DNA from: Haladaptatus sp. QDMS2
GTDB taxonomy: Archaea > Halobacteriota > Halobacteria > Halobacteriales > Halococcaceae
Length of the DNA stretch: 64,000 bases
Direction of reading: 5' to 3'
Assembly (NCBI RefSeq): GCF_029338295.1
Contig: NZ_CP119791.1
Location: forward strand, 1,860,001-1,924,000
The notes below the pieces were generated by a model. The model was not told the DNA's origin. It did no database searches and saw only the letters and a list, made by a program, of their open reading frames with translations. A program made the position numbers and the translations under genes. Positions 1 through 64,000 of the stretch are shown one piece after another. Within the stretch, counting starts at the first letter, position 1, and every line of letters begins with the position of its first letter.

Positions 1-1452
1 GAGGCCCCCGAGGGCATGATCGGCCTCAACGTTCCCCTCCGCCGCCTCGCAGAAGAGGCGGGTGGGGCCATCATGCAGAACATCGTCGCACTCGGCGCGG
101 CGTGTGAAGTCTCCGAGTTCCCAATCGAGAACCTCGACGAATCGCTCGAAAAGCGCTTCGGCGCGAAGGGCGGCTCCATCGTCGAGAACAACTCCAAGGC
201 CGCGCGCAAGGGACAGGAGTACGTTCGCGAGAACTACGACCTGGACCTCGACTACGAACTCGAAACCACCGACGAGGATTACGTCCTCCTGAACGGTGAC
301 GAAGCGATTGGCATGGGCGCAATCGCGGCCGGCTGTCGCTTCTACGCTGGCTACCCAATCACGCCAGCGACCAACGTCATGGAGTACATGACCGGACGCG
401 TAGAGCAGTTCGGCGGCGCTGTCATCCAGGCTGAAGACGAACTGTCGGCCATCAACATGGCCCTCGGCGCAGCCCGCGCCGGTGCCCGAGCGATGACCGC
501 AACCTCTGGGCCGGGCATCGACCTCATGACCGAGACCTTCGGCCTCATCGCGACGAGCGAGACGCCGCTGGTCATCACCAACGTCATGCGTTCTGGGCCG
601 TCCACGGGGATGCCGACCAAGCAAGAACAGGGCGACCTGAACCAGATGCTCTACGGCGGCCACGGCGAGATTCCGCGCTTCGTCGTCGCTCCGACCAGCA
701 TCTCCGAGTGTTTCCACAAGACCGTGGAAGCGTTCAATCTGGCAGAGAAGTACCAGACGCCGGTCTACCTCGCCGCAGACCTCGCGCTCGCCGTGAGCGA
801 ACAGACCTTCCCGCCCGAAGAGTTCGACATGGACGCAGTCGAAATCGACCGCGGCAAGGTCGTAGACGACGAAACCGTCGGCGACTGGGTCAACGACAAA
901 CAGCAGTTCAAACCGCACGCGCTCACCGAGGACGGCGTCTCGCCGCGCGCGTTCCCCGGTACGAAGGGCGGCGCACACATGTCCACTGGTCTCGAACACG
1001 ACGAACTCGGTCGCCGGACCGAGGACACGGACATGCGCGTAAAGCAGGTCGACAAGCGCAACCGGAAGGTCCAGACGGCCATCGAGAATGAAGACTGGTC
1101 GCCACGCGAATTCGGCGACGCAGACTCTGAGAACCTCGTCATCTCGTGGGGTTCGAACGAGGGCGCGATGCGCGAGGCGATGGAGTTCTTAGAGGAAGAC
1201 GACGTTTCCGTGCGCTTCCTCTCGGTTCCGTACATCTTCCCGCGCCCCGACCTGACCGAGGAAATTGCGAAGGCAGACGAGGTCATCGTCGTCGAGTGTA
1301 ACGCGACCGGCCAGTTCGCGAACCTCATCGAACACGATGCCCTCACCCGCGTAAAGCGCGTGAACAAGTACAACGGTGTCCGGTTCAAAGCAGACGAACT
1401 GGCAAACGAAATCAAAGCGGCTCTCGACGAGCCCGTGGAGGCAACGGCATGA
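1..1452 (+). CDS. korA: 2-oxoacid:ferredoxin oxidoreductase, alpha (gamma-alpha fused) subunit, 5' end cut by window
   Basis: This is the thiamine-pyrophosphate-dependent oxidoreductase that oxidises a 2-oxoacid to acyl-CoA plus CO2 and reduces ferredoxin. The frame is open to base 1, so the true start lies upstream and the ATG at 16 is probably internal. The first ~75 visible codons look like the tail of a gamma domain, as in haloarchaeal gamma-alpha fusions. The alpha domain follows, with the GYPITPATN motif near nt 349 and TSGPGIDLM near nt 505. The motif QGDLNQMLYGGHGE is closer to 2-oxoglutarate than pyruvate enzymes, so KorA is preferred over PorA; this is inference. Its stop overlaps the korB start (ATGA at 1449-1452), showing translational coupling. 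Confidence 0.93.
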   Translation, partial: EAPEGMIGLNVPLRRLAEEAGGAIMQNIVALGAACEVSEFPIENLDESLEKRFGAKGGSIVENNSKAARKGQEYVRENYDLDLDYELETTDEDYVLLNGDEAIGMGAIAAGCRFYAGYPITPATNVMEYMTGRVEQFGGAVIQAEDELSAINMALGAARAGARAMTATSGPGIDLMTETFGLIATSETPLVITNVMRSGPSTGMPTKQEQGDLNQMLYGGHGEIPRFVVAPTSISECFHKTVEAFNLAEKYQTPVYLAADLALAVSEQTFPPEEFDMDAVEIDRGKVVDDETVGDWVNDKQQFKPHALTEDGVSPRAFPGTKGGAHMSTGLEHDELGRRTEDTDMRVKQVDKRNRKVQTAIENEDWSPREFGDADSENLVISWGSNEGAMREAMEFLEEDDVSVRFLSVPYIFPRPDLTEEIAKADEVIVVECNATGQFANLIEHDALTRVKRVNKYNGVRFKADELANEIKAALDEPVEATA

Positions 1453-2312
1453 GCTCCGACGTTCGATTCACTGACTTCAAATCCGACAAGCAGCCGACCT
1501 GGTGTCCCGGATGCGGTGACTTCGGGACGATGAACGGCATGATGAAAGCACTCGCCGAAACCGGCAACAACCCGGACAATACGTTCCTGGTCGCCGGGAT
1601 CGGCTGTTCGGGCAAGATTGGGACGTACATGCACGCGTACGCCCTGCACGGCGTCCACGGACGCGCCCTGCCCGTCGGCATCGGTGCCAAACTCGCGAAC
1701 CCGAACCTCGAAGTGATGGTCGCAGGTGGCGACGGTGACGGGTTCTCCATCGGCGCGGGCCACTTCGTCCACGCCGTCCGGCGCAACGTCGACATGACGT
1801 ACGTCGTGATGGACAACCGCATCTACGGCCTGACGAAGGGGCAGGCATCCCCGACCAGCCGCGAGGACTTCGAAACCTCGACGACCCCCGACGGCCCGAT
1901 GCAGGCGCCGGTCAACCCGCACGCCCTCGCACTCGCCGCCGGTGGCACGTTCATCGCCCAGTCGTTCTCGTCTGACGCGATGCGCCACGTCGAAATCATA
2001 AAGGAAGCCATCGAGCATCCCGGCTTCGCCTTCGTCAACTGTTACAGCCCGTGTGTCACGTTCAACGACGTGGACACCTACGACTACTTCCGCGACTCGC
2101 TCGTGGACCTGAAGGAGACGGACCACGACCCGACCGACAAGGACGCGGCCAAGGACGTCATCTTCGACACCGAGAAGGAGTACCAGGGCGTCATTTACAA
2201 GAACGAAGCGTCGGTTCCGTTCGAGGACCGCTGGGGCATCTCCGAAGACATGTCCAAAATCGAGAGCAAGCCGCCAGAAGGCGCGATGGACCTCGTCCGC
2301 GAGTTCTACTAA
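1449..2312 (+). CDS. korB: 2-oxoacid:ferredoxin oxidoreductase, beta subunit
   Basis: The 287-residue beta subunit carries the TPP site and electron-transfer core of the KorAB enzyme. Near the N terminus is WCPGCGDFG, which supplies conserved cysteines. The TPP/Mg motif is GGDGDGFSIG around residue 95, followed by NRIYGLTKGQ. HGRALPVGIGAKLANP is typical of the 2-oxoglutarate/2-oxoisovalerate branch. It starts at the ATG inside the korA stop codon. No delta-type 2x[4Fe-4S] ferredoxin subunit is encoded downstream, consistent with the haloarchaeal two-gene arrangement using soluble [2Fe-2S] ferredoxin. A U-rich tract follows the stop. Confidence 0.95.
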   Translation: MSSDVRFTDFKSDKQPTWCPGCGDFGTMNGMMKALAETGNNPDNTFLVAGIGCSGKIGTYMHAYALHGVHGRALPVGIGAKLANPNLEVMVAGGDGDGFSIGAGHFVHAVRRNVDMTYVVMDNRIYGLTKGQASPTSREDFETSTTPDGPMQAPVNPHALALAAGGTFIAQSFSSDAMRHVEIIKEAIEHPGFAFVNCYSPCVTFNDVDTYDYFRDSLVDLKETDHDPTDKDAAKDVIFDTEKEYQGVIYKNEASVPFEDRWGISEDMSKIESKPPEGAMDLVREFY

Positions 2313-2323
2313 ATCGCTCCGGG

Positions 2324-2341
2324 TTTGGTTTTTCGTTTTTT
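2324..2341 (+). terminator. U-rich terminator tract after korAB
   Basis: Within 12 nt of the korB stop lies an 18-nt stretch with runs of 2 to 6 thymines and no stable hairpin before it. This is the usual archaeal intrinsic/FttA-assisted termination signal. It runs up to the stop codon of the convergent small gene. Confidence 0.55.
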
Positions 2342-2502
2342 CACTCCGCTTCGAGCGACGCGTCTCGCCGCTCGACGGTGACGTTTTCGGGGAGGACGAC
2401 CCGCGACTCGTCGCCGGAGATGTCGATGGTGATGATACCCGAAAGGCCGTCTACCGGGATTGTTCTATTCATGCCACTGCCGTGTAGTTCGATGTGTCCC
2501 AT
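2341..2502 (-). CDS. Small conserved-looking protein of unknown function (53 aa)
   Basis: A short acidic protein starting MGHIELHGSG, with alternating hydrophobic residues suggesting a small beta-rich fold; no cysteines and no membrane segment. I chose the ATG at 2502 because the longer frame upstream is not haloarchaeal-like and an AT-rich box (CATATACTC, 2546-2556 on this strand) lies 45-55 nt upstream. An in-frame ATG at 2472 is an alternative. It is convergent with korB and divergent from the geranylgeranyl reductase. I do not recognise the family, and function is unknown. Confidence 0.6.
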   Translation of the reverse strand: MGHIELHGSGMNRTIPVDGLSGIITIDISGDESRVVLPENVTVERRDASLEAE

Positions 2503-2570
2503 GGGGGTTTCCAAGGCGTGTCGTGGACCGGGCGACACCGCCGTGTGAGTATATGTTGTTGAGTTAACAA

Positions 2571-2589
2571 AACGTTGCTGGGCAACGTT
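2571..2589. repeat. Perfect 8-bp inverted repeat, candidate operator
   Basis: AACGTTGC and GCAACGTT are separated by TGG, forming a 19-bp dyad between the divergent small gene and the geranylgeranyl reductase. It lies about 80 bp upstream of the reductase TATA box. It could be a regulator site for either gene, or chance. Confidence 0.4.
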
Positions 2590-2661
2590 CGTCCCGTTCG
2601 CTGAGAAATTCCCGCGCAATTCGCGAGTGAAACGTCCCTCTAGCGGGGTCACATACGTCGT

Positions 2662-2670
2662 TTTTTTAAG
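2662..2670 (+). promoter_or_regulatory. TATA box of geranylgeranyl reductase 1
   Basis: A T-rich box (TTTTTTTAAG) ends 23 nt before the ATG at 2693. This is the spacing expected for a leaderless haloarchaeal transcript, and it supports that start over the longer frame beginning at 2627. Confidence 0.55.
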
Positions 2671-2692
2671 ACCCGACAGTGTAGTGCGAACA

Positions 2693-4066
2693 ATGGCAGC
2701 CGAACGCTACGATATTATCATAGTTGGGGGTGGCACCTCCGGGACCTTTGCGGCCGCGACGGCTGCGAACGAAGGTCTCTCTGTCGCTATCTTGGAGCGA
2801 AAGTCGAAGGAGGAGGGTGGGATGATTGCCTGCGGTGACGCAATCAAGGGGAAAAGTACGTTCCCCGACGTCATCGACCGGGACTATCTCCGGGCGGAGT
2901 CGTTCACCAACGAGAACATCCTGAAGGCCCGCTTCGAGAACCCGGTTACGGACAAGAACCTCGACATCCCGTTCCGGTCGCCGGGGGCCGTCGTGGACCG
3001 CAAACGCTACGGCGAAGTTCTGCTCGAAGAAGCAGAGCGCGCCGGCGCGGAGATTCACTGGGACACCGTCGTCCAGGACGTCGTCCAGAACGACGCAGGC
3101 CGGGTCACGGGCGTCACCGCCACGCGCAAGGGAAGCGTGAAGAACTACGACGCAGAAGTCGTCATCGACGCCGCCGGGTCGCTCTCGCTGCTCCAGGACA
3201 AGGTGGACTTCTCTGACACCACGTTCGATACGAAGGTGAGTTACTCGCAGTTCTGTTCTGCCTATCGCGAGGTGCTCATCACGAAGGAACCGGTCGATTA
3301 CCACGACGCAATCGTATTCAAGCCGACCGAAGAATTGGGCTACCTCTGGTACTTCCCACGGTCGCCAACCGAAATCAACGTCGGGCTTGGCTTCCAGATG
3401 AACAAGCCGCCGATGAAGCTCGTCGAAGTCCTGAAAAAGGACATTCGCTCCCGCCCCGAGTTCAAGGGCGCGAAAATCAAGAACAAACTCGGCGCGGCGC
3501 TCCCGACCCGCCGAACCTACGATTCGGCGACGGCAAACGGCTACATGGCCGTCGGCGACGCCGCGGGCCACGTGAATCCGACCACTGGCGGGGGCATTCC
3601 CGGCGCGGCGAAAGCCGGCTACTGGGCCGCCCTCGAAGCCATCGAGGCAATCAGCGAAGGCGACGTGACCGAATCCAACCTATGGAACTACAACAAGCGC
3701 GTGATGGACGACTTCGGCAGTCGCTTCGCCGCAATGGACCTCTACAACATCTTCGGCGGCGCACACGACGTAAACGACCTCGTGAGCGTCATCAGCGCCC
3801 TGCCCGGCCAACAACTCCTCGACGCGCTCGGCAAGGAGGGAACGGCGTCGATGGGGCTCGGCCTCAAACTCAAAACCGCACTCAAGACGTTCGGCCACTG
3901 GAACGTCCTCTACGAACTCTACAAGGTCCAGCAGAAAGCCGGCGAACTGCGCGACGTGTACGCGGAGTACCCCACCGACCCGAGCGGCTTCGAATCCTGG
4001 CGAAAATCGCGTGACGCCGTCATGGACGACGTCTACAAGATTACCGGCGCGAATCCGAAGTACTGA
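2693..4066 (+). CDS. Geranylgeranyl reductase family flavoprotein (1 of 2)
   Basis: A 457-residue FAD enzyme of the digeranylgeranylglycerophospholipid reductase family, which saturates the isoprenoid chains of archaeol lipids. The Rossmann motif IIIVGGGTSG is at residues 8-17 and the second FAD motif VGDAAGHVNPTTGGG at about 285. The family signature GYLWYFPRSPTEINVGLGF is at about 217. The start at 2693 removes an untypical N-terminal extension and fits the TATA box. A clear paralogue lies at 14517-15887. Which of the two acts on membrane lipid and which on, for example, menaquinone or carotenoid-like substrates cannot be told from sequence. Confidence 0.93.
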   Translation: MAAERYDIIIVGGGTSGTFAAATAANEGLSVAILERKSKEEGGMIACGDAIKGKSTFPDVIDRDYLRAESFTNENILKARFENPVTDKNLDIPFRSPGAVVDRKRYGEVLLEEAERAGAEIHWDTVVQDVVQNDAGRVTGVTATRKGSVKNYDAEVVIDAAGSLSLLQDKVDFSDTTFDTKVSYSQFCSAYREVLITKEPVDYHDAIVFKPTEELGYLWYFPRSPTEINVGLGFQMNKPPMKLVEVLKKDIRSRPEFKGAKIKNKLGAALPTRRTYDSATANGYMAVGDAAGHVNPTTGGGIPGAAKAGYWAALEAIEAISEGDVTESNLWNYNKRVMDDFGSRFAAMDLYNIFGGAHDVNDLVSVISALPGQQLLDALGKEGTASMGLGLKLKTALKTFGHWNVLYELYKVQQKAGELRDVYAEYPTDPSGFESWRKSRDAVMDDVYKITGANPKY

Positions 4067-4114
4067 CCGCGGCCCCAACCCATTTTCCCGTCGAAGCCAT
4101 AGCGTCGGGTGACG

Positions 4115-4957
4115 ATGGCTGACCCTACCAGCAACCCAACAAGTGACGACTGTCCCCGTGTCGGCGGCATGCCAATTCTCGGTCTCGGCACCTGGGAGAA
4201 CGACGACCAGCGCCAGTGTGCAGAGAGCGTGAAAACTGCCCTCGAAATGGGGTATCGACACATCGACACCGCCCAGATTTACGGCAACGAGGAAGGCGTC
4301 GGCCGCGGCATCGAGATGGCCGACGTCGACCGCGACAGCATCTTCCTCGCGACGAAGGTCTGGATCGAGAACCTCTCGCCAGAGGACGTCGTGAAGTCCA
4401 CCGAAGAGAGCCTCGACAAACTCAACGTCGACTACGTCGACTTGCTGTACGTCCACTGGCCAGCGGACGAATACGACGCAGAAGAAACCCTCGAGGCCTT
4501 CGAAGCGCTCTACGACGACGGCAAAGTCAACCGCATCGGCGTGAGCAACTTCGAACCGGAGCAACTCGAAGCGGCACAGAAGGCACTCGGCCCCGGCAAA
4601 GAGATATTCGCGAATCAGGTCGAGATGCACCCGCTGCTCCCCCAACGCGAACTGCGCGAGTACTGTGCGGAGAACGACATCGAACTCGTCGCCTATTCGC
4701 CACTCGCCCGCGGTGACGTGTTCGACGTCCCTGAACTCTCGGCCATCGCCGACGACCACGGCGTGAGCGAGGCGCAGGTCAGCCTCGCGTGGCTCCGCGA
4801 GAAGGGCGTCACCGCCATTCCGAAGGCGACCAGCGAGGAGCACGTCCGAGACAACTGGCACTCACTCGACTTCGAGCTCTCGGAGCTGGAAGTGACGACC
4901 ATCGACGAACTCGACCGCACGGAACGCAAGGTCGACCCGTCGTTCGCGCCGTGGTAG
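4115..4957 (+). CDS. Aldo/keto reductase
   Basis: A 280-residue NAD(P)H-dependent aldo/keto reductase with a (beta/alpha)8 fold. The tetrad is visible: Asp and Tyr in RHIDTAQIYGNE (~residue 45-55), Lys in FLATKVW (~78) and His in LYVHWPAD (~113). The C terminus has PKATSEEHVRDN, the cofactor 2'-phosphate region. It is family AKR5-like by overall shape. A GTG at 4109 is an alternative start; the ATG at 4115 gives MADPTSNPTS. It lies 48 bp after the geranylgeranyl reductase on the same strand and may be read through. The physiological substrate is unknown. Confidence 0.9.
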   Translation: MADPTSNPTSDDCPRVGGMPILGLGTWENDDQRQCAESVKTALEMGYRHIDTAQIYGNEEGVGRGIEMADVDRDSIFLATKVWIENLSPEDVVKSTEESLDKLNVDYVDLLYVHWPADEYDAEETLEAFEALYDDGKVNRIGVSNFEPEQLEAAQKALGPGKEIFANQVEMHPLLPQRELREYCAENDIELVAYSPLARGDVFDVPELSAIADDHGVSEAQVSLAWLREKGVTAIPKATSEEHVRDNWHSLDFELSELEVTTIDELDRTERKVDPSFAPW

Positions 4958-5019
4958 GCGGGCGATTTACCCGCGGGTAAGGTGGACAGTTAAGGGCATT
5001 CGCCCGAAATTCGGTTTCA

Positions 5020-5757
5020 ATGTCGGTCGGTCAACGAAAAGACGGGGTCCTCGCGGGCATCCGCGTCGATTTGAAGCGATTACACGAGACGTGGATGGAA
5101 CTGGTGTTCCCGCGCCAACTGGACACCGAACACACCGTTCTCGGCAAGTGGCGACCGAACAACACCCTCGGCAAGGTCTCCTACCGGCTGTGGGGTGCGC
5201 TCGGTGCGCCACTCGTCGCCATCTTCTACCCGCTCGCTCTGTTCGGCTACATGACGCGGTTCTACACTCGCAAGATAGACGGGACAGCCACGCGCCTCGG
5301 TGTCCTCGGCGTCCTCCTCCTCTCGCTGGTCGTCTGGGGAGCACTCACAGCACTGGCAAGGATGCGCTTTTCTGCGGATGGATTCATTGCCGTCGCCGCC
5401 GCGAGCGTCGTCGCCACTGTCGCGGCCGTGCTGGCCGTCCTCTCCAGTCGTGCGGGCGGGCGGGGAACCACCGTCCTGCTCGCCTATCCGTTCGGGATGA
5501 CGGCGCTGTTCCTGCCACCCGTCGTCGCGGCGCTCTACTCGCCGACCCTCGCGGACGCCATCTTCCCCCAGAGCACGACGCTCGCGAAGTGGATTCTCGA
5601 CAATCTGCTCACCGTCGGCGACCTCAACACGTACATCCGGACGAAGTACGACTTAGAGGGCGTCGCCTACGTCGGCATGTGGTTCGGCATCGCGGTTCCA
5701 CTCGGCTGGCTCCTCGGTATTCTGGTCACCATCGCCGACCTCCTCCGGCCGAAGTAA
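5020..5757 (+). CDS. Polytopic membrane protein of unknown function (245 aa)
   Basis: A hydrophobic protein with about five predicted membrane segments (roughly residues 55-80, 92-112, 120-142, 152-172 and 217-240). The N terminus is charged and amphipathic (HETWMELVFPRQLD). Between the last two segments is a polar stretch with NTYIRTKYDLEG. No catalytic motif is recognised and the family is not known to me. It ends 2 bp before the stop of the convergent DUF6141-like gene. Confidence 0.8.
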   Translation: MSVGQRKDGVLAGIRVDLKRLHETWMELVFPRQLDTEHTVLGKWRPNNTLGKVSYRLWGALGAPLVAIFYPLALFGYMTRFYTRKIDGTATRLGVLGVLLLSLVVWGALTALARMRFSADGFIAVAAASVVATVAAVLAVLSSRAGGRGTTVLLAYPFGMTALFLPPVVAALYSPTLADAIFPQSTTLAKWILDNLLTVGDLNTYIRTKYDLEGVAYVGMWFGIAVPLGWLLGILVTIADLLRPK

Positions 5758-5759
5758 CG

Positions 5760-6227
5760 TTACTGCCGCATCCGATTCAGTGCCGCAACGAACTCCTTGG
5801 GCCGCTGTGTCCCCACGAGCAGTGTCTTTCCGTCGTACCTGAGTTCGACGCCGTCAGTTCCCTGTACGTTGTACGCCCAGCCGTTTCGCCCGCGGCGAAT
5901 CCCCCACCCGCCGTACTCGGACAGCGGGCGGTATTCGCGGGCGTCGAAGCCCGTCAGGTCACTCGCCGGGACGTGCCGTTCGGTCAGGTGGAGCGGGAAA
6001 AAGCGAAGGTGAACCCCGTCGGCTCTGACCTCCGTTTGCAGGCCGAGAACGACGAAAAACAGCGGAAAGGCGACGCCGAGCGCAGCGACGAGGACACGCT
6101 CGCCCAACGATTCCGTCTCCGTGAACGCGACCCACAGGAGCAGTGCGGTGAGGCCGACGAGGAGCACCCAGAGCCACGGCTGTCTGAACCGCTGTGTTTC
6201 ACGAAAGTATACCGACTCCTCGGACAT
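5760..6227 (-). CDS. DUF6141-like membrane protein with PH-like C-terminal domain
   Basis: A 155-residue protein with two membrane helices at about residues 18-60, then a soluble beta-rich domain containing GWGIRRGRNGWAYNVQG and ending TQRPKEFVAAL. The N terminus FRETQRFRQPWLW resembles the DUF6141 family, whose C-terminal part resembles bacterial PH domains. The family assignment is from memory and not proven. It is 40 bp downstream of the acyl-CoA synthetase gene on the same strand, so co-transcription is possible. No function is known. Confidence 0.8.
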   Translation of the reverse strand: MSEESVYFRETQRFRQPWLWVLLVGLTALLLWVAFTETESLGERVLVAALGVAFPLFFVVLGLQTEVRADGVHLRFFPLHLTERHVPASDLTGFDAREYRPLSEYGGWGIRRGRNGWAYNVQGTDGVELRYDGKTLLVGTQRPKEFVAALNRMRQ

Positions 6228-6267
6228 GGCGAGAGGTACACGCGGTGGCCGGAAAACGGTTTCCGCC

Positions 6268-7911
6268 CTACTCGCCGTCGCGCAGTTCGGTGCGGCGAAT
6301 CTTCCCTGTTACCGTCTTCGGTAAGTCCTCGACGAACTCGATTTCGCGGGGATACTCGTGGGCCGCGAGTTCGTTGCGGACGTGCTGGCGGATATCCTCC
6401 TTCAGGTCTTCGCTCGGTTCGGTTCCCTCGCTCAGGACGACGAACGCCTTCACGACGTGGCCGCGCTTCTGGTCGGGTTTTGGCACGACGGCGGATTCGG
6501 CGACGGCGGGGTGTTCGCCGAGCGAACTCTCGACCTCGAACGGGCCGATGCGGTACCCCGAGGAGATGATGACGTCGTCGCCGCGGCCCTCGAACCAGAA
6601 GTAGCCGTCTTCGTCTTTGCGGGCGACGTCGCCCGAGAGGTACCAGCCGTTTTTGAAGCAGTTCTCGGTCTTTTCGGGCTGGTTCCAGTACTCGGCGAAG
6701 AAACACGGGTACTCGCCACGTTGGGCGATTTCACCCGTTTCCCCGGGTTCCAGTGGTTCGCCGGTCTCCGGGTCTACCACGTCGGCTTCGATGCCGGGCA
6801 GCGGTTTGCCCATGCTGCCGGGGCGCAGTTCCATCGTCGGGTAGTTGTTGATAATCATGTTCCCCGTCTCGGTCTGGCCGTAGGTGTCGTGGATGGTGAC
6901 GCCGAGGACGTCCTCACCCCACTCGACGACGCCCGCACTGAGCGGTTCGCCGATGCTGAGCGCGTGGCGCAGGTTCAGGCCCGTCCCGTCGAGAACGTCC
7001 TGATGTTCGCGGAGCATCCGGTAGGCCGTCGGCACGCTGAACAGCACGGAGATGGGGTACTCGTCGAGGAGGCCGGCCCACGTCTCGGGGTCGAACTCGC
7101 CCTCGTAGGTGAACAGACTCGCGCCCCAGTACCACGCACCGAGCGTATTTATCGGGCCGGTCAGCCATCCGAGGTCGCCGGTCGACCAGTACAGGTCGCC
7201 CGGTTGCAGGTCCACCGCGAACTTCTGCGTCGCGGCGACGCCACCGACCCAGCGGTGCTTGTGGAGGACGCCTTTTGCCCGGCCCGTCGTCCCGCTCGTG
7301 TAGTAGAGCAGCGCGTTGTCCTCGCCGCTCGTCTCGGCGACGTCAAAGTGCCTGCTCGCGCCGTCGAGTTCGGCGTGGAAACTCAGGTCGCCTTTCTTGA
7401 TGCCCGTCCCGTCTTCGGAGACGACGATGACGTGTTCGACCGAGGGGGCGTCTTCGAGTGCCCGACCGACCGTCTCGCGGTTCGCCGCCGACGTCACGAC
7501 GACCTTCGCGTCGCAGTCGTCGAGGCGGTAGGCGATGCCGTCCGGCCCGTAGCGTTCGTTCACGCTGCCCCAGACCGCGCCCGTCTTGAGCGTCCCGACG
7601 AGCGAGACGTAGTGTTCGGGGATGCGGGGCATGTACGAGAACACGCGGTCGCCCTCGTCGACGAGGGAGGCGAGAACGTTCGCGAACTTATTCGACTGGC
7701 GAGCGAGCTCCCAGAAGGTGAGCGTCTCGCGCTCGCCGTCTTTGCCGGCGTAGTAGAGGGCCACCTTCTCGCGATTTTCGGCGTGGCGGTCACACACCTC
7801 GTGGGCAATGTTGAGCGAGTCGGGTGCATCCCAGTCTGCCTCGTCGAAGATGTCGGACCAATCGAAAGAGTCGCACACTGCGTCGTACTCGTGGAGGTTG
7901 TGAACTCCCAT
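6268..7911 (-). CDS. AMP-forming acyl-CoA synthetase (MACS/acetate-type)
   Basis: A 547-residue adenylate-forming enzyme that activates a short or medium carboxylic acid to its CoA thioester. The P-loop YYTSGTTGRAKGVLHKH is at about residue 205, the acceptor motif YGQTETGNMI at about 343, SGYRIGPFEVES at about 450 and the C-terminal catalytic-lysine motif TVTGKIRRTEL near residue 536. YGQTETG is typical of the MACS branch. The start is ATG 7911, preferred over the adjacent GTG, with a TATA-like box at 7935-7943. Substrate specificity is not readable. Confidence 0.92.
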   Translation of the reverse strand: MGVHNLHEYDAVCDSFDWSDIFDEADWDAPDSLNIAHEVCDRHAENREKVALYYAGKDGERETLTFWELARQSNKFANVLASLVDEGDRVFSYMPRIPEHYVSLVGTLKTGAVWGSVNERYGPDGIAYRLDDCDAKVVVTSAANRETVGRALEDAPSVEHVIVVSEDGTGIKKGDLSFHAELDGASRHFDVAETSGEDNALLYYTSGTTGRAKGVLHKHRWVGGVAATQKFAVDLQPGDLYWSTGDLGWLTGPINTLGAWYWGASLFTYEGEFDPETWAGLLDEYPISVLFSVPTAYRMLREHQDVLDGTGLNLRHALSIGEPLSAGVVEWGEDVLGVTIHDTYGQTETGNMIINNYPTMELRPGSMGKPLPGIEADVVDPETGEPLEPGETGEIAQRGEYPCFFAEYWNQPEKTENCFKNGWYLSGDVARKDEDGYFWFEGRGDDVIISSGYRIGPFEVESSLGEHPAVAESAVVPKPDQKRGHVVKAFVVLSEGTEPSEDLKEDIRQHVRNELAAHEYPREIEFVEDLPKTVTGKIRRTELRDGE

Positions 7912-7934
7912 CACGTTTCACCATCACGAAAGGA

Positions 7935-7943
7935 GGAAATAAA
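7935..7943 (-). promoter_or_regulatory. TATA box of the acyl-CoA synthetase gene
   Basis: On the minus strand TTTATTTCC lies about 26 nt upstream of the ATG at 7911, consistent with a leaderless or near-leaderless transcript. Confidence 0.5.
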
Positions 7944-7982
7944 TCATTCCCAACGTTCGTGAAAAATTCGTTCGAAGAACCC

Positions 7983-8942
7983 TTACATGTAGCCGAGGTC
8001 GCGCAGGCGGGCCATGAGGCCTTCCTTGTCCTGTGCGCGACCGGCGCGTTCGGTGGTGTGTTCTAAGTCCTGCAGCCACGCGGGGCGGTCCTCACTCTTC
8101 GCAGAGCCTTTCGAGGTGCCGAGGCTGCGGAAGCCTTCGAAGTACTTCGGCCCCACGGGGAGGTCTTCTGGCGTCAGGCCGTTCGGCAGGTCGTCGTAAC
8201 CCTGTGGCACGTAGCCCTCCTGTGGGTACTCGGGCACGAGGTCGGGCACGAGGTAGAACCAGAAGGCGTCCCAGAGGGCGCGTTCGTTGAACTGGAGAAT
8301 CGAGTGCACCCGGTCGTGTGGCGGGTACTTCTCGGAGTCGTGGCGCGGGCTGAAGAACGTCTCGTTCTTGCGGGCGTCCTGTTCGTCCCAGCGCACCCCG
8401 GAGAACACGCCGTCAATGTCGTGTTCGGTGATGACGTTGTTGAGCGCGACGGTCTTGAGCAGGTGGTTGCCCGCGTAGGAGTCCGCGGAGAAGACGAACG
8501 TGTCCGCGGTGTGGTCGAGTCGCTCGCGCAGTTCGCGCTGGTTCTGCTCGTTCAGGTCGGCGACGGGAATCTCGTCGCCGGGCGTCGCCCCGAGACGAGC
8601 GAAGTCCTCGTTGCGCGCGACGATGAGTTCGAGACCGAGGTTTTCGGCCCAGCGGTGGACGAACGCCGTCACGTCCTCGAAGTGTTCGTAGTGGTCGATG
8701 AAGACGACGGGCGGCATCTCGTAGCCGAACTCCGCTGCGACTTCTTTGACGAAGTAGAGGACGAGGGTGGAATCCTTCCCGCCGGTCCACATGATGGCCG
8801 GGTTCTTGTACTGAGAGAGGGCGGTCTTCGTGACCTCGATTGCCTTCGCAATCTTCTCGTCTACGCTCGGGTAGTCTGCACCACTTTGGCCGCGGCCGTC
8901 TTCGTAGTCCACGCTGAGATACGAGGGAAACCCTTCAGGCAT
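7983..8942 (-). CDS. CysD-like ATP pyrophosphatase, cysteine-free (paralogue B)
   Basis: A 319-residue N-type ATP pyrophosphatase resembling the CysD subunit of ATP sulfurylase and PAPS reductases. The PP-loop MWTGGKDSTLVLYF is at ~50-63. CysD-like landmarks follow in order: SGVRWDEQDA (cf. GGRRDE), ETFFSPRHD, HDRVHSILQ, FRSLG. There is no cysteine in the whole protein, so the PAPS/APS reductase mechanism (catalytic C-terminal Cys) is excluded. No CysN GTPase is nearby. The second gene at 9222-10187 is a close paralogue, transcribed first. ATP-dependent adenylation of an unknown substrate is an inference. Confidence 0.88.
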   Translation of the reverse strand: MPEGFPSYLSVDYEDGRGQSGADYPSVDEKIAKAIEVTKTALSQYKNPAIMWTGGKDSTLVLYFVKEVAAEFGYEMPPVVFIDHYEHFEDVTAFVHRWAENLGLELIVARNEDFARLGATPGDEIPVADLNEQNQRELRERLDHTADTFVFSADSYAGNHLLKTVALNNVITEHDIDGVFSGVRWDEQDARKNETFFSPRHDSEKYPPHDRVHSILQFNERALWDAFWFYLVPDLVPEYPQEGYVPQGYDDLPNGLTPEDLPVGPKYFEGFRSLGTSKGSAKSEDRPAWLQDLEHTTERAGRAQDKEGLMARLRDLGYM

Positions 8943-9221
8943 TGGTACTGTAGTTTGTGCGCTCGCACGATATTGGTATGGGTTGCCTACCGGAACGTTA
9001 GGGTCTCTTTGCCCGCCTGAACCGCGTGACGGTGCTGTCGCTAACGAGGGTTGTGAACGGAAAACTGGCGAATCGGTGGCGGTTTACCCAACCATACTCA
9101 CCGGACGGACCCACCCGTCAGGCGTTGGCCTCCCTGCAGAGGCCGCGTGTGCCACCGCGTCCGCCGAGAGTACCTGCCGTGGGATGACACACGGCGGGGG
9201 AAGCGGTCTACGTGACCGACT
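8943..9221 (-). other. Structured spacer between the CysD-like paralogues
   Basis: This 279-bp gap has no credible gene. In the direction of transcription the spacer holds two perfect 6-bp hairpins after the upstream gene: 9195-9176 (GCCGTG/CACGGC, 8-nt loop) and 9144-9127 (GGCCTC/GAGGCC, 6-nt loop). Near the next start is a dyad GTGCG-CT-CGCAC at 8957-8968. A weak TATA-like stretch (ATACCAATATC on the minus strand, about 8969-8979) could start the second gene independently. No U tract follows the hairpins. Confidence 0.45.
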
Positions 9222-10187
9222 TCACATGTAGCCGAGGTCGCGCAGGCGTTCCATCAGGTCCTCTTTGTCCTGGGCGCGGCCCGCGCGCTCGGTCGTGTTG
9301 TCCAAGTCCTGCAGCCATGCAGGCTCGGTGTCGCTCTTTTCGGTGCTGACTTCGCTGCCGAGGCTGCGAAAGCCCTCGAAGTACTTCGGGCTGACCGGCA
9401 CGTCCTTGTGGGTCAGACCGTTTGGCAGGTCGTCGTAGTCCTGTGGCACGTAGCCCTCGTCCGGGTAGTCTGCGACCGTCTCCGGGACGACGAAGTTCCA
9501 GAACGCCTCCCAGACGTCCGCCTCGTCGAACTGGAGGATTGGCTGAATGCGGTCGTGTGGCGGGTAGATGTCCGGGTCGTGACGTGGGCTGAAGAACGTC
9601 TCGTCGGCACGGGCTTCCTGCTCGTCCCAGCGGATGCCGGAGATGACGCCGTCGATGTCGTACTCTTCTAACGCGTTGTTGAGCGCGACGGTCTTGAGCA
9701 GGTGGTTGCCGACGTAGGTGTCGAGCAGGAACGGGAACGTGTCCTCCTCGTATTCGAGGATGTTGCGGACGTGGTGCTGGTTCTGCTCGTTCAGGTCCGA
9801 GACGTTAATGGTATCGCCCGGCTCGTTTGCGAGGGTGCCCACGTCGTCGTTGCGGGCGTAGATAACCTCTAAGTCCCACTCGTCGGCCCAGTGTTCGACG
9901 AAGTCGAGCAGGTCGTCGAAGTGCTGGAAGTGGTCGATGAACACCGCAGGGGGCATTTCGAGGTCGAATCGGTCTGCGACCTCTTTGACGAAGTAGAGGA
10001 CGAGGGTGGAGTCCTTCCCGCCGGTCCACATGATTGCGGGGTTCTCGTACTCCTCTAAGCCCTTCTTCGTGACTTCGATTGCCTTCTCGATTTTGTGCTC
10101 GATCGAGGGATAGTCCTCGGCGCTCTCGCCTTCACCGTCGGTGTAGTCTGCGTTGACGTAGTCGGGGAAGCTCTGTGCCATCTTCAT
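9222..10187 (-). CDS. CysD-like ATP pyrophosphatase, cysteine-free (paralogue A)
   Basis: A 321-residue paralogue of the 7983-8942 product, similar along its whole length including the shared end AGRAQDKE...RLRDLGYM. It has the same PP-loop (MWTGGKDSTLVLYF) and the landmarks SGIRWDEQEA, ETFFSPRHD and FRSLG. It too lacks any cysteine. The ATG at 10187 is chosen because a TATA-like CTTTTACAG (minus strand, about 10208-10216) sits 25 nt upstream; an in-frame ATG at 10181 gives MAQSFPDY. Function is unknown. Tandem duplication with preserved catalytic motifs suggests both are active, perhaps on different acceptors. Confidence 0.88.
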   Translation of the reverse strand: MKMAQSFPDYVNADYTDGEGESAEDYPSIEHKIEKAIEVTKKGLEEYENPAIMWTGGKDSTLVLYFVKEVADRFDLEMPPAVFIDHFQHFDDLLDFVEHWADEWDLEVIYARNDDVGTLANEPGDTINVSDLNEQNQHHVRNILEYEEDTFPFLLDTYVGNHLLKTVALNNALEEYDIDGVISGIRWDEQEARADETFFSPRHDPDIYPPHDRIQPILQFDEADVWEAFWNFVVPETVADYPDEGYVPQDYDDLPNGLTHKDVPVSPKYFEGFRSLGSEVSTEKSDTEPAWLQDLDNTTERAGRAQDKEDLMERLRDLGYM

Positions 10188-10308
10188 AATTGCATATAAT
10201 TAGGACTGTAAAAGGCGTTACGGCCTGAAAACGGGTGATAATGACACACAGGGGTCGCCCGGCGCGTGCGCTCACGGGCACACGAGCGATGGAAAGAACG
10301 AGTGAAAC

Positions 10309-10899
10309 TTACGAGATGAACTTGTTGTCCCGCCAGTTGACGCCCTTCTTCGAGGCGGCGTCTTCGGTCGGGTTTTCGACGACGTCGATGGAGGCCGGTC
10401 GCTCCTCACCGTCGACGATGCGCGTCGCGACGAGTTCGTCGTCGATGGCGGAAATCGCGGTGAGCGTCCCCTTCTCTGCGATTTTCGCGAGTTCACACAG
10501 CACCTCGAACATCGGGTACTGGAGCGCCGTATTCTGGAGCACCGTCTCGCGGTCGCCCTTGAAGCAGGCGTACTCGACGAGTTCGGACGGCGGCTTTTCC
10601 TGTTCCTCCTGCTCTGCGGCACCCCAGTTTGGTGCGCCGCCCCGCTGTGCTTTGTTCCACTCGTCGAGTGGAACTTCGTACACGCGGTTCTCGCTGACGC
10701 TTGCTTTCAGCTGCGCCGTCGGCGTGTACTTGCTGATGCTGTCATCGGCGGCAACCGCACTGATGATAAGGGTGTTATTGCGTCGAGTGATGTCGATGTC
10801 TGAGATTTCTTCTGGCAGGTCGGCACTTTCGAAGAACTCGTGGACATCCTCGAGTGGCAGTTCGAGCGTCGAGTGGAGTCGATATACGCGGCTGGTCAT
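10309..10899 (-). CDS. Conserved haloarchaeal-type protein of unknown function (196 aa)
   Basis: A soluble, acidic protein. The N-terminal ~75 residues (SRVYRLHSTLELPLEDVHEF, then DIDITRRNNTLIISA) suggest a compact alpha/beta domain. A Glu-rich linker (EQEEQEKPPSE) follows, then a helical region with YACFKGDRETVLQNTALQYP, and a basic end (KKGVNWRDNKFIS). It has two cysteines and no membrane segment. I believe it belongs to a DUF restricted to Halobacteria but cannot name it safely. A TATA-like CATATAAGC lies at about 10968-10976 on the minus strand, implying a ~45-nt leader. Confidence 0.8.
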   Translation of the reverse strand: MTSRVYRLHSTLELPLEDVHEFFESADLPEEISDIDITRRNNTLIISAVAADDSISKYTPTAQLKASVSENRVYEVPLDEWNKAQRGGAPNWGAAEQEEQEKPPSELVEYACFKGDRETVLQNTALQYPMFEVLCELAKIAEKGTLTAISAIDDELVATRIVDGEERPASIDVVENPTEDAASKKGVNWRDNKFIS

Positions 10900-11019
10900 G
10901 AGTGTGGGGCGTCAAACGGAGTCGACAGCGGCTCCGTATGGGGTCGTCTGTACATAGGTGTTCGGGGCTTATATGGGCTACCCTTTCGGTTTCGCCGCCC
11001 AGAACACGCCGGCAATCAG

Positions 11020-11054
11020 CCTGCCGGCAGGCGAATCTCGCGTTTCGAACGCGA
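11020..11054 (-). repeat. Two adjacent palindromes downstream of the glutaredoxin gene
   Basis: Just past the stop at 11059 (minus strand) are a hairpin with a 7-bp stem and 3-nt loop (TCGCGTT/AACGCGA, 11054-11038) and the 12-bp perfect palindrome CCTGCCGGCAGG (11031-11020). They may form the 3' end of the glutaredoxin mRNA. No U tract follows, so this is not a classical terminator. Confidence 0.4.
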
Positions 11055-11058
11055 CAGT

Positions 11059-11400
11059 TCAGGCGTCGAGTGCTGCCTCGAGTTCTCCACGTTCGTCCAG
11101 TTCTGCGAGGATGTCGCTCCCGCCGATGAACTCGCCGTTCACGTAGGTCTGTGGAATTGTCTCCCACCCGCTGTGGGCCTTGAGTGCGACGCGGAACTCG
11201 TCGAGCGAGGCCAGGGTGTCCACCGTCTCGAAGTCCTCGCGGTACTGGCCGATGAGCTGGACGGCGCGTTTCGAGAAGCCACACTGGGGCATGAGGCGGT
11301 TACCCTTCATGAACAGGACGACCTCGTTTTCCTCGATGGCGCTGTCTACGCGTTCCGTTACTTCGTCTTGACTCAGTGACTCGCCGGGCTGAAAGGTCAT
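11059..11400 (-). CDS. Monothiol glutaredoxin (CGFS type)
   Basis: A 113-residue Grx4/GrxD-like protein with the monothiol site MPQCGFSKRAVQ at about residues 36-47. Family landmarks include VVLFMKGN at the first strand, WETIPQTYVNGEFIGG (cis-Pro loop) and a C-terminal helical cap. Such proteins carry and transfer [2Fe-2S] clusters with a thiol cofactor; haloarchaea use gamma-glutamylcysteine rather than glutathione (family knowledge). The start ATG 11400 matches family length; the frame extends upstream but without a typical sequence. Confidence 0.93.
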   Translation of the reverse strand: MTFQPGESLSQDEVTERVDSAIEENEVVLFMKGNRLMPQCGFSKRAVQLIGQYREDFETVDTLASLDEFRVALKAHSGWETIPQTYVNGEFIGGSDILAELDERGELEAALDA

Positions 11401-11566
11401 ACCCAACGGTACCCGCTCGCGGTCTAAAATCCTTGCGTCGATGACCCGTTCGCGGCGCACGCCCCACGAGCGCCGTCCCTGAATCACCCCTGATTCTGTG
11501 AGTCGCTGTGGCATACTCTACGCCCTTAAAAGAAGATTTCCCCTAAAGAGATTGGGCGGAACGTTC

Positions 11567-12217
11567 TCAGGACCGATCGACCCGCATGACCTGAACGAGC
11601 GAGTGAACCGGTACGCCTTCCAGTTCCTCGACGCCCTGTTTGTCCACGAGGACGACGCACGCGACGACTTCGCCGCCTTCCTCCTCTACGGCCTCGATCG
11701 TCTCGGTCATCGTCGTCCCGCTCGTGATGGTGTCGTCCACGATGACGCACTTGCGACCCCGAACCTGCGCGAAGTTCCGTGAGAAACTCCCGCCCAGGTC
11801 CTGTTCTTCGATGTCGCCGCTCTCCCAGCGGTGTTTCGCGGGTGCGTAGGCGGCGAGTTCCGTGTCGAGCGACCGAGCGACGGCGGTGGCGAGCGGGACG
11901 CCCGCCTTCTCGATGCCGACCGTCAACTCGATTTGCTCTGCGGCCTCGCCGAGGACGTTGGCCATCGTCTTCGCGGTGTAACTCAGTCGCTGACTGTTGC
12001 GTCCGAGCGAACTCCAATCGACGTGGATGTCGTCGGGACTCGCGTCCGCACTGGGTTGCGCTCGCGTCTGCGTCTGTCGCGACTGCTTTTCGCTCTGTTC
12101 GACCAGCCACTTCGCCGTCTCCCGGGAGACGTTGAGTTCGTCCGCGATTTCTCCTTTCGAGAGGCCGTGGTTCGCGAGTTCGCTCGCACTCTCGATGAGG
12201 TCGTCTACGTTCTTCAT
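11567..12217 (-). CDS. gfcR: Transcriptional regulator GfcR (PyrE-like)
   Basis: A 216-residue protein that joins an N-terminal helix-turn-helix (LSKGEIADELNVSRETAKWL, ~20-39) to a phosphoribosyltransferase fold like orotate PRTase. The PRPP loop CVIVDDTITSGTTMTE is at about residues 155-170. GfcR is known in haloarchaea as an activator of glycolytic and semi-phosphorylative Entner-Doudoroff genes. The ATG at 12217 gives the family N terminus MKNVDDLIESA. The gene is 53 bp from the start-distal end of the acyl-CoA ligase. No sugar-catabolic target gene is in the window. Confidence 0.92.
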   Translation of the reverse strand: MKNVDDLIESASELANHGLSKGEIADELNVSRETAKWLVEQSEKQSRQTQTRAQPSADASPDDIHVDWSSLGRNSQRLSYTAKTMANVLGEAAEQIELTVGIEKAGVPLATAVARSLDTELAAYAPAKHRWESGDIEEQDLGGSFSRNFAQVRGRKCVIVDDTITSGTTMTETIEAVEEEGGEVVACVVLVDKQGVEELEGVPVHSLVQVMRVDRS

Positions 12218-12270
12218 ATACGGGCCTTCGCAGGCCCTTTTTATCATCGTTTCGTCAGCGGTCAGACTCG

Positions 12271-13944
12271 TCAAGCCGCACGCTCCTTCAGGGCCTTCTT
12301 GTCGGTCTTCCCGATGTCGGTCAGTGGGAGTTCGTCTACGAATTCCACCTCGCTCGGAACGGCGTGGGCGGCGACCTTTCCGTCGAGGAACTCGACGATG
12401 TCTCCAGCTTCGACGGTTCCGTCGTACGCCTCGTCGAGTTCGACGAACACCTTCACGCGCTCGCTGCCGGGCCGCTCTGGGTCCGGAACGCCGACGGTGG
12501 CCGGTCGTTCGACCGCCGGATGGCCGAACAGAATCTCGTCTAACTCCTCTGAGTACACCTTGAGCCCACTGACGTTAATCATGTGCTTGACTCTATCAAC
12601 GATGTACAGCCGCCCCCACGAGTCGAGCATCGCGATGTCGCCAGTGCTGACGTACCCCTCGTCGTCGAAGGGATTTTTCGACTCGTCCAGATAGCCCTTC
12701 ATCCGCTGGGGGCCATTGACGTAGAGTTCGCCCTCGCGCTCCTCGGCGACGGCCTCGTCCAGCGGAATCACCTCGCCGGAGTCCACGTCCACGAGTTTGA
12801 TTTCCGTATCCGGAACTGGCACGCCGATGGTCGGTTTGTCGAACCCATCCTCGCGGGTGTCCCGACCGAGGAGCATGTCCTGCAAGCCGCGCGTGTTGAA
12901 CGTGGTAATCGGGGACATCTCGGAGAGTCCGTAGCCCTGCGAGACGCCCTTGCTCTTTTCCTCGAACTGGCGTTTGGTCTCGTCCGCGAGCGGGGCAGAG
13001 CCAGAGATACCGATGACGTCTGTGTCAAGTTCTCCTTTCACGATTTCCATGAACTGCGTCGGCACGCCGAGCATGATGATGGCCTGCCACTCCTGGATGT
13101 ACTCGACCATCTGGTCCGTGTCCCGGGCGTCGGGGACGACCAGTAGATTCACCCCCAATTCCAGGAGCACGTTCGTGACCGAGTAGCCGTAGGAGTGGTA
13201 CATCGGCAGCGCCATCACCGCCGACTCCTCGCCGCGCATCATGTTCGCCATCTGTGACTGGCTGGCCACTCCCTGATAAGCGTTCGTGAGCACGTTTTTG
13301 TGGGTCAGCATACACCCCTTCGGGAGGCCCGTCGTGCCCCCGGTGAACAGGAGCGTGTGAACGTCCTCGTCTACGTCGAAGTCCAGGTCGGGAGGGTTCG
13401 GGTCGGTCTCCGCGATGACCTCGGGCAACCACTCGACGCCCGGCACCTCGTCGTGTGTCACGGGCGGGTCCTGACTGTAGTCTTCGATGTCGGTGAGAAT
13501 CACGTCGTCGAGGCCGAGTTCGTCCCGCAACGAGAGGACCAGTTCGCGATGTTTGTCCTGGCCGATGAGGACTTCCGGGTCGCCCCGTTCGAGGCGATAG
13601 ACGAGATCCTCCTCTGCGTCGAGGAAGTCGTTCGGGATGTGGACCCCGCCGGCCCGCGAGATGGCCTTGTCCGCGATGACGAACTGCGCCGAGGTCGGCA
13701 GAATTGTGGCGACTCTGCTCCCTTTCTCCACGCCGCGGTCGCGCAGTGCAGTGGCCAGTCGTTCGACGTGGTCGAGCACCTCAGGAAAGGTGTACTGCTG
13801 GCCGAACTGCACCAGGCCCTGCGCTGGATAGCGTTCTGCGGCCTGTTCTAGCAGCGAATGGACCGGTTCGTCGGGGTAGGGGGCGAGCGTCTCTGGAATA
13901 CCGAACTGCTCGTATTCGCGAAACCAGGGTCGGTCGTAAGACAT
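12271..13944 (-). CDS. AMP-forming long-chain acyl-CoA ligase (FadD-like)
   Basis: A 557-residue adenylate-forming ligase. The P-loop LLFTGGTTGLPKGCMLTHKN is at about residue 193-212, the acceptor motif YGLSEMSPIT at about 343 and YIVDRVKHMINVSGLKVY near 450. The C-terminal lysine motif is LPLTDIGKTDKKAL. It belongs to a different branch from the synthetase at 6268. With the enoyl-CoA hydratase, acyl-CoA dehydrogenase and MaoC protein elsewhere in the window, it could feed fatty or aromatic acid breakdown, but it is not in an operon with them. Confidence 0.92.
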   Translation of the reverse strand: MSYDRPWFREYEQFGIPETLAPYPDEPVHSLLEQAAERYPAQGLVQFGQQYTFPEVLDHVERLATALRDRGVEKGSRVATILPTSAQFVIADKAISRAGGVHIPNDFLDAEEDLVYRLERGDPEVLIGQDKHRELVLSLRDELGLDDVILTDIEDYSQDPPVTHDEVPGVEWLPEVIAETDPNPPDLDFDVDEDVHTLLFTGGTTGLPKGCMLTHKNVLTNAYQGVASQSQMANMMRGEESAVMALPMYHSYGYSVTNVLLELGVNLLVVPDARDTDQMVEYIQEWQAIIMLGVPTQFMEIVKGELDTDVIGISGSAPLADETKRQFEEKSKGVSQGYGLSEMSPITTFNTRGLQDMLLGRDTREDGFDKPTIGVPVPDTEIKLVDVDSGEVIPLDEAVAEEREGELYVNGPQRMKGYLDESKNPFDDEGYVSTGDIAMLDSWGRLYIVDRVKHMINVSGLKVYSEELDEILFGHPAVERPATVGVPDPERPGSERVKVFVELDEAYDGTVEAGDIVEFLDGKVAAHAVPSEVEFVDELPLTDIGKTDKKALKERAA

Positions 13945-14048
13945 CTATCCGTGTGACTCAGGGACACACCTTCAGTCCGTCTACGGCTATACACGGGGTT
14001 TGAAAAGTCGCCAGCTCCGCGGGTGGTGAAATCGAGAGAACCGTCGGA

Positions 14049-14384
14049 TTAGTCGTCTGCGGCGGCGGGTTCTGCACTCGCGTCGGAGGTAGCGTCGTCT
14101 TCGATGCTCGGCGGGTACTTGCCGCGGTCGAGCTTCAGGTCCGAGAGCGGGCGAGCCATGCAAGTGAGCGCGAAGTCCTCGCGCTCCTCGTCGGTGAGGC
14201 CGCGGGCGGCCGGTTGGGCCACGTCGCCCTCGACGATTTCGGCAGAACAGGCGAGACACATGCCGACGCGACAGGAGTACTCCTGGGCAATCCCCTCTTC
14301 GAGACATCGCTTGAGGATGGTTTGCTTGTCGGAGACGGTGATCTCCTCGCCCGTGCCGACAAACTCGACGGTGTAATCGGTCAT
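14049..14384 (-). CDS. Plant-type [2Fe-2S] ferredoxin
   Basis: A 111-residue electron carrier. The cluster ligands read CRVGMCLAC (C-x4-C-x2-C, ~residues 38-46) with the fourth Cys in FALTCMARP at about 77. A Gly/Ala/Asp-rich acidic tail (~20 residues) follows. It is shorter than the abundant haloarchaeal ferredoxin and lacks its extra N-terminal domain. A Shine-Dalgarno GGAGGTG lies 4 nt before ATG 14384. It is divergent from the second geranylgeranyl reductase (133 bp apart), which makes it a candidate donor for that enzyme. Confidence 0.94.
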   Translation of the reverse strand: MTDYTVEFVGTGEEITVSDKQTILKRCLEEGIAQEYSCRVGMCLACSAEIVEGDVAQPAARGLTDEEREDFALTCMARPLSDLKLDRGKYPPSIEDDATSDASAEPAAADD

Positions 14385-14413
14385 AGCACCTCCTACGAAA
14401 GAGCGCACCTTTA

Positions 14414-14487
14414 CTCTTTATGTAGGCAGGTGGCAACCACGTCCCCCTCGAAAGGTCGGAATCGAACGACCGAGCCAAGATAAAGAG
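14414..14487. promoter_or_regulatory. Mirrored divergent TATA boxes with central dyad (ferredoxin / GGR2)
   Basis: The two divergent genes use the same 8-bp box in opposite orientation: CTCTTTAT at 14414-14421 (read ATAAAGAG on the minus strand, 30 nt from the ferredoxin ATG) and ATAAAGAG at 14480-14487 (30 nt from the GGR2 ATG). Between them is a dyad GGTCG-8nt-CGACC at 14454-14471. The layout suggests one shared regulator. Confidence 0.5.
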
Positions 14488-14516
14488 TTTTCTCCGTTGG
14501 GAGAGCAGTCGTGTGC

Positions 14517-15887
14517 ATGACCACGTATTCTCCTGACGTTGCCATCGTTGGCGCAGGCACGTCGGGTTGCTACGCCGCGGCGACGCTCGCAAAGGCGGGC
14601 TACGACGTCGTCGTCGTCGAGCGAAAAACGGAGCAGGAAGCGGGACACATCGCCTGCGGTGACGCGCTCAAGGGGGCAGACGCCTTCCCGGAGGCCATTC
14701 CGAAGCAGAAGATAATGCCGGCGTTCACGAACACGGACGTGGACCACGGCCGGTTCGAGATACCACAGGAGGACGTCGTTCTCGACATCCCGATTCCGGG
14801 GGAGCTCGCCGTCATCGACCGCTGGGAGTACGGACGACTCATCATCAAGGGCGCAAAAGAGGCGGGCGCCACCTTCCACTACGACACCGTCGTCCAGGAC
14901 GTGACCCAGGAAGAGACCGGCCGCGTGACGGGTCTCCGCGGGAAACGAAAGGGTGACGCGGTGGAGTACGACGTGGAGATCACCATCGACGCGGCGGGTG
15001 CGCTCTCGCTGCTCCAGGACAAGGTGGACTTCACCGGCTCTACGTTCGACACGAACGTCTCCTACTCGCAGTTCTGTTCTGCCTACCGCGAAATCATCGA
15101 GGTACCAAACGAAGTCGAGTGGAGCGACGCACTCGTGTTCAAGCCGACGAAGCGCGCGGCGGGCTACCTCTGGTACTTCCCGCGGACGGGCACGGAAATC
15201 AACGCCGGGCTCGGCTTCCAGATGACCGAACAGCCGATGAAGCTCGTCGAAGACCTGAAACAGGACCTGCGCAATCGCCCCGAGTTCAAGGGCGGGAAGG
15301 TCACCGACAAACTCGGCGCGGCGCTCCCGACCCGCCGACCCTACGACTCGGCGGTCGCCCAGGGCTACATGGCCATCGGTGACGCCGCAGGCCACGTCAA
15401 CCCCACCACCGGCGGCGGCATCGCCGGGGCCGCCTACGCCGGCAAGTACGCGGGCGAACAGGCCATCAAGGCACTCGAGCAGGGCGAGGTTACAGAGGAG
15501 ATTCTCTGGCGGTACAACACCCGCATCATGGAGCACTTCGGCGGACGCTACGCCGCCCTCGACATCTACAACATCTTCACGACGGCCTACGACTCAGACG
15601 TGCTGCAGGGGTTAATGGCCGCCCTGCCGATGGACAAACTCTCCGAAGCGCTCTACTCGGGCAGCGCGAGCATCGGGATGGGCCTCAAACTCCAGACCGC
15701 GCTCAAAAGCTACGGCTACTGGGGGACGCTCTACGACCTCTACAAGACGAAAAATCTCGCAGACGAGCTATTGACCCACTACGAAGCCTACCCGTCCTCG
15801 CCGACCGGCTTCGAGTCCTGGAAGACCAAGCGCGACCGCATCATGGACGACATCTACGCGACGACCGGCGCGGACCCCAAATACTGA
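14517..15887 (+). CDS. Geranylgeranyl reductase family flavoprotein (2 of 2)
   Basis: A 456-residue paralogue of the 2693-4066 product, similar from end to end. It shows VAIVGAGTSGCYAA (FAD Rossmann, ~10-23), HIACGDALKG (~46), the signature GYLWYFPRTGTEINAGLGF (~217) and IGDAAGHVNPTTGGG (~286). The start is ATG 14517, with GTG 14511 as an alternative. Divergent adjacency to a ferredoxin fits the known ferredoxin dependence of methanogen GGR. It is therefore a good candidate for the main lipid-saturating enzyme, though this is inference. Confidence 0.93.
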   Translation: MTTYSPDVAIVGAGTSGCYAAATLAKAGYDVVVVERKTEQEAGHIACGDALKGADAFPEAIPKQKIMPAFTNTDVDHGRFEIPQEDVVLDIPIPGELAVIDRWEYGRLIIKGAKEAGATFHYDTVVQDVTQEETGRVTGLRGKRKGDAVEYDVEITIDAAGALSLLQDKVDFTGSTFDTNVSYSQFCSAYREIIEVPNEVEWSDALVFKPTKRAAGYLWYFPRTGTEINAGLGFQMTEQPMKLVEDLKQDLRNRPEFKGGKVTDKLGAALPTRRPYDSAVAQGYMAIGDAAGHVNPTTGGGIAGAAYAGKYAGEQAIKALEQGEVTEEILWRYNTRIMEHFGGRYAALDIYNIFTTAYDSDVLQGLMAALPMDKLSEALYSGSASIGMGLKLQTALKSYGYWGTLYDLYKTKNLADELLTHYEAYPSSPTGFESWKTKRDRIMDDIYATTGADPKY

Positions 15888-15944
15888 CGCCATAACGAAG
15901 CCATTCGCTCGCTTCTACTGGTGTGACACCTCCGTCGCACCGTG

Positions 15945-16733
15945 ATGACACCCGCCATTCTCACTCGATTCAAACACCCGGCGTACACTGGCGAGAATCG
16001 CTGTTTCCCGTGTACCGCCGTGAACCTCGCCATCGCTGGCGCAGCGAGCGCCCTGCTCACGGCATGGTCGACCTGGGCCGCGTTCGCCGTCTTCGTCGCC
16101 TGTCTTTCGGTCATCTATTTCCGGGGCTATCTCGTCCCGGGCACGCCGACGCTCACGAAACGCTACCTCCCGGCTCGTATTCACCGGCTATTCGGGACGC
16201 ATGGCCGCCGTGAACCGCCCCGCGAGGGCGCAATCGACATCGAAACAGAACTCAGTGCGGTGGGCATCGTGAGCGACGACGGCGACGACCTCGTCCTGAG
16301 TCGGAGTTTCAGGCGGGCGTGGGACGACGCCATCGCCAGCATCGGTACCGACTCCCTAATCGAGTCGTTAGAGGCCTTCCTCGAAACTGACGGGCCGCTT
16401 TTCATCGAGGACAGCCCGGACCGTATCGTCGTCCGCGCTGGCGACCGGCAGGTGGGCAACTGGGAGTCGCAGGCGGCACTGCTCGCCGATGTGGCGGCCC
16501 ACCAGACGCTCGTCGCTCAGTTTCCGTCGTATCTCGGATACGACCTCCAGACGCGGGCGCGGATGGTCGGAGCGATTCGCATCTTCCTCGACGTCTGCCC
16601 GACCTGCGGGGGCCCCGTCGAAATCGGAGAAGAAGTAGTCGAGTCGTGCTGTCGGGCCTTCGACGTGGTCGCGTTCGTCTGCGAAGAGTGCGGCGTGCGA
16701 CTCGCCGAATTCGAGTTGGTAGACGCAGCTTAA
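15945..16733 (+). CDS. Membrane-anchored protein with C-terminal zinc-ribbon, unknown function
   Basis: A 262-residue protein. Two membrane helices (~residues 22-65) follow a short N terminus with NRCFPCT. A soluble middle domain contains SFRRAWDDAIASIG. The C terminus has CPTCGG, then an adjacent cysteine pair (ESCCRAF) and a final CEECG, most likely a zinc ribbon. ATG 15945 is used rather than GTG 15942. Its stop shares TTAA with the stop of the convergent ogt. I do not recognise the family; a membrane-tethered nucleic-acid or protein-binding role is only a guess. Confidence 0.8.
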   Translation: MTPAILTRFKHPAYTGENRCFPCTAVNLAIAGAASALLTAWSTWAAFAVFVACLSVIYFRGYLVPGTPTLTKRYLPARIHRLFGTHGRREPPREGAIDIETELSAVGIVSDDGDDLVLSRSFRRAWDDAIASIGTDSLIESLEAFLETDGPLFIEDSPDRIVVRAGDRQVGNWESQAALLADVAAHQTLVAQFPSYLGYDLQTRARMVGAIRIFLDVCPTCGGPVEIGEEVVESCCRAFDVVAFVCEECGVRLAEFELVDAA

Positions 16734-17110
16734 ACGTCAGCGCCTTCGAGGCCGAGCAACTGTTCTTTGAGCCCCGGGTACGCGAAGTTCCCGATACCGT
16801 CGGTGCGGACGATGCGGTGACACGGAACGACGAGTGGCACCGGGTTTCGCGCACACGCCCCGCCGACCGCACGCGCTCCCGAATCGATGCTCGACGCCAC
16901 GTCGCCGTACGTCCGCACTTCGCCGTAGGGAATCTCGCTCATCGCCCGCATCACGCGACCGGTGTAGTCGTCGGGATACGCGACGGTGAGGTCGAAGTCG
17001 GTTCGTTCGCCGGCCTCGTACTCACGGACCTGTCGCTCGATTTCCGCGGTCGATTCGTCGACGAGCGACTCGTCTATCGTGACCTCCGTGTCGAAGATGG
17101 TGACGTGCAT
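16730..17110 (-). CDS. ogt: Methylated-DNA--protein-cysteine S-methyltransferase
   Basis: A 126-residue suicide repair protein that removes alkyl groups from O6-alkylguanine. The active site VPCHRIV (~residue 97-103) is followed by the helix containing YPGLKEQLLGLE. The DNA-binding part MRAMSEIPYGEVRTYGDVA is upstream at about 54-72, and the arginine finger region GARAVGGACARNP lies between. The N-terminal domain is much reduced compared with bacterial Ogt (about 160 aa), with only ~50 residues before the core. It is convergent with the zinc-ribbon membrane protein and overlaps its stop by 4 nt. Confidence 0.93.
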   Translation of the reverse strand: MHVTIFDTEVTIDESLVDESTAEIERQVREYEAGERTDFDLTVAYPDDYTGRVMRAMSEIPYGEVRTYGDVASSIDSGARAVGGACARNPVPLVVPCHRIVRTDGIGNFAYPGLKEQLLGLEGADV

Positions 17111-17119
17111 ACCTCCCCT

Positions 17120-17722
17120 TCAGCGGGGGCGTGCAAATCCTTTATCGTCACCCTCGTAATCGCCGCCGTACTTGAGCAGGAAGAACGCGAACAGGAGGAC
17201 GGTGACGAGCGCGATGGTCGTCGCGATGCCGATGACGACCGCGCCGGAGGGAACCGGTTGCGGTGCGGGGCCGGGCGTGGGTGCACCGCCGACCTGCACC
17301 GAGATTTGCCCGAGCATTCCAGTCGATTCGTGCGGGATACAGAAGTAGCCGTACTGCCCCTCGACGTCGAACCTGTGCTGGTAAGACTCCCCGCCGGCGA
17401 CGTTCCCCTGCTGTGGATAGCCGGACCGTGCGGCGGATTCGCTCGAAAAACCGCCGCTCGCCCAGTAGGCGGCGTCCGTCGGGAGTTCATCTTCGTACGC
17501 GGTCACCGAGTGGCCGACGTTGCCGACGTTTTCCCAGACGACGGTGTCACCGGGCGAGATTGTGAGCGTATCGGGAGCGAACACCAGTCCGTCGGTCATA
17601 TCGACGGTGTGCGTCGTCGGCGTCGTCTCCTGTGCGCTCGCCGTCGCGGCGGTCGCTGCGAGAATCGGTGCTGTGGCTGCGGTGCGGAGGAAGGCCCTCC
17701 GGGAGTACTGGTCCCCCACCAT
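17120..17722 (-). CDS. Halocyanin-like blue copper protein with C-terminal anchor
   Basis: A 200-residue exported cupredoxin. The twin-arginine signal SRRAFLRTAATAP (~7-19) is followed by a hydrophobic stretch and cleavage near ASAQ. The copper ligands are His in NVGHSVTAY (~70) and Cys, His and Met in YFCIPHESTGM (~127-137). A Pro-rich linker leads to a C-terminal membrane helix (~160-183) with a basic end, so it is anchored facing outwards. It would carry electrons at the outer membrane face. It is 9 bp upstream (in map order) of ogt and on the same strand. Confidence 0.92.
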   Translation of the reverse strand: MVGDQYSRRAFLRTAATAPILAATAATASAQETTPTTHTVDMTDGLVFAPDTLTISPGDTVVWENVGNVGHSVTAYEDELPTDAAYWASGGFSSESAARSGYPQQGNVAGGESYQHRFDVEGQYGYFCIPHESTGMLGQISVQVGGAPTPGPAPQPVPSGAVVIGIATTIALVTVLLFAFFLLKYGGDYEGDDKGFARPR

Positions 17723-17762
17723 ACGGGAACTACGGCGGGAGCCTACAAAGCCGTTTCAGCGG

Positions 17763-19052
17763 CTACGGACGGCGAGCGGCGATTTCGAGAATCGACTTAG
17801 AGAGCACGTCGACCGCGACGTCGATGCTCTCCTCTTCGACGTCGAACGTCGCGGTGTGGTGGCCCGTCGGATGGGACGTGCCGATGCAGACGTAGGCTGC
17901 CTCGCCGCCGTTGTCCTGGACCTCCTGCATGAGGAACGTCGCGTCCTCGCTGCCGCCGAGCGTGTCGCGCTCCATCGTTGAAGAGACGAGCGGTGAGTTG
18001 CCGGCGACTTCGTTCACGATGTCGACGAGCGACTGGTCGCTCTCCGCGCTCGGGGCTTCGCCGATTTCCGTGAATTCCACGTCACACTCGTACATGTCCG
18101 CGGCCGACTCGATGACGCGAACTGCCTTCTCCTTCATGTACCCCATGAGTTCGGTCGTCCGCCCGCGCACCTCGACGTGCATGAAGGCCGACTCGGGGAT
18201 GATGTTCGCGGCCGTGCCACCGCCGACGACGCCGCAGTTCACCCGGGTCGCGCCGTCCTGGTGGCGAGGAATCGCGTAGCAGTTCTGGATGGCGGTGGCG
18301 AGTGCCTGCACCGCATTGTGTCCTTCGTCGGGAGCGGCCCCGGCGTGGGCTGGCAGGCCCGTGAACTCCACGTTGAAGTGGTTCACCGCGAGGAAGCCGT
18401 CGATGCCCGCCACGACCTCGCCAGTTGGGTGGTCCAAGCCGACGTGAACGCCGAGCAGGTAGTCCACGTCGTCGAGGTGCCCGCTTTTCGCCATCGGCTT
18501 GCCACCGCCAATGACCTCCTCTGCGGGCTGGAAGAACAGCTTGAACGTCCCGGAAAAGTCGCTCTCTTTTATCTGTTCCAGAACGCCGATGCCGAAGGTG
18601 ACGTGGGCGTCGTGACCGCAGGCGTGCATCGCGCCCTCGTGTTCCGACCGAAAGCCCTCCGCTGCCGGAACGTGGTTCGGGTCGTCGGACTCTCGCTGGG
18701 GCAGCGCGTCGATGTCCACGCGGAGGGCGATAGTCGGTCCGTCACCCTTTTCGAGGACCGCGAGCGCGCCGGTGTACCCGCCCTTGGTCTGTTCGAGCAC
18801 GTCCTCGCGTGCGCCCTCGGCGCGGGCCTGTTCGAACCATTCGTCGAGGACGTCGTCGTCTGGAACCGCGAGTCGTAGGTCGCCGTGTTCGGTTCCGAGC
18901 GCAGCTTTGCCGACGTAAAGCTGGTCGACGCCGATGCGTTCGAGTTCGTCCACGATACGGCTCGTGGTGTAGAACTCACGCCACGCGGGTTCCGGGTGGC
19001 GGTGGAGGTCGCGGCGCAGCGAGACGAGGTGGTCAGGCACGGACTGTTGCAT
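17763..19052 (-). CDS. M20-family amidohydrolase (aminobenzoyl-glutamate / N-acyl amino acid type)
   Basis: A 429-residue metallo-hydrolase. Metal-site motifs include DLHRHPEPAWREF near residue 14, MHACGHDAHVTF at ~145, and FFQPAEEVIGGGK at ~172. HVGLDHPTGEV and AHAGAAPDEGHNA follow, the latter in the dimerisation domain, and the end has IGTSHPTGHHT with the final metal His. This pattern fits IAA-amino acid hydrolase/p-aminobenzoyl-glutamate hydrolase-like enzymes cleaving an amide bond. The native substrate is unknown. It is distinct from the M20 enzyme DapE at 34769. Confidence 0.9.
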   Translation of the reverse strand: MQQSVPDHLVSLRRDLHRHPEPAWREFYTTSRIVDELERIGVDQLYVGKAALGTEHGDLRLAVPDDDVLDEWFEQARAEGAREDVLEQTKGGYTGALAVLEKGDGPTIALRVDIDALPQRESDDPNHVPAAEGFRSEHEGAMHACGHDAHVTFGIGVLEQIKESDFSGTFKLFFQPAEEVIGGGKPMAKSGHLDDVDYLLGVHVGLDHPTGEVVAGIDGFLAVNHFNVEFTGLPAHAGAAPDEGHNAVQALATAIQNCYAIPRHQDGATRVNCGVVGGGTAANIIPESAFMHVEVRGRTTELMGYMKEKAVRVIESAADMYECDVEFTEIGEAPSAESDQSLVDIVNEVAGNSPLVSSTMERDTLGGSEDATFLMQEVQDNGGEAAYVCIGTSHPTGHHTATFDVEEESIDVAVDVLSKSILEIAARRP

Positions 19053-19143
19053 GGATGAAACTCAGGGGGGGAGCGGCTTAATACCGTGCTGCCGACCCAC
19101 GCATCGCTTGCCGGGTTTGGGAAGCGTCACTCGCAGAAGAACG

Positions 19144-19470
19144 TCAGCGACCGGCCGCGCGAACCTGTTTGATTTCTGCTTCGACGTGGACGCCAGCGGG
19201 GAAGTCCCACTGGGTCGCGGCGCGTGCGAAATCGTCGTGACCCTCGATTTCGATGACGCGCGTGTAGACGGTGTACTCCCACTGTGGATAGGAGTCGCCG
19301 GTTGGGTGGAGGTGTTTTGCCTGCGGGGCGGCGTGGACTTCGGTCGGCTTGGTGTGTGGTCCGTGGAGTGCGGCGCCTTTTCGATTCGCGGTTCGTTTGA
19401 TGTCGGTCACGACCTCGTCGAGGACGGTTCGGTCCCCGCTCGTGAGGGTGAGTGTAGTGGTGAAACTCAT
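19144..19470 (-). CDS. Second ribosomal protein uS10-like protein
   Basis: A 108-residue homologue of small-subunit protein uS10. The family pattern is visible: a first strand, a helix with LDEVVTDIKRTANRKGA, a loop with GPHTKPTEVHA, then WEYTVYTRVIEIEGHDDFARA and a terminal strand with FPAGVHVEAEIKQ. The canonical rps10 normally sits next to tuf and is not in this window, so this is likely a paralogue. ATG 19470 is preceded by a small dyad (19472-19485). It is divergent from a Nudix gene. A role in ribosome heterogeneity or regulation is speculation. Confidence 0.82.
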   Translation of the reverse strand: MSFTTTLTLTSGDRTVLDEVVTDIKRTANRKGAALHGPHTKPTEVHAAPQAKHLHPTGDSYPQWEYTVYTRVIEIEGHDDFARAATQWDFPAGVHVEAEIKQVRAAGR

Positions 19471-19553
19471 AGATAATCGGTTATCACTACCCTGTGTGCT
19501 CAACCCGTAAAAACTCATCCAAAATCTCTCGCCGCCAGACGTGTCCGACCGCC

Positions 19554-19599
19554 GGGAGAATCGTGGGACTAATTGGCACAGCACCGGGTGAATTCTCCC
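19554..19599. repeat. 8-bp inverted repeat upstream of the Nudix promoter
   Basis: GGGAGAAT (19554-19561) and ATTCTCCC (19592-19599) are perfect inverted copies with a 30-bp spacer, ending about 9 bp before a TATA-like CTTTTAACC (19608-19616) that is 23 nt from the Nudix ATG. It is positioned like an operator over the BRE/TATA region. Confidence 0.4.
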
Positions 19600-19638
19600 T
19601 TGAAAACCTTTTAACCAACCACGCAGTATCACTCTGTA

Positions 19639-20076
19639 ATGGCTGTAAAAGCGACAAGCGCGGGGGCTATCCTTTTTCGCGATACAAGGGGCCGCCGCGA
19701 ATATCTCCTGCTGAAGAGCCGTCCCGGGGACTGGGAATTCCCCAAAGGCGGTGTCGAGGGAGAAGAAGAACTCCAGCAGACCGCGATTCGCGAAGTCAAA
19801 GAGGAGGCGGGCATCAACAAGTTCCGCCTCATCGACGGCTTTCGCGAAGACTACGACTACGTGTTCGAGGCGAACGGGAAGACCATCCACAAGACGGTTC
19901 ACCTGTTCATCGCCAAATCGTTCGAGGCGAGTGCGGAACTCTCGAAAGAGCACCGTGACCTCCAGTGGCGCGACTACGAGCAGGCTATCAACACCATCAC
20001 CCAGGATGGACCGCGTGATATCCTCCGCGACGCCCACGCCTTCCTCGACAAACTGAAACAGAACGGCGACATCTGA
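19639..20076 (+). CDS. Nudix hydrolase, diadenosine tetraphosphatase-like
   Basis: A 145-residue pyrophosphohydrolase. The complete Nudix box runs from GGVEGEEELQQTA (~39) into REVKEEAGI (~52-60), so all catalytic glutamates are present. The N terminus KATSAGAILFRD and the sequence GDWEFPKGG match Ap4A hydrolase/MutT-like archaeal proteins. It probably cleans up dinucleoside polyphosphates or oxidised nucleotides. It is divergent from the uS10-like gene and 49 bp before the nuclease-like gene on the same strand. Confidence 0.92.
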   Translation: MAVKATSAGAILFRDTRGRREYLLLKSRPGDWEFPKGGVEGEEELQQTAIREVKEEAGINKFRLIDGFREDYDYVFEANGKTIHKTVHLFIAKSFEASAELSKEHRDLQWRDYEQAINTITQDGPRDILRDAHAFLDKLKQNGDI

Positions 20077-20125
20077 GCCGTCGCCGGGGCGAACGCCTTA
20101 GTCTGCGCAGTGCAAACCACGGGCC

Positions 20126-21133
20126 GTGAACGCGCCGGGCGACTCAGAGTTCAGCTTCGAACTGGCCGTCTGCCAGTGGGCAGAACGCCACTGGCCACCG
20201 GACGGTCCGGCCAGCGAGGACGCCGCCTTTGTCGTCGCCCGACAACTCGGCACGCGAGGGCGGCGCTGGGACACCATCGTCGTCGAATCGACCCGAGAGT
20301 TGCTTCGCCAGCGCGCCCTGTTCGGCCCCGACGCGCTCTCGTGGAACGTTCTCGATGTCGTCCAGCACGCGCCAGCAGACTGGGCGTGGTACCAGGACGC
20401 GCTGCCCGACCCGGGCTATCCGTGGCGCTACGTCAGGGAAGCCATTCACGAGGCCGCAGCGAGCGGCGTCCTGCAGACGCGGCGAAACGGGAACAAAATC
20501 GAGATACGACAGATTGCGCCGTACCCGGACTGGGTCTCGCGCATCGTCGCCGTCGAGAACAAACCCGACCTCGACGCGAGCGCCGCCCGCGCCCTGCGCG
20601 GCCAACTGGAGAAAGATACGAACCTCGCGCTCGCAGATGAGGTGTGGGTGGCGACCGAGCGAACCGGCGCACAAATCGAACCCGCGCTGCTCGAACGCAT
20701 GCCCGTCGAAGTCGGCATTCTGACCGTCGAGTTTCCCGCCGCCAGCGTCGAGTGGTATCCGACCAGCCTCTCAGTGGACGAACCCGGCACGACGCCCGGC
20801 GGGGACGAACTGGGTCCAGAGAAGAAGGCCAAAAAGCGACTCGCGCTCGCGGAGCGCGCCTACGCACGCGGATGGCGCTCGTACGCGGACACGATGCGTC
20901 CCGACTGTCGGCACTTCACCCTGAAGCGCGAGGCGGAAACGTGGCTCCCGTGGTGTGAGGCAAAGCAAAAGTTCCCGACGCGCGCCGAGTGTTCGGGGTC
21001 GTGTCCGAAGTTCTCGCCGGAACCGCCCGCCTGGCGAACGCGCGGGTGGCCAATCGAGGGCGGTCCGGGGAAGGCAATCAAGCGATTTCTCGACCGCAAG
21101 CGCCGCGAGCAGCGCCCCGGACTGGTCGATTAG
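20126..21133 (+). CDS. Putative PD-(D/E)xK nuclease-like protein with C-terminal Cys cluster (DUF5787-like)
   Basis: A 335-residue protein with a GTG start. The N terminus FSFELAVCQWAERHW followed by DAAFVVARQLG resembles a haloarchaeal DUF (I think DUF5787, unproven). A possible restriction-endonuclease core is visible: Asp in RRWDTIVVES (~50) and ExK in IVAVENKPDLD (~136-146), followed by a helix. The C terminus has four spaced cysteines (DCRHF, PWCEAKQ, AECSGSCPKF), reminiscent of Fe-S nucleases such as Cas4/AddB. The nuclease activity is inference. It shares TTAG with the stop of the next convergent gene. Confidence 0.8.
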   Translation: MNAPGDSEFSFELAVCQWAERHWPPDGPASEDAAFVVARQLGTRGRRWDTIVVESTRELLRQRALFGPDALSWNVLDVVQHAPADWAWYQDALPDPGYPWRYVREAIHEAAASGVLQTRRNGNKIEIRQIAPYPDWVSRIVAVENKPDLDASAARALRGQLEKDTNLALADEVWVATERTGAQIEPALLERMPVEVGILTVEFPAASVEWYPTSLSVDEPGTTPGGDELGPEKKAKKRLALAERAYARGWRSYADTMRPDCRHFTLKREAETWLPWCEAKQKFPTRAECSGSCPKFSPEPPAWRTRGWPIEGGPGKAIKRFLDRKRREQRPGLVD

Positions 21134-21624
21134 TCGAGCAGTTCGACGGTGAGCGAGTCGCGCTCGACCGCGAGCCGGAAGGTTGGGACGGTCCGATAGA
21201 CGATTTCGACGACGCCTTTCTGTTCTAAACTCCGCAGTCCCGAGCGCACGTCGTCGACCTCAGGGTCGGCGTCGAAGGCGTCGCGAATCCGGTGGAGAAT
21301 CGACACGACGCTCTCAGATTCTTCGTCGTGGTCGGGGGCGACTTCGACGATTTGCTTCTGGAGCAGCGGGACGCGAATCGCCCGCGGGCCGTCGCCCTCG
21401 TCGACGACGCCCGGGTCGACGCCGACCAGTTCCGCGGCTTCCGGCGTCGCCCGAATGAGGCTGTTCTCGTCGCGGTAGTAGTACTCCTTCAGTTCCTTTT
21501 CGAGATACTGGTGGACTTCGCTCCCGCTCTCTAACCCCCAGCGTTTCTGGAGGTCCTTGTTCTTTGTTGGCTGGAGCGCCACGATGTCGGCGAGTCGCTT
21601 TTCTGCCTCCTCGGACAGCGTCAT
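21130..21624 (-). CDS. Haloarchaeal winged-helix-like protein (DUF5797-like)
   Basis: A 164-residue acidic protein. The N terminus LSEEAEKRLADIVALQPTKN with LQKRWGLESGSEVHQYLEK looks like a winged-helix domain reading a specific site. The second half has VPLLQKQIVEVAPD and a final region with GLRSLEQKGVVEIVYRT. I recall this as a DUF5797-type family, without certainty. The ATG at 21624 is the natural start; the open frame continues far upstream through unrelated sequence. A DNA-binding role is likely but not shown. Confidence 0.82.
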   Translation of the reverse strand: MTLSEEAEKRLADIVALQPTKNKDLQKRWGLESGSEVHQYLEKELKEYYYRDENSLIRATPEAAELVGVDPGVVDEGDGPRAIRVPLLQKQIVEVAPDHDEESESVVSILHRIRDAFDADPEVDDVRSGLRSLEQKGVVEIVYRTVPTFRLAVERDSLTVELLD

Positions 21625-21706
21625 ACGTCGCCGTACGAAGTGGTGGTACATTGGCCTTTCTGACCGCGGGGGAACGATTAAGCCGACCCTTCCCGTCGGT
21701 TGTTCC

Positions 21707-22480
21707 ATGTCATGGGACACCGTGAACCTGGAGTGGGACGGCAAGGTTGCGACGATTACCGTAGACCGACCAGAGCGGTTGAACGCGATGAACACGGAGA
21801 CACTGGATGCCCTCAAGGAGGCCATCGAAACGGCCAAAGACGAGGGCGCGCGCGTCCTCATCCTCACCGGCGCGGGTGACAAGGCGTTCGTCGCCGGGGC
21901 GGACATCTCGTTCATGAAAGACCTCTCCGTGACGGAGGGCCAGGAGTACGCAGAGAAGGGCCACCGCGTCACAGACCTCATCGAGGAGTTCCCCGCGCCG
22001 GTCATCGCCGCCATCAACGGCTACGCCTTCGGCGGCGGGTGTGAACTCGCCCTCGCCTGTGACCTTCGCGTCGCGAGCGAGCGGGCGGTGCTCGGGCAGA
22101 CCGAAATCGACCTCGGCATCATCCCCGGGTGGGGCGGCACGCAGCGCCTCTCGCGCATCGTCGGCGACGAACTCGCCCGCAGACTCGTCTTCTTCGGCGA
22201 GCGCGTCGATGCACAGGATGCGAACGAGATGGGACTCGTTGGCGAAGTCGTCGCCCACGACCAGCTCGCCTCGCGAGTGATGGACATGGCGAAAGAACTC
22301 GAAGCCAAGCCGAAGTTCGCCATGCAGGCGGCCAAAGAGTCGCTGAATCAGGTCCACGAGATGACGCTCGATTCGGGGCTTACCTACGAACGGCGCATCT
22401 GGAGTTCCCTGTTCGGGACCGACGACCAGCGCGAGGGCATGACTGCGTTCGTCGAGAAGCGCGACCCCGACTTCGAATAA
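21707..22480 (+). CDS. Enoyl-CoA hydratase/isomerase
   Basis: A 257-residue crotonase-fold protein that hydrates trans-2-enoyl-CoA. The oxyanion-hole segments are FVAGADISFMKD (~61-72) and AINGYAFGGGCELALACD (~97-114). The catalytic Glu candidates are in GCELALA and in GQTEIDLGIIPGWGG (~129-143). The ATG at 21707 lies about 33 nt after an AT-rich GATTAAG box, giving a leaderless mRNA. It is not in an operon with other beta-oxidation genes. Its stop abuts the stop of the convergent MFS gene with no spacer. Confidence 0.94.
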   Translation: MSWDTVNLEWDGKVATITVDRPERLNAMNTETLDALKEAIETAKDEGARVLILTGAGDKAFVAGADISFMKDLSVTEGQEYAEKGHRVTDLIEEFPAPVIAAINGYAFGGGCELALACDLRVASERAVLGQTEIDLGIIPGWGGTQRLSRIVGDELARRLVFFGERVDAQDANEMGLVGEVVAHDQLASRVMDMAKELEAKPKFAMQAAKESLNQVHEMTLDSGLTYERRIWSSLFGTDDQREGMTAFVEKRDPDFE

Positions 22481-23740
22481 TCAGGCGGGCAGCGTTTCTT
22501 CGACCTGCGAGTAGACGAGCGCGAGCGCCAGCACCGAGAGGACGGCGGCGAACGCGAAGGGCACGACGAAGCCGAATCTGACGAGATAGCCGGAGGCGAG
22601 CGGGCCAATCGCCGTGCCGAGGCCAAAGGCCATCGTCAGCACGGAGAGCGTCGTCCCCGACTGCCCCTCTTTTGCAAGGTCACCGGCCACCGCGAGGCCC
22701 GGCGCGAACACCATTGCGACGGCGACGCCGTGAATGAGGCGCGCGGCGATCATCGTGAGCGAGTCCGTGACGAGTCCCTGGGCGAGGACGGCGGGCGCGA
22801 GCAGGACGAACCCCCAGAGCAAGAACGGACGACGACCGATTCGGTCGCTCGCCTGGCCGATGGGGACCTGGAGGAGGACGTTCGCGATGATGACGGCGGC
22901 GAACTGCACCCCGAAGAGGAACTCGCCCTGTCCAAGGCGGGTGTTCACGTTCTCCTGCAAGGTGGCGAACAGGGCGATGGAGATACCCATGAACAGCGTC
23001 GCGACGCCAAGCGCGAAGACGGGGTCGAGCGCCTGTTTTCCGGTCGGGTCGCGCACCTGAAAGGCGAGGTCTTCGCTAGCGAGGTCTTCGGTCGTTTCGG
23101 GGTCTGAGACGAACACCGTGACCAGCGCGATGCTGACGAGTGCGCCGAGTGCGGCGGTGTAGAAGGCCGCGTCGAACCCACTCACGGTGAATCCAGAGAG
23201 CGTGTAGGGGCCCGCGGCGACGACGAGGCCGGCCACGATGGGGCCAAACCCGAAGCCGATGAGTCGGAAGGTGTTGAACACGCCGAGGTTGCCGCCGCGC
23301 GATTCGGTCGTGGCGAGTTCGTTCACGAGGGCGATGGTGACCGGGATGGTGAACGCCGCGCCGAGGCCCTGAAGCGCGCGGAGGACGACGAGCGTCGCGT
23401 AGTTCTGGGCGAAGGCGTAGGCCGCGCTCGCCGCCCCGAGGAGGACGAGGCCGAACAGGATGTACACGCGACGCTTGCCGGTTCGGTCTGAGAGGCGTCC
23501 GGTAAACGGCTGGGCAAAGGAGTTGAGGAAGCCAAACAGCGAGAGCAACACCCCGATGAGCAGTTCTTCGGTGATGGTGATGCCGAGTCCCGGAACGGTC
23601 GCCCCGAGCAGTCCCTGAAGGGAAACGATGTCGGAAGCGAGGTACAGCGGGAGGACGATGATGAGAAACGAGTTCCCGACAGCGTCTGCCATTCGCGCGA
23701 GGGCGAGGACGAGGACACGCCTGTCGGTTCCGAGGACCAT
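22481..23740 (-). CDS. MFS transporter (12 TM)
   Basis: A 419-residue major facilitator with about twelve hydrophobic segments. The loop 2-3 signature GRLSDRTGKRRVY is at about residue 80, and its counterpart in the second half is GQASDRIGRRPFLLWG (~298). Charged and acidic residues within the segments are few. Drug or metabolite:H+ antiport is likely, with substrate unknown. The stop codon immediately follows that of the convergent enoyl-CoA hydratase. Confidence 0.92.
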   Translation of the reverse strand: MVLGTDRRVLVLALARMADAVGNSFLIIVLPLYLASDIVSLQGLLGATVPGLGITITEELLIGVLLSLFGFLNSFAQPFTGRLSDRTGKRRVYILFGLVLLGAASAAYAFAQNYATLVVLRALQGLGAAFTIPVTIALVNELATTESRGGNLGVFNTFRLIGFGFGPIVAGLVVAAGPYTLSGFTVSGFDAAFYTAALGALVSIALVTVFVSDPETTEDLASEDLAFQVRDPTGKQALDPVFALGVATLFMGISIALFATLQENVNTRLGQGEFLFGVQFAAVIIANVLLQVPIGQASDRIGRRPFLLWGFVLLAPAVLAQGLVTDSLTMIAARLIHGVAVAMVFAPGLAVAGDLAKEGQSGTTLSVLTMAFGLGTAIGPLASGYLVRFGFVVPFAFAAVLSVLALALVYSQVEETLPA

Positions 23741-23788
23741 GCGTGGTCACTCGTATGGCAAACCAGCCGAAAACCGTTTTGAAAGCGG

Positions 23789-23974
23789 CTAGACGACTGG
23801 TCTGACCTTCGAAAACCCGATGAGGAGGACACCCAGCACGAGCACGAGGGTCATCGCCGACAGCTGGGGATTCGGTATGGAGACGAACAGCGATGCGAGC
23901 AACACGAGTACGGAGAACGCCATGAGCGCCATCCCCGCCTGCGTGCCATCCTGAAGCGCTTGGACCTCGACCAT
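23789..23974 (-). CDS. Small membrane protein (61 aa)
   Basis: A short protein starting MVEVQALQDG with two hydrophobic helices (~residues 15-31 and 38-54) and the end FSKVRPVV. It is likely a small two-pass inner membrane protein of the type common in Halobacteria. GTG 23989 is an alternative start. It lies 48 bp before the start of the MFS gene in the direction of transcription and may be co-transcribed with it. No function is known. Confidence 0.65.
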   Translation of the reverse strand: MVEVQALQDGTQAGMALMAFSVLVLLASLFVSIPNPQLSAMTLVLVLGVLLIGFSKVRPVV

Positions 23975-24134
23975 GTGTGCGTCTACCACTCACACGTAGT
24001 TAGTTGTTGGTGAAAAAACAGGATCGGATGGACGCGCCTAACTCCCAGGTAGGCAGTCCGTGACGAGCGTGAGCCGCAAATTTATCACGATTAATCGATG
24101 AATACTAATACCGGTCGGCGGAGATGGACGCGGT

Positions 24135-24392
24135 ATGGCACGAACCGTAAAACTGAGCCGCGTCAATGGGACGCTCGCCGAACTGTCGTACCCGATTTCG
24201 CGGACTGACGCCATGGCCGAGCTTTCGGACGTGACGGTCCTCCTCGCAGATGGGGAGACGAAACTCAGCAACGTCATCGAGCGAGCTCCGAGTATGATGT
24301 ACGAGACGATGGAAGACCTCCAGACGGACCTTCTCACCTACATGCCCGTGCGCGCCGTCGGCGAGCCCGGCCAGTCCGAAGGCGACGCCTGA
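24135..24392 (+). CDS. Small haloarchaeal protein (DUF5789-like, 85 aa)
   Basis: An 85-residue acidic protein: VKLSRVNGTLAELSYPISRT, then VTVLLADGETKLSNVIERAP, a helix, and the end VGEPGQSEGDA. I recall similar proteins under DUF5789, without certainty. A TATA-like ACTAATACC at 24104-24112 is 23 nt upstream, fitting a leaderless mRNA. A T5 run at 24401-24405 after the stop may end the transcript. The role is unknown. Confidence 0.8.
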   Translation: MARTVKLSRVNGTLAELSYPISRTDAMAELSDVTVLLADGETKLSNVIERAPSMMYETMEDLQTDLLTYMPVRAVGEPGQSEGDA

Positions 24393-24447
24393 GCACGGAT
24401 TTTTGCGTACCCCTGTGTGGTGATTCCACGCCGGGAAAACAACCGAC

Positions 24448-24456
24448 AATATAAAT
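24448..24456 (+). promoter_or_regulatory. TATA box of transcription factor S
   Basis: AATATAAAT ends 24 nt before the ATG at 24480, the canonical haloarchaeal arrangement for a leaderless transcript. Confidence 0.7.
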
Positions 24457-24479
24457 GACCCCGGTTTCTTAACCGTGGT

Positions 24480-24794
24480 ATGGAATTCTGCGACGAATGC
24501 GGGTCCCTGATGCGCGCAGAGAACGGCGAATGGGTCTGCAGCCAGTGTGACTTCACGAAGCTCAAAGACGCGAGCAAGAACTACGTCCTCACCGAGAGCC
24601 AGGAGGCCTCCGAAATCGTGGACGTGAGCGATGCAGAGGACCGCGGTCTGCCGACGACCAAGGTCCACTGCCCGCAGTGTGAGAACGACGAGGCCTACTG
24701 GTACATGCAACAGATTCGCTCTGCAGACGAGAGTGAAACCCGCTTCTTCGTCTGCACGAACTGCGAGCACAAGTGGCGCGAAGACGACCACTGA
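24480..24794 (+). CDS. tfs: Transcription factor S (TFIIS/Rpb9-like cleavage factor)
   Basis: A 104-residue two-zinc protein that enters the RNA polymerase secondary channel and stimulates RNA cleavage in backtracked complexes. The first zinc ribbon is CDECG...CSQC at residues 4-23. The second is CPQC...CTNC at about 65-95. The catalytic acidic loop RSADESETRFF, at the tip of the C-terminal ribbon, is intact, so it should be active in cleavage rather than an inhibitory TFS paralogue. It has its own leaderless promoter. The next gene starts 1 nt after its stop. Confidence 0.96.
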   Translation: MEFCDECGSLMRAENGEWVCSQCDFTKLKDASKNYVLTESQEASEIVDVSDAEDRGLPTTKVHCPQCENDEAYWYMQQIRSADESETRFFVCTNCEHKWREDDH

Positions 24795-24795
24795 G

Positions 24796-25365
24796 ATGGC
24801 GTCTCGGGGACCAGTCGTCCCCACCGAAAAACTCCCTGAGGGGTGGGAGCAAACGGGACGCGACGAGGAGCGACTCGTCGCCCTCCCGACGATGGAGGTG
24901 TGGGGTGAGACGCGGCGATACGAAGACGTGGCGCTTCAGCGATGCCTCGGGAGCGACCACCCGTGGCGGCTGTTTTTCGCGACGCGCCTCACCTTCCGCC
25001 CGCCGCTTGCCCCCGGCATCGGCCCGGCGATGCTCATGCCGACGGTCTGGCCTGCCGTGCGCGAGGAATTCCTCGCTGACCTCGAGGAACGAGGCGTTCG
25101 GGCCACGGTTCGGGACCGAACAGAACGCATTCGCGTGGACACCGGCGAGCGGGCGTCGCTCGTCTGCCTCGAAGCGCGCCACGGGGACGACGAGGCAGCA
25201 CAACCGCCACTCGCGGGCTTTCTCGCCTGCTGGCCGCGCCTCACGGACTTTCGCGTCGCGGGCGGATTCTATCCGACCACCCTTCCGCCGGAAGCCGACG
25301 ACCTACCAACTGACCCGCGGACAGATGAACAAACGTTACTTTCGCTCATCAGGTCAGTTCGATGA
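24796..25365 (+). CDS. Conserved haloarchaeal-type protein, unknown function (189 aa)
   Basis: A soluble protein starting MASRGPVVPTEKLPEGWEQT. It has a beta-rich first half (LVALPTMEVWGETRRYED, then WRLFFATRLTF) and a second half with VWPAVREEFLADLEERGV and SLVCLEARHGDD. The pattern suggests an alpha/beta domain repeated in two halves. No catalytic motif is recognised. It begins directly after the tfs stop, so it is probably co-transcribed with tfs, hinting at a transcription-related role; this is weak inference. Confidence 0.78.
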   Translation: MASRGPVVPTEKLPEGWEQTGRDEERLVALPTMEVWGETRRYEDVALQRCLGSDHPWRLFFATRLTFRPPLAPGIGPAMLMPTVWPAVREEFLADLEERGVRATVRDRTERIRVDTGERASLVCLEARHGDDEAAQPPLAGFLACWPRLTDFRVAGGFYPTTLPPEADDLPTDPRTDEQTLLSLIRSVR

Positions 25366-25509
25366 ATAGAACCCCCCTCAGGACCGTTTAGCAGTGTTCT
25401 AAGGCCCAAATTGGGTCGCGCGAGAGGGGCGTCAGACGACCGTCAGACAGTTTATACCAGCCGAAATCGACCGATGAACGATCTAAACCATCACAAACGG
25501 TAGAGACCA

Positions 25510-25517
25510 TTTATAAG
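25510..25517 (+). promoter_or_regulatory. TATA box of the large secreted protein gene
   Basis: TTTATAAG lies 23 nt before the ATG at 25541. The upstream region (25366-25500) also contains AT-rich stretches but no gene. Confidence 0.65.
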
Positions 25518-25540
25518 GAAATAGGCGTGAAAGACTGACA

Positions 25541-27358
25541 ATGAGAACGGGTCAGAACCTCTCGTTGCTCCTCGTGGCGATACTCGTCGTAAGCGGGGTC
25601 GCCCCCGTCGTGGCTCTCCCGTTCGAGTCAAGTTCCACCGGAGAACATGCCGCTCAGGAGGCGGCACAGAACGATTCGAACGTGTCGGTGACGGTCGGCG
25701 CCCAACTCTCGACGATGATGTCGACGACGGGCGAGAATCTCCAGTCGTCCTACGAAGACGACGCGTTCGAGCGACAGGTCGAATCGTCCGACGACACGAA
25801 GAAAGCGAAACTCGTCGCGAACAGAATTCAGCGTCTCGAGCGACAGGCGTCGCAGATTCGCGCCCGGTACGACCGGGTCACCGCCCAGTACGAGGACTAC
25901 GAGCTGACGCGCAACCAGTACGCCCAGCGACTCGCGGTTCTCAACACCCGGGCTGAGAACTGCCTCGAAAGTTTAGCCCAGGCGGAACAGCGACTCGACC
26001 AGCTCTCTGACCTCGAACTGTCTGCCGGCGGTGTGAACAAGAGTGCAATCGCTGCTGCTCGCATCCACCTCGAACCGATTACCGGGCCGGGCGCGACGGC
26101 GCTCAAACAGCGGTTCCTCGGCGCGAACGACGCGCAGGTCACCCTCGAGACGGACAACGGGCTGTCCATCAACGTCGACAAGGACGAGAGCGAGCGCTCG
26201 CGGACGATAAAACGGCCACGTGACGACGACAACAGCATCGCGGTCAACCAGGGCGAGGCGCTGAAATCCGCACGCGCCGTGTTGCAAGGCCAGAAGTTAG
26301 GCTGGACGCTCATGAACGCCCGCGTCAACCGTGACCGAGGCTTCTACGAATTTCGCTTCGACTACGAGATGAACGGCATCACTGGCGACGCAGCGGTATA
26401 CGTCGATGGCTCGTCGGGCAACGTGTTCGCCATCGACGAGGAGTTCTCGGGGCGAAATGCGTCCAGTAACCAGACGAACGAAACCGACGAACTGGCGGTT
26501 ATTGTCGCCGAAGGCACACCCGCACCCGACGAGCAGGTGACGATTCAGGCGCTCTCGAACGGCAAGGCTGCCCCAGGCGTCACCATCTCGGTGAACGGCA
26601 ACGACGTCGGCAAGACGAACTCGAACGGGCAGGTAGCAGTGAGCCTTCCCAGTGGCGACGTGAACATCACAGGCGTCCGCGGACAGGCGACCGGCCACCT
26701 CGAATTCGAGTTCGATTCGGCCGCGGACGCCCCACAGACGGGTGCCCTCAGAGGGATGGACGCGACGGCGACGCTCGACAACGGCACCGCGACGGTGACC
26801 GTGACCTACGAGGACGAACCGGTCCGCAACGCACTCGTGTTCGCGGAGGGTGACCGCGTTGGACGGACCGACAAAAACGGCGTCGTGACCTTCCAGACGG
26901 ACGTGACCGACACCCTGCTCGTCGAGGTGGCGAAAGGAGAGTTCGGTGCGGCATTCACTTTCGTCATCGACGGCAACGAGACGATTGTGGACCGCGACGC
27001 CCGCCGGAGCAACGTTTCTGACATCCTCCCGGACGACGAAACCCCGCAGAACGAGACCCAGAACGACTCGAACGACAACACGACGGAGACTCCACAGCAG
27101 ACCAGAACCCCGACGCCGACGGCCACGCAGACACGAACACCAACGCCAACACAGACGCAGACGGCGACGGCCACTGAAACGACTACCAGTACGGAGACGA
27201 CCACTGGGACAGCCACGACGACGAACGCGGACACCACTCAGTATACGGAGACGACGCAGAATACGTCCACCACCGACTCGTCGAGTGGCGAAACGACGAC
27301 CCAATCCGCAACCGAAAATCGAACGCCACAGGCCACGTCCTCGCCGGGCTGGACCTGA
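25541..27358 (+). CDS. Large secreted Thr-rich protein with coiled-coil, PepSY-like and Ig-like domains
   Basis: A 605-residue protein. A Sec signal peptide (hydrophobic core LSLLLVAILVVSGVAPV) ends near residue 26. A charged coiled-coil spans about 80-160. A PepSY-like domain with GDAAVYVDGSSGNVFAIDE is at ~283-301. Two similar Ig-like domains follow (~315-395 and ~405-490), each with a G-x-VG-x-T-x-x-NG turn (NDVGKTNSNG and DRVGRTDKNG). The last 110 residues are Thr/Gln/Ser-rich, a typical O-glycosylation stalk. Unlike most haloarchaeal proteins with such stalks, it ends SSPGWT without a membrane helix. A cell-surface or secreted role is likely, function unknown. Confidence 0.85.
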   Translation: MRTGQNLSLLLVAILVVSGVAPVVALPFESSSTGEHAAQEAAQNDSNVSVTVGAQLSTMMSTTGENLQSSYEDDAFERQVESSDDTKKAKLVANRIQRLERQASQIRARYDRVTAQYEDYELTRNQYAQRLAVLNTRAENCLESLAQAEQRLDQLSDLELSAGGVNKSAIAAARIHLEPITGPGATALKQRFLGANDAQVTLETDNGLSINVDKDESERSRTIKRPRDDDNSIAVNQGEALKSARAVLQGQKLGWTLMNARVNRDRGFYEFRFDYEMNGITGDAAVYVDGSSGNVFAIDEEFSGRNASSNQTNETDELAVIVAEGTPAPDEQVTIQALSNGKAAPGVTISVNGNDVGKTNSNGQVAVSLPSGDVNITGVRGQATGHLEFEFDSAADAPQTGALRGMDATATLDNGTATVTVTYEDEPVRNALVFAEGDRVGRTDKNGVVTFQTDVTDTLLVEVAKGEFGAAFTFVIDGNETIVDRDARRSNVSDILPDDETPQNETQNDSNDNTTETPQQTRTPTPTATQTRTPTPTQTQTATATETTTSTETTTGTATTTNADTTQYTETTQNTSTTDSSSGETTTQSATENRTPQATSSPGWT

Positions 27359-27359
27359 C

Positions 27360-28082
27360 TTAGCTGTTTCTCGCGAACGTCAGATAGCCGGTGTGTCCGA
27401 CGCCCTTGGTCGATGGTCGAGAGCCACGCTCGTCGAAGTCCATCCGGCGTTGAATCGTCTCGACCGTCTCAATGTCGGTGAGACCAGCGTCCCGGGCCGT
27501 TTCCACCGCGTCGCGCGTGTGCTCGACGAACGGCGAGTAGATGGCGACGAACCCGCCGCTCACGAGCAGGTCTGGCGCGTGAGAGACGACGCTGGCTGCG
27601 TCGCCCGTGTCGAGCGTCAGCACGTCGAACTCACCGAGGTCGTCGAGTTCTTCGGTGATGTCGCCGGTTCGAACGTCCACGATGTCCTCGACGCCGGCGA
27701 GACGCATGTTGTCGCGTGCGACGTCGGCGAACTCCGCGTTGCGCTCGAACGTCGTCACGTCCGCTCCCATCCGGCCCATGTACGCAGAGAGGACGCCGGT
27801 TCCAGTGCCAGCGTCGAGCACGCGGTCACCCTGAGCGATGCCGACGGTGCCGACGATGAGGCCGATGTCACGAGGCAGCATCGGTGCGCCCGTCCGGTCT
27901 AAGTGGTTGAACAGGTCGGGGCCACGCAATCGGCGCACCGTGAACGGCTCGTCGAGGTGCGTATAGAGCGTCTGTCCGGGTTCTACGTCGTCGGGAACCT
28001 GCAGGACGCCGAGGTCGGTCTGTAACTCCTCACCCGGTTCGAGCAGGTACTCCCGAGAACCGTGGACCAGTAAGACGGTCAC
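27360..28082 (-). CDS. trmI: tRNA (adenine-N1)-methyltransferase TrmI
   Basis: A 240-residue SAM-dependent enzyme that makes 1-methyladenosine at tRNA positions 57/58 in archaea. An N-terminal beta-barrel (~1-65) precedes the Rossmann domain. The SAM motifs are [18 protein letters not shown] (~90-107) and the acidic residue in TTFERNAEF (~111). DVLTLDTGD (~150) contains the catalytic Asp region. It is the second gene of an operon: its ATG at 28082 overlaps the stop of the NAC gene (ATGA). NAC plus TrmI adjacency is a known euryarchaeal arrangement linking protein synthesis functions. Confidence 0.93.
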
Positions 28083-28483
28083 TCTAGGCGGGAGATAGCG
28101 GCGGCGAGGTCGCCGTTCTCCGCTTCGAGTGCTTCGCGGGCTTCCGTCGCGCTCGCGCCCGTCCGCTGGGCGACGATTTCGACGTCTGAGTCCGGGATAT
28201 CCACTTCCGTGGACGCATCTTCTTCTGGTTCGCCAGCGGCGTCGCCTTCGACGGCAGGCGTCGAGTCACCCGCACCGCGCGGGCGGGACTCGGGCTCGCC
28301 GACGATCTGGTAGGTCTGCTGGCCCTGGGCGTCCATGCGCTGGACCTCCGCGTCGGTGAACACGAGGTCTTCGTCTTTCGTGCGGATGATGACCTCCTCT
28401 GCATCGATGTCCTCGACTTCGATGCCCATCTGCTTCATCATCTGCTTCATCTTTCGCGGGTTGAGTCCGCCTCCTCCAAACAT
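28079..28483 (-). CDS. nac: Nascent polypeptide-associated complex protein
   Basis: A 134-residue archaeal homodimeric NAC that binds nascent chains at the ribosome exit. The N terminus [20 protein letters not shown] is diagnostic, followed by the NAC beta-barrel with [15 protein letters not shown] haloarchaeal acidic insertion (~85-93) leads to the C-terminal UBA domain with [16 protein letters not shown] and [10 protein letters not shown] Shine-Dalgarno GGAGGT is directly before the ATG, so the start is secure. Confidence 0.96.
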
Positions 28484-28534
28484 ACCTCCAGACTTGAAGT
28501 CCGGAGGCAAAAGACTAGCGACCGACGACCAGCG

Positions 28535-29002
28535 TCAGGAGTCTTGCGCACCGTCTCTGACTTTGACCGCCATGCCCGTCTCGAAGTCGAGCATGGCCGA
28601 GGCGGACAGTTCCGCCCGTCCCACGGCGAGAATGTACCCCTCCTCGTGGACGACGACGACTTCGTCACCCGGGCGGACGTCGGGGTCCACGTCGCTCACG
28701 AACTTCGCGAACACGTTCTTGCCGTCGCGGACGAACGGTTCGCTCTCGTCGCCGACGACGACCCGCGCCTGCGGGGAGGCAAGCGAGTCGAGCAGGCGTC
28801 GTCCGCCCTCGACGCCGAGGGTGAACCGGCCGTCCAGCCCGAAGGACACGATGCGTGCCCGCCCGTCTCGAATCTGCTGCGGTCGCCCGTTGCTGGAGCG
28901 CTCGATAGAGATGTCACCAGCGAAGAGGGCGTCGCCGGCGCCCGCCCCGAACTGATAGTCTGCGATGGTACGGAGGTCCGTACGCTCGTCTGTCTCGCTC
29001 AT
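28535..29002 (-). CDS. PUA-domain RNA-binding protein
   Basis: A 155-residue protein. The N-terminal half has LRTIADYQFGAGAGDALFAG and resembles the pre-PUA domain of archaeosine tRNA-guanine transglycosylase. The PUA domain has VRDGKNVFAKFVSDVDP (~100-116), RPGDEVVVV and YILAVGRAEL. It lacks a catalytic domain and is likely a stand-alone RNA-binding factor. A TATA-like TTTTACC (minus strand, about 29025-29031) is 23 nt from the ATG at 29002. Confidence 0.9.
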   Translation of the reverse strand: MSETDERTDLRTIADYQFGAGAGDALFAGDISIERSSNGRPQQIRDGRARIVSFGLDGRFTLGVEGGRRLLDSLASPQARVVVGDESEPFVRDGKNVFAKFVSDVDPDVRPGDEVVVVHEEGYILAVGRAELSASAMLDFETGMAVKVRDGAQDS

Positions 29003-29047
29003 TGGCCGCTCTTTGGGACTGGCTGGTAAAACGCCTTCCACCCGAAA

Positions 29048-29070
29048 ATGTGTGATTTGCAACCACACAT
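29048..29070. repeat. 7-bp inverted repeat between divergent genes
   Basis: ATGTGTG and CACACAT are separated by 9 nt, just upstream of the PUA gene promoter and 84 bp from the small membrane gene start. It could be an operator. Confidence 0.3.
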
Positions 29071-29153
29071 CAATCATGAAAGATAGTGTTCAATGCCACG
29101 CCGTACCGCGATTTTCCAGAACGCTCATATGCGAGAACTTCCAAGGACCGGGC

Positions 29154-29336
29154 ATGAGCAACCAAACATCGAAAGTAACCCTCGGCATGCTGGTCCTCGC
29201 GATTAGCTCGGTCGTGCTGCTCGGCGTGAGCTTCCTCGGTTCGCCAGTTCCAGTCGCCCTCGCCGCCCTCGCCGCGCTCGGCATGGCAGCTGGGTCGCTG
29301 CTCGTCGGGACCTCCGAAAGCGGCCGTCCCGTCTAG
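29154..29336 (+). CDS. Small two-helix membrane protein (60 aa)
   Basis: A 60-residue protein starting MSNQTSKVTLG with two hydrophobic helices (VLAISSVVLLGVSFL and ALAALAALGMAAGSLLV) joined by a short turn GSPVP. Such small membrane proteins of unknown role are frequent in Halobacteria. The upstream CATATGCG is 16-23 nt away and may be its TATA box. Its stop shares the tetranucleotide CTAG with the stop of the convergent NYN gene. Confidence 0.7.
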   Translation: MSNQTSKVTLGMLVLAISSVVLLGVSFLGSPVPVALAALAALGMAAGSLLVGTSESGRPV

Positions 29337-29830
29337 AGCAAGAACTCGTCCGGTTTTTCGCTGAAGTCCGTAAAGGAATCCGCCGCTTCGATGAGGGACT
29401 CCGACGTCGATTCCTCGAACGCCATCACTTCGACGCGACAGCCCTGATGGCGGACGTGCGAACACAGGCGGCTGAAGTCGCCGTCGCCGGTACACAGCAC
29501 GAGCGTGTCGTGGTGTGGGGCGAGCGTGACGGCGTCGAGACTCATCCCGACGTCCCAGTCTGCCTTCTTCGACCCGTCTGCGAACGTCTGAATGTCTTTT
29601 ATCTTCGTCTCAAAGCCGATGTCGTTCAGCGCCTCGAAGAAACTCTCCTCGTCGGGTGAGTCTGCGCGAATGACGTACGCGATGGCTCTGGTGAGCGTGC
29701 GGCCGTCGACCGCTTCGTTCAGCAGCGCCGTGTAGTCGATGTTCCGCGAGTAGAGGCTCTGTGCGGAGTGATAGAGATTCTGCGCGTCTACGAGAAGGGC
29801 GACGCGCTGGCCCGAGTGATGGATACCCAT
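29333..29830 (-). CDS. NYN-domain protein (LabA-like, PIN-fold)
   Basis: A 165-residue protein of the NYN family, a PIN-like nuclease fold. The first catalytic Asp is in ALLVDAQNLYHSA (~11-23). The following acidic residues are in ADWDVGMSLDAV (~89-100) and LVLCTGDGDFSRL (~107-119), which matches the metal-binding quartet. RNA cleavage activity is expected but unproven. ATG 29830 is chosen; the preceding in-frame TTG would add three residues. Confidence 0.9.
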   Translation of the reverse strand: MGIHHSGQRVALLVDAQNLYHSAQSLYSRNIDYTALLNEAVDGRTLTRAIAYVIRADSPDEESFFEALNDIGFETKIKDIQTFADGSKKADWDVGMSLDAVTLAPHHDTLVLCTGDGDFSRLCSHVRHQGCRVEVMAFEESTSESLIEAADSFTDFSEKPDEFLL

Positions 29831-30172
29831 ATTTTGCAATCAGACGCCCGCAAGAAAGGTGTTTACCCTTCTGCCCGTGGCCACATCGAAGCGTGGTGTG
29901 TCCACACGACCCATGAGACGGCCGCCGAGCCTCGGCAGGCTTCGCAACTGGCGCAATGCCTAAGTACTGGCGACGCTGTGAATTTCGTATGCGACGCGCT
30001 ACATCAACGACCATCGCAACACGGAACAGCGATGGGTGTGGCGTGCGACGTTTTTGGGGCGCTAAACGCAAACGTGCGTAAGCACACTCTGTTCACGGCG
30101 GACGTGGCACCTCCGTTGTGAGCTATTCTCCGATGGCAGAGCGCACGTAGACTACCTAGACCCCAACCACCA
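29831..30172. other. 342-bp intergenic region before the lysine operon, with hairpins
   Basis: No convincing gene is present; an ORF across it overlaps the NYN gene and has atypical composition. On the plus strand there is a perfect 7-bp hairpin CCATCGC/GCGATGG (30011-30035, 11-nt loop) followed 16 nt later by T5 (30051-30055), and a 5-bp hairpin ACGCA-AACG-TGCGT (30066-30079). A 13-nt palindrome GCCGAGCCTCGGC is at 29924-29936. A dapA TATA is not obvious. The region may be a long leader or hold a small RNA. Confidence 0.4.
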
Positions 30173-31078
30173 ATGACAGACCAGACATTCAGTGGCGTGT
30201 TCCCCGCGATGGTCACGCCGTTCACCGACGACCTTAGTATCGACTTCGACCAGCTAGCCGCAGACGCCCGACGCCTCGAGGAAGCCGGCGTCGACGGCCT
30301 CGTTCCCGTCGGCACGACCGGCGAGAGCGCGACGCTGACCCACGACGAGCACATCGAGGTCATCGAGTGCGTCGTCGACGCCGTCTCCGACGTGCCGGTC
30401 ATCGCCGGTTCCGGGTCGAACTCGACCCGAGAGGCAGTGTCGCTCTCCCAACGCGCCGCAGACGCCGGCGCGGACGCACTGCTCCTCATCTCGCCGTACT
30501 ACAACAAGCCCGAACCGGCGGGCATGGAAGAGCACTTCCGCACCGTCGCAGACGAGGTCGACCTGCCACAGATTATCTACAACGTGCCGAGTCGCACGGG
30601 CCGGAACATCGCCGTCCAGACCGCGGTCAACCTCGCCAGCCACCCGAACATCGCGGGTTACAAGGCCGCGAGTGGCGACCTGAACCGCGTCGGCGAGGTC
30701 CTAGAGAAGACCCACGACGAGGAGTTCGCCGTCCTCTCCGGCGACGACGGCCTCACGCTCCCGATGATTTCGATCGGCGCGACGGGCACCATCAGCGTCG
30801 CCGCGAACGTCGAACCCGAGCGCACCTGCGCGATGGTCGGCGCGGCACTCGACGGCGATTACGAGATGGCCCGCGACCTGCACTACGAACTCGGCCCGCT
30901 GTTCCGGGCACTGTTCATCGAAACGAACCCCATCCCAATCAACGAGGCGCTCGCCATCCGCGGCCACGGCACGGGTGCGATGCGTCCGCCGCTGTCTCGA
31001 ATGGGCGAAAAGAACCTGGACGCGCTGCGTGAAGCCCTCGCAGACCTGCAAGACGCGGAGGCCCCGCTCGCCCGATGA
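30173..31078 (+). CDS. dapA: 4-hydroxy-tetrahydrodipicolinate synthase
   Basis: A 301-residue aldolase that condenses pyruvate with aspartate semialdehyde. The N terminus has GVFPAMVTPFTDD and VPVGTTGESATLTHDEH (~44-60). The catalytic Tyr is in IIYNVPSRTG (~134-143) and the Schiff-base Lys in GYKAASGDL (~162-170). It is the first gene of the lysine operon; its stop overlaps the dapB ATG. Some archaeal homologues act on 2-keto-3-deoxysugars, but the dapB/dapD context settles the role. Confidence 0.95.
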   Translation: MTDQTFSGVFPAMVTPFTDDLSIDFDQLAADARRLEEAGVDGLVPVGTTGESATLTHDEHIEVIECVVDAVSDVPVIAGSGSNSTREAVSLSQRAADAGADALLLISPYYNKPEPAGMEEHFRTVADEVDLPQIIYNVPSRTGRNIAVQTAVNLASHPNIAGYKAASGDLNRVGEVLEKTHDEEFAVLSGDDGLTLPMISIGATGTISVAANVEPERTCAMVGAALDGDYEMARDLHYELGPLFRALFIETNPIPINEALAIRGHGTGAMRPPLSRMGEKNLDALREALADLQDAEAPLAR

Positions 31079-31839
31079 CGCGGGTTGCGGTCACCGGCGC
31101 GACGGGCCGGATGGGACAAGAGGTCATCACGCTGGCGAGAGACCGCGACGACGTGGACCTCGCCTTCGCCGTCAGCCGCGACCCCGAAGACGTGGCGACG
31201 GACGTGACCCTCGAATCGGACGGCGACCTGCCCGCACTGCTCGCCGAGCACCAGCCCGACGTGCTCGTGGACTTCACCGTCCCCGAGGCGTCGGTCGAGT
31301 ACGTCCGCGCCTGCGCCAAGGCGGGCGTCGCCGTCGTCGTCGGGACGACCGGCTTCGCAGACGAACAGAACGCGGCCCTCGACGCGGCGAGCGAGACGAT
31401 TCCGCTCCTCGAATCGTCGAACTTCGCTCGCGGCATTCAGGCGCTACTCAACGTCGTCGAGGAAGCCGTCGCCGCGCTGCCCGACTACGACATCGAGCTG
31501 GTCGAAACCCACCACAACGGCAAGCGCGACGCCCCGAGCGGGACGGCGAACATGATTTTAGACCGCATCGACGAACAGCGCTCTCTCGAACGGGTCTACG
31601 GCCGGGAGGGAGACGCCCCCCGCGCCGCGGACGAAGTCGGCGTCCTCGTGCGACGAGCAGGCAACATTCGCGGGGAACACGAGGTACTCCTTGCTGGGAA
31701 CGATGAGGTAGTCACACTCACCCACCGTGCCGAGAGTCGCGGGGTGTTCGCCGCCGGGGCGCTGGACGCCGCCGTATGGGTGGCGACCCGCGACGCCGGC
31801 CGGTACGACTTCGCGAACGTAATCGACGATTCCCAATGA
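31075..31839 (+). CDS. dapB: 4-hydroxy-tetrahydrodipicolinate reductase
   Basis: A 254-residue NAD(P)H-dependent reductase. The nucleotide-binding start is VAVTGATGRMGQEVI (~3-17). The catalytic segment ETHHNGKRDAPSGTA (~142-156) has the His pair and Lys. FTVPEASVEYVRA and GTTGFADEQ are the other family blocks. It is coupled by 4-nt overlaps to dapA before and dapD after. Confidence 0.95.
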   Translation: MTRVAVTGATGRMGQEVITLARDRDDVDLAFAVSRDPEDVATDVTLESDGDLPALLAEHQPDVLVDFTVPEASVEYVRACAKAGVAVVVGTTGFADEQNAALDAASETIPLLESSNFARGIQALLNVVEEAVAALPDYDIELVETHHNGKRDAPSGTANMILDRIDEQRSLERVYGREGDAPRAADEVGVLVRRAGNIRGEHEVLLAGNDEVVTLTHRAESRGVFAAGALDAAVWVATRDAGRYDFANVIDDSQ

Positions 31840-32666
31840 GCCTACAATCGACAATCGAAGCCCTGTGGCAACGAAAGCAAGACGGACTGACGGCCGCCGA
31901 CGTCGGCGCGGACGAACTCGACGTGTTAGACGCCTTCCTGGCCGCGCTCGAAGCCGGCGACATCCGCGCCGCGGAGAAGCGCGACGGAACCTGGGAGGCC
32001 AACGAATGGGTGAAGCAGGGCATCCTCCTGAACTTCGGCCTGCGAAACACCGAACCCCGAACCTACGGCGGCGTGACCTACCACGACGTGCTCCCGCTTC
32101 GCGAGACGAGCGACCTCGCAGAGAAGGGCACGCGAAACACCCCGAACGGGACGGTCATTCGGCGGGGAGCCTACATCGGGTCGAACGCCATCCTCATGAG
32201 TCCGGCCTACGTCAACATCGGCGCGCACGTCGGCGACGGCACGCTCGTCGATTCCTGTGACACGGTCGGCTCCTGCGCCCAGATTGGCAACGACGTGAAA
32301 CTCGGCGCGAACACGCTCATCGGCGGCGTCTTAGAACCGGTCGAGAGCGCGCCGGTCATCGTCGAAGACGGCGTCTCGCTCGGCGCTGGCTGCCGGGTCA
32401 CCTCCGGATTCGTCGTCGGTGAAAACTCCGTCGTCGGCGAGAACACGCTGCTCACGCCGCGCATTCCGGTTTACGACCTCGTCGAAGAGGAAGTCCTCTA
32501 CGGCGAACTGCCATCGAACCGTCGGGCGTTCACGCGCTTCGTCGAATCCTCGATTGGCGACCACGAGCTGTTTTCCGGCGGGGCGTACAAGCCCGCCGTC
32601 GTCGCCACGGACATCGAGGCGACCACGCTCGAAGCCACCGCACGAGAGGAGGCACTGCGCGAATGA
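31836..32666 (+). CDS. dapD: Tetrahydrodipicolinate N-succinyltransferase
   Basis: A 276-residue acyltransferase that succinylates tetrahydrodipicolinate, marking the succinylase route. The C-terminal half is a left-handed beta-helix of hexapeptide repeats (ILMSPAYVNIGAHVGDG, VDSCDTVGSCAQIG, VKLGANTLIGGV). The start at 31836 lies in the dapB stop (ATGA) and gives MSLQSTIEAL; the frame extends upstream inside dapB. The end overlaps the lysA start by 4 nt. Confidence 0.95.
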   Translation: MSLQSTIEALWQRKQDGLTAADVGADELDVLDAFLAALEAGDIRAAEKRDGTWEANEWVKQGILLNFGLRNTEPRTYGGVTYHDVLPLRETSDLAEKGTRNTPNGTVIRRGAYIGSNAILMSPAYVNIGAHVGDGTLVDSCDTVGSCAQIGNDVKLGANTLIGGVLEPVESAPVIVEDGVSLGAGCRVTSGFVVGENSVVGENTLLTPRIPVYDLVEEEVLYGELPSNRRAFTRFVESSIGDHELFSGGAYKPAVVATDIEATTLEATAREEALRE

Positions 32667-33904
32667 ACGACGAAAGCGGCGGCCCCGACGTACGCCGACT
32701 GCACGAGTGGGACGCCGGCCTGCTCGCCGACCTCGCAGCGGAGTACGGGTCGCCGCTTTACGTCTACGACGTAGACCGCGTCCGCGAGAACGCCTGGCGG
32801 ATTCGCGGGGCGTTTCCTGACGCGGAGGTAAGCTACGCGACCAAGGCCAACACCTCGCGACCTGTCCTGCGCGCCCTGCGCGAGGAGGACGTCGGTGCGG
32901 AGTGCGCCTCGGCCGGCGAAGTCGAGCGCTCGCTCGCCGCCGGTTTCACGGGAAACGAGGTGCGCTACACGGCGGTCAACCCGCCGAGTGAGGACCTAGA
33001 CCACGTCTGTGCCCGCGCCGAAGAACACCCGCTGACCATCACTATTGGCGCGGCCGACACGCTCGACCGCCTCGCAGACCGCGGGTTCTACGGCAAGCTC
33101 GCGGTGCGCGTAAACCCCGGCGTCGGCGCGGGCCACCACGCGAAGGTTACGACGGGCACTGATCCGAAGTTCGGCGTCCCGTACGACGACGTTCCCGAAC
33201 TGCTCGCCGAGGCCGCAGACCGCGGGTTCGACGTGGTCGGCATCCACGCCCACGCGGGCAGCGGTATCTCGGGCGACGACCTCTCTTCGCACCGCGAACT
33301 CGTGAGTCGGATGGGCGCGCTCGCCCGCGAGTCGCCCGTCGCGCTCGACTTCGTGAACGTGGGCGGCGGCTTTGGCGTCCCGTACCGCGAGGACGAACCA
33401 CCCCTCGACATCGACGCGGTGGCCGACGCGACTCGCGAGGCGCTCGGCGAGGTGGACGCCCAACTCGCCATCGAACCGGGCCGCTACTTCGTCGCCGACG
33501 CGGGCGTTCTGCTCACCAACGTAAACACGGTAAAGCAGACGCCTGAGACGCTCGTGGTCGGCGTGGATGCCGGGATGACGACGCTCGTCCGCCCGGCGAT
33601 GTACGATTCCTACCACGCGATTCGCAACCTCGCGCCCGACGCAGGAGAACGCGAATCGGTAGAAACGCTCGTCGCCGGCCCCATCTGCGAGACGAGCGAT
33701 ATCTTCGCCACCGACCGGGTTCTGCCAGCGCCCGCCCGGGGCGACTTGCTCTGTATCGGCAACGCTGGCGCATACGGCTACGAAATGGCCAGTCAGTACA
33801 ACTCACGACCGCGACCCGCGGTGGTCGCACTTGACGACGGCGAGGCAAGCCTCGCGATTCGACGCGAAACCCTCGCCGACGTCACCACCTTAGAAGAACC
33901 ATGA
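32663..33904 (+). CDS. lysA: Diaminopimelate decarboxylase
   Basis: A 413-residue PLP enzyme that makes L-lysine from meso-diaminopimelate. The PLP lysine is in VSYATKANTS (~54-63). HAHAGSGISGDDL (~194) and VNVGGGFGVPYRE (~232) form the phosphate-binding region. The second-domain Cys is in AGPICETSDIFATD (~338-351). The gene overlaps dapD and dapF by 4 nt each. Its position before dapF and dapE in the operon is not the biochemical order. Confidence 0.95.
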   Translation: MNDESGGPDVRRLHEWDAGLLADLAAEYGSPLYVYDVDRVRENAWRIRGAFPDAEVSYATKANTSRPVLRALREEDVGAECASAGEVERSLAAGFTGNEVRYTAVNPPSEDLDHVCARAEEHPLTITIGAADTLDRLADRGFYGKLAVRVNPGVGAGHHAKVTTGTDPKFGVPYDDVPELLAEAADRGFDVVGIHAHAGSGISGDDLSSHRELVSRMGALARESPVALDFVNVGGGFGVPYREDEPPLDIDAVADATREALGEVDAQLAIEPGRYFVADAGVLLTNVNTVKQTPETLVVGVDAGMTTLVRPAMYDSYHAIRNLAPDAGERESVETLVAGPICETSDIFATDRVLPAPARGDLLCIGNAGAYGYEMASQYNSRPRPAVVALDDGEASLAIRRETLADVTTLEEP

Positions 33905-34767
33905 TTCGATTCGACAAGTACCACGGAACCGGAAACGACTTCGTACTAGTAGATGCAGCAGAGGCAGTCCCTGACCGCCGGGCGCTCGCGACGGAACTCT
34001 GTCATCGCGAGACGGGTGTCTCCCACCCGTCGAGTGACCGCGTGGGCGCAGACGGCGTGCTCTTTCTCGCGCTCGAAGACCGCTACTCGCCGCCGCGCGT
34101 CGTCATGACGCTCGTCCAGCCGGATGGCTCGACCGCCTCGATGTGCGGCAACGGGGCGCGCTGTGCTGCGGCGTGGGCCGCAGAACGCACCGGTGCGTCC
34201 GAGATTATGATCGACACGCAGGCGGGCACCCGCCACGCTCGCATCGAAGACGACGGCGTGACCATCGAGATGGGAACGCCCCTCTTCGAACCGGCCGCCG
34301 TCCCGGTTCTCGCTGACGAACCGGTCGTCGAGCAGGACTTCGAAGGCTACGCCGTCACGGCCGTGAACACGGGCGTTCCCCACGCCGTCATCTTCGTAGA
34401 CGACGTGGCCGACGTGGACCTCGACGCGGTGGCCCCGGCCATCCGCCACGCTGAGATTTTCCCGGAGGGGGCGAACGTGAACGTCGCCAGCCAGCGCGAC
34501 GACGGCGGTTTCGACCAGCGCACCTTCGAGCGCGGCGTCGAGGGCGAGACGCGCTCCTGTGGCACGGGTGCGGTGGCCATCGCGGCCGCCGCCCGCGAAC
34601 TCGGCCTCGTCTCCGGTGGCTCTGCGGTCTCCGTCTCGCCGCCGGGCGGCGACCTCGAAGTCACGCTCACCGACGGCCCGGCGTTCCTCCATGGGCCGGT
34701 CGAACTCGATTTTCGGAGTGAGGTCCCCGTCAGCAAGCCCCGACGACTCGACCCGACGGAGGCCTGA
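33901..34767 (+). CDS. dapF: Diaminopimelate epimerase
   Basis: A 288-residue PLP-independent epimerase that converts LL- to meso-diaminopimelate. The two catalytic cysteines are in ASMCGNGARC (~80-89) and RSCGTGAVAIA (~218-228). The N terminus FDKYHGTGNDFVLVD is diagnostic. The segment TRETGVSHPSSDRVGADG matches the substrate-binding loop. It is coupled to lysA (ATGA), and the dapE GTG follows 1 nt after its stop. Confidence 0.95.
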   Translation: MIRFDKYHGTGNDFVLVDAAEAVPDRRALATELCHRETGVSHPSSDRVGADGVLFLALEDRYSPPRVVMTLVQPDGSTASMCGNGARCAAAWAAERTGASEIMIDTQAGTRHARIEDDGVTIEMGTPLFEPAAVPVLADEPVVEQDFEGYAVTAVNTGVPHAVIFVDDVADVDLDAVAPAIRHAEIFPEGANVNVASQRDDGGFDQRTFERGVEGETRSCGTGAVAIAAAARELGLVSGGSAVSVSPPGGDLEVTLTDGPAFLHGPVELDFRSEVPVSKPRRLDPTEA

Positions 34768-34768
34768 G

Positions 34769-35854
34769 GTGGATTTCGACCCCGTCGCTTTTCTCGAAGA
34801 CGCCGTCAAGACGCCCTCCCACGAGGATATCGCCGAGATGCGCCAGTTGCTCGTCTCTACTATCGAAGCCCAGGGCTTCGCGGCACACGTAGACGACGCT
34901 GGCAACACAATTTCCACACGCGAGACCGACGAACCCGGCCCCCACGTCGTCCTCAATACCCACATCGACACCGTCGCCCCGCACGTCGAATTTTCCCGCG
35001 ACGGCGACATTATCCGCGGCCGCGGTTCCTGCGACGCGAAAGGGCCACTGACCGCCCTGCTCGTCGCGTTTTTCGATACCGACCTCCAACGCGGCAAACT
35101 CACGCTCGCGATTACCCCTGACGAGGAAGTCAAATCGACCGGCGCGGCCGCCCTCGATTTGGACGGCGACGCCTACATCGTCGGCGAACCGACCGGCCTC
35201 GACGTGTGTAACGCGGCGAAAGGCCGCTTCGAGGGAACTATCACCGTCCGCGGGGAGAACGCCCACGCCGCGGAACCACAATCCGGCGTAAACGCGATTA
35301 CCGGCGCAGGCCACGTCCTCCGGGCGCTCGAAACCTTCCTCGACCGCGACGACGCCCCACCGGTCCACGAGGAACTCGGCGCGGCGACGCTCGAACCGAC
35401 GATGATTCGTGGCGGGACGGCGACCAACCAGATTCCCGCAGAATGCGAAATCGTCGTCGACCGCCGGAGCGTTCCCCCCGAGACGAGCGACTCCTTCGAG
35501 CACCTGCTCGAAACCCACCTTCGCGAGAACGTCCCCGACGTCGAGTTCGACGTGACCTACGACTTCGAGTTCACCGACCGGCCCACACCCTTCCTCGAAG
35601 CGTGGGAAACGGACCCTGAGGGGAAACTCGCCCAGACGCTTGCCGCCGCCTCCGGCGGGGCAATTCGTCCGTTCTCGGCCGCCACGGAAGCTTCATACTT
35701 CGCCCACGACGCCCCCACCGTCGTGTTCGGCCCGGGCCTACTCGCCGACGGCAATGAACCGGTCGCCCACTCGCCCAACGAGTACGTCCTCGTGTCAGCG
35801 GTCGAAGCCGCTGCCGAAGCCGTGACGGAGACAGTCGCCGCATTCCTCTCCTAA
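34769..35854 (+). CDS. dapE: Succinyl-diaminopimelate desuccinylase (M20)
   Basis: A 361-residue zinc hydrolase of the M20/ArgE-DapE family. Metal motifs are LNTHIDTVAPH (~58-68) and RGRGSCDAKGPLTA (~84-97), with the catalytic Glu pair in TPDEEVKSTGA (~115). The dimerisation domain starts near AKGRFEGTITV, and the last ligand His is in AHSPNEYV (~332). I chose the GTG at 34769, one nt after the dapF stop, because the frame continues upstream within dapF. It completes the operon; its stop shares CTAA with the convergent TVP38 gene. Related ArgE/LysK enzymes are an alternative, disfavoured by context. Confidence 0.9.
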   Translation: MDFDPVAFLEDAVKTPSHEDIAEMRQLLVSTIEAQGFAAHVDDAGNTISTRETDEPGPHVVLNTHIDTVAPHVEFSRDGDIIRGRGSCDAKGPLTALLVAFFDTDLQRGKLTLAITPDEEVKSTGAAALDLDGDAYIVGEPTGLDVCNAAKGRFEGTITVRGENAHAAEPQSGVNAITGAGHVLRALETFLDRDDAPPVHEELGAATLEPTMIRGGTATNQIPAECEIVVDRRSVPPETSDSFEHLLETHLRENVPDVEFDVTYDFEFTDRPTPFLEAWETDPEGKLAQTLAAASGGAIRPFSAATEASYFAHDAPTVVFGPGLLADGNEPVAHSPNEYVLVSAVEAAAEAVTETVAAFLS

Positions 35855-36540
35855 CTGCCGTCGCCTACAACCCAGTCCGCGAGTGTCTCACGGTTCGTGT
35901 ATCCTAAAATCGACAGCACGAGCACTAGCAGCCCCAGAACCGCCGCCATTGCGAGATTTCGGCTGGCGAGTTCTGCGCCGACGAGGTTCGTGAGCAGGAG
36001 CGACGGGGCGCGACCAACCACCGCGATGACGACGATGCGCGAAAGCGAGAGGCGCGTGAGTCCGGCGACGAAGCAGATGGCGTCGTCGGGTAAGCCGGGA
36101 ACCAGAAAGGCGAGAAACAGACCAATTTCCCCGCGCCGGTCGGTCACGCCGTCGAACCGGGAGAGGGTATCGGGGTGGACGACGCGCTCGACGTAGGGGC
36201 GGCCGAATCGGCGAGCGGCGGCGGCCGCGATGAAACTCCCCAGTCCCGCGCCAACGACGCTGTAAAACGTCCCGAGGTATGCACCGAAGAGGTAGCCGCT
36301 CACCACGCCCATCGCCTGGCCCGGGATGGGCGCGAAGACCACCTGGAGCACCTGCACCGCGATGAACGCGAGTGGCGCGAGCGGGCCGTAGGCGGCGATG
36401 GTCTCGCGGGCGAACTCGGGGTTCACGAACAGCGGGAGCATCCGCCTGCTGAGCAGGGCGAGCGCGACGAAAAAGAGAAAGAGCGCGGCTACCCGAAGCA
36501 GGAATCCGCGCCGCCCTTCAGCAGAGACGAAAAGTTGCAC
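35851..36540 (-). CDS. TVP38/TMEM64-type (VTT) membrane protein
   Basis: A 229-residue polytopic membrane protein of the DedA/VTT superfamily. The core motif is FAPIPGQAMGVVSGYLFGAYLG (in two parts, ~residues 70-92), followed by a glycine-rich re-entrant stretch and FLVPGLPDDAICFVAGLTRL (second re-entrant). About six helices are predicted. A GTG start (36540) is implied, with a TATA-like CATATTATCC (minus strand, about 36564-36573) some 25 nt upstream. Relatives are lipid scramblases or proton-coupled transporters. The role here is unknown. Confidence 0.9.
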   Translation of the reverse strand: MQLFVSAEGRRGFLLRVAALFLFFVALALLSRRMLPLFVNPEFARETIAAYGPLAPLAFIAVQVLQVVFAPIPGQAMGVVSGYLFGAYLGTFYSVVGAGLGSFIAAAAARRFGRPYVERVVHPDTLSRFDGVTDRRGEIGLFLAFLVPGLPDDAICFVAGLTRLSLSRIVVIAVVGRAPSLLLTNLVGAELASRNLAMAAVLGLLVLVLSILGYTNRETLADWVVGDGS

Positions 36541-36574
36541 TCATCCACATTACGACGGGCGAACGGATAATATG

Positions 36575-37972
36575 CTACTCCAGTTCATCCACGAGGTCGG
36601 CGGCGAGACCGGTGTAGCCCGCGGGCGTCAGGGCGTGGAGTTCTGCGCGCACGTCATCGTCTACGTCGAGGTCATCGAACAGGTCGCGGAAGTCGGCGAG
36701 CGTGACGCGCTTGCCCCGCGAGAGTGCCTTCACGCGCTCGTAGGCGTCCTCGTGACCCTCTCGGCGCAGGATAGTCTGGACGGCCTCGCCGATGATTTCG
36801 GGCGTTGCCTCCAGTTCCTCGCGCATGACCGCCTCGTTCGGGACGACCTTCGAGAGCCCCTTCTGGACTTTGGTGTAGGCGATGAGGCAGTAGGCGAACG
36901 CCGCGCCGATGTTGCGCTTGACCGTCGAATCCGAGAGGTCGCGCTGGAGGCGCGAAGTAGTGATGTAGTCGCCGAGGAAGACGAGGTCCGAGTTCGCCTT
37001 CGAGAGGTTGCCCTCGCTGTTCTCGAAGTCGATGGGGTTCACCTTGTGGGGCATCGTCGAACTGCCCGTCTCGCCTTCGACCGTCTCCTGGCCGAGGTAG
37101 CGGTCGGAGACGTAGAGCCACATGTCGCGGTCTAAGTCGATGAGGACCGTGTTCGCGGTGCGGATGGTCGCGAAGAGTGCGGCGAGGTCGTCACACGGGT
37201 TCACCTGCGTGGCCAGTGGCGTGTATTCGAGGCCGAGCGAGGTGACGAACTCGCGGGAGAACGCCCGCCAGTCTACGTCCGGGTAGGCGGCGTGGTGGGC
37301 GGCGTAGGTGCCGCTCGCGCCGGCGAGTTTCCCCGAGATTTCGTCGGTCGCGCGTTCGATTGTCGCGACGGTGCGCCCGAGGCGGGCGGCGTAGACAGCC
37401 ATCTCCTTGCCGAAGGTCGTCGGCGTCGCTGGCTGGCCGTGGGTCCGGGCGAGCATCGGCAAGTCGCGAAACTCCCGGGCCATCTCGATGAGCGCGTCGC
37501 GCGTGGCGTAGAGTTCGGGGAGGAGAACCTCTTCGACGGCCGGTTTCACGAGCAGGCGATGGGCGAGATTGTTCACGTCCTCGCTGGTGAGGCCGAAGTG
37601 GACCCACGGGCCGGCATCCGAGAGCGACGCGGGAAGGCCTTCGCGGATGAAGTACTCCACTGCCTTCACGTCGTGGTTGGTCGCGGTGTAGTCCTTGTAG
37701 CCGGTCGTTTCGAGCTGTTTGACGATGTCCGCGTCCGCGGCGTCGAACTCCTCGTAGAGTTCGCGGAGGAGGTCGCGGGCTGCGGCTCCGATTTCGAGGG
37801 GTGTCGCGTCGAGGTCGGCGAGCGCGATGAGGTACTCGACTTCCACCTGCACGCGGGCTCGCATCAGCGCGGCTTCACTCGCGTAGGGCGCGAGCGCCTC
37901 CGTGTAGCGGCCGTAGCGCCCGTCGAGCGGCGAGACGGCGAACAGCGGGCCGTCGCCAACAAAGGTTGACAT
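36575..37972 (-). CDS. purB: Adenylosuccinate lyase
   Basis: A 465-residue member of the fumarase/aspartase superfamily acting twice in purine synthesis (SAICAR and adenylosuccinate cleavage). The superfamily signature GSSTMPHKVNPIDFENSEG is at about 280-298. Other blocks are SPLDGRYGRYTEALAPY near the N terminus, HDVKAVEYFI and RTHGQPATPTTFGKE (~155-169). GAAGGT-like Shine-Dalgarno bases precede ATG 37972. It is divergent from purNH, giving a purine gene pair with a shared 168-bp region. Confidence 0.95.
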   Translation of the reverse strand: MSTFVGDGPLFAVSPLDGRYGRYTEALAPYASEAALMRARVQVEVEYLIALADLDATPLEIGAAARDLLRELYEEFDAADADIVKQLETTGYKDYTATNHDVKAVEYFIREGLPASLSDAGPWVHFGLTSEDVNNLAHRLLVKPAVEEVLLPELYATRDALIEMAREFRDLPMLARTHGQPATPTTFGKEMAVYAARLGRTVATIERATDEISGKLAGASGTYAAHHAAYPDVDWRAFSREFVTSLGLEYTPLATQVNPCDDLAALFATIRTANTVLIDLDRDMWLYVSDRYLGQETVEGETGSSTMPHKVNPIDFENSEGNLSKANSDLVFLGDYITTSRLQRDLSDSTVKRNIGAAFAYCLIAYTKVQKGLSKVVPNEAVMREELEATPEIIGEAVQTILRREGHEDAYERVKALSRGKRVTLADFRDLFDDLDVDDDVRAELHALTPAGYTGLAADLVDELE

Positions 37973-38140
37973 ACCTTCGACTGCCGCCCGGCGTAGCAAA
38001 AGCGTGTCGGTCGGAGGACACAGAGATGTGCATAGAACGCAGGCATAGGCCGCACTTTTGCCCGGTAAATATACACGAACTCGCACAGAATCGCTCCTGC
38101 AATCGCAATTACTTTACTCCCGGCGGACCCGCACTCGCAC

Positions 38141-39718
38141 ATGACACGAATCGCCGGTCTGGCGAGTAACCGCGGACGGAATCTCATGCACGTTGCAGAC
38201 CTCGCGCCGGGTGGCGCAGAGGTCGCCGTCGTCCTCACGAACACGGAAGGCGCACCTGTACTGGACGCCGCCGCAGAGCGCGGCATCGCCACCGAAGTCG
38301 TCGAACGCGAGGAGGGCGAATCTCGCGAGTCCCACGAGGAACGCATCGTCTCACGTCTCGCGGAATACGACTTCGACCTCGTCTGCCTCGACGGCTACAT
38401 GCGCGTGCTGACCGGCGAATTCCTCGACAACGTCCCGACGACGCTCAACGTCCACCCGTCGCTCCTGCCGACGTTCAAGGGCATGGACGCGTGGGGCGAC
38501 GCCCTCTCCGCAGGCGTGAAAGTCACCGGTTGCACCGTCCACGTCGTGAACGAGGACGTGGACGCCGGCCCAATCGTCACCCAGGAGCCAATCCCAATCT
38601 ACGAGGGGGACACAGAAGAGACGCTCAAAGAGCGCGTCCTCTACGAAGGCGAGTTCAAGGCGTACCCACGTGCTGTCAAGTGGTTCGCAGAGGACAGAGT
38701 CACCGTCACCGCAGACGGTGTCGAAATCGAAGGTGACGACGCCGGCGAGTTCCCGGCCCGCCGCGTCGACACGACAGACCACCTCACCGGCCTGCGCTAC
38801 GGCGAGAACCCCCACCAGGCCGCGGCCGTCTACGCCGACAACACCTGCGAGGAGGCGAGCGTCGTCCATGCAGCCCAGCTCAACGAGGGCGCGAAGGCGC
38901 TCTCCTACAACAACTACAACGACGCGGACGCCGCGCTCAATCTCATCAAAGAGTTCGACGAACCCGCCGCCGCCGTCATCAAGCACACGAACCCCGCCGG
39001 CTGTGCGACCGCCGACACCCTCGCGGAAGCCTACGAAAACGCCCTTTCGACGGACCCGATGAGCGCATTCGGCGGCATCGTCTCGCTCAACCGCGAGTGT
39101 GACGCGAAAACCGCCGAGCTCATCGTCGATTCGTTCAAGGAAGTCGTCGTCGCGCCGGGCTACACCGACGCTGCACTCGACGTGCTCACCGAGAAGAAGA
39201 ACCTGCGTGTCCTCGACGTGGGACCACTCGGCGACATCACTTCGACGCTCGTTGAGAAACCAATCGTCGGCGGTCGCCTGATTCAGGAGCGCGACCAGCA
39301 GAAACTCACCGTCGAGGATCTCGAAATCGCGACGGAGAAGGAACCAACCGACGAGGAACTGGAGACCATGCTGTTCGCGTGGCAGACGCTCAAGCACGTC
39401 AAATCCAACGGGATTCTGTTCGCCAAGGGCACGGAAACCGTCGGCATCGGCATGGGACAGGTCAGCCGCGTCGACGCCGTCCGCCTCGCCGCGATGAAGG
39501 CCGAGGAGCACGCAGAGGGGAAGGACGCGAAGGGCGCAGTCATGGCTTCAGACGCCTTCTTCCCGTTCCCGGACGGCATCGAAGCCGCTGCCGAGGCCGG
39601 CATCACCGCCGTCATCCAGCCCGGCGGCTCGGTCAACGACGAAGACGTGATTGCGGCCGCAGAAGAACACGGCATGACGATGGTGTTCACCGGGAAGCGA
39701 TCGTTCAAGCACGACTGA
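38141..39718 (+). CDS. purNH: PurN-PurH fusion (GAR transformylase + AICAR transformylase)
   Basis: A 525-residue bifunctional protein that carries both folate-dependent formyl transfers of purine synthesis. PurN spans ~1-190 with [15 protein letters not shown], the catalytic [13 protein letters not shown] (~102-114) and [12 protein letters not shown]. The AICAR transformylase domain spans ~215-525 with [34 protein letters not shown] (~283-292) and MSAFGG. The N-terminal IMP cyclohydrolase (MGS) domain of bacterial PurH is absent, so ring closure must be done elsewhere (PurO in archaea). It is divergent from purB. Confidence 0.94.
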
Positions 39719-39786
39719 GCGGCGGACAGTCGGTCTCCGTGGCGGTCGCTCAAACGGCGGCACTCTCGGTCGAAAAATACTCGTGG

Positions 39787-40221
39787 TTAGCGAGTGGGTA
39801 ATTCGGTGAGCCCGAGTTGTTCCATCATGCCGAGCATGTCGGGTTGGACCCACCGCTCTGCGATTTTACCGTCTTCGATGCGGGTGAACACGAGGTTCTG
39901 GACCTCGAACGTCTTGCCGGTTGGTTCGTAGCCCATGAACTCGCCGTCGTGGGTGCCCCGTAGCGTCACGCGCATGGCGACGGTGTCGCCCTCTTCCACG
40001 ATGTCTTCGACAGTCGCGGAGAAGTCGCTGAACGCGTTACGCATGCTTCCAATCTGCTGTTTCGCCTCCTCTCGACCCACGGACTCGCCGAGCGGGCTGT
40101 GGTCGCGAATATCTTCGGTGCAGATTTCGTCGATGAGGTCGAGATTGCCTTTCGTCGCGACGTCCTCTGGGATGCGTCGCACAAGTTGTTTGTATTCCGA
40201 GCTTCTGGTTGTTGCTGCCAT
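39787..40221 (-). CDS. SnoaL-like ester cyclase family protein
   Basis: A 144-residue protein of the NTF2-like SnoaL polyketide-cyclase family. It has IRDHSPLGESVGREEAKQQI (~39-58), a family-typical segment, then VAMRVTLRGTHDGEFMG and GKIAERWVQPDMLGMMEQLG (~118-137). In other organisms this fold binds small hydrophobic substrates. The assignment of any reaction is not possible. ATG 40221 is preceded by GGTGGGG; GTG 40257 is an alternative. Confidence 0.88.
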   Translation of the reverse strand: MAATTRSSEYKQLVRRIPEDVATKGNLDLIDEICTEDIRDHSPLGESVGREEAKQQIGSMRNAFSDFSATVEDIVEEGDTVAMRVTLRGTHDGEFMGYEPTGKTFEVQNLVFTRIEDGKIAERWVQPDMLGMMEQLGLTELPTR

Positions 40222-40250
40222 TTTCCCCACCTGGGTAACCGTCCACGAGT

Positions 40251-40284
40251 CACTCACACGGCGTGAGCACCGTGTAGACGAGTG
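40251..40284. repeat. Extended hairpin upstream of the SnoaL-like gene
   Basis: ACACGG-8nt-CCGTGT (40256-40275) flanked by CACTC (40251-40255) and GAGTG (40280-40284) forms an interrupted stem. It lies 30-63 nt upstream of ATG 40221, in its 5' region or promoter. Confidence 0.35.
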
Positions 40285-40407
40285 CTTGAAGATACGTCAC
40301 GTTGCGCATTAACCGTTGTTCAAAATCCAACCGCTGGACGAATTTCAGTGAGGCTGTCGTGTCGGTCACCGGAAGTGACAAAAAGGGAATGGCGACAGAC
40401 GACCGCC

Positions 40408-41607
40408 TCAGTACGCCGGCATGTCCGTCATCTCGTAGCCCACAATCAGCTTCTGAATTTCGGTCGTCCCATCTGGCACGGTCATCGTCCGGGCGTCGCG
40501 GTAGTAACGTTCGAGCGGGTAGTCGGTCGAGAGGCCGTTCGCGCCGTGGACCTGCATCGCGTCGTAGGTGGCATCGACGCACTGCTCGCAAGCGTAGCCC
40601 TTCGCCAGCGAGGAATACAGGCGCGATTCAGGGTCGGCGTCGTCGAGGAGTTCGACGGCGTGGTAGGCCATGTGCCGCGACGATTCGACGGCGCACTTGA
40701 TGTCGTAGAGTTGCTCCTGGACAAGTTGGTGCTGACCGATTGGCTTGTCGAACGTCTCCCGGTCGGTGGCGTAGGCGAGCGCGTCGTCCAGGGCGGCCTG
40801 TCCGATGCCGACGGCCATGAACGCCATGCCGACGCGCATGAACGAGAAGATAGCGTTCAGCGGTTTCTCGTTCAGGAACAGTTCGACCATGCTGTCGGCG
40901 AAAGGCAGTTCGTAGAGGTCCTTGCCTTGCTGAAGCATTCGCGTAATCGAGGTCGAGAGTTTGTTCTCCGCCGGAATGCGCACGTCGTCGAGGAAGATTT
41001 GGCCGGTCGGCGAGGCTTTCCATCCGAGCTTATCCAGTTTCCGCGTCTCGAACGGCGAGGTCTCTTGGTCGACGATGAACATGTCCTGCATATCGGCTTC
41101 CTCGTCGTGGGCGACGACGAGCGCCACGTCCGCGATTGGCGCGTTCGAAACCCACGTCTTCTCGCCAGAAAGGACGTACTCGTCGCCTTCTTTTCGGGCA
41201 GTGGTGTTCGGGCGGGCGGTGTCGCTGCCTGACCCGGGTTCGCTCACGGCCATGCAGCCGATGAGTTCGCCTTTGTCGAGTTTGTCGCCGACGGCGTTCT
41301 GCGTCTGCTCTGATGCCCAGTTCGCCCACAGCGCGGGGAAGGACATATTCAGCGTGACGTTGAGACTCGGCCAGACACGGGCGATTTCCTCCGAGCCGAT
41401 GGCGTAGTACATCAGGTCGCCAAAGTAGTCCTCGGCGGTGTCGGGGTCGTAGCCGATGCCCAGTTCGCGCAGGTCGCGCATGTACGAGAGCGCCTGCTCC
41501 TTGGAGAGTGGCTCCTGGTCCATCTCGTCCACCTCGGGAGCGATTTCTCGTTCGAGGTAGTCCCGGAGCGTCTCTTTGAACAGGCGCTGGTCCTGGGTGA
41601 GTTTCAT
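40408..41607 (-). CDS. Acyl-CoA dehydrogenase
   Basis: A 399-residue FAD enzyme introducing a trans-2 double bond into acyl-CoA. FAD/substrate motifs are AVSEPGSGSDTARPN (~120-134) and GEKTWVSNAPIADVALV. The C-terminal domain has the catalytic base region YDAMQVHGANGLSTDYPLER (~351-370): Gly follows Ala-Asn where many have the Glu, so the position of the base cannot be settled by eye. The end YYRDARTMTVPDGTTEI is typical. It is third in a minus-strand operon after two SCP2-like genes, with a 4-nt overlap (ATGA). Confidence 0.93.
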   Translation of the reverse strand: MKLTQDQRLFKETLRDYLEREIAPEVDEMDQEPLSKEQALSYMRDLRELGIGYDPDTAEDYFGDLMYYAIGSEEIARVWPSLNVTLNMSFPALWANWASEQTQNAVGDKLDKGELIGCMAVSEPGSGSDTARPNTTARKEGDEYVLSGEKTWVSNAPIADVALVVAHDEEADMQDMFIVDQETSPFETRKLDKLGWKASPTGQIFLDDVRIPAENKLSTSITRMLQQGKDLYELPFADSMVELFLNEKPLNAIFSFMRVGMAFMAVGIGQAALDDALAYATDRETFDKPIGQHQLVQEQLYDIKCAVESSRHMAYHAVELLDDADPESRLYSSLAKGYACEQCVDATYDAMQVHGANGLSTDYPLERYYRDARTMTVPDGTTEIQKLIVGYEMTDMPAY

Positions 41608-42164
41608 TGCTCGAGCGTCGTGGTGAGTTGGTTCATCACCGGCGCGAGGCGAGTACCCTTGCCGACGTTTCCTTCGAGGGAGTACTGCTGTTGCATGAAG
41701 CCCTGAACCGGGTCGATGGCGCCCGTGATGAGTTGGACGTGGACTTCGGCGGGAGCTTCGATAGTGAAATCGACGTCTGAAAGCGTGCCCGCTCCGCCCG
41801 TGATGGTTCCCGCGTCCGGGTTCAACTGGAGGTGACCCTCCATCGGACAGTCGGTAGCGACGAAGTTCGCCACGATGTCCTCGCGAATCTGATCCTGGAG
41901 GTCCTCGTTCTGCCGGGCGAGTACCTCCGCACCCTTCCAGACGAGGTCCATGTAGCGGTCGGCCACGTCGGGGTGGTCGTTGACGAACGCGGCCACGTCT
42001 ATCTCCTGCATCTGCATCACGAGGCCGCGATAGAGGTCGGGCCGGGATTCTATGAGTTCCGGGACGGTCCCCTCCAGTTCTGCGAGCACCTGTGGAAGGA
42101 TGTCGCCGAGTTCAGACTGGTCTGCGGTCAGTGCGCGTTCGATGTCAGATTCTGGAATCGTCAT
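41604..42164 (-). CDS. SCP2-like sterol/lipid carrier domain protein (A)
   Basis: A 186-residue protein. The C-terminal ~100 residues look like a SCP2 (sterol carrier protein 2) domain: HLQLNPDAGTITGGAGTLSDVDFTIEA, in two segments, then HVQLITGAIDPVQGFMQQQYSLEGN, matching the final helix-strand that closes the tunnel. The N-terminal ~85 residues are helical with QVLAELEGTVPELIESRP. SCP2 domains bind fatty acyl-CoA or other lipids. It is translationally coupled to the acyl-CoA dehydrogenase and starts 6 nt after the second SCP2 gene. Confidence 0.82.
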   Translation of the reverse strand: MTIPESDIERALTADQSELGDILPQVLAELEGTVPELIESRPDLYRGLVMQMQEIDVAAFVNDHPDVADRYMDLVWKGAEVLARQNEDLQDQIREDIVANFVATDCPMEGHLQLNPDAGTITGGAGTLSDVDFTIEAPAEVHVQLITGAIDPVQGFMQQQYSLEGNVGKGTRLAPVMNQLTTTLEQ

Positions 42165-42170
42165 TGGAAG

Positions 42171-42701
42171 TCAGTTGGTGTAAATTTCGTCTGCGAACTG
42201 TGCGTCGACGGAGGCGGCGAGTTCGGTCAGGCGCTGGGCGGCGGCGGAGTACTGCAACGTCTTTTGCATGTCGCCGTCGAGTGCGAACCGCCCGGACATC
42301 ATCCCGGAGATGATGTCCACCTGCCCGTCGATGAGGTCCTTCCAGTCGTCGATGGTCGCCGTGAGGACGAAGCCGTGGTCCACCGCGTCCGGGCTTTCGA
42401 CGAGGCGCGCGCCGGTGCAGCGCCCGTCTTCGAGGCCGAGGTAGGCACACCCAACGTGGCCGTCGTCGGGCGTCTCGTGGACGAATTCCTCGAGTTCCTC
42501 GCGCAGAAAGTCAGGCATCTCCGCCTCGTTCATCTCGTCTACGGGCATGTCTGTCATCACGAAGATGTAGTCGCCGTTGAAGTCGGTGCCATAGCCGTCT
42601 GCGAGTTTCGCGTGCTTTTCGTCGCCGTTGATGACTTCCCGATACCGGTCGAACCAGGGTTGGCTCGGGAAGATGAGTGGGCCGGTGTGGTCAGTTGCCA
42701 T
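42171..42701 (-). CDS. SCP2-like lipid carrier domain protein (B)
   Basis: A 176-residue protein, the first gene of the operon. The N terminus has FPSQPWFDRYREVINGDEKH and DYIFVMTDMPVDEMNEAE. The second half resembles SCP2: FVLTATIDDWKDLIDGQVD (~113-131) and SGMMSGRFALDGDMQKTLQY (~134-153), the last like the SCP2 closing strand-helix. It starts at ATG 42701; the frame extends by one TTG codon upstream. Together with protein A it may deliver acyl-CoA or another lipid to the dehydrogenase; this is inference. Confidence 0.8.
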   Translation of the reverse strand: MATDHTGPLIFPSQPWFDRYREVINGDEKHAKLADGYGTDFNGDYIFVMTDMPVDEMNEAEMPDFLREELEEFVHETPDDGHVGCAYLGLEDGRCTGARLVESPDAVDHGFVLTATIDDWKDLIDGQVDIISGMMSGRFALDGDMQKTLQYSAAAQRLTELAASVDAQFADEIYTN

Positions 42702-42763
42702 GTGAGTTCGTGACAATCGACGCGACTAACTCCGAAGTCGATTGGGCGTCGCATACGAGGGAC

Positions 42764-42786
42764 TTTATAAGCCGGCTACCGCCGGC
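42764..42786 (+). promoter_or_regulatory. TATA box and overlapping GCCGGC dyad (HTH_10 gene 1)
   Basis: TTTATAAG (42764-42771) is 27 nt before a GTG start (42799) and 54 nt before ATG 42826. Immediately after it lies GCCGGC-TACC-GCCGGC (42771-42786), positioned between TATA and the start site like a repressor operator. Confidence 0.55.
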
Positions 42787-42798
42787 AGAAGCTAAACC

Positions 42799-43479
42799 GT
42801 GGCTGCGCGTCGATTTGAACGACGCATGCGGCAGTTCACCATCCGGCTGACACCGAGCACGCCGGGCTTTCACAGCGTCGACGGAGCCATCGCCGAGTGT
42901 CGGGCGGTGACCCGCGAATCGTTCTTGCACCTCAACCTGCTCAACGACGGAACGGGCGTCGCACTCTATCGGTTGCGAGGGGACGCAGACGCGCTGAAGG
43001 CGGTACTCGCCGACAGCGAAGCGGTGCTCTCCTTCGACGTGTTCGACGCGACTCGCGAGCAGTTCCACGCGCACGTCCACTTCGAACCGGACGACCCGGC
43101 GACGGCACTGCTCACCCTCGCCGACGAGCACAAACTCATCATCGACACGCCACTCGAATTCACCGGCGAGGGGAGCCTCAAACTGACGCTCGCCGGCGCA
43201 CAGGACCGAATTCGGCGAGCCTTCGCCGGCCTGCCCGAGAGCGTGACCGTCTGGCTCGAACGGACGGGGGAGTACGACCCGGACCGAGAAGCGTTGCGGG
43301 CCGCCCTCACCAGTCGCCAGCGAGAAGTTCTGGACGTAGCACTCGACCTCGGCTACTACGAGAACCCGCGAGCCGCGACCCACGCCGATATCGCCGCTGA
43401 ACTCGACTGCGCCGCCGGGACGGTGGGCGAGCACCTGCGGAAGGCCGAGGGCGCGGTGTTGTCGGAACTCAGGCGGTAA
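42799..43479 (+). CDS. HTH_10 (bacterio-opsin activator-like) transcriptional regulator 1
   Basis: A regulator of 217 (ATG 42826) or 226 (GTG 42799) residues. The N-terminal ~150 residues form a haloarchaeal ligand-sensing domain. The C-terminal HTH_10 is clear: LTSRQREVLDVALDLGYYEN (~155 from ATG), then ATHADIAAELDCAAGTVGEH and LRKAEGAVL. The GTG start is favoured by the TATA box spacing, while the ATG start gives the common family N terminus MRQFTIRL. It sits divergently next to the SCP2/acyl-CoA dehydrogenase operon and upstream of folCP and may control either. Confidence 0.88.
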   Translation: MAARRFERRMRQFTIRLTPSTPGFHSVDGAIAECRAVTRESFLHLNLLNDGTGVALYRLRGDADALKAVLADSEAVLSFDVFDATREQFHAHVHFEPDDPATALLTLADEHKLIIDTPLEFTGEGSLKLTLAGAQDRIRRAFAGLPESVTVWLERTGEYDPDREALRAALTSRQREVLDVALDLGYYENPRAATHADIAAELDCAAGTVGEHLRKAEGAVLSELRR

Positions 43480-43536
43480 GCGCCGCCGCTTTCGGCCTTC
43501 GACAGGCTAAAGCGGACACCTCAAGATTTCATCTGT

Positions 43537-45969
43537 ATGGAGTTCCACGACGCCGCGAACTTTCTTTTCGACCTGCGGCGGTTCACCCCACGGGCCGGGA
43601 CCGAGGCGACCCGCGACCTGCTCGACCACCTCGGCAGTCCCGACGAGGACGTCGCCTTCGTGCAAGTCGCGGGGTCGAACGGCAAGGGAAGCACCGTCCG
43701 GATGGTCGAATCCACGCTCAGAGAGGCCGGACTGAACGTCGGCCTCTACACCTCGCCACACTTAGAAGACGTTCGCGAACGAATCCGCGTCAATGGCCGG
43801 ATGATTTCGAAGCGGGGCCTCGTCCGATTCGTCGAGGAGGCAAAGTCGTATCTCACCGAGGCGGCGGCGCGCGGCGAGTCACCCACCTTCTTCGAGACGC
43901 TCACCGCACTCGCCATCTGGGAGTTTGCCCGACAGGACGTGGACGTGGCCGTCCTCGAAGTTGGCATCGGCGGGAAGTACGACGCGACGAGCGCCGTCGA
44001 CCCAATCGCCAGCGCGGTTACGAACGTCTCGCTCGAACACACCCAGTACCTCGGTGACACCGTCGAAGAAATCGCCACGGACAAGGCCCACGTCGCGAGC
44101 GGCGTGAACCCCCTCGTCACCGCCGCGACGGGGTCGGCTCTCGACGCGGTCCGCGCACAGGCCGGCGACGTGGTGACCGTGGGAACCGACGGCGCGGACG
44201 TGACGGTCACCTACGAGGGACGCGACGGCCTCGAAGGCCGCATCTCCCTCGCCGGCCCCGACTGGAACGTCGATGCGCGACTACCCATGGTCGGCGCACA
44301 CCAGGCGACCAACGCGGGCGTGGCCGCCGTGCTCGCTCGACAGGTCGCAGACGTAGAAGGGAGGACGCTCGCCCGCGGGCTGCGCAAGGCGTTCTGGCCG
44401 GGCCGATTCGAAATCATGAGCCAGGAACCGCTCACCGTCCTCGACGGGGCGCACAACCCCGGTGCATGCGAAGTCGTCGCCGACGTGCTCGCGGAGTTCG
44501 AGTACGAGAACCTCCACCTCGTCTTCGGCGCGATGAGCGACAAGGACCACCAGGGCATGGTCGATGCGCTGCCGACGCCCGATTCCGTGGTCACCTGCCA
44601 GCCCGACATGGACCGCGCCGAGGACAGAGCCGTGCTCGCGAGCATCTTCGAGGAGCGCGGCGTCTCGGACGTCGAACGACGAAGCGCGGTCGAGAGCGCC
44701 GTGGAACTCGCGCTCTCGAAAGCTGGCCCCGAAGACTGCGTCCTGATGACCGGGTCGCTGTTCGTCGTTGCTGAGGCGCGCCGGCGCTGGACGCGGGTCG
44801 AGATTCCAAAGCGAATCGTTGACTTAGACGCCGCCCGCGACACGCTCGCCGGCGCACACGTCACCGCCCCCGGCGTCTGGCGGATGCGCGAGAAGGGCGT
44901 CCACCGCGTGCTCAAGACTCGCGTCCAGAAGCGCCAGGCGCAGTACCTGAAAGAGGAGCTGCTCTCACTCGGCGGCGAGTGTGCCCTCTCGGGGCTGAAC
45001 GACCAGGACGAGGAGACGTTCGACGTGGTGTTGATGGGGACGCTCGCCCAGTTCAAGCGCCTCGCCGACAAACTGGACGGCCAGCCCTACGGGCTCTCGC
45101 ACTTCGCAGACGACATCCGCGAGGCGCTCTCGATTCAGACCCAGCCCGAATCACTCGGCTACCCGTGGGAGGACCACCCTGTCGTCATGGGGATTCTGAA
45201 CGTCACCCCCGACAGCTTCCACGACGGCGGCCGCTACGAGGCCGTCGACGACGCCCTCTCGCGGGCGAAGGAGATGCTCGCGGACGGCGCAGAAATCATC
45301 GACGTCGGCGGCGAGAGCACGCGCCCCGGCGCGGAGGAAGTGAGCATCGAAGACGAGATTGCACGGGTCGTTCCCGTCATCGAACAACTTGCCGACCTCG
45401 ATTGCCTCATCTCCATCGACACGCGCAAAGCCGCCGTGGCGCGGGCAGCACTGGATGCGGGTGCCCATATTATTAACGACGTGACTGGCCTCGGCGACCC
45501 GGAGATGCGCTTCGTCGCCGCCGAGTACGACGCGCCCGTGGTCGTCATGCACAGCTTAGATGCGCCCGTCGTCCCAGAACACACCGTCGAGTACGACGAC
45601 GTGGTCGAGGACGTCATCGAGGAACTCAAAGAGCGCGTCCTGCTCGCGGAGAAGGCGGGTTTGGACCGCCGGAAGATAATCGTCGACCCCGGCCTCGGAT
45701 TCGGCAAATCGCCCGCCGAAAACTTCGAGATTCTCGGCCGGGCCGGCGAGTTCCACGCCCTCGGCTGTCCCGTCCTCATCGGTCACTCACACAAGTCGAT
45801 GTTCGGCCTCATCGGCCAAGAAAAGGGCGACCGACTGGCCGCAACCGTCGCGGGGACGACGCTCGCCGTCGAACGCGGTGCCGACATCGTTCGCGTCCAC
45901 GACGTAAAAGAGAACGTGGCGGCAGTCCGCGCCGCGTTGGCCGCACGCGACCCGGCACGATTCGACTGA
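43537..45969 (+). CDS. folCP: FolC-FolP fusion: dihydrofolate synthase + dihydropteroate synthase
   Basis: An 810-residue bifunctional folate enzyme as known in haloarchaea. FolC (~1-420) has the P-loop VAGSNGKGST (~45-54), TSPHLEDVRERIRVNG, LEVGIGGKYDAT and LDGAHNPGA. A linker domain (~435-535) contains KTRVQKRQAQYLKEELLSLG and GLSHFADDIREAL. FolP (~545-810) has MGILNVTPDSFHDGG, VGGESTRPGAE, VDPGLGFGKSPAENF and the motif IGHSHKSMFG, where bacterial FolP has SRK instead of SHK. It is flanked by two HTH_10 regulators. Confidence 0.95.
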   Translation: MEFHDAANFLFDLRRFTPRAGTEATRDLLDHLGSPDEDVAFVQVAGSNGKGSTVRMVESTLREAGLNVGLYTSPHLEDVRERIRVNGRMISKRGLVRFVEEAKSYLTEAAARGESPTFFETLTALAIWEFARQDVDVAVLEVGIGGKYDATSAVDPIASAVTNVSLEHTQYLGDTVEEIATDKAHVASGVNPLVTAATGSALDAVRAQAGDVVTVGTDGADVTVTYEGRDGLEGRISLAGPDWNVDARLPMVGAHQATNAGVAAVLARQVADVEGRTLARGLRKAFWPGRFEIMSQEPLTVLDGAHNPGACEVVADVLAEFEYENLHLVFGAMSDKDHQGMVDALPTPDSVVTCQPDMDRAEDRAVLASIFEERGVSDVERRSAVESAVELALSKAGPEDCVLMTGSLFVVAEARRRWTRVEIPKRIVDLDAARDTLAGAHVTAPGVWRMREKGVHRVLKTRVQKRQAQYLKEELLSLGGECALSGLNDQDEETFDVVLMGTLAQFKRLADKLDGQPYGLSHFADDIREALSIQTQPESLGYPWEDHPVVMGILNVTPDSFHDGGRYEAVDDALSRAKEMLADGAEIIDVGGESTRPGAEEVSIEDEIARVVPVIEQLADLDCLISIDTRKAAVARAALDAGAHIINDVTGLGDPEMRFVAAEYDAPVVVMHSLDAPVVPEHTVEYDDVVEDVIEELKERVLLAEKAGLDRRKIIVDPGLGFGKSPAENFEILGRAGEFHALGCPVLIGHSHKSMFGLIGQEKGDRLAATVAGTTLAVERGADIVRVHDVKENVAAVRAALAARDPARFD

Positions 45970-45987
45970 CGCCTCCAGAACTTCGGA

Positions 45988-45993
45988 TTTTTT
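45988..45993 (+). terminator. T6 tract after folCP
   Basis: A run of six thymines begins 19 nt past the folCP stop without a strong hairpin, a plausible archaeal terminator. It also sits in the promoter region of the next gene. Confidence 0.4.
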
Positions 45994-46046
45994 ATCACAA
46001 TTATTCGGGCAAAACTTTTCTCCATCTGGAACCCGCCTCAAACGGT

Positions 46047-46721
46047 ATGAGCATCATCGTCGAGTTTCGCGTTCCATCAACCGCGTTTTCGCTCGGGAAC
46101 GCGTTCGCCGGGCATCCGGAGACGCATGTCGAACTGGAACGAATCGTTCCCCTCGGGGAGACGCCAGTTCCGTACGTCTGGGTTTCAGGGGTGGAACCAG
46201 ACGCGTTCGAGGATGCGGTCAAAGGGGCGTCAGCGGTCGACGCGCCGATTTTGCTCGACCACATCGGCGATAAACGCCTCTATCGCATCTCGTGGGAGGT
46301 CCCGCCCGACGACTTGCTGGAGGGGTTGGTTCGAGCGAGTGGCACGCTCCTCGAAGCGAGCGGCGGCGAAGAGTGGTTCTTCAGGGTTCGGTTCCCCGAA
46401 CACAACACCGCCACCACGTTTCACTCGTTCTGTGAGGCCCACGAGATTCCGGTCGAGATTGTCCGCGTCGTCTCTCCCACGGCCGGAGACGCGAAGGAGG
46501 GTCGATACGACCTCACGAACGAGCAGTGGGAGGCCCTCGTGCTTGCGGTCGAAGAAGGCTATTTCGAGAGTCCGCGCGCGGCGTCGCTCGACGCGCTCAG
46601 TGCCGAACTCGGCATCTCCTCGCAGGCGGTCTCAAAGCGCCTGCGACCGGCGGTCCGGAAAGTCGTCCAAGCGGCGGTTGGGTCCTTCGACGACGACGGT
46701 GGGGAAGCGGACGCTTCATAA
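46047..46721 (+). CDS. HTH_10 (bacterio-opsin activator-like) transcriptional regulator 2
   Basis: A 224-residue regulator. The N-terminal sensing domain has VEFRVPSTAFSLGNAFAGHP. The C-terminal HTH_10 is LTNEQWEALVLAVEEGYFES (~155-174), then AASLDALSAELGISSQAVSK and RLRPAVRKVV. It ends in a short acidic tail DDDGGEADAS. The targets are unknown. It is related in architecture to regulator 1 but distinct in sequence. Confidence 0.9.
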   Translation: MSIIVEFRVPSTAFSLGNAFAGHPETHVELERIVPLGETPVPYVWVSGVEPDAFEDAVKGASAVDAPILLDHIGDKRLYRISWEVPPDDLLEGLVRASGTLLEASGGEEWFFRVRFPEHNTATTFHSFCEAHEIPVEIVRVVSPTAGDAKEGRYDLTNEQWEALVLAVEEGYFESPRAASLDALSAELGISSQAVSKRLRPAVRKVVQAAVGSFDDDGGEADAS

Positions 46722-46780
46722 ATACGTTTCCCGAGCAACCGAATGAAATAACTCCGCGAGTATGAAAAGTGACGGTACCT

Positions 46781-46810
46781 GCGTGCACACACGTTGGGGG
46801 GTGTACGCGC
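46781..46810 (+). repeat. 10-bp imperfect hairpin after the HTH_10 gene
   Basis: GCGTGCACAC and GTGTACGCGC pair across a 10-nt loop with one G-U pair and one mismatch, in the 188-bp gap between the convergent HTH_10 and glycosyltransferase genes. The gap has no gene. It may be a 3'-end structure of either transcript. Confidence 0.4.
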
Positions 46811-46909
46811 GTAGGTCGCGCCGAGGGGCGATAGAAACGGGGGCGGGTAAAAATGGAACTTGCATTCCGGGGAACGCACCACCGCCGCCCCTCGCGTGCC
46901 ATACGCTTT

Positions 46910-47971
46910 TCAGAACAGTCCGTACGTCCCGCGGACGTCGCGGTAGCAATCGAGATACCGCTCTAGCATCGTCTCCTGACTGTATGTGAAAAATCGGTCG
47001 TCGGTCGTGCGGTGGTCCAGTCGGCCGGCTTTCTCGATGGCGCTCGCGATTTCGGGCGGCGAGGTCGCCCGAAAGCCGCGTTCGAGTCCCTCGACGAGTT
47101 CGTGGGCCGCCGAGTTCGCGTGGTACTCGACGACGCCGACGCAGCCGCAGGCGAGCCCCCAGAGCAATTCCGTGGCGAAGGGCGTTCGCTTCGCGGTGTG
47201 GGCGAACACGTGGGCTCCCTTGTAGTAGGCGACGCGTTCTGCGGGCGGGAGTTCGCCCGTGAACGTCACGCGGTCTGCGATTCGTAAGTCCGCGGCCTGT
47301 TCCTTCGCGCTCGCACGCGCCGGACCGTCGCCGATGACGACGGCGTGCCAGTCACGGTCGCGCAGTTCCGCGAGCGCGAGTAGCAGACTCTCGACGTTCG
47401 CGTTCCCGTCCATCTGCCGGCAGGTGACGATGTCCACGTCCGAGTGTGGCTCGGTCTCAGCCGTGAGTTCCACGTCGATTCCCTCCGGAATGATTTCGAC
47501 GGCCTCCTCTGCCGCGCCGGCTTCGCGAACCCAGGTGCTCACCATCCGCGAGGGCGTGACCACGGTGGTGGGTGCACGGGTCGTGTATCGTTCGCCCCAC
47601 GACGTGGGCGGGTCCTCGTCGCCGTACCACTCGACGACGAGCGGCCGGCGGCCGAAGAGAGAGAAGAACCGGGCGGCAGCGACCTGCGACGGCGGGTCGG
47701 GGGTGGCGTGGACGACGTCCGGCGAGAACGAACGCAAGGCGAAGGGAAGGCGACTCGCAAACGAAAGCGGGCCAGGAGTGTCAGTGAGGGCGTGGTAGGT
47801 GACGTCCGCGCGGTCGAAGACGGAGACGGTCTCTCCCTCCCACCACTGGGCACAAAAGACGGCAACCTCGTGGTCGGCCGCGGCGAGTCCCTCTGCGACT
47901 CGGCGAACTCGCCAATTCCCCGGAGTGTCTCGCCTGTCTGCCCCAGAAAGCGAGACGAACGCGACGCGCAT
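46910..47971 (-). CDS. Family 4 glycosyltransferase
   Basis: A 353-residue GT-B fold enzyme that transfers a sugar from a nucleotide donor. The N-terminal domain has FVSLSGADRRDTPGNWRV and VEWYGDEDPP. The C-terminal nucleotide-binding domain starts near PEGIDVELTAE and has VIGDGPARASAKEQA (~238) and FTGELPP. The E-x7-E motif region lies in TPFATELLWGLACGCVGVVE (~285-304). ATG 47971 is used; the frame continues upstream. It is not in a visible glycan cluster. Confidence 0.88.
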   Translation of the reverse strand: MRVAFVSLSGADRRDTPGNWRVRRVAEGLAAADHEVAVFCAQWWEGETVSVFDRADVTYHALTDTPGPLSFASRLPFALRSFSPDVVHATPDPPSQVAAARFFSLFGRRPLVVEWYGDEDPPTSWGERYTTRAPTTVVTPSRMVSTWVREAGAAEEAVEIIPEGIDVELTAETEPHSDVDIVTCRQMDGNANVESLLLALAELRDRDWHAVVIGDGPARASAKEQAADLRIADRVTFTGELPPAERVAYYKGAHVFAHTAKRTPFATELLWGLACGCVGVVEYHANSAAHELVEGLERGFRATSPPEIASAIEKAGRLDHRTTDDRFFTYSQETMLERYLDCYRDVRGTYGLF

Positions 47972-48080
47972 ACACCTCGGGACGAAATCAATTGATAAAA
48001 AACCACCCGGAAGGACCCCGACGTCCTCGTGACAGTCACGCGACCCGAACGGCTTTCTCCCAGCCGTCGTATGTTGACCT

Positions 48081-49874
48081 ATGACGTACGAAGTCGAGCG
48101 GTATCTCAATATTCGCAGTGCCGGGTCGGCCTCCTTTGGCCCCCACGGCGAACTCGCCTTCCTGATGGACACGACCGGCGTTTCGCAGGTCTGGTCGCTC
48201 CACGAACCCGGCCACTGGCCCGAACAGCGCACGTTCTACGACGAGCGAATCACCTTCGCCTCGTGGTCACCCGAGAATCCCGAACTCGTCTTCGGGATGG
48301 ACGAGGGCGGCAACGAGCGCGAGCAACTGTTTCGCCTCGACAGCGACGGGACGATTACCAACCTCACCGCGACCCCGGACGCGAAACACTGGTGGGGCGG
48401 CTGGAGCCACGACGGCGAGCGATTCGCCTTCTCGTCGAATCGCCGCGAAGGGAGCGTCTTCGACATCTACGTACAGGACAGAGACGACATGGGCGACGAG
48501 GCACGACTCGTCTACGAGGGCGACGGCTGGCTCACGGTCGGCGGCTGGAGCCCCGACGACTCACGACTCCTCGTGTCGAAAGCCCACTCCAGTTTCGACC
48601 AGGACGTGTACGTCCTCGACATCGAATCGGGCGACTTAGAACACGTCACGCCCCACGAGGGGGACATCCGCTATGGGAGCATCCAGTGGGGTCCGGACGG
48701 CGAGAGTCTCTATCTCGTGACTGACGAGGACGCGGATCTGCTCTGGCTTGGCCGCCTCGACCTCGCGACCCACGACATCGAACCGGTGGTCGTCGACGAC
48801 GAGTGGAACGTCTCGGGAGCCGCCATCGACGAGGAGACGGGCCGCATCGTCTACGCCCGGAACGTCGAGGGCTACACCGACCTCACCGTCGGCGACCTTG
48901 TCGCCGCGACGGAAATCGAATCGTACCCGGACCCCGACCTCCCGCGCGGCGTCCAGGGCGGCATCAGCTACAACGACGACGCGACCCAGTTCGCGATTAC
49001 CGTCACCGGGAGCGCAGAGAACGCGAACGTCTACGTCGTGGACGTAGAGACCGGGGAGTCGACGCGGTGGACGAACGCCGCCACCGCCGGGATTCCGAAG
49101 GACACCTTCCGCGAACCGGAAGTGGTCCGCTACGAATCGTTCGATGGTCTCGACATTCCCGCCTTTTTCACCCTCCCAGCTGACGCCCGCGACGGGGAGA
49201 CGCCGGTTCTCGTGGACATCCACGGCGGGCCGGAGAGCCAGCGACGGCCCTCCTTCAGCCCCGTCAAGCAGTACTTCCTGAATCGCGGCTACGCGATGTT
49301 CGAACCGAACGTCCGCGGGTCGACCGGCTACGGGAAGTCCTACACCCGCCTCGACGACGTCGAAAAGCGCATGGACTCGGTGGCAGACATCAAAGCCGCA
49401 GTCGAGTGGCTCCACGACCATCCGAAAGTAGACCCCTCGCGCATCGCGGTGATGGGCGGGTCATACGGCGGGTTCATGACGCTCGCCGCGCTCACCGAGT
49501 ACCCGGACCTCTGGGCGGCCGGCATCGACATCGTCGGCATCGCGAACTTCGTCACGTTCCTCAAGAACACGGGCGACTGGCGACGCGCCCTCCGCGAAGC
49601 CGAGTACGGGTCACTCGAAACAGACCGCGAGTTCCTAGAGCGCATCAGCCCCATCAACAACATCGACGCCATCGAAGCGCCGCTGCTCGTCCTCCACGGG
49701 AAAAACGACCCGCGCGTCCCCGTCGGCGAGGCAGAGCAAATCGCCGCGGAAGCGGAAACCCACGTCCCGGTGGAGAAACTCATCTTCGACGACGAGGGCC
49801 ACGGCTTCTCGAAGCTCGAAAACCGCGTCACCGCCTACACCACGGTGGTATCATTCCTCGAAAAGTACGTCTGA
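48081..49874 (+). CDS. S9-family serine peptidase (acylaminoacyl-peptidase-like)
   Basis: A 597-residue oligopeptidase. A beta-propeller (~1-330, with repeats such as FASWSPENPELVFG and WSHDGERFAFSS) covers an alpha/beta-hydrolase domain. The catalytic Ser is in GGSYGGFMTL (~455-464), Asp in LHGKNDPRVPVG (~541-552) and His in DEGHGFSKLE (~574-583). IHGGPESQRRP precedes the oxyanion hole. It is likely cytoplasmic and cleaves short or N-acylated peptides. Confidence 0.94.
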   Translation: MTYEVERYLNIRSAGSASFGPHGELAFLMDTTGVSQVWSLHEPGHWPEQRTFYDERITFASWSPENPELVFGMDEGGNEREQLFRLDSDGTITNLTATPDAKHWWGGWSHDGERFAFSSNRREGSVFDIYVQDRDDMGDEARLVYEGDGWLTVGGWSPDDSRLLVSKAHSSFDQDVYVLDIESGDLEHVTPHEGDIRYGSIQWGPDGESLYLVTDEDADLLWLGRLDLATHDIEPVVVDDEWNVSGAAIDEETGRIVYARNVEGYTDLTVGDLVAATEIESYPDPDLPRGVQGGISYNDDATQFAITVTGSAENANVYVVDVETGESTRWTNAATAGIPKDTFREPEVVRYESFDGLDIPAFFTLPADARDGETPVLVDIHGGPESQRRPSFSPVKQYFLNRGYAMFEPNVRGSTGYGKSYTRLDDVEKRMDSVADIKAAVEWLHDHPKVDPSRIAVMGGSYGGFMTLAALTEYPDLWAAGIDIVGIANFVTFLKNTGDWRRALREAEYGSLETDREFLERISPINNIDAIEAPLLVLHGKNDPRVPVGEAEQIAAEAETHVPVEKLIFDDEGHGFSKLENRVTAYTTVVSFLEKYV

Positions 49875-49939
49875 CTGGTCACCACCCCTGTAAAACGGAC
49901 GAGGACAGTCATCACCCCACATAAGTCCCGTTTCAGAGA

Positions 49940-49989
49940 GATTCGAACGACGAGGGGAGGAAAGTACCAGACTCGGACACGTTCGAATC
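49940..49989. repeat. 10-bp inverted repeat downstream of the S9 peptidase
   Basis: GATTCGAACG (49940-49949) and CGTTCGAATC (49980-49989) are exact inverted copies with a 30-nt spacer. The 205-bp gap (49875-50079) contains no gene. The right arm resembles a tRNA T-loop but lacks the flanking stem. Confidence 0.35.
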
Positions 49990-50079
49990 CGTACCCGCAT
50001 TATTGTTGCCGTACAGGTCAGCTTCGAGTACATTTGGGATTGTAGAAGACTTATTACGTCTGGTTGTTTTGAACCGGCT

Positions 50080-50595
50080 ATGGCTGTCTCAGATCGCTCC
50101 CGCGAGGACGTCGCGGAGCTTCTTTCTGCACTCTCCGGCCGGTATGGGTCGGTCGCGGTAGATCAGACGACGACCGCCCTACCGCCTGCGGCCTACGAAG
50201 AGGCGCGAAAGCGGTTCGCAGACGGAAAAGTCGCCTGTGCAGGCGTCTGGATCGAAGACGACGAGGGCCGGGTGCTGCTCGTAAACGACGACGACCGAAC
50301 CAACCGCTGGGCGGAACCGGGTGGAGCCATCGAGGCCGACGAATCCCTCGAAGCGGGCGCGGCGCGGTGGGTCGAACAGACAACAGGCTATCGATGCCGC
50401 ATCGACGACGTCAAACGCGTCTCCATCGTCGGCATCGGTGACGAACGCAACGTCGACCGACCGCCCGTGTATCAACTTCAAGTCCTCTTTTCTGGTGCGC
50501 TCTCCGGTGACAAACTCGAACTCGGTGAGCGAGTCGCAGGAGTAGAATGGTGGCAGGACCCGCCTGCGACCATCGCCGACGCGCTTCCCGCTTAG
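50080..50595 (+). CDS. Nudix-fold protein with degenerate Nudix box
   Basis: A 171-residue protein. The N-terminal ~50 residues (DVAELLSALSGRYGSV and AYEEARKRFADG) form a helical cap. The Nudix fold has VWIEDDEGRVLLVNDDD and RWAEPGGAIEADESLEAGAA. The box, however, reads RWVEQTTGY where REUxEExGU is expected, so the catalytic glutamates are replaced. It is therefore probably not an ordinary pyrophosphohydrolase. A TATA-like CTTATTACG (50051-50059) precedes it. Its stop shares TTAG with the stop of the G1P dehydrogenase gene. Confidence 0.85.
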   Translation: MAVSDRSREDVAELLSALSGRYGSVAVDQTTTALPPAAYEEARKRFADGKVACAGVWIEDDEGRVLLVNDDDRTNRWAEPGGAIEADESLEAGAARWVEQTTGYRCRIDDVKRVSIVGIGDERNVDRPPVYQLQVLFSGALSGDKLELGERVAGVEWWQDPPATIADALPA

Positions 50596-51650
50596 ATGAC
50601 GCCTGTCACGGTCGCAACTTCTATCGCCGCGTCCTCACTGACGCCGTCACCGAGAATCGTATAGCGGTCGCGGATTTCGTGGGCCGTCGTCAACGCTTCG
50701 ATTACTGTTTCTGCGTCGATACCGAGTCCCTTCGCTGTCGTGGGCGCACCCAACTTGTCGAGGGCGTCGCGGATGTTCTGCCACTGACCCTGTTCACCCG
50801 AGTGGAGATACTCGATGAGAATCGACCCGACGCCCACCTGGTGGCCGTGGAGTGCCGCACCCGGCGCGAGGCGGTCTAGCTGGTGGGAAAAAAGGTGTTC
50901 CGCGCCGCTGGCCGGCCGAGAGGACCCGGCGATGGACATCGCCACGCCGGAGGAGACGAGCGCCTTCACCACCACCCACGAGGACTCCTCTAAGCCGGGT
51001 TTGATGGCGTCGATGCGCTCGACGAGCAATTCGGCGGTCATCTGGGAGAGCGCCCCCGCGTACTCTGAATATTCGACGTTCTTCAGCCGGTGGGCGAGTT
51101 GCCAGTCTTTGACCGCGGTGTAGTTACTGATGATGTCCGCACATCCGGCGGTGGTGAGTTCCCACGGCGCGTCGGCGAGCAGTTCCGTGTCAGCGACGAC
51201 GGCCAGCGGTGGGTCCGCGGCCACGCTGTGACGGGTGTCACCCTCGGGAACCGACCCGCGCCCGCTCACGATGCCGTCGTGGCTGGCGGCGGTCGGGACG
51301 GAGATGAATCCGCGGTCGATGCGGTCTGCGGCCATCTTCGCGATGTCGATGGCTTTGCCGCCGCCGACGCCGACGAGGAATCCGGCGTCCACCGCTTCGG
51401 CCTGGTCGATAACACGCTTGACCTCCGCGAAGGTCGCCTGCTCTACGACCACGACCTCCGGGGAAAAGCCTGCATCCTCGAACTGCTCGATGATTCGGTC
51501 GGCCGCAATCTTCCGCGGCGTCGGACTCGTCACGAGAACCGGCGTGCCGCGAAGATGGAGTTCGGAGACCGCCTCGACCGTCTGGTCGAGCACCCCGTGG
51601 CCCACCAGGACGTTTCGCGGCAGGCGAATCCACGACGACTTGGTAAACAT
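50592..51650 (-). CDS. egsA: NAD(P)-dependent glycerol-1-phosphate dehydrogenase
   Basis: A 352-residue archaeal enzyme making sn-glycerol-1-phosphate, the backbone of archaeal lipids. The nucleotide motif is LVGVGGGKAIDIAKM (~91-105). The zinc ligands are in SHDGIVSGRGS (~123-133) and SRPASGAEHLFSH and HGHQVGVGS (~262-272). The N terminus KSSWIRLPRNVLVG is typical. With two geranylgeranyl reductases in the window it supports archaeal lipid synthesis. ATG 51650 is clear. Confidence 0.95.
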   Translation of the reverse strand: MFTKSSWIRLPRNVLVGHGVLDQTVEAVSELHLRGTPVLVTSPTPRKIAADRIIEQFEDAGFSPEVVVVEQATFAEVKRVIDQAEAVDAGFLVGVGGGKAIDIAKMAADRIDRGFISVPTAASHDGIVSGRGSVPEGDTRHSVAADPPLAVVADTELLADAPWELTTAGCADIISNYTAVKDWQLAHRLKNVEYSEYAGALSQMTAELLVERIDAIKPGLEESSWVVVKALVSSGVAMSIAGSSRPASGAEHLFSHQLDRLAPGAALHGHQVGVGSILIEYLHSGEQGQWQNIRDALDKLGAPTTAKGLGIDAETVIEALTTAHEIRDRYTILGDGVSEDAAIEVATVTGVI

Positions 51651-51799
51651 ACCAACACATGAACCGCCCGCCGTGATACCGTTTACTCTCCGTGCACTGT
51701 CGTTTGGACGGATTTGTCAATACTGGTTTACCGCTCACTCGGCTTACTACGGACGCTGGCCGTGACCAGCGACGTTCCCCCACACCCTCAGTTTTCCAT

Positions 51800-52783
51800 T
51801 CAGATGGTGTCGAGTACCGAGAGCACCCGCTCTTCAGCGTCGCGGCCGGGGTCCCACTCGCTGCCGTTGCGGTCGCTGTCGCGGTGGTCGTCGACCGACC
51901 GCTGCATCGCCTCGCGAAGCGGCGTCGATTCCCAGCCAAGGCGAGCGAGTTTGTCCGTCGCGAGCACGTGCGGGTAGTCTCGCCAGAGCACGAAGTCCTC
52001 GGGAGCGAGGTCGGCGATAGACAGCTCGCGCTCGCCCGCGTGGACGACCTCTACGTCGGTATCGAGACAGTCGGCGATGCGGTGGACCATCTCCTCTAAG
52101 GTCACGAGGCGCTGGTCGCCGACGTTGTAGGCTTCACCGGGGTCGCCCTCCTCCGCGATGATGCGCATGGCGCTCGCCACGTCCTCGACGTAGGCACGAT
52201 GCCAGAGGTTCGTCCCGTCGCCGGGGACGACGACACGGTCGTAGTTGCGCACCCGGTCTATCCAGTAGTCGAGGCGCTCCGTGTAGTCGTCCGGGCCGTA
52301 GACGATGCACGGGCGGATGCTCATGGCGTTCACGCCGCGCTCTGCGGCCGCGAAGATGGCGCGGTCGCCTTCGGCTTTGCGCGGGCCGTAGGACTCGTCA
52401 GTGTCGGCTGTGGCCTGCTCGTTCGTACACTCACACAGCCGCGTGACGCCCTCGCGCTTTGGAATCTCCTCGTCGCCGTAGGCGCTGCCACTGGAGATGT
52501 AGACGTAGGCATCTACGTCCTCGAAGATGCGCGTCGCGGTGCGTACCTCGCGGGGTTTGTAGGCGACGCAGTCGAAGACGACGTCCGGGTCTGCCTCGCG
52601 GGCCGCAGCCACGAGTTCGGCGTCGTTCGTTCGGTCACCCTGGATGTGCGTGACCGCCTCACCGAAGGGATTCTCGTGGTTCCCCCGGTTGAAGATAGTC
52701 ACGTCGTAGTCGTTGTCGAGGAGGTCGCGTACTGCCCATTTGCCGATGAACCGGGTGCCGCCGATGACGAGCGCAGTGTCCAT
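51800..52783 (-). CDS. NAD-dependent epimerase/dehydratase (extended SDR)
   Basis: A 327-residue extended short-chain dehydrogenase. The nucleotide motif ALVIGGTRFIGKWAV (~4-18) is the atypical GGTRFIG form seen in haloarchaeal and RNA-binding-protein-like SDRs. The active site has ISSGSAYGD (~100) and the YxxxK motif in YGPRKAEGD (~136). The C-terminal half has RPCIVYGPDDYTERLDY. A TATA-like CTTTTTATCC (minus strand, about 52869-52878) suggests an ~60-nt leader. The substrate is unknown, likely a nucleotide sugar. Confidence 0.9.
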   Translation of the reverse strand: MDTALVIGGTRFIGKWAVRDLLDNDYDVTIFNRGNHENPFGEAVTHIQGDRTNDAELVAAAREADPDVVFDCVAYKPREVRTATRIFEDVDAYVYISSGSAYGDEEIPKREGVTRLCECTNEQATADTDESYGPRKAEGDRAIFAAAERGVNAMSIRPCIVYGPDDYTERLDYWIDRVRNYDRVVVPGDGTNLWHRAYVEDVASAMRIIAEEGDPGEAYNVGDQRLVTLEEMVHRIADCLDTDVEVVHAGERELSIADLAPEDFVLWRDYPHVLATDKLARLGWESTPLREAMQRSVDDHRDSDRNGSEWDPGRDAEERVLSVLDTI

Positions 52784-52891
52784 GGCAGGTGCTGGGTGGC
52801 GGGTGCGCAAAGTACTGGCGAAGGCGGTCGGTTTCGAGCGGTGCCACAGGGGCACTGGTCCCGCATTCGGATAAAAAGGTACGCCCTCTGT

Positions 52892-55800
52892 TCAGTCGTC
52901 AGAGAGCGCGAAACCGTTTCCCGCCGGGGCCTCTGTAAACTCCGTGGCCGACTGTGGGAGTTCCGTGCGCACGTCCTCCGTGTCGCGCTCGCCGATGACC
53001 TCGGCGTAGGCGTCCGGCATCACCTTCACGAAGCTCGTGAGCGCGGCGTCCCAGTTTTCGAGCAGGCGCTTCGCCCGCTCGCTGCCAGTGTAGGCCGCGT
53101 GATTCTCGACCAGACGCTTTAGCATGCGGCGGTCGCGCTCTGCGAGGTCGCGTTCCAGACTGACCATGCCTGTGTTCGCTTTTCCGGCGAGCGTATCGTT
53201 CTCGTCGAAGACGTAGGCCACGCCACCGGACATCCCGGCGGCGAAGTTCTTGCCCGTCTCGCCGAGGACGACGGCGACCCCACCAGTCATGTATTCACAG
53301 CCATGGTCACCGACGCCTTCGACGACGGCTTTCACGCCGGAGTTACGCACGCAGAACCGCTCGCCGGCGATGCCGTTGATGTAGGCTTCACCCTCGGTCG
53401 CGCCGTAGAAGGCAACGTTACCGATGAGGACGTTTTCGTCCGCGGCGTAGGACGCCGTTGGGGGTGTCTGGACGGCGATTTTGCCGCCCGAGAGCCCCTT
53501 GCCGACGTAGTCGTTGGCGATGCCCGTCAGGTGCATCGTGACGCCCGAAGCGAGGAACGCGCCAAAGGACTGGCCCGCTGTCCCCTCGAAGTCGATGGCG
53601 ATGGTGTCGTCCGCGAGGCCGTCGCCGCCGAATTTCGTCGAAATGCGGTTCGAGAGCATCGCGCCGACCGCACGGTCGACGTTCGTAATGCCACTCTCGA
53701 TGGCGACCGGTTCGCGGCGCTGTAAGGCGGGCATCGCCTGCTCGATGAGCGCGTGGTCAAGTTGCGAATCGAGGTCGTGGTTCTGTTCTTCGGTCTTCGT
53801 CCGCGCCTCGCCCGCGAGGGGCGCGAGCACCGCAGAGAGGTCAACTTTCTTCGCTTTCTCCTGGCTCACGTCGGTGCGTTGTTCGAGCGCCTCTACGCGG
53901 CCGACCATCTCCTCGACCGTGCGGAAGCCGAGGTCGGCCATGATTTCGCGCAGTTCCTCCGCGATGAACGTCATGTAGTTGATGACGTGCTGTGGTTCGC
54001 CGGGGAACCGCCGGCGCAGGTTCTCGTCCTGCGTGGCGACGCCGACCGGACAGGTGTTCTTGTGACACTGACGGGCCATCACACAGCCGGAAGTGACGAG
54101 ACTCGCCGTTCCGAAGACGTACTCCTCTGCGCCGAGCAGGGCGGCGACGGCCACGTCGCGGCCCGTCTTCAGCCCGCCGTCTGCGGTCACGCGGATACGC
54201 GAGCGCAGGCCGGTCTGACAGAGCATCTGGTTCGCCTCCGCGAGGCCGAGTTCCCACGGCAGGCCCGCGTTCTTGATGGACGTGCGCGGACTCGCACCCG
54301 TCCCACCGGAGTGGCCGCTGATGTGGACCACGTCGGCGTTGGCCTTCGCGACACCCGCTGCAATCGTGCCGATGCCAGCCTCGGAGACGAGTTTGACGTT
54401 GATGTCTGCGTTCTCGTTTGCGACTTTGAGGTCGTGGATGAGCTGTTTCAGGTCCTCGATGCTGTAGATGTCGTGGAGCGGCGGCGGCGAGATGAGGCCG
54501 ACCCCCGGCGTCGCGTACCGGACGTGGGCGATCATGTCGTTTACCTTCTGGCCGGGGAGGTGGCCGCCCTCGCCGGGCTTCGACCCCTGGGCCATCTTGA
54601 TTTGCAGTTCGTCGGCCGAGGAGAGGTAGTGGCTCGTGACGCCGAAGCGCCCCGAGGCGACTTGCTTTACGTTACACTCCTTTTCGGTGCCGAAGCGTTC
54701 TGGGGGTTCGCCACCCTCGCCGGTGTTCGACTTCGCGCCGAGGCGGTTCATCGCGATGGAGTTGTTCTCGTGGGCTTCGGGTGAGAGCGACCCGAGACTC
54801 ATCGCGGCCGTCGAGAAGCGTTTCACGATGGACTCGATTGATTCGACTTCCTCGATGGGTATCGAGTCGCGGCTGTCGTCGAATTCGAGCAGGCCCCGCA
54901 GCGTCTGGAGTTGCTCGTTCTGGTCGTTCATCTGCGCCGCGAACTCCTTGTACCGCGAGTAATCGCCGCTGCGCACCGATTGCTGGAGCGTGCCGACCGA
55001 CTGTGGGTTCCAGCCGTGGAAGATGCCACTGGAGCGGTGTTCGTACTCTCCGACCCGCTTCAGGTTGGCGTCCTCAGCGAAGGCCGTCGCGTGGCGTTCG
55101 AGCAGGTCGCCTTCGATTTCCTCGATGCCGATGCCCTCCGTGCGGTTCTCGGTCCCCTCGAAGTACTCGGCGACGAAGTCGGAGTCGAGGCCGACCGCTT
55201 CGAAAATCTGCGCACCCTGGTAGCTCTCGACTGTCGAGATGCCCATCTTCGCCATGATTTTGAGCAGGCCGTCTTCGAGCGCGCCGACGTAGGCGTCAAC
55301 GGCGGCGACGGGGTCTGCGCCGTCCGGGCCGGCGACGAGGTCCGCGATGGTCTCGAAGGCGAGGTACGGGTTGATGGCGTCCGCACCGTAGCCGACGAGC
55401 GTCGCCATGTGGTGGACCTCGCGCGGGTCGCCCGATTCGATGACGAGGCCACAGTGGTTGCGAAGACCGTTGCGCACGAGGTGGTGGTGGACCGCACCCG
55501 TGAGCAGGAGGCTCGGAATCGGGGCGCGGTCCGGGCCAGCGTCGCGGTCGGAGAGGACGACGATGTCGTGTGCTGCGGCCGCTTTCGTCGCCCCTTCGCG
55601 GATGGCTTCGACGCCGGCTTCGAGTCCCTCGTCGGGGTCGTACGTCGCGTCGAGCGTGGTTACAGAGAGGGTGTTCAGTCCGCGAATCGAGTCGAGTTCC
55701 TCGGTGCGGAAGATGGGCGAGTCACAGACGAGCTGGTTCGCGTGTTCGGGCGATTCGGCGAGCAGGTTGCGCTGGTGACCGAGTCGCGTTTCGAGCGACG

Positions 55801-57418
55801 TGACCAGTTCCTCCCGGATGTAGTCGAGCGGCGGGTTCGTCACCTGGGCGAACAGTTGCTTGAAGTAGCTAAACAGCGGCCGGTTGTAATCAGAGAGCAC
55901 CGACAGCGGCGTGTCGTCGCCCATCGACCCGACCGGGTCCTTGCCCTTGCGAGCCATCGGTTCGAGCAGGTTGTCGAGTTCGTCGTAGGTGTAGCCAAAT
56001 AGCGCCTGCCGGTTGCGAAGGTTCTCGGGAACCGTCGCGTCCGCGTCGGCGACGTTGAGGTCCGTGAGTCTGACCTGCTGGTCTGCGACCCACTGGCCGT
56101 ATTTCGGGTCCACGAGGTCCGCGAACACGTCGTCGTCCGGGACGACGCGCCCCTGTTCGGGGTCGGCGAGGAACAGTTGCCCGGGCTGGAGGCGACCGCG
56201 TTCCTCGATGTTCGCCGGGTCGGTTTCGAGAGCGCCGACTTCGGAGGCCATGATGAGCCGACCATCGCTCGTGATGTCGTAGCGACACGGGCGCAGGCCG
56301 TTGCGGTCAAGCACCGCGCCCACGCGGTCGCCGTCGGTCGCGGCGACGAGCGCCGGACCGTCCCACGGTTCCATGAGCGAGGCGTGAAAGTCGTACCAGT
56401 CGCGGCGGTCGTCTGCGATATCGACGTTTCTCCACGCCTCGGGGATGAGCATGCGAAGCGCGTGTGGCAGCGATTTCCCCTCCGCGAGCAGCAAGTCGAG
56501 GACGTTGTCGACGGAGGCGGTGTCGCTCTGATTTTCGTCCGCGATGATCGGCCGAATGTCGTCTAAGTCGTCGCCGAGCACGTCGCTCGCCAGGTCAGTC
56601 TCCCGGGCGCGCATCCAGTTGATGTTCCCCCGGATGGTGTTGATTTCGCCGTTGTGAATCATCCGGCGGTACGGGTGGGCGAGGTGCCACGCACCGAGCG
56701 TGTTCGTGGAGAACCGCGCGTGGACGAGCACGAAGTTAGAAGCGACCCGGTCGTCGGTGAGGTCCGGGAAGTAGCCCGCGAGCTGGTCTGCCTTGAGCAG
56801 ACCCTTGTAGACGAGCGTCTTCCGGTCGAGCGAGCAGAGGTAGAAACGGTCGCTGTTTTCGATATCGGCGGCTTCGACGGCCTTCTCGACGGTTCGGTGG
56901 GCAACGTAAAGTCGGCGGTCGAAGGCGGTCACGTCTACGTCGGCGGCGGGTTTGACGAACACCTGCGCGATGTGCGGTTCGGCGTCGAGTGCAGTCTGGC
57001 CGAGCGCCGCGTTGTCGGTTGGAACGTCGCGCCAGGCGAGCACGTCGAGGTGCTGGTCTGCGAGTGCGTCTTCGACGACGGCTGTCACAGCGTCGCGTGC
57101 GTCGTCGTTCTGGGGGAGAAAGAGGGAGCCGACGGCGTAGGTTCGTGGCGCGCCGAGGTCGGCGTCAATCTCGGCGGCGAAGAAGTCGTGGGGAATCTGG
57201 AGCATGATGCCAGCGCCGTCGCCAGTGTCTTCCTCCGCGCCAGTGGTGCCGCGATGTTCGAGGTTTACGAGCAGTTCGACGCCATCGGCCACGACGGAGT
57301 GGGAGACGCCGCCGTCTAAGTCCATGACGACGCCGACGCCACAGTTTGCCCGGGCGTCCATCGGGTCCGCGAGACCCCGGACAGGGGACTCACGGCTGTC
57401 AGGTGAAAGGTTAGCCAT
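52892..57418 (-). CDS. gltB: Glutamate synthase large subunit (GOGAT)
   Basis: A 1508-residue enzyme making two glutamates from glutamine and 2-oxoglutarate. After a 25-residue propeptide, Cys26 (ANCGVGVVMD) is the amidotransferase nucleophile. The GATase-2 domain (~26-420) is followed by the central domain, the FMN-binding synthase domain with SGHSGGTGASPRTSI, the [3Fe-4S] motif CHKNTCPVGVATQ and the C-terminal GxGxG beta-helix. No gltD small subunit is in the window, so a ferredoxin-dependent form is plausible. ATG 57418 fits a TATA-like box at 57445-57452. Confidence 0.95.
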   Translation of the reverse strand: MANLSPDSRESPVRGLADPMDARANCGVGVVMDLDGGVSHSVVADGVELLVNLEHRGTTGAEEDTGDGAGIMLQIPHDFFAAEIDADLGAPRTYAVGSLFLPQNDDARDAVTAVVEDALADQHLDVLAWRDVPTDNAALGQTALDAEPHIAQVFVKPAADVDVTAFDRRLYVAHRTVEKAVEAADIENSDRFYLCSLDRKTLVYKGLLKADQLAGYFPDLTDDRVASNFVLVHARFSTNTLGAWHLAHPYRRMIHNGEINTIRGNINWMRARETDLASDVLGDDLDDIRPIIADENQSDTASVDNVLDLLLAEGKSLPHALRMLIPEAWRNVDIADDRRDWYDFHASLMEPWDGPALVAATDGDRVGAVLDRNGLRPCRYDITSDGRLIMASEVGALETDPANIEERGRLQPGQLFLADPEQGRVVPDDDVFADLVDPKYGQWVADQQVRLTDLNVADADATVPENLRNRQALFGYTYDELDNLLEPMARKGKDPVGSMGDDTPLSVLSDYNRPLFSYFKQLFAQVTNPPLDYIREELVTSLETRLGHQRNLLAESPEHANQLVCDSPIFRTEELDSIRGLNTLSVTTLDATYDPDEGLEAGVEAIREGATKAAAAHDIVVLSDRDAGPDRAPIPSLLLTGAVHHHLVRNGLRNHCGLVIESGDPREVHHMATLVGYGADAINPYLAFETIADLVAGPDGADPVAAVDAYVGALEDGLLKIMAKMGISTVESYQGAQIFEAVGLDSDFVAEYFEGTENRTEGIGIEEIEGDLLERHATAFAEDANLKRVGEYEHRSSGIFHGWNPQSVGTLQQSVRSGDYSRYKEFAAQMNDQNEQLQTLRGLLEFDDSRDSIPIEEVESIESIVKRFSTAAMSLGSLSPEAHENNSIAMNRLGAKSNTGEGGEPPERFGTEKECNVKQVASGRFGVTSHYLSSADELQIKMAQGSKPGEGGHLPGQKVNDMIAHVRYATPGVGLISPPPLHDIYSIEDLKQLIHDLKVANENADINVKLVSEAGIGTIAAGVAKANADVVHISGHSGGTGASPRTSIKNAGLPWELGLAEANQMLCQTGLRSRIRVTADGGLKTGRDVAVAALLGAEEYVFGTASLVTSGCVMARQCHKNTCPVGVATQDENLRRRFPGEPQHVINYMTFIAEELREIMADLGFRTVEEMVGRVEALEQRTDVSQEKAKKVDLSAVLAPLAGEARTKTEEQNHDLDSQLDHALIEQAMPALQRREPVAIESGITNVDRAVGAMLSNRISTKFGGDGLADDTIAIDFEGTAGQSFGAFLASGVTMHLTGIANDYVGKGLSGGKIAVQTPPTASYAADENVLIGNVAFYGATEGEAYINGIAGERFCVRNSGVKAVVEGVGDHGCEYMTGGVAVVLGETGKNFAAGMSGGVAYVFDENDTLAGKANTGMVSLERDLAERDRRMLKRLVENHAAYTGSERAKRLLENWDAALTSFVKVMPDAYAEVIGERDTEDVRTELPQSATEFTEAPAGNGFALSDD

Positions 57419-57490
57419 GTGCCAAACGTCCGCATTCACCAATAAGAGGTTACCCCTGAAGGACTAAGGGACTGTTTAACTCACTTAATT

Positions 57491-57502
57491 GCATATATAT
57501 GC
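57491..57502. repeat. 12-bp AT-rich palindrome upstream of gltB
   Basis: GCATATATATGC is a perfect palindrome 73-84 nt upstream of the gltB ATG, inside TAATTGCATATA, an oligomer that recurs upstream of the CysD-like gene at 10187. The surrounding 57443-57583 gap has no gene. Confidence 0.4.
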
Positions 57503-57583
57503 CACTATATTTTCAGGATTCGTCATACGCGAGCGTCGTCTCAGGGGCGGAAAATCAAAATCTTCGACAGAAAATCTGCGTAT

Positions 57584-59041
57584 TTAGTAGGATTTGGCAA
57601 AGTATGCCGTCTCGTGGGCATCTTCGCCACAGATAGCGCAGGTGTCGCCGATAGGTTCCTCGTCGCGGTCTAGCGGGACCATGACGATTTCCGCGGCAAT
57701 GGTGTCCTTGATTTCCGTCTCGCAGGACTCCTCACCGCACCACGGCGTCTTCACGTAGCCGCCGTGTTGGCCAATCGTCCCGAGGATTTCGTTTCGGTTG
57801 TCCGCCTCGCGGACGTTCTCGTAGAGGCGTTCTTCTGCGGCCGCGTAGAGTTTGTCGTAGATGGTGTCGAGGTGCGACTGGACGGTCGCCGCGAGGTTCT
57901 CGTCGTTGTCCTCGGTGACGTTCTCGCCGTCGGGGCGGTGGACGAGCGTGACCTCCTCGTCTTCGACCTCGTAGCCGCCGACTTCGATGCGCAGTGGGAC
58001 GCCCTTGAGTTCCCATTCGTTGTACTTGAAGCCGGGATTGCGCTCGTCGCGGTCGTCAAGTTCGACGCGGATGCCACCGGCGTCCAGCTCGTCTCTAATG
58101 TCTTCTGCGTAATCGAGCACCTCCTCGCGGTTGTCCTCGTTCCAGATGGGGACGATGACGACCTGTTCCTGGGCGATTGTCGGCGGTACGATGAGGCCCT
58201 GGTCGTCGGAGTGCGTCATGATGAGCGCACCGACCGCGCGCCAGGAGAGGCCCCACGACGTGGTGTGGGCGACCTGCTCGACTTCGTCTACGTCGGTGTA
58301 GGTGAGGTCGAACGCTTCGGCGAAACTCTGCCCGAGATAGTGGCTCGTCGCGCCCTGAACCGACTTGCCGTCGGGCATGAGCGCCTCCGTCGTCGTGGTC
58401 GTGTGCGCGCCGGGGAACTTGTCGTGTTCCGGTTTCCGTCCTTTGAGGACGGGGATGGCGAGAACGTCGGTGTAGAGCTTTTCGTACTGGTCGAGGCGGG
58501 TCATCGTCTCGTCCCAGGCCTCGGCCTGGCTCTCGTGGGCGGTGTGACCCTCCTGCCAGAGGAATTCTTTGGTCCGGAAGAACGGCTTCGTGTCCGTCGC
58601 CTCCCAGCGCACGACCGAACACCACTGGTTCAGTCGAAGGGGCAGGTCACGGTGACTGCGCACCCATTTCGCCATGTACGGGGCGATGATGGACTCGCTC
58701 GTCGGGCGAACGGCGAGGCGCTCTTCGAGTTCGTTGTGCCCGCCGTGGGTGACCCACGCGACTTCCGGGTCGAACCCCTCGACGATGTCCTTCTCGCGTT
58801 CGAGGTAGCTTTCCGGGATGAAGAGCGGGAAGTAGGCGTTCTGTGCGCCGGTTTCTTTGAACCACCCGTCCAGGTTTTCCTGAATCCCCTCCCAGAGGGC
58901 GTAGCCGCGGGGCTTCGTGACGATGAAGCCGCCCATCGGCGCGTAGTCAGCCAGATTCGCCTTCTGGACGACCTCGGCGTACCACTCGCCGGGGTTGTGT
59001 TCTTTGCTCTCTGTGACACCGAGTTCCTGCTCTCCGCTCAT
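57584..59041 (-). CDS. proS: Prolyl-tRNA synthetase (archaeal/eukaryotic type)
   Basis: A 485-residue class II aminoacyl-tRNA synthetase. The N terminus has LADYAPMGGFIVTKPRGYAL. Motif 2 is in NQWCSVVRWEATDTKPFFRT (~139-158), with LWQEGHTAHES following. The anticodon-binding domain follows with IEVGGYEVEDEEV. The C-terminal zinc-like domain has WCGEESCETEIKDT and CAICGEDA, ending in Tyr (AKSY) as in archaeal-type ProS. No editing insertion is present, as expected for this type. Confidence 0.96.
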   Translation of the reverse strand: MSGEQELGVTESKEHNPGEWYAEVVQKANLADYAPMGGFIVTKPRGYALWEGIQENLDGWFKETGAQNAYFPLFIPESYLEREKDIVEGFDPEVAWVTHGGHNELEERLAVRPTSESIIAPYMAKWVRSHRDLPLRLNQWCSVVRWEATDTKPFFRTKEFLWQEGHTAHESQAEAWDETMTRLDQYEKLYTDVLAIPVLKGRKPEHDKFPGAHTTTTTEALMPDGKSVQGATSHYLGQSFAEAFDLTYTDVDEVEQVAHTTSWGLSWRAVGALIMTHSDDQGLIVPPTIAQEQVVIVPIWNEDNREEVLDYAEDIRDELDAGGIRVELDDRDERNPGFKYNEWELKGVPLRIEVGGYEVEDEEVTLVHRPDGENVTEDNDENLAATVQSHLDTIYDKLYAAAEERLYENVREADNRNEILGTIGQHGGYVKTPWCGEESCETEIKDTIAAEIVMVPLDRDEEPIGDTCAICGEDAHETAYFAKSY

Positions 59042-59107
59042 TGATAGAGCAGTGACGGAGGCCGGTATTAAACCCGGTGTTGTTCGGTTCTCGGCGACGA
59101 GGAGGCG

Positions 59108-59587
59108 TCAGTCGGTCACGGAGAATGGACTCTCTCCTTCGGTCCACGACCACCCCGGCAGGCGGGTCTGGAACCCTGCGGCGAGGGCGGCGTCGAGGTC
59201 GTCCGCGCCCGCGACGCCCGACGTGTGCGTGTGTACGTCCGCGAAGTGAAACGTGGCCTGTCCGAGCAGGTGGAACGGCTGGTTCCCCGCAATCATCGCG
59301 GCGAGTTCGCGCCCGAGCAGTTCGTCCACGACGAAGCCGGGGTAGTCGCCCTCGCAATCTAGGTCCCGGAGGATGGCGACGATGCCCGCGACGTTCACGG
59401 CAAGTGTGCCGTCTGCGAACACCTCGTCTACGGCGTCTCGATAGGCGGCCTCGATTATCGGTTCGACCGTCACGTCGAACTGCGCGCCAAGTTTCTCGCG
59501 AACGTCGTTTACGAGCGGAACGACGACTGAGGCACGGTTTTTGACCCAATCGCGCTCTTCACGGACGGCGTCGGGGGTGAGTCGCAT
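59108..59587 (-). CDS. Conserved haloarchaeal-type protein, unknown function (159 aa)
   Basis: A 159-residue acidic protein starting MRLTPDAVREERDWVKNRAS. It is mostly helical, with VTVEPIIEAAYRDAVDEVFA and VAGIVAILRDLDCEGDY in the middle and FHFADVHTHTSGVAGADD near the C terminus. One cysteine is present. I do not recognise the family. Its TATA box (TTATAAAAG on the minus strand, 59630-59638) is 43 nt upstream and may be shared with the opposite strand. Confidence 0.78.
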   Translation of the reverse strand: MRLTPDAVREERDWVKNRASVVVPLVNDVREKLGAQFDVTVEPIIEAAYRDAVDEVFADGTLAVNVAGIVAILRDLDCEGDYPGFVVDELLGRELAAMIAGNQPFHLLGQATFHFADVHTHTSGVAGADDLDAALAAGFQTRLPGWSWTEGESPFSVTD

Positions 59588-59628
59588 GGCTGAACATGGC
59601 GGCCGATTGGCTACAATTTTGCGAAGGC

Positions 59629-59637
59629 TTTTATAAC
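59629..59637 (+). promoter_or_regulatory. TATA box, possibly bidirectional, upstream of the structured region
   Basis: TTTTATAAC is a canonical box. Rightward, initiation is expected at about 59656-59660, just before the hairpins. Leftward (TTATAAAAG), it sits 43 nt from the DUF gene ATG. Both directions are plausible. Confidence 0.6.
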
Positions 59638-59657
59638 CAAGAAGTGTTACCGAGAAT

Positions 59658-59777
59658 TACGTGCGGGTTTTCCGGACTCTTCCCGCAATCCGGCTTCACA
59701 GGTCCGGATCGCACTGCTCGATTCAGTAACGAAATCGATTCACACAGTACCTGTTATGCTACACAGTTTACGTACTG
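59658..59777 (+). ncRNA. Candidate structured leader or small RNA upstream of aCPSF1
   Basis: Hairpin 1 pairs TGCGGG (59662-59667) with CCCGCA (59682-59687). Hairpin 2, directly abutting, pairs ATCCGG (59688-59693) with CCGGAT (59704-59709). A mutually exclusive fold pairs GTGCG with CGCAC (59661-59665 / 59710-59714) and TCCGGAC with GTCCGGA (59671-59677 / 59702-59708). Hairpin 3 is CAGTAC/GTACTG with inner CTGT/ACAG (59745-59777). The 5' end would sit next to the predicted start of transcription. Whether it is a leader of aCPSF1 or a separate RNA is unknown. Confidence 0.4.
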
Positions 59778-59912
59778 AAAATGCCACTTTCGGTCACGTC
59801 GGCGACGAGGTGACACGGTGAGCGACCGGATTCCGGGCCGACGGCTCCGGGCACGGACCAGAGCAGGGCAGAGCGGAAGACCCACCACCCAAATTGCAGC
59901 CAATTTTGACCT

Positions 59913-61826
59913 ATGAGTACTGTAGAACGGCAACTTGAGGATTTGAAAGAAACGATTACGAGCGAACTGCCGAGCAACATCACCGTCTCCGACGTCAAGT
60001 ACGAGGGGCCGGAGCTCGTCATTTACACACGCGACCCAAAGGAGTTCGCCCAGAACGGCGACCTGATTCGGACGCTCGCCAGCAAGCTCCGCAAACGCAT
60101 CACGGTTCGACCGGACCCCGACGTGCTCACCGCGCCAGAGACGGCGCGCGAGCAGATTCTCTCAGTCATCCCCGAGGAAGCGGGCGTCACTGACCTCGAT
60201 TTCCACATCGACACTGGCGAGGTCGTCATCGAAGCAGCGAAACCTGGGATGGTCATCGGCCGCCACGGTTCGACGCTTCGTGAAATCACGCAGAAGGTGG
60301 GCTGGACGCCGGAAGTCGTCCGCACCCCACCAATCGAGTCCTCCACGGTCTCGAACGTGCGTAATTTCCTGAAGCAGGAACGCGAAGAACGCCGCGACAT
60401 CTTAGAGCGCATTGGACGCCAGATTCACCGCCGCGAGATGTCCAAAGAGGACTGGGTTCGCATCACGACCCTCGGGTGCTGTCGCGAAGTTGGTCGCGCA
60501 AGCTTCCTCCTTTCGACGCCCGAAACCCGCATCCTCATCGACTGTGGTGACAAACCGGGTGCAGAAGACGAGGTGCCCTACCTCCACGTCCCCGAGGTCA
60601 CGCCGCTCAACTCCATCGACGCGGTCGTGCTGACTCATGCTCACTTGGACCACTCCGCCCTGCTGCCGCTGCTGTTCAAGTACGGCTACGACGGGCCAGT
60701 CTACACGACTGAACCGACCCGCGACCTGATGGGCCTGCTCCAGCTCGACTACCTCGACGTGGCCGCGAAGGAAGGCCGAACGCCGCCGTACGAGTCCGAG
60801 ATGGTGCGCGAGACCATCAAGCACACAATCCCGCTCGAATTCGGCGACGTGACGGACATCGCGCCAGACATCAAACTCACGCTCCACAACTCCGGGCACA
60901 TCCTCGGAAGCGCCATCGCCCATTTCCACATCGGCGACGGCCTCTACAACGTGGCGTTCTCCGGCGACATCCACTATAAGGACACGCGCCTGTTCAACGG
61001 CGCGGTCAACGAGTTCCCGCGCGTCGAGACGCTCGTCCTCGAATCGACCTACGGCGGGCGCAACGACTACCAGACTGACCAGGCGGACTCGGAGGCGCGC
61101 CTCATCGAAATCATCAACGAGACCCACGAGAAGGGCGGGAAGGTGCTGATTCCGGCGTTCGCCGTCGGTCGCTCCCAGGAAATCATGCTCGTGCTGGAAG
61201 AGGCCATGCGCGAGGGCAAGATTCCGAGGATGCCCGTCCACCTAGACGGGATGATCTGGGAGGCGACGGCGATTCACACGACCTACCCAGAGTACCTCCG
61301 CGACGACCTGCGCGACCGCATCTTCCACGAGAACGAGAACCCGTTCCTCGCCCCCGAGTTCAACCACATCGACGGCGGCGAGGAGGAGCGCCAGGACGTC
61401 ACCGACGGCGGTCCGGCTATCATCCTCTCGACCTCCGGGATGGTCACTGGCGGCCCCATCATGTCCTGGCTCGAACACCTCGGTGGCGACGAGCGCACGA
61501 CGCTCGTCTTCGTCGGCTACCAGGCACAGGGGACGCTCGGGCGACGCATCCAGAACGGCTGGGACGAGATTCCAATCAACGACGGTGCCGGTCGCTCGAA
61601 CACGCTCAAGCTCAACATGAACGTGGAGACGGTCGACGGCTTCTCCGGCCACGCAGACCGAAAGGGTCTGATGGACTTCGTGCGCACCATGAACCCACGG
61701 CCCGAGAAGGTGCTCTGTGTCCACGGGGACGAGTCCTCGACGCAGGACCTCTCGTCTGCGCTCTACCACGAGTTCAACATGCGCACCTTCGCGCCGAAGA
61801 ACCTCGAGACGTTCCGCTTCCTCTAA
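59913..61826 (+). CDS. fttA: aCPSF1/FttA, transcription termination ribonuclease
   Basis: A 637-residue beta-CASP metallo-beta-lactamase ribonuclease, the archaeal homologue of CPSF73, which cleaves at U-rich sites and terminates transcription. Two N-terminal KH-like domains (~1-145) include the GxxG loop VIGRHGSTLREI (~111-122). The metal motifs are LTHAHLDHSALL (~240-251), NSGHILGSAIAHF and FSGDIHYKDTRLF. The beta-CASP part has ILSTSGMVTGGP (~507-518), and the C terminus has FSGHADRKGLMDF. The ATG at 59913 lacks a proximal TATA box. Its stop shares CTAA with the MaoC gene. Confidence 0.96.
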   Translation: MSTVERQLEDLKETITSELPSNITVSDVKYEGPELVIYTRDPKEFAQNGDLIRTLASKLRKRITVRPDPDVLTAPETAREQILSVIPEEAGVTDLDFHIDTGEVVIEAAKPGMVIGRHGSTLREITQKVGWTPEVVRTPPIESSTVSNVRNFLKQEREERRDILERIGRQIHRREMSKEDWVRITTLGCCREVGRASFLLSTPETRILIDCGDKPGAEDEVPYLHVPEVTPLNSIDAVVLTHAHLDHSALLPLLFKYGYDGPVYTTEPTRDLMGLLQLDYLDVAAKEGRTPPYESEMVRETIKHTIPLEFGDVTDIAPDIKLTLHNSGHILGSAIAHFHIGDGLYNVAFSGDIHYKDTRLFNGAVNEFPRVETLVLESTYGGRNDYQTDQADSEARLIEIINETHEKGGKVLIPAFAVGRSQEIMLVLEEAMREGKIPRMPVHLDGMIWEATAIHTTYPEYLRDDLRDRIFHENENPFLAPEFNHIDGGEEERQDVTDGGPAIILSTSGMVTGGPIMSWLEHLGGDERTTLVFVGYQAQGTLGRRIQNGWDEIPINDGAGRSNTLKLNMNVETVDGFSGHADRKGLMDFVRTMNPRPEKVLCVHGDESSTQDLSSALYHEFNMRTFAPKNLETFRFL

Positions 61827-62266
61827 CCACCGCGCCGTTCTACCATCACGTGGTCGCGGTAGGTGACCACCGTCTCCTCGTGCTGATTTTTCACGACGAT
61901 ATCGTAGTCTACGTCACCGCGACGGTCGTCACGCGGGCGCTTTTCGACCAGTTCGACCGACACGGAGAGTGCATCGCCCGGACGGACGGGCCGACGCCAC
62001 CGCAACTCGTCTACCCCCCACCCGCCAGCGAAGGCCAGGTTCGAGAACACGTCGGCGACGATGGGGCGGAACGTCGCCGCGCAGGTGTGCCACCCGCTCG
62101 CGACGAGCCCAGCGAAGGGGCCCTCACGCGCCGCGTCCGGGTCAGTGTGAAACGGCTGGGGGTCGTACTGTTCTGCGAAGGCGACGATGTCCGCCTCGGT
62201 GAATTGGACTGGACCCACGTCGTGAGTCTCCCCGACGGAAAGGTCCTCGAAGTAGCGCAGCGGCAT
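61823..62266 (-). CDS. MaoC-like (R)-enoyl-CoA hydratase
   Basis: A 147-residue hot-dog fold hydratase. The catalytic Asp-His pair is in QYDPQPFHTDPDAAREG (~32-48), followed by FAGLVASGWHTCA (~51-63). The N terminus FEDLSVGETHDVGPVQFTEA is typical of the family. It probably hydrates enoyl-CoA with R stereochemistry. The ATG at 62266 fits the family; the frame continues upstream through unrelated sequence. It is convergent with aCPSF1 and divergent from the DsbA gene. Confidence 0.92.
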   Translation of the reverse strand: MPLRYFEDLSVGETHDVGPVQFTEADIVAFAEQYDPQPFHTDPDAAREGPFAGLVASGWHTCAATFRPIVADVFSNLAFAGGWGVDELRWRRPVRPGDALSVSVELVEKRPRDDRRGDVDYDIVVKNQHEETVVTYRDHVMVERRGG

Positions 62267-62350
62267 GCCAGACGATTGGGTCGTGATACCAAAGCTCTCG
62301 GGGAAGCCGAAGCCGTTACGTTCTCCGGTACGTAGTGGCGACACGAACCA

Positions 62351-63082
62351 ATGTCCCTCACGCGACGACAACTCCTCGTGGCCAGTGGCGCTGTCGGAAC
62401 CGCGGCCCTCGCCGGCTGTCTCGGCGGCGGTGGCGGCGGCTACGAACTCGAACCGCGAAGCGACGCAGCCCTCGACTCGCCTGCGGCAAACGCCCCGCTC
62501 CCCGAATCGCCGGGCGACCACACCTACGCGACGATGGGGTCGTCCGACGCGCCGAAAATCACCTACTTCGGGAACTGGAAGTGTCCAGCCTGCAAGCTGT
62601 TTTCGACCGACGACTCGCGGGCGCTCGGGCTCTCGACAATCGTGACCGACTACGTCGAACCCGGCGATCTGGCACTCGAATTTCGCGCCCTCTCCTACGG
62701 GAGCAACGGGAGTCCGTTCCTCGGCGAAGACGCCCCGCGCGCCGCCCAGGCCGGACTCGCGGTGTGGAACGTAGACCCCGAACACTACTGGCCGTTCCAC
62801 GAGTACGTGTTCGCGAACCAGCCGCCGGAAGACAAGCAGTGGGCGACCACCGAGAACCTCAAAATTCTCGCAGAGGAGGCGGGCGTCAACTCCATCGACG
62901 AGTTCGAATCACAACTCGACTCCGGCCAGTACGAGGACGCCGTGAAGGCAACCACAGACGCGGCCAATCAGGCTAGCGTGAGCGGAACGCCGACGCTCGT
63001 CATCGACGGGACGGGCTACTCGCCGTTCGAAAAGGAACGAACCCGTTCGGCCATCGAATCGCTCGTCAATGGCGGCAACTGA
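62351..63082 (+). CDS. DsbA-family thioredoxin-fold lipoprotein
   Basis: A 243-residue exported thiol oxidoreductase. The N terminus LTRRQLLVASGAVGTAALAG with Cys in the lipobox AGC (~21-23) is a twin-arginine lipoprotein signal. A Gly-rich linker leads to the thioredoxin fold with the active site WKCPACKLF (~77-85) and cis-Pro in VSGTPTLVID (~212-221). The helical insertion typical of DsbA lies between. It overlaps the DsbB gene by 14 nt. The pair should form disulfides in exported proteins. Confidence 0.93.
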   Translation: MSLTRRQLLVASGAVGTAALAGCLGGGGGGYELEPRSDAALDSPAANAPLPESPGDHTYATMGSSDAPKITYFGNWKCPACKLFSTDDSRALGLSTIVTDYVEPGDLALEFRALSYGSNGSPFLGEDAPRAAQAGLAVWNVDPEHYWPFHEYVFANQPPEDKQWATTENLKILAEEAGVNSIDEFESQLDSGQYEDAVKATTDAANQASVSGTPTLVIDGTGYSPFEKERTRSAIESLVNGGN

Positions 63083-63491
63083 ACTGAGGGCGAAACACCT
63101 GCTCGCCGCGGCGACAGCCGTCGCCACCGTCGCCACGGTCGGCAGTCTCTACTTGAGCCTCGGCCTCGGCCTCGTTCCCTGTGAATTGTGCTGGTACCAG
63201 CGCATCCTGATGTACCCGCTCGTCGTGATTCTCGGTGTGGCAACGCTCGAATCTCGCGTCGAGGTGTTCAAGATGGTGCTCCCGCTCTCGGTGCTTGGCC
63301 TTGGAATCGCCGCGTACCACTCCTACATCCAACTCGTCCCGACAGCAGCGGTGACGAGTTGTAGCTTCGACGCCGGCGGGTCGAGTTGCAGCGCGGTGCT
63401 GTTCAAAGTCGCCGGCCTCACCGTCCCGAACCTCTCGCTCATCGCCTTCGTTCTCATCACGGGCCTCGTCGTGGCCGCACTCCGGCGCTGA
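63069..63491 (+). CDS. DsbB-family disulfide bond formation protein
   Basis: A 140-residue four-helix membrane protein. The first redox pair is in VPCELCWYQR (~36-45), with the conserved Arg next to it, and the second pair in TSCSFDAGGSSCSAV (~96-110). It passes electrons from DsbA to quinone (haloarchaea use menaquinone; family knowledge). The start at 63069 overlaps the DsbA end by 14 nt, so translation is coupled. Confidence 0.93.
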   Translation: MAATELRAKHLLAAATAVATVATVGSLYLSLGLGLVPCELCWYQRILMYPLVVILGVATLESRVEVFKMVLPLSVLGLGIAAYHSYIQLVPTAAVTSCSFDAGGSSCSAVLFKVAGLTVPNLSLIAFVLITGLVVAALRR

Positions 63492-63530
63492 GTCGAAGCG
63501 CCTACGGTTGCCTCGGGCTTTTTCTCGCCC

Positions 63531-63947
63531 ATGAGCAACAATCTCGCCGTCGTCTTCGCGCTCGTCGCGATGGTCTCGTGGGGCGTGTGGGCCGTCTTCG
63601 CCGACATGGCGACACGCTCGCTCGAACCCGAGGTGGCCATGATTATCTCCTACATCGTCGGCATCGTCATCGCCCTCGGCTACGTTCTCGCGCTCGGAAA
63701 AGACCTGAGCGTCGGCGGGCCGGGCCTCACCTTCGCCATCGCTGCGGGCGTCTTTTCGGGCATCGCCGCCGTCGCCTTCTACGCCGGGTTGAGTGCGGGG
63801 CGAACTGGCATCGTGACCACCGTGAGTGCGCTGTACTTCGTCGTCGCCGCCATCATCGCGGTTCTCGTCCTTGGCGACTCGATGGACCTCTCTGACATCG
63901 TCGGCGTCGGCTTTGCCATCCTTGCCGTCGTGATGCTGGCGCGGTAG
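63531..63947 (+). CDS. Single-domain EamA/DMT-type transporter protein
   Basis: A 138-residue membrane protein with about five helices, equal to one EamA repeat rather than the usual two. It starts with VFALVAMVSWGVWAVFADMA, and the motif SALYFVVAAIIAVLVLGDSM (~99-118) is the standard final part. It probably forms a dimer, as in SMR-like proteins. The substrate is unknown. It lies 39 bp after DsbB on the same strand. Confidence 0.88.
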   Translation: MSNNLAVVFALVAMVSWGVWAVFADMATRSLEPEVAMIISYIVGIVIALGYVLALGKDLSVGGPGLTFAIAAGVFSGIAAVAFYAGLSAGRTGIVTTVSALYFVVAAIIAVLVLGDSMDLSDIVGVGFAILAVVMLAR

Positions 63948-63964
63948 CCCACCGCCCGACGGTT

Positions 63965-64000
63965 TCAGCCCAGCCACTCGACCAGCAACTCGGTTCGACG
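63965..64000 (-). CDS. Possible C-terminal end of a minus-strand gene cut by the window
   Basis: Reading the minus strand into the edge, an open frame ends ...TELLVEWLG then TGA at 63967-63965. The rest is outside the window. The composition is compatible with a haloarchaeal protein, but only eleven residues are visible, so identity cannot be given. Confidence 0.35.
   Translation of the reverse strand, partial: RRTELLVEWLG

Follow-up and report, generated by a model that had tools for sequence, protein, structure and literature searches.

Translation of the haloarchaeal termination factor gene aCPSF1 probably depends on an upstream open reading frame in a conserved, structured leader that may mediate feedback by FttA

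The gene for aCPSF1 (FttA), the main transcription termination factor of haloarchaea, is preceded in Haladaptatus sp. QDMS2 and across most of the group by a long mRNA leader with an upstream open reading frame (uORF), and both the leader and its uORF are well supported. We propose, with middling confidence, that aCPSF1 is produced through termination-reinitiation on this uORF and that its structured leader is a probable means of feedback by FttA. The window analyzed here is a stretch of 64,000 nt (NZ_CP119791.1, positions 1,860,001-1,924,000, forward strand), in which aCPSF1 occupies positions 59913-61826 (+ strand) and encodes a protein of 637 aa with the Pfam domains KH_TffA, Beta-Casp, RMMBL, and Lactamase_B. 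A previous sequence-only reading had located a canonical TATA box at 59629-59637 and a leader of about 255 nt. Indeed, the box TTTTATAAC is exact at this position, within a promoter block TTTTGCGAAGGCTTTTATAAC (BRE + TATA, 59617-59637, +), and its spacing predicts a transcription start near A59659 and a leader of approximately 254 nt (59659-59912, +), as does the spacing of the 5' motif in relatives. The same reading had seen no TATA box at the proper distance from the aCPSF1 ATG, and we likewise saw none in the window sequence at about -27 of position 59913. The neighboring frame at 59108-59587 (-) is divergently transcribed and encodes 159 aa with no Pfam match; a similar frame seems to precede the leader in many further haloarchaea.

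We compared the aCPSF1 loci of 30 relatives and 80 named genomes, using alignments anchored on conserved motifs. The two sets partly overlap, so the later counts refer to distinct leaders. A near-invariant promoter, TTTTGCGAAGGCTTTTATAAT, precedes aCPSF1 in nearly all core haloarchaea examined, with at most 1-2 differences from the consensus in most of them. GGTTYTC follows at a constant distance of 25-28 nt from the TATA block, with GCG before it in most genomes, and a GCGGGUUYUCC-like element lies at the predicted 5' terminus of a leader that mostly measures 140-300 nt (extremes of about 110 and 430 nt). In the window, this conserved motif is the 11-mer GCGGGTTTTCC (59663-59673, +), which includes a U4 tract at 59668-59671 and occurs only once in the genome. 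The strict promoter and motif pattern was found in 260 of the 392 genomes of the order, with a single match in each. When 90 of these places were fetched, 85 had the aCPSF1 start downstream; the other five were Halorientalis-type loci that failed the start-codon filter and whose sequence matches aCPSF1 leaders from the protein search. Halococcus genomes lacking a strict match carry the same leader with GAAAGG in place of GAAGG. In two congeners of the window's strain, aCPSF1 is 98% identical and the promoter is unchanged. The conservation of the BRE/TATA block exceeds the needs of an ordinary haloarchaeal promoter, and there may be control at the promoter level as well. L030 and L031, both divergent within the order, have no leader, and their aCPSF1 follows, after a short spacer, a gene that looks psmB-like from a reading of its sequence. 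The leader may date from the loss of the psmB-aCPSF1 linkage in core haloarchaea.

The strongest feature of the leader was absent from the sequence-only reading, namely a uORF with its stop at the aCPSF1 start. In the window, uORF1 (59756-59821, +; ATG start, 21 aa, MLHSLRTENATFGHVGDEVTR), whose frame is kept in the congeners, shares a GTGA overlap with uORF2 (59818-59916, +; GTG start, 32 aa), and the TGA of uORF2 (59914-59916) forms an ATGA overlap with the aCPSF1 ATG at 59913, the adjoining stop typical of termination-reinitiation pairs. A Shine-Dalgarno sequence, GAGGTGA (59807-59813, +), lies 4 nt before the uORF2 start and is conserved in the three congeners. With ATG starts alone, the first ORF of the window stops 91 nt short, and it is the GTG-started uORF2 that bridges to aCPSF1. 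An indel shifts the frame in the two other congeners, where uORF2 still ends 3 nt before the aCPSF1 ATG.

An ATG-started ORF ending within -20 to +30 of the aCPSF1 start was found in 155 of 165 distinct leaders, an interval set after a first list of end points had been viewed. Restricting the count to the initial ATG per leader gave 134 frames that ended in this interval (74.3 expected from shuffling), and the exact ATGA overlap, a count independent of the chosen interval, occurred 96 times against an expected 52.9; the relatedness of the genomes makes shuffles, here and in the comparisons below, overstate significance. Collapsing the leaders to 54 genera, which is a partial correction only, gave 45.9 against 25.5 expected for uORFs ending there (sd ≤3.2) and 33.0 against 18.0 for the exact overlap. 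The encoded peptide as a conserved small protein was ruled out, with a flat G+C content over the three codon positions (0.656, 0.653, and 0.653) and nearly equal numbers of substitutions (712, 711, and 701). Since the peptide is not conserved, it is the frame that matters and not its product. No Shine-Dalgarno sequence precedes aCPSF1 in any of 106 leaders. In Haloferax volcanii, gene pairs of the ATGA type are translationally coupled, and haloarchaeal Shine-Dalgarno motifs serve reinitiation rather than de novo initiation (PMC6728339). As aCPSF1 lacks both a leaderless promoter and a Shine-Dalgarno sequence, it is most likely translated by termination-reinitiation from the uORF, and this probable dependence is the best supported part of our proposal. 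Some Halococcus leaders have no ATG uORF. The Halococcus leaders L008, L010, and L011 show ATA at the position of the uORF ATG, and the hairpin around it seems to be kept by two-sided changes relative to L012 and L014.

The pairings that the sequence-only reading had described in the leader are all exact in the sequence. Hairpin 1 (59662-59687, +) pairs TGCGGG (59662-59667) with CCCGCA (59682-59687) over 6 bp around a U-rich 14-nt loop, hairpin 2 (59688-59709, +) pairs ATCCGG (59688-59693) with CCGGAT (59704-59709), also over 6 bp, and hairpin 3 (59745-59777, +; CAGTAC at 59745-59750, GTACTG at 59772-59777) has a loop that contains the start codon of uORF1. The alternative helix P2 joins UCCGGAC (59671-59677, +) to GUCCGGA (59702-59708, +), which excludes hairpins 1 and 2, and the P2 fold has an outer stem (59661-59714, +) of GTGCG (59661-59665) and CGCAC (59710-59714). 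The segment 59658-59718 folds with -22.5 kcal/mol (z -2.50) and the whole leader has a z of -2.74; for each, 2 of 200 shuffles were equally good.

A lack of conservation of the stems in close relatives, which would have counted against the sequence-only reading, was not observed. Hairpins 1 and 3 are unchanged in the two congeners, the sequence of hairpin 3 being identical in all three species. P2 retains its 7 bp with one G-C pair turned into G-U, and the outer stem has 5 bp in the window and 4 bp in the congeners. Hairpin 2 is re-formed there in a shifted register, and strict compensatory changes in this hairpin, considered at one point, were withdrawn for that reason. For the three species, the calculated energies were -22.5, -16.6, and -16.6 kcal/mol for the P2 fold and -18.6, -20.5, and -18.3 kcal/mol for the hairpin fold. 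The two exclusive folds thus lie within 2-4 kcal/mol of each other in the genus, and the favored one differs by species.

A longest-helix test anchored in the 5' motif of single genomes was mostly non-significant (median p 0.44; 12 of 106 at ≤0.05), and the claims on structure consequently rest on comparisons between genomes. In a rule-based test of P2, UCCG-headed leaders were anchored on their first downstream CGGA, leaving three pairs free. All 41 distinct leaders with a CGGA were included, 22 leaders with the same head and no CGGA falling outside the test, and 104 of 123 cells were paired (shuffle mean 92; 0 of 2,000 shuffles as high). In a second count, made on a MAFFT alignment, 97.3% of the cells were paired, with 2 of 500 shuffles as good and slid controls at ≤67%, a percentage inflated by row selection, so that the rule-based figure is the fairer one. 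Its 37 rows were picked by hand: seven of the 41 leaders, with an evidently non-P2 first CGGA, were dropped, L167 was re-trimmed, and L008, L018, and L028, which have no CGGA, were added. In this alignment, three of the seven P2 pairs changed on both sides (G-C/A-U, A-U/G-C, C-G/U-A), so the helix proposed from the window alone covaries between families. From a plain MAFFT alignment of P2-class leaders, RNAalifold recovered essentially no consensus structure, as loops of unequal length put the arms out of register.

Hairpin 1 (GCGGG/CCCGC, loop of 13-18 nt) was found in 63 of 110 GCGGG-headed leaders versus 1 of 39 others; among those 63 leaders the stem never varies and hence shows no covariation. 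The outer stem of the P2 fold found no general phylogenetic support. A general long-range stem, P1, closing the element was also rejected, as a head-swap test gave it no support and only clade-specific cases were seen. By simple rules, 149 distinct leaders divide into 59 with hairpin 1 only, 32 with P2 only, four with both, and 54 with neither, several of the last group showing variants specific to their clade. Both folds occur in the leaders of the window, its two congeners, and L023, the last of which favors hairpin 1 by 11 kcal/mol. Mutually exclusive folds, as put forward by the sequence-only reading, therefore stand for the window's genus, where both are kept and a two-state switch is plausible, but such a switch is not a general feature. 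In Halosimplex (L076, L078, L082, and L089), the 5' CGGTTTTCC is matched by a perfect 9-bp complement, GGAAAACCG, shortly before the uORF ATG, which could allow an alternative pairing specific to this clade.

U4 tracts cluster at the two ends of the leaders, within the first 20 nt in 128 of 164 and within the last 45 nt in 60 of 164, where 13.1 would be expected; in the window, the latter tract lies at 59904-59907 (+), directly ahead of the aCPSF1 start. Between the ends, U4 is found in only 5 of 164 leaders versus 33.8 expected, a depletion that is not quantitative since the leader's own tracts inflate the shuffle expectation. Natrialbales and others have UUCU in place of the 5' U4. FttA binds U-rich RNA, with a preference for a U-rich stretch at 30-36 nt and a U at 23 nt from the RNA 3' end (PMC11616081). 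The 5' loop of the window fits this spacing (U4 at 59668-59671 and U59681, with the polymerase near 59703), a fit that was sought after the fact and is suggestive only.

These observations fit a model in which a dedicated promoter about 255 bp upstream would yield an aCPSF1 mRNA with a 5' leader, the first 60 nt of which would form the hairpin/P2 element at its extreme 5' end. Ribosomes would translate the uORF, terminate, and reinitiate at aCPSF1. When FttA is scarce, the leader would be covered by ribosomes and aCPSF1 would be reached. When abundant, FttA would act on the exposed U-tracts (U4 at the 5' end and U4 ahead of the start codon) and cause cleavage or premature termination, and how easily it does so would be set by the alternative folds of the 5' end. 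We infer that FttA is the effector, and consider feedback on its own leader, gated by ribosomes and the 5' fold, likely; the sequence-only reading had suggested autoregulation by attenuation, which the model retains as a presumed mode of action. Several points count against this model. Hairpin 1 would make it harder for its own loop to thread into FttA, the switch lacks generality, an ATG uORF is missing from some Halococcus leaders, and Natrialbales and others carry UUCU.

Alternatively, FttA would have no action on the leader, and the uORF together with the 5' structure would set or buffer the rate of aCPSF1 translation, for example by linking it to ribosome supply. Neither the overlap of the uORF with the start codon nor the missing Shine-Dalgarno sequence needs FttA, and coupling alone is known in haloarchaea, but the conserved 5'-terminal element, the P2 covariation, and the placement of U4 are then left unexplained, and we regard this explanation as rather unlikely. 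That the leader is riboswitch-like and senses a ligand or a protein other than FttA would suit the deep conservation, the covariation, and the alternative folds of its structured 5' element. This is nonetheless improbable: Rfam covariance models gave no match in the leader at gathering thresholds and no meaningful score at relaxed ones, the fold differs among families, and there is one copy per genome with one target, whereas a general effector ought to act on several genes. A gene-specific, single-copy element fits the gene's own product as effector.

An independent small RNA between the two genes, the alternative raised by the sequence-only reading, would agree with the dedicated promoter and stable structure, but is disfavored and in our view very improbable, as no terminator-like site was found in the region, U4 hardly occurs in the middle of the leader, and the uORF frame reaches the aCPSF1 start, which ties the leader to the mRNA. 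An H/ACA guide RNA candidate had no match in the Rfam scan, the tRNA gene scan found none, and scans for bacterial-type promoters and intrinsic terminators returned nothing. We give the least credence to a DNA-level element, in which the start-site motif would reflect promoter control and the RNA fold would be incidental; conservation is even higher in the promoter block than in the RNA element and the spacing is rigid, yet the P2 arms covary at variable distance, which is not required of a DNA site. Single copy, frame retention, and P2 covariation make the small RNA, the general riboswitch, and the DNA-only site less consistent with the data.

The closest parallel to the proposed FttA feedback is rhoL-rho of Escherichia coli, likewise a leader with a short uORF before the gene of a general termination factor. 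The 33 aa of rhoL are similar in length to the haloarchaeal uORF. Here too, a long leader, with a predicted start site, and a uORF precede the factor's own gene. The rhoL-rho operon and termination within rho have been described (PMC12121999), and FttA is not homologous to Rho (PMC11616081). Two differences from rhoL-rho are the overlap of the haloarchaeal uORF with the start codon and the conserved structure at the 5' end. By analogy, the haloarchaeal leader would work like rhoL-rho without homology, presumably through feedback. Termination-reinitiation pairs of H. volcanii combine an ATGA overlap with a Shine-Dalgarno sequence for reinitiation, as found before uORF2 (PMC6728339), whereas the upstream partner of aCPSF1 is a non-conserved leader peptide frame and not a protein gene. 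Long structured leaders are thought to be atypical and rare in haloarchaea, and short ORFs of 15-31 aa were reported in H. volcanii leaders of 150-250 nt (PMC4983044). The text of that study was not found to name HVO_0874 (aCPSF1), and the structure, conservation, and start-codon overlap of the aCPSF1 leader are not described in it. An H. volcanii knockdown study indicates a start site for HVO_0874 in one of its figures. In the open-access literature, we found no report of aCPSF1 feedback or of its leader, and no description of archaeal control over the level of a general termination factor. The conservation of the aCPSF1 leader and its uORF in almost the whole group suggests that haloarchaea regulate the production of this factor via its own mRNA.
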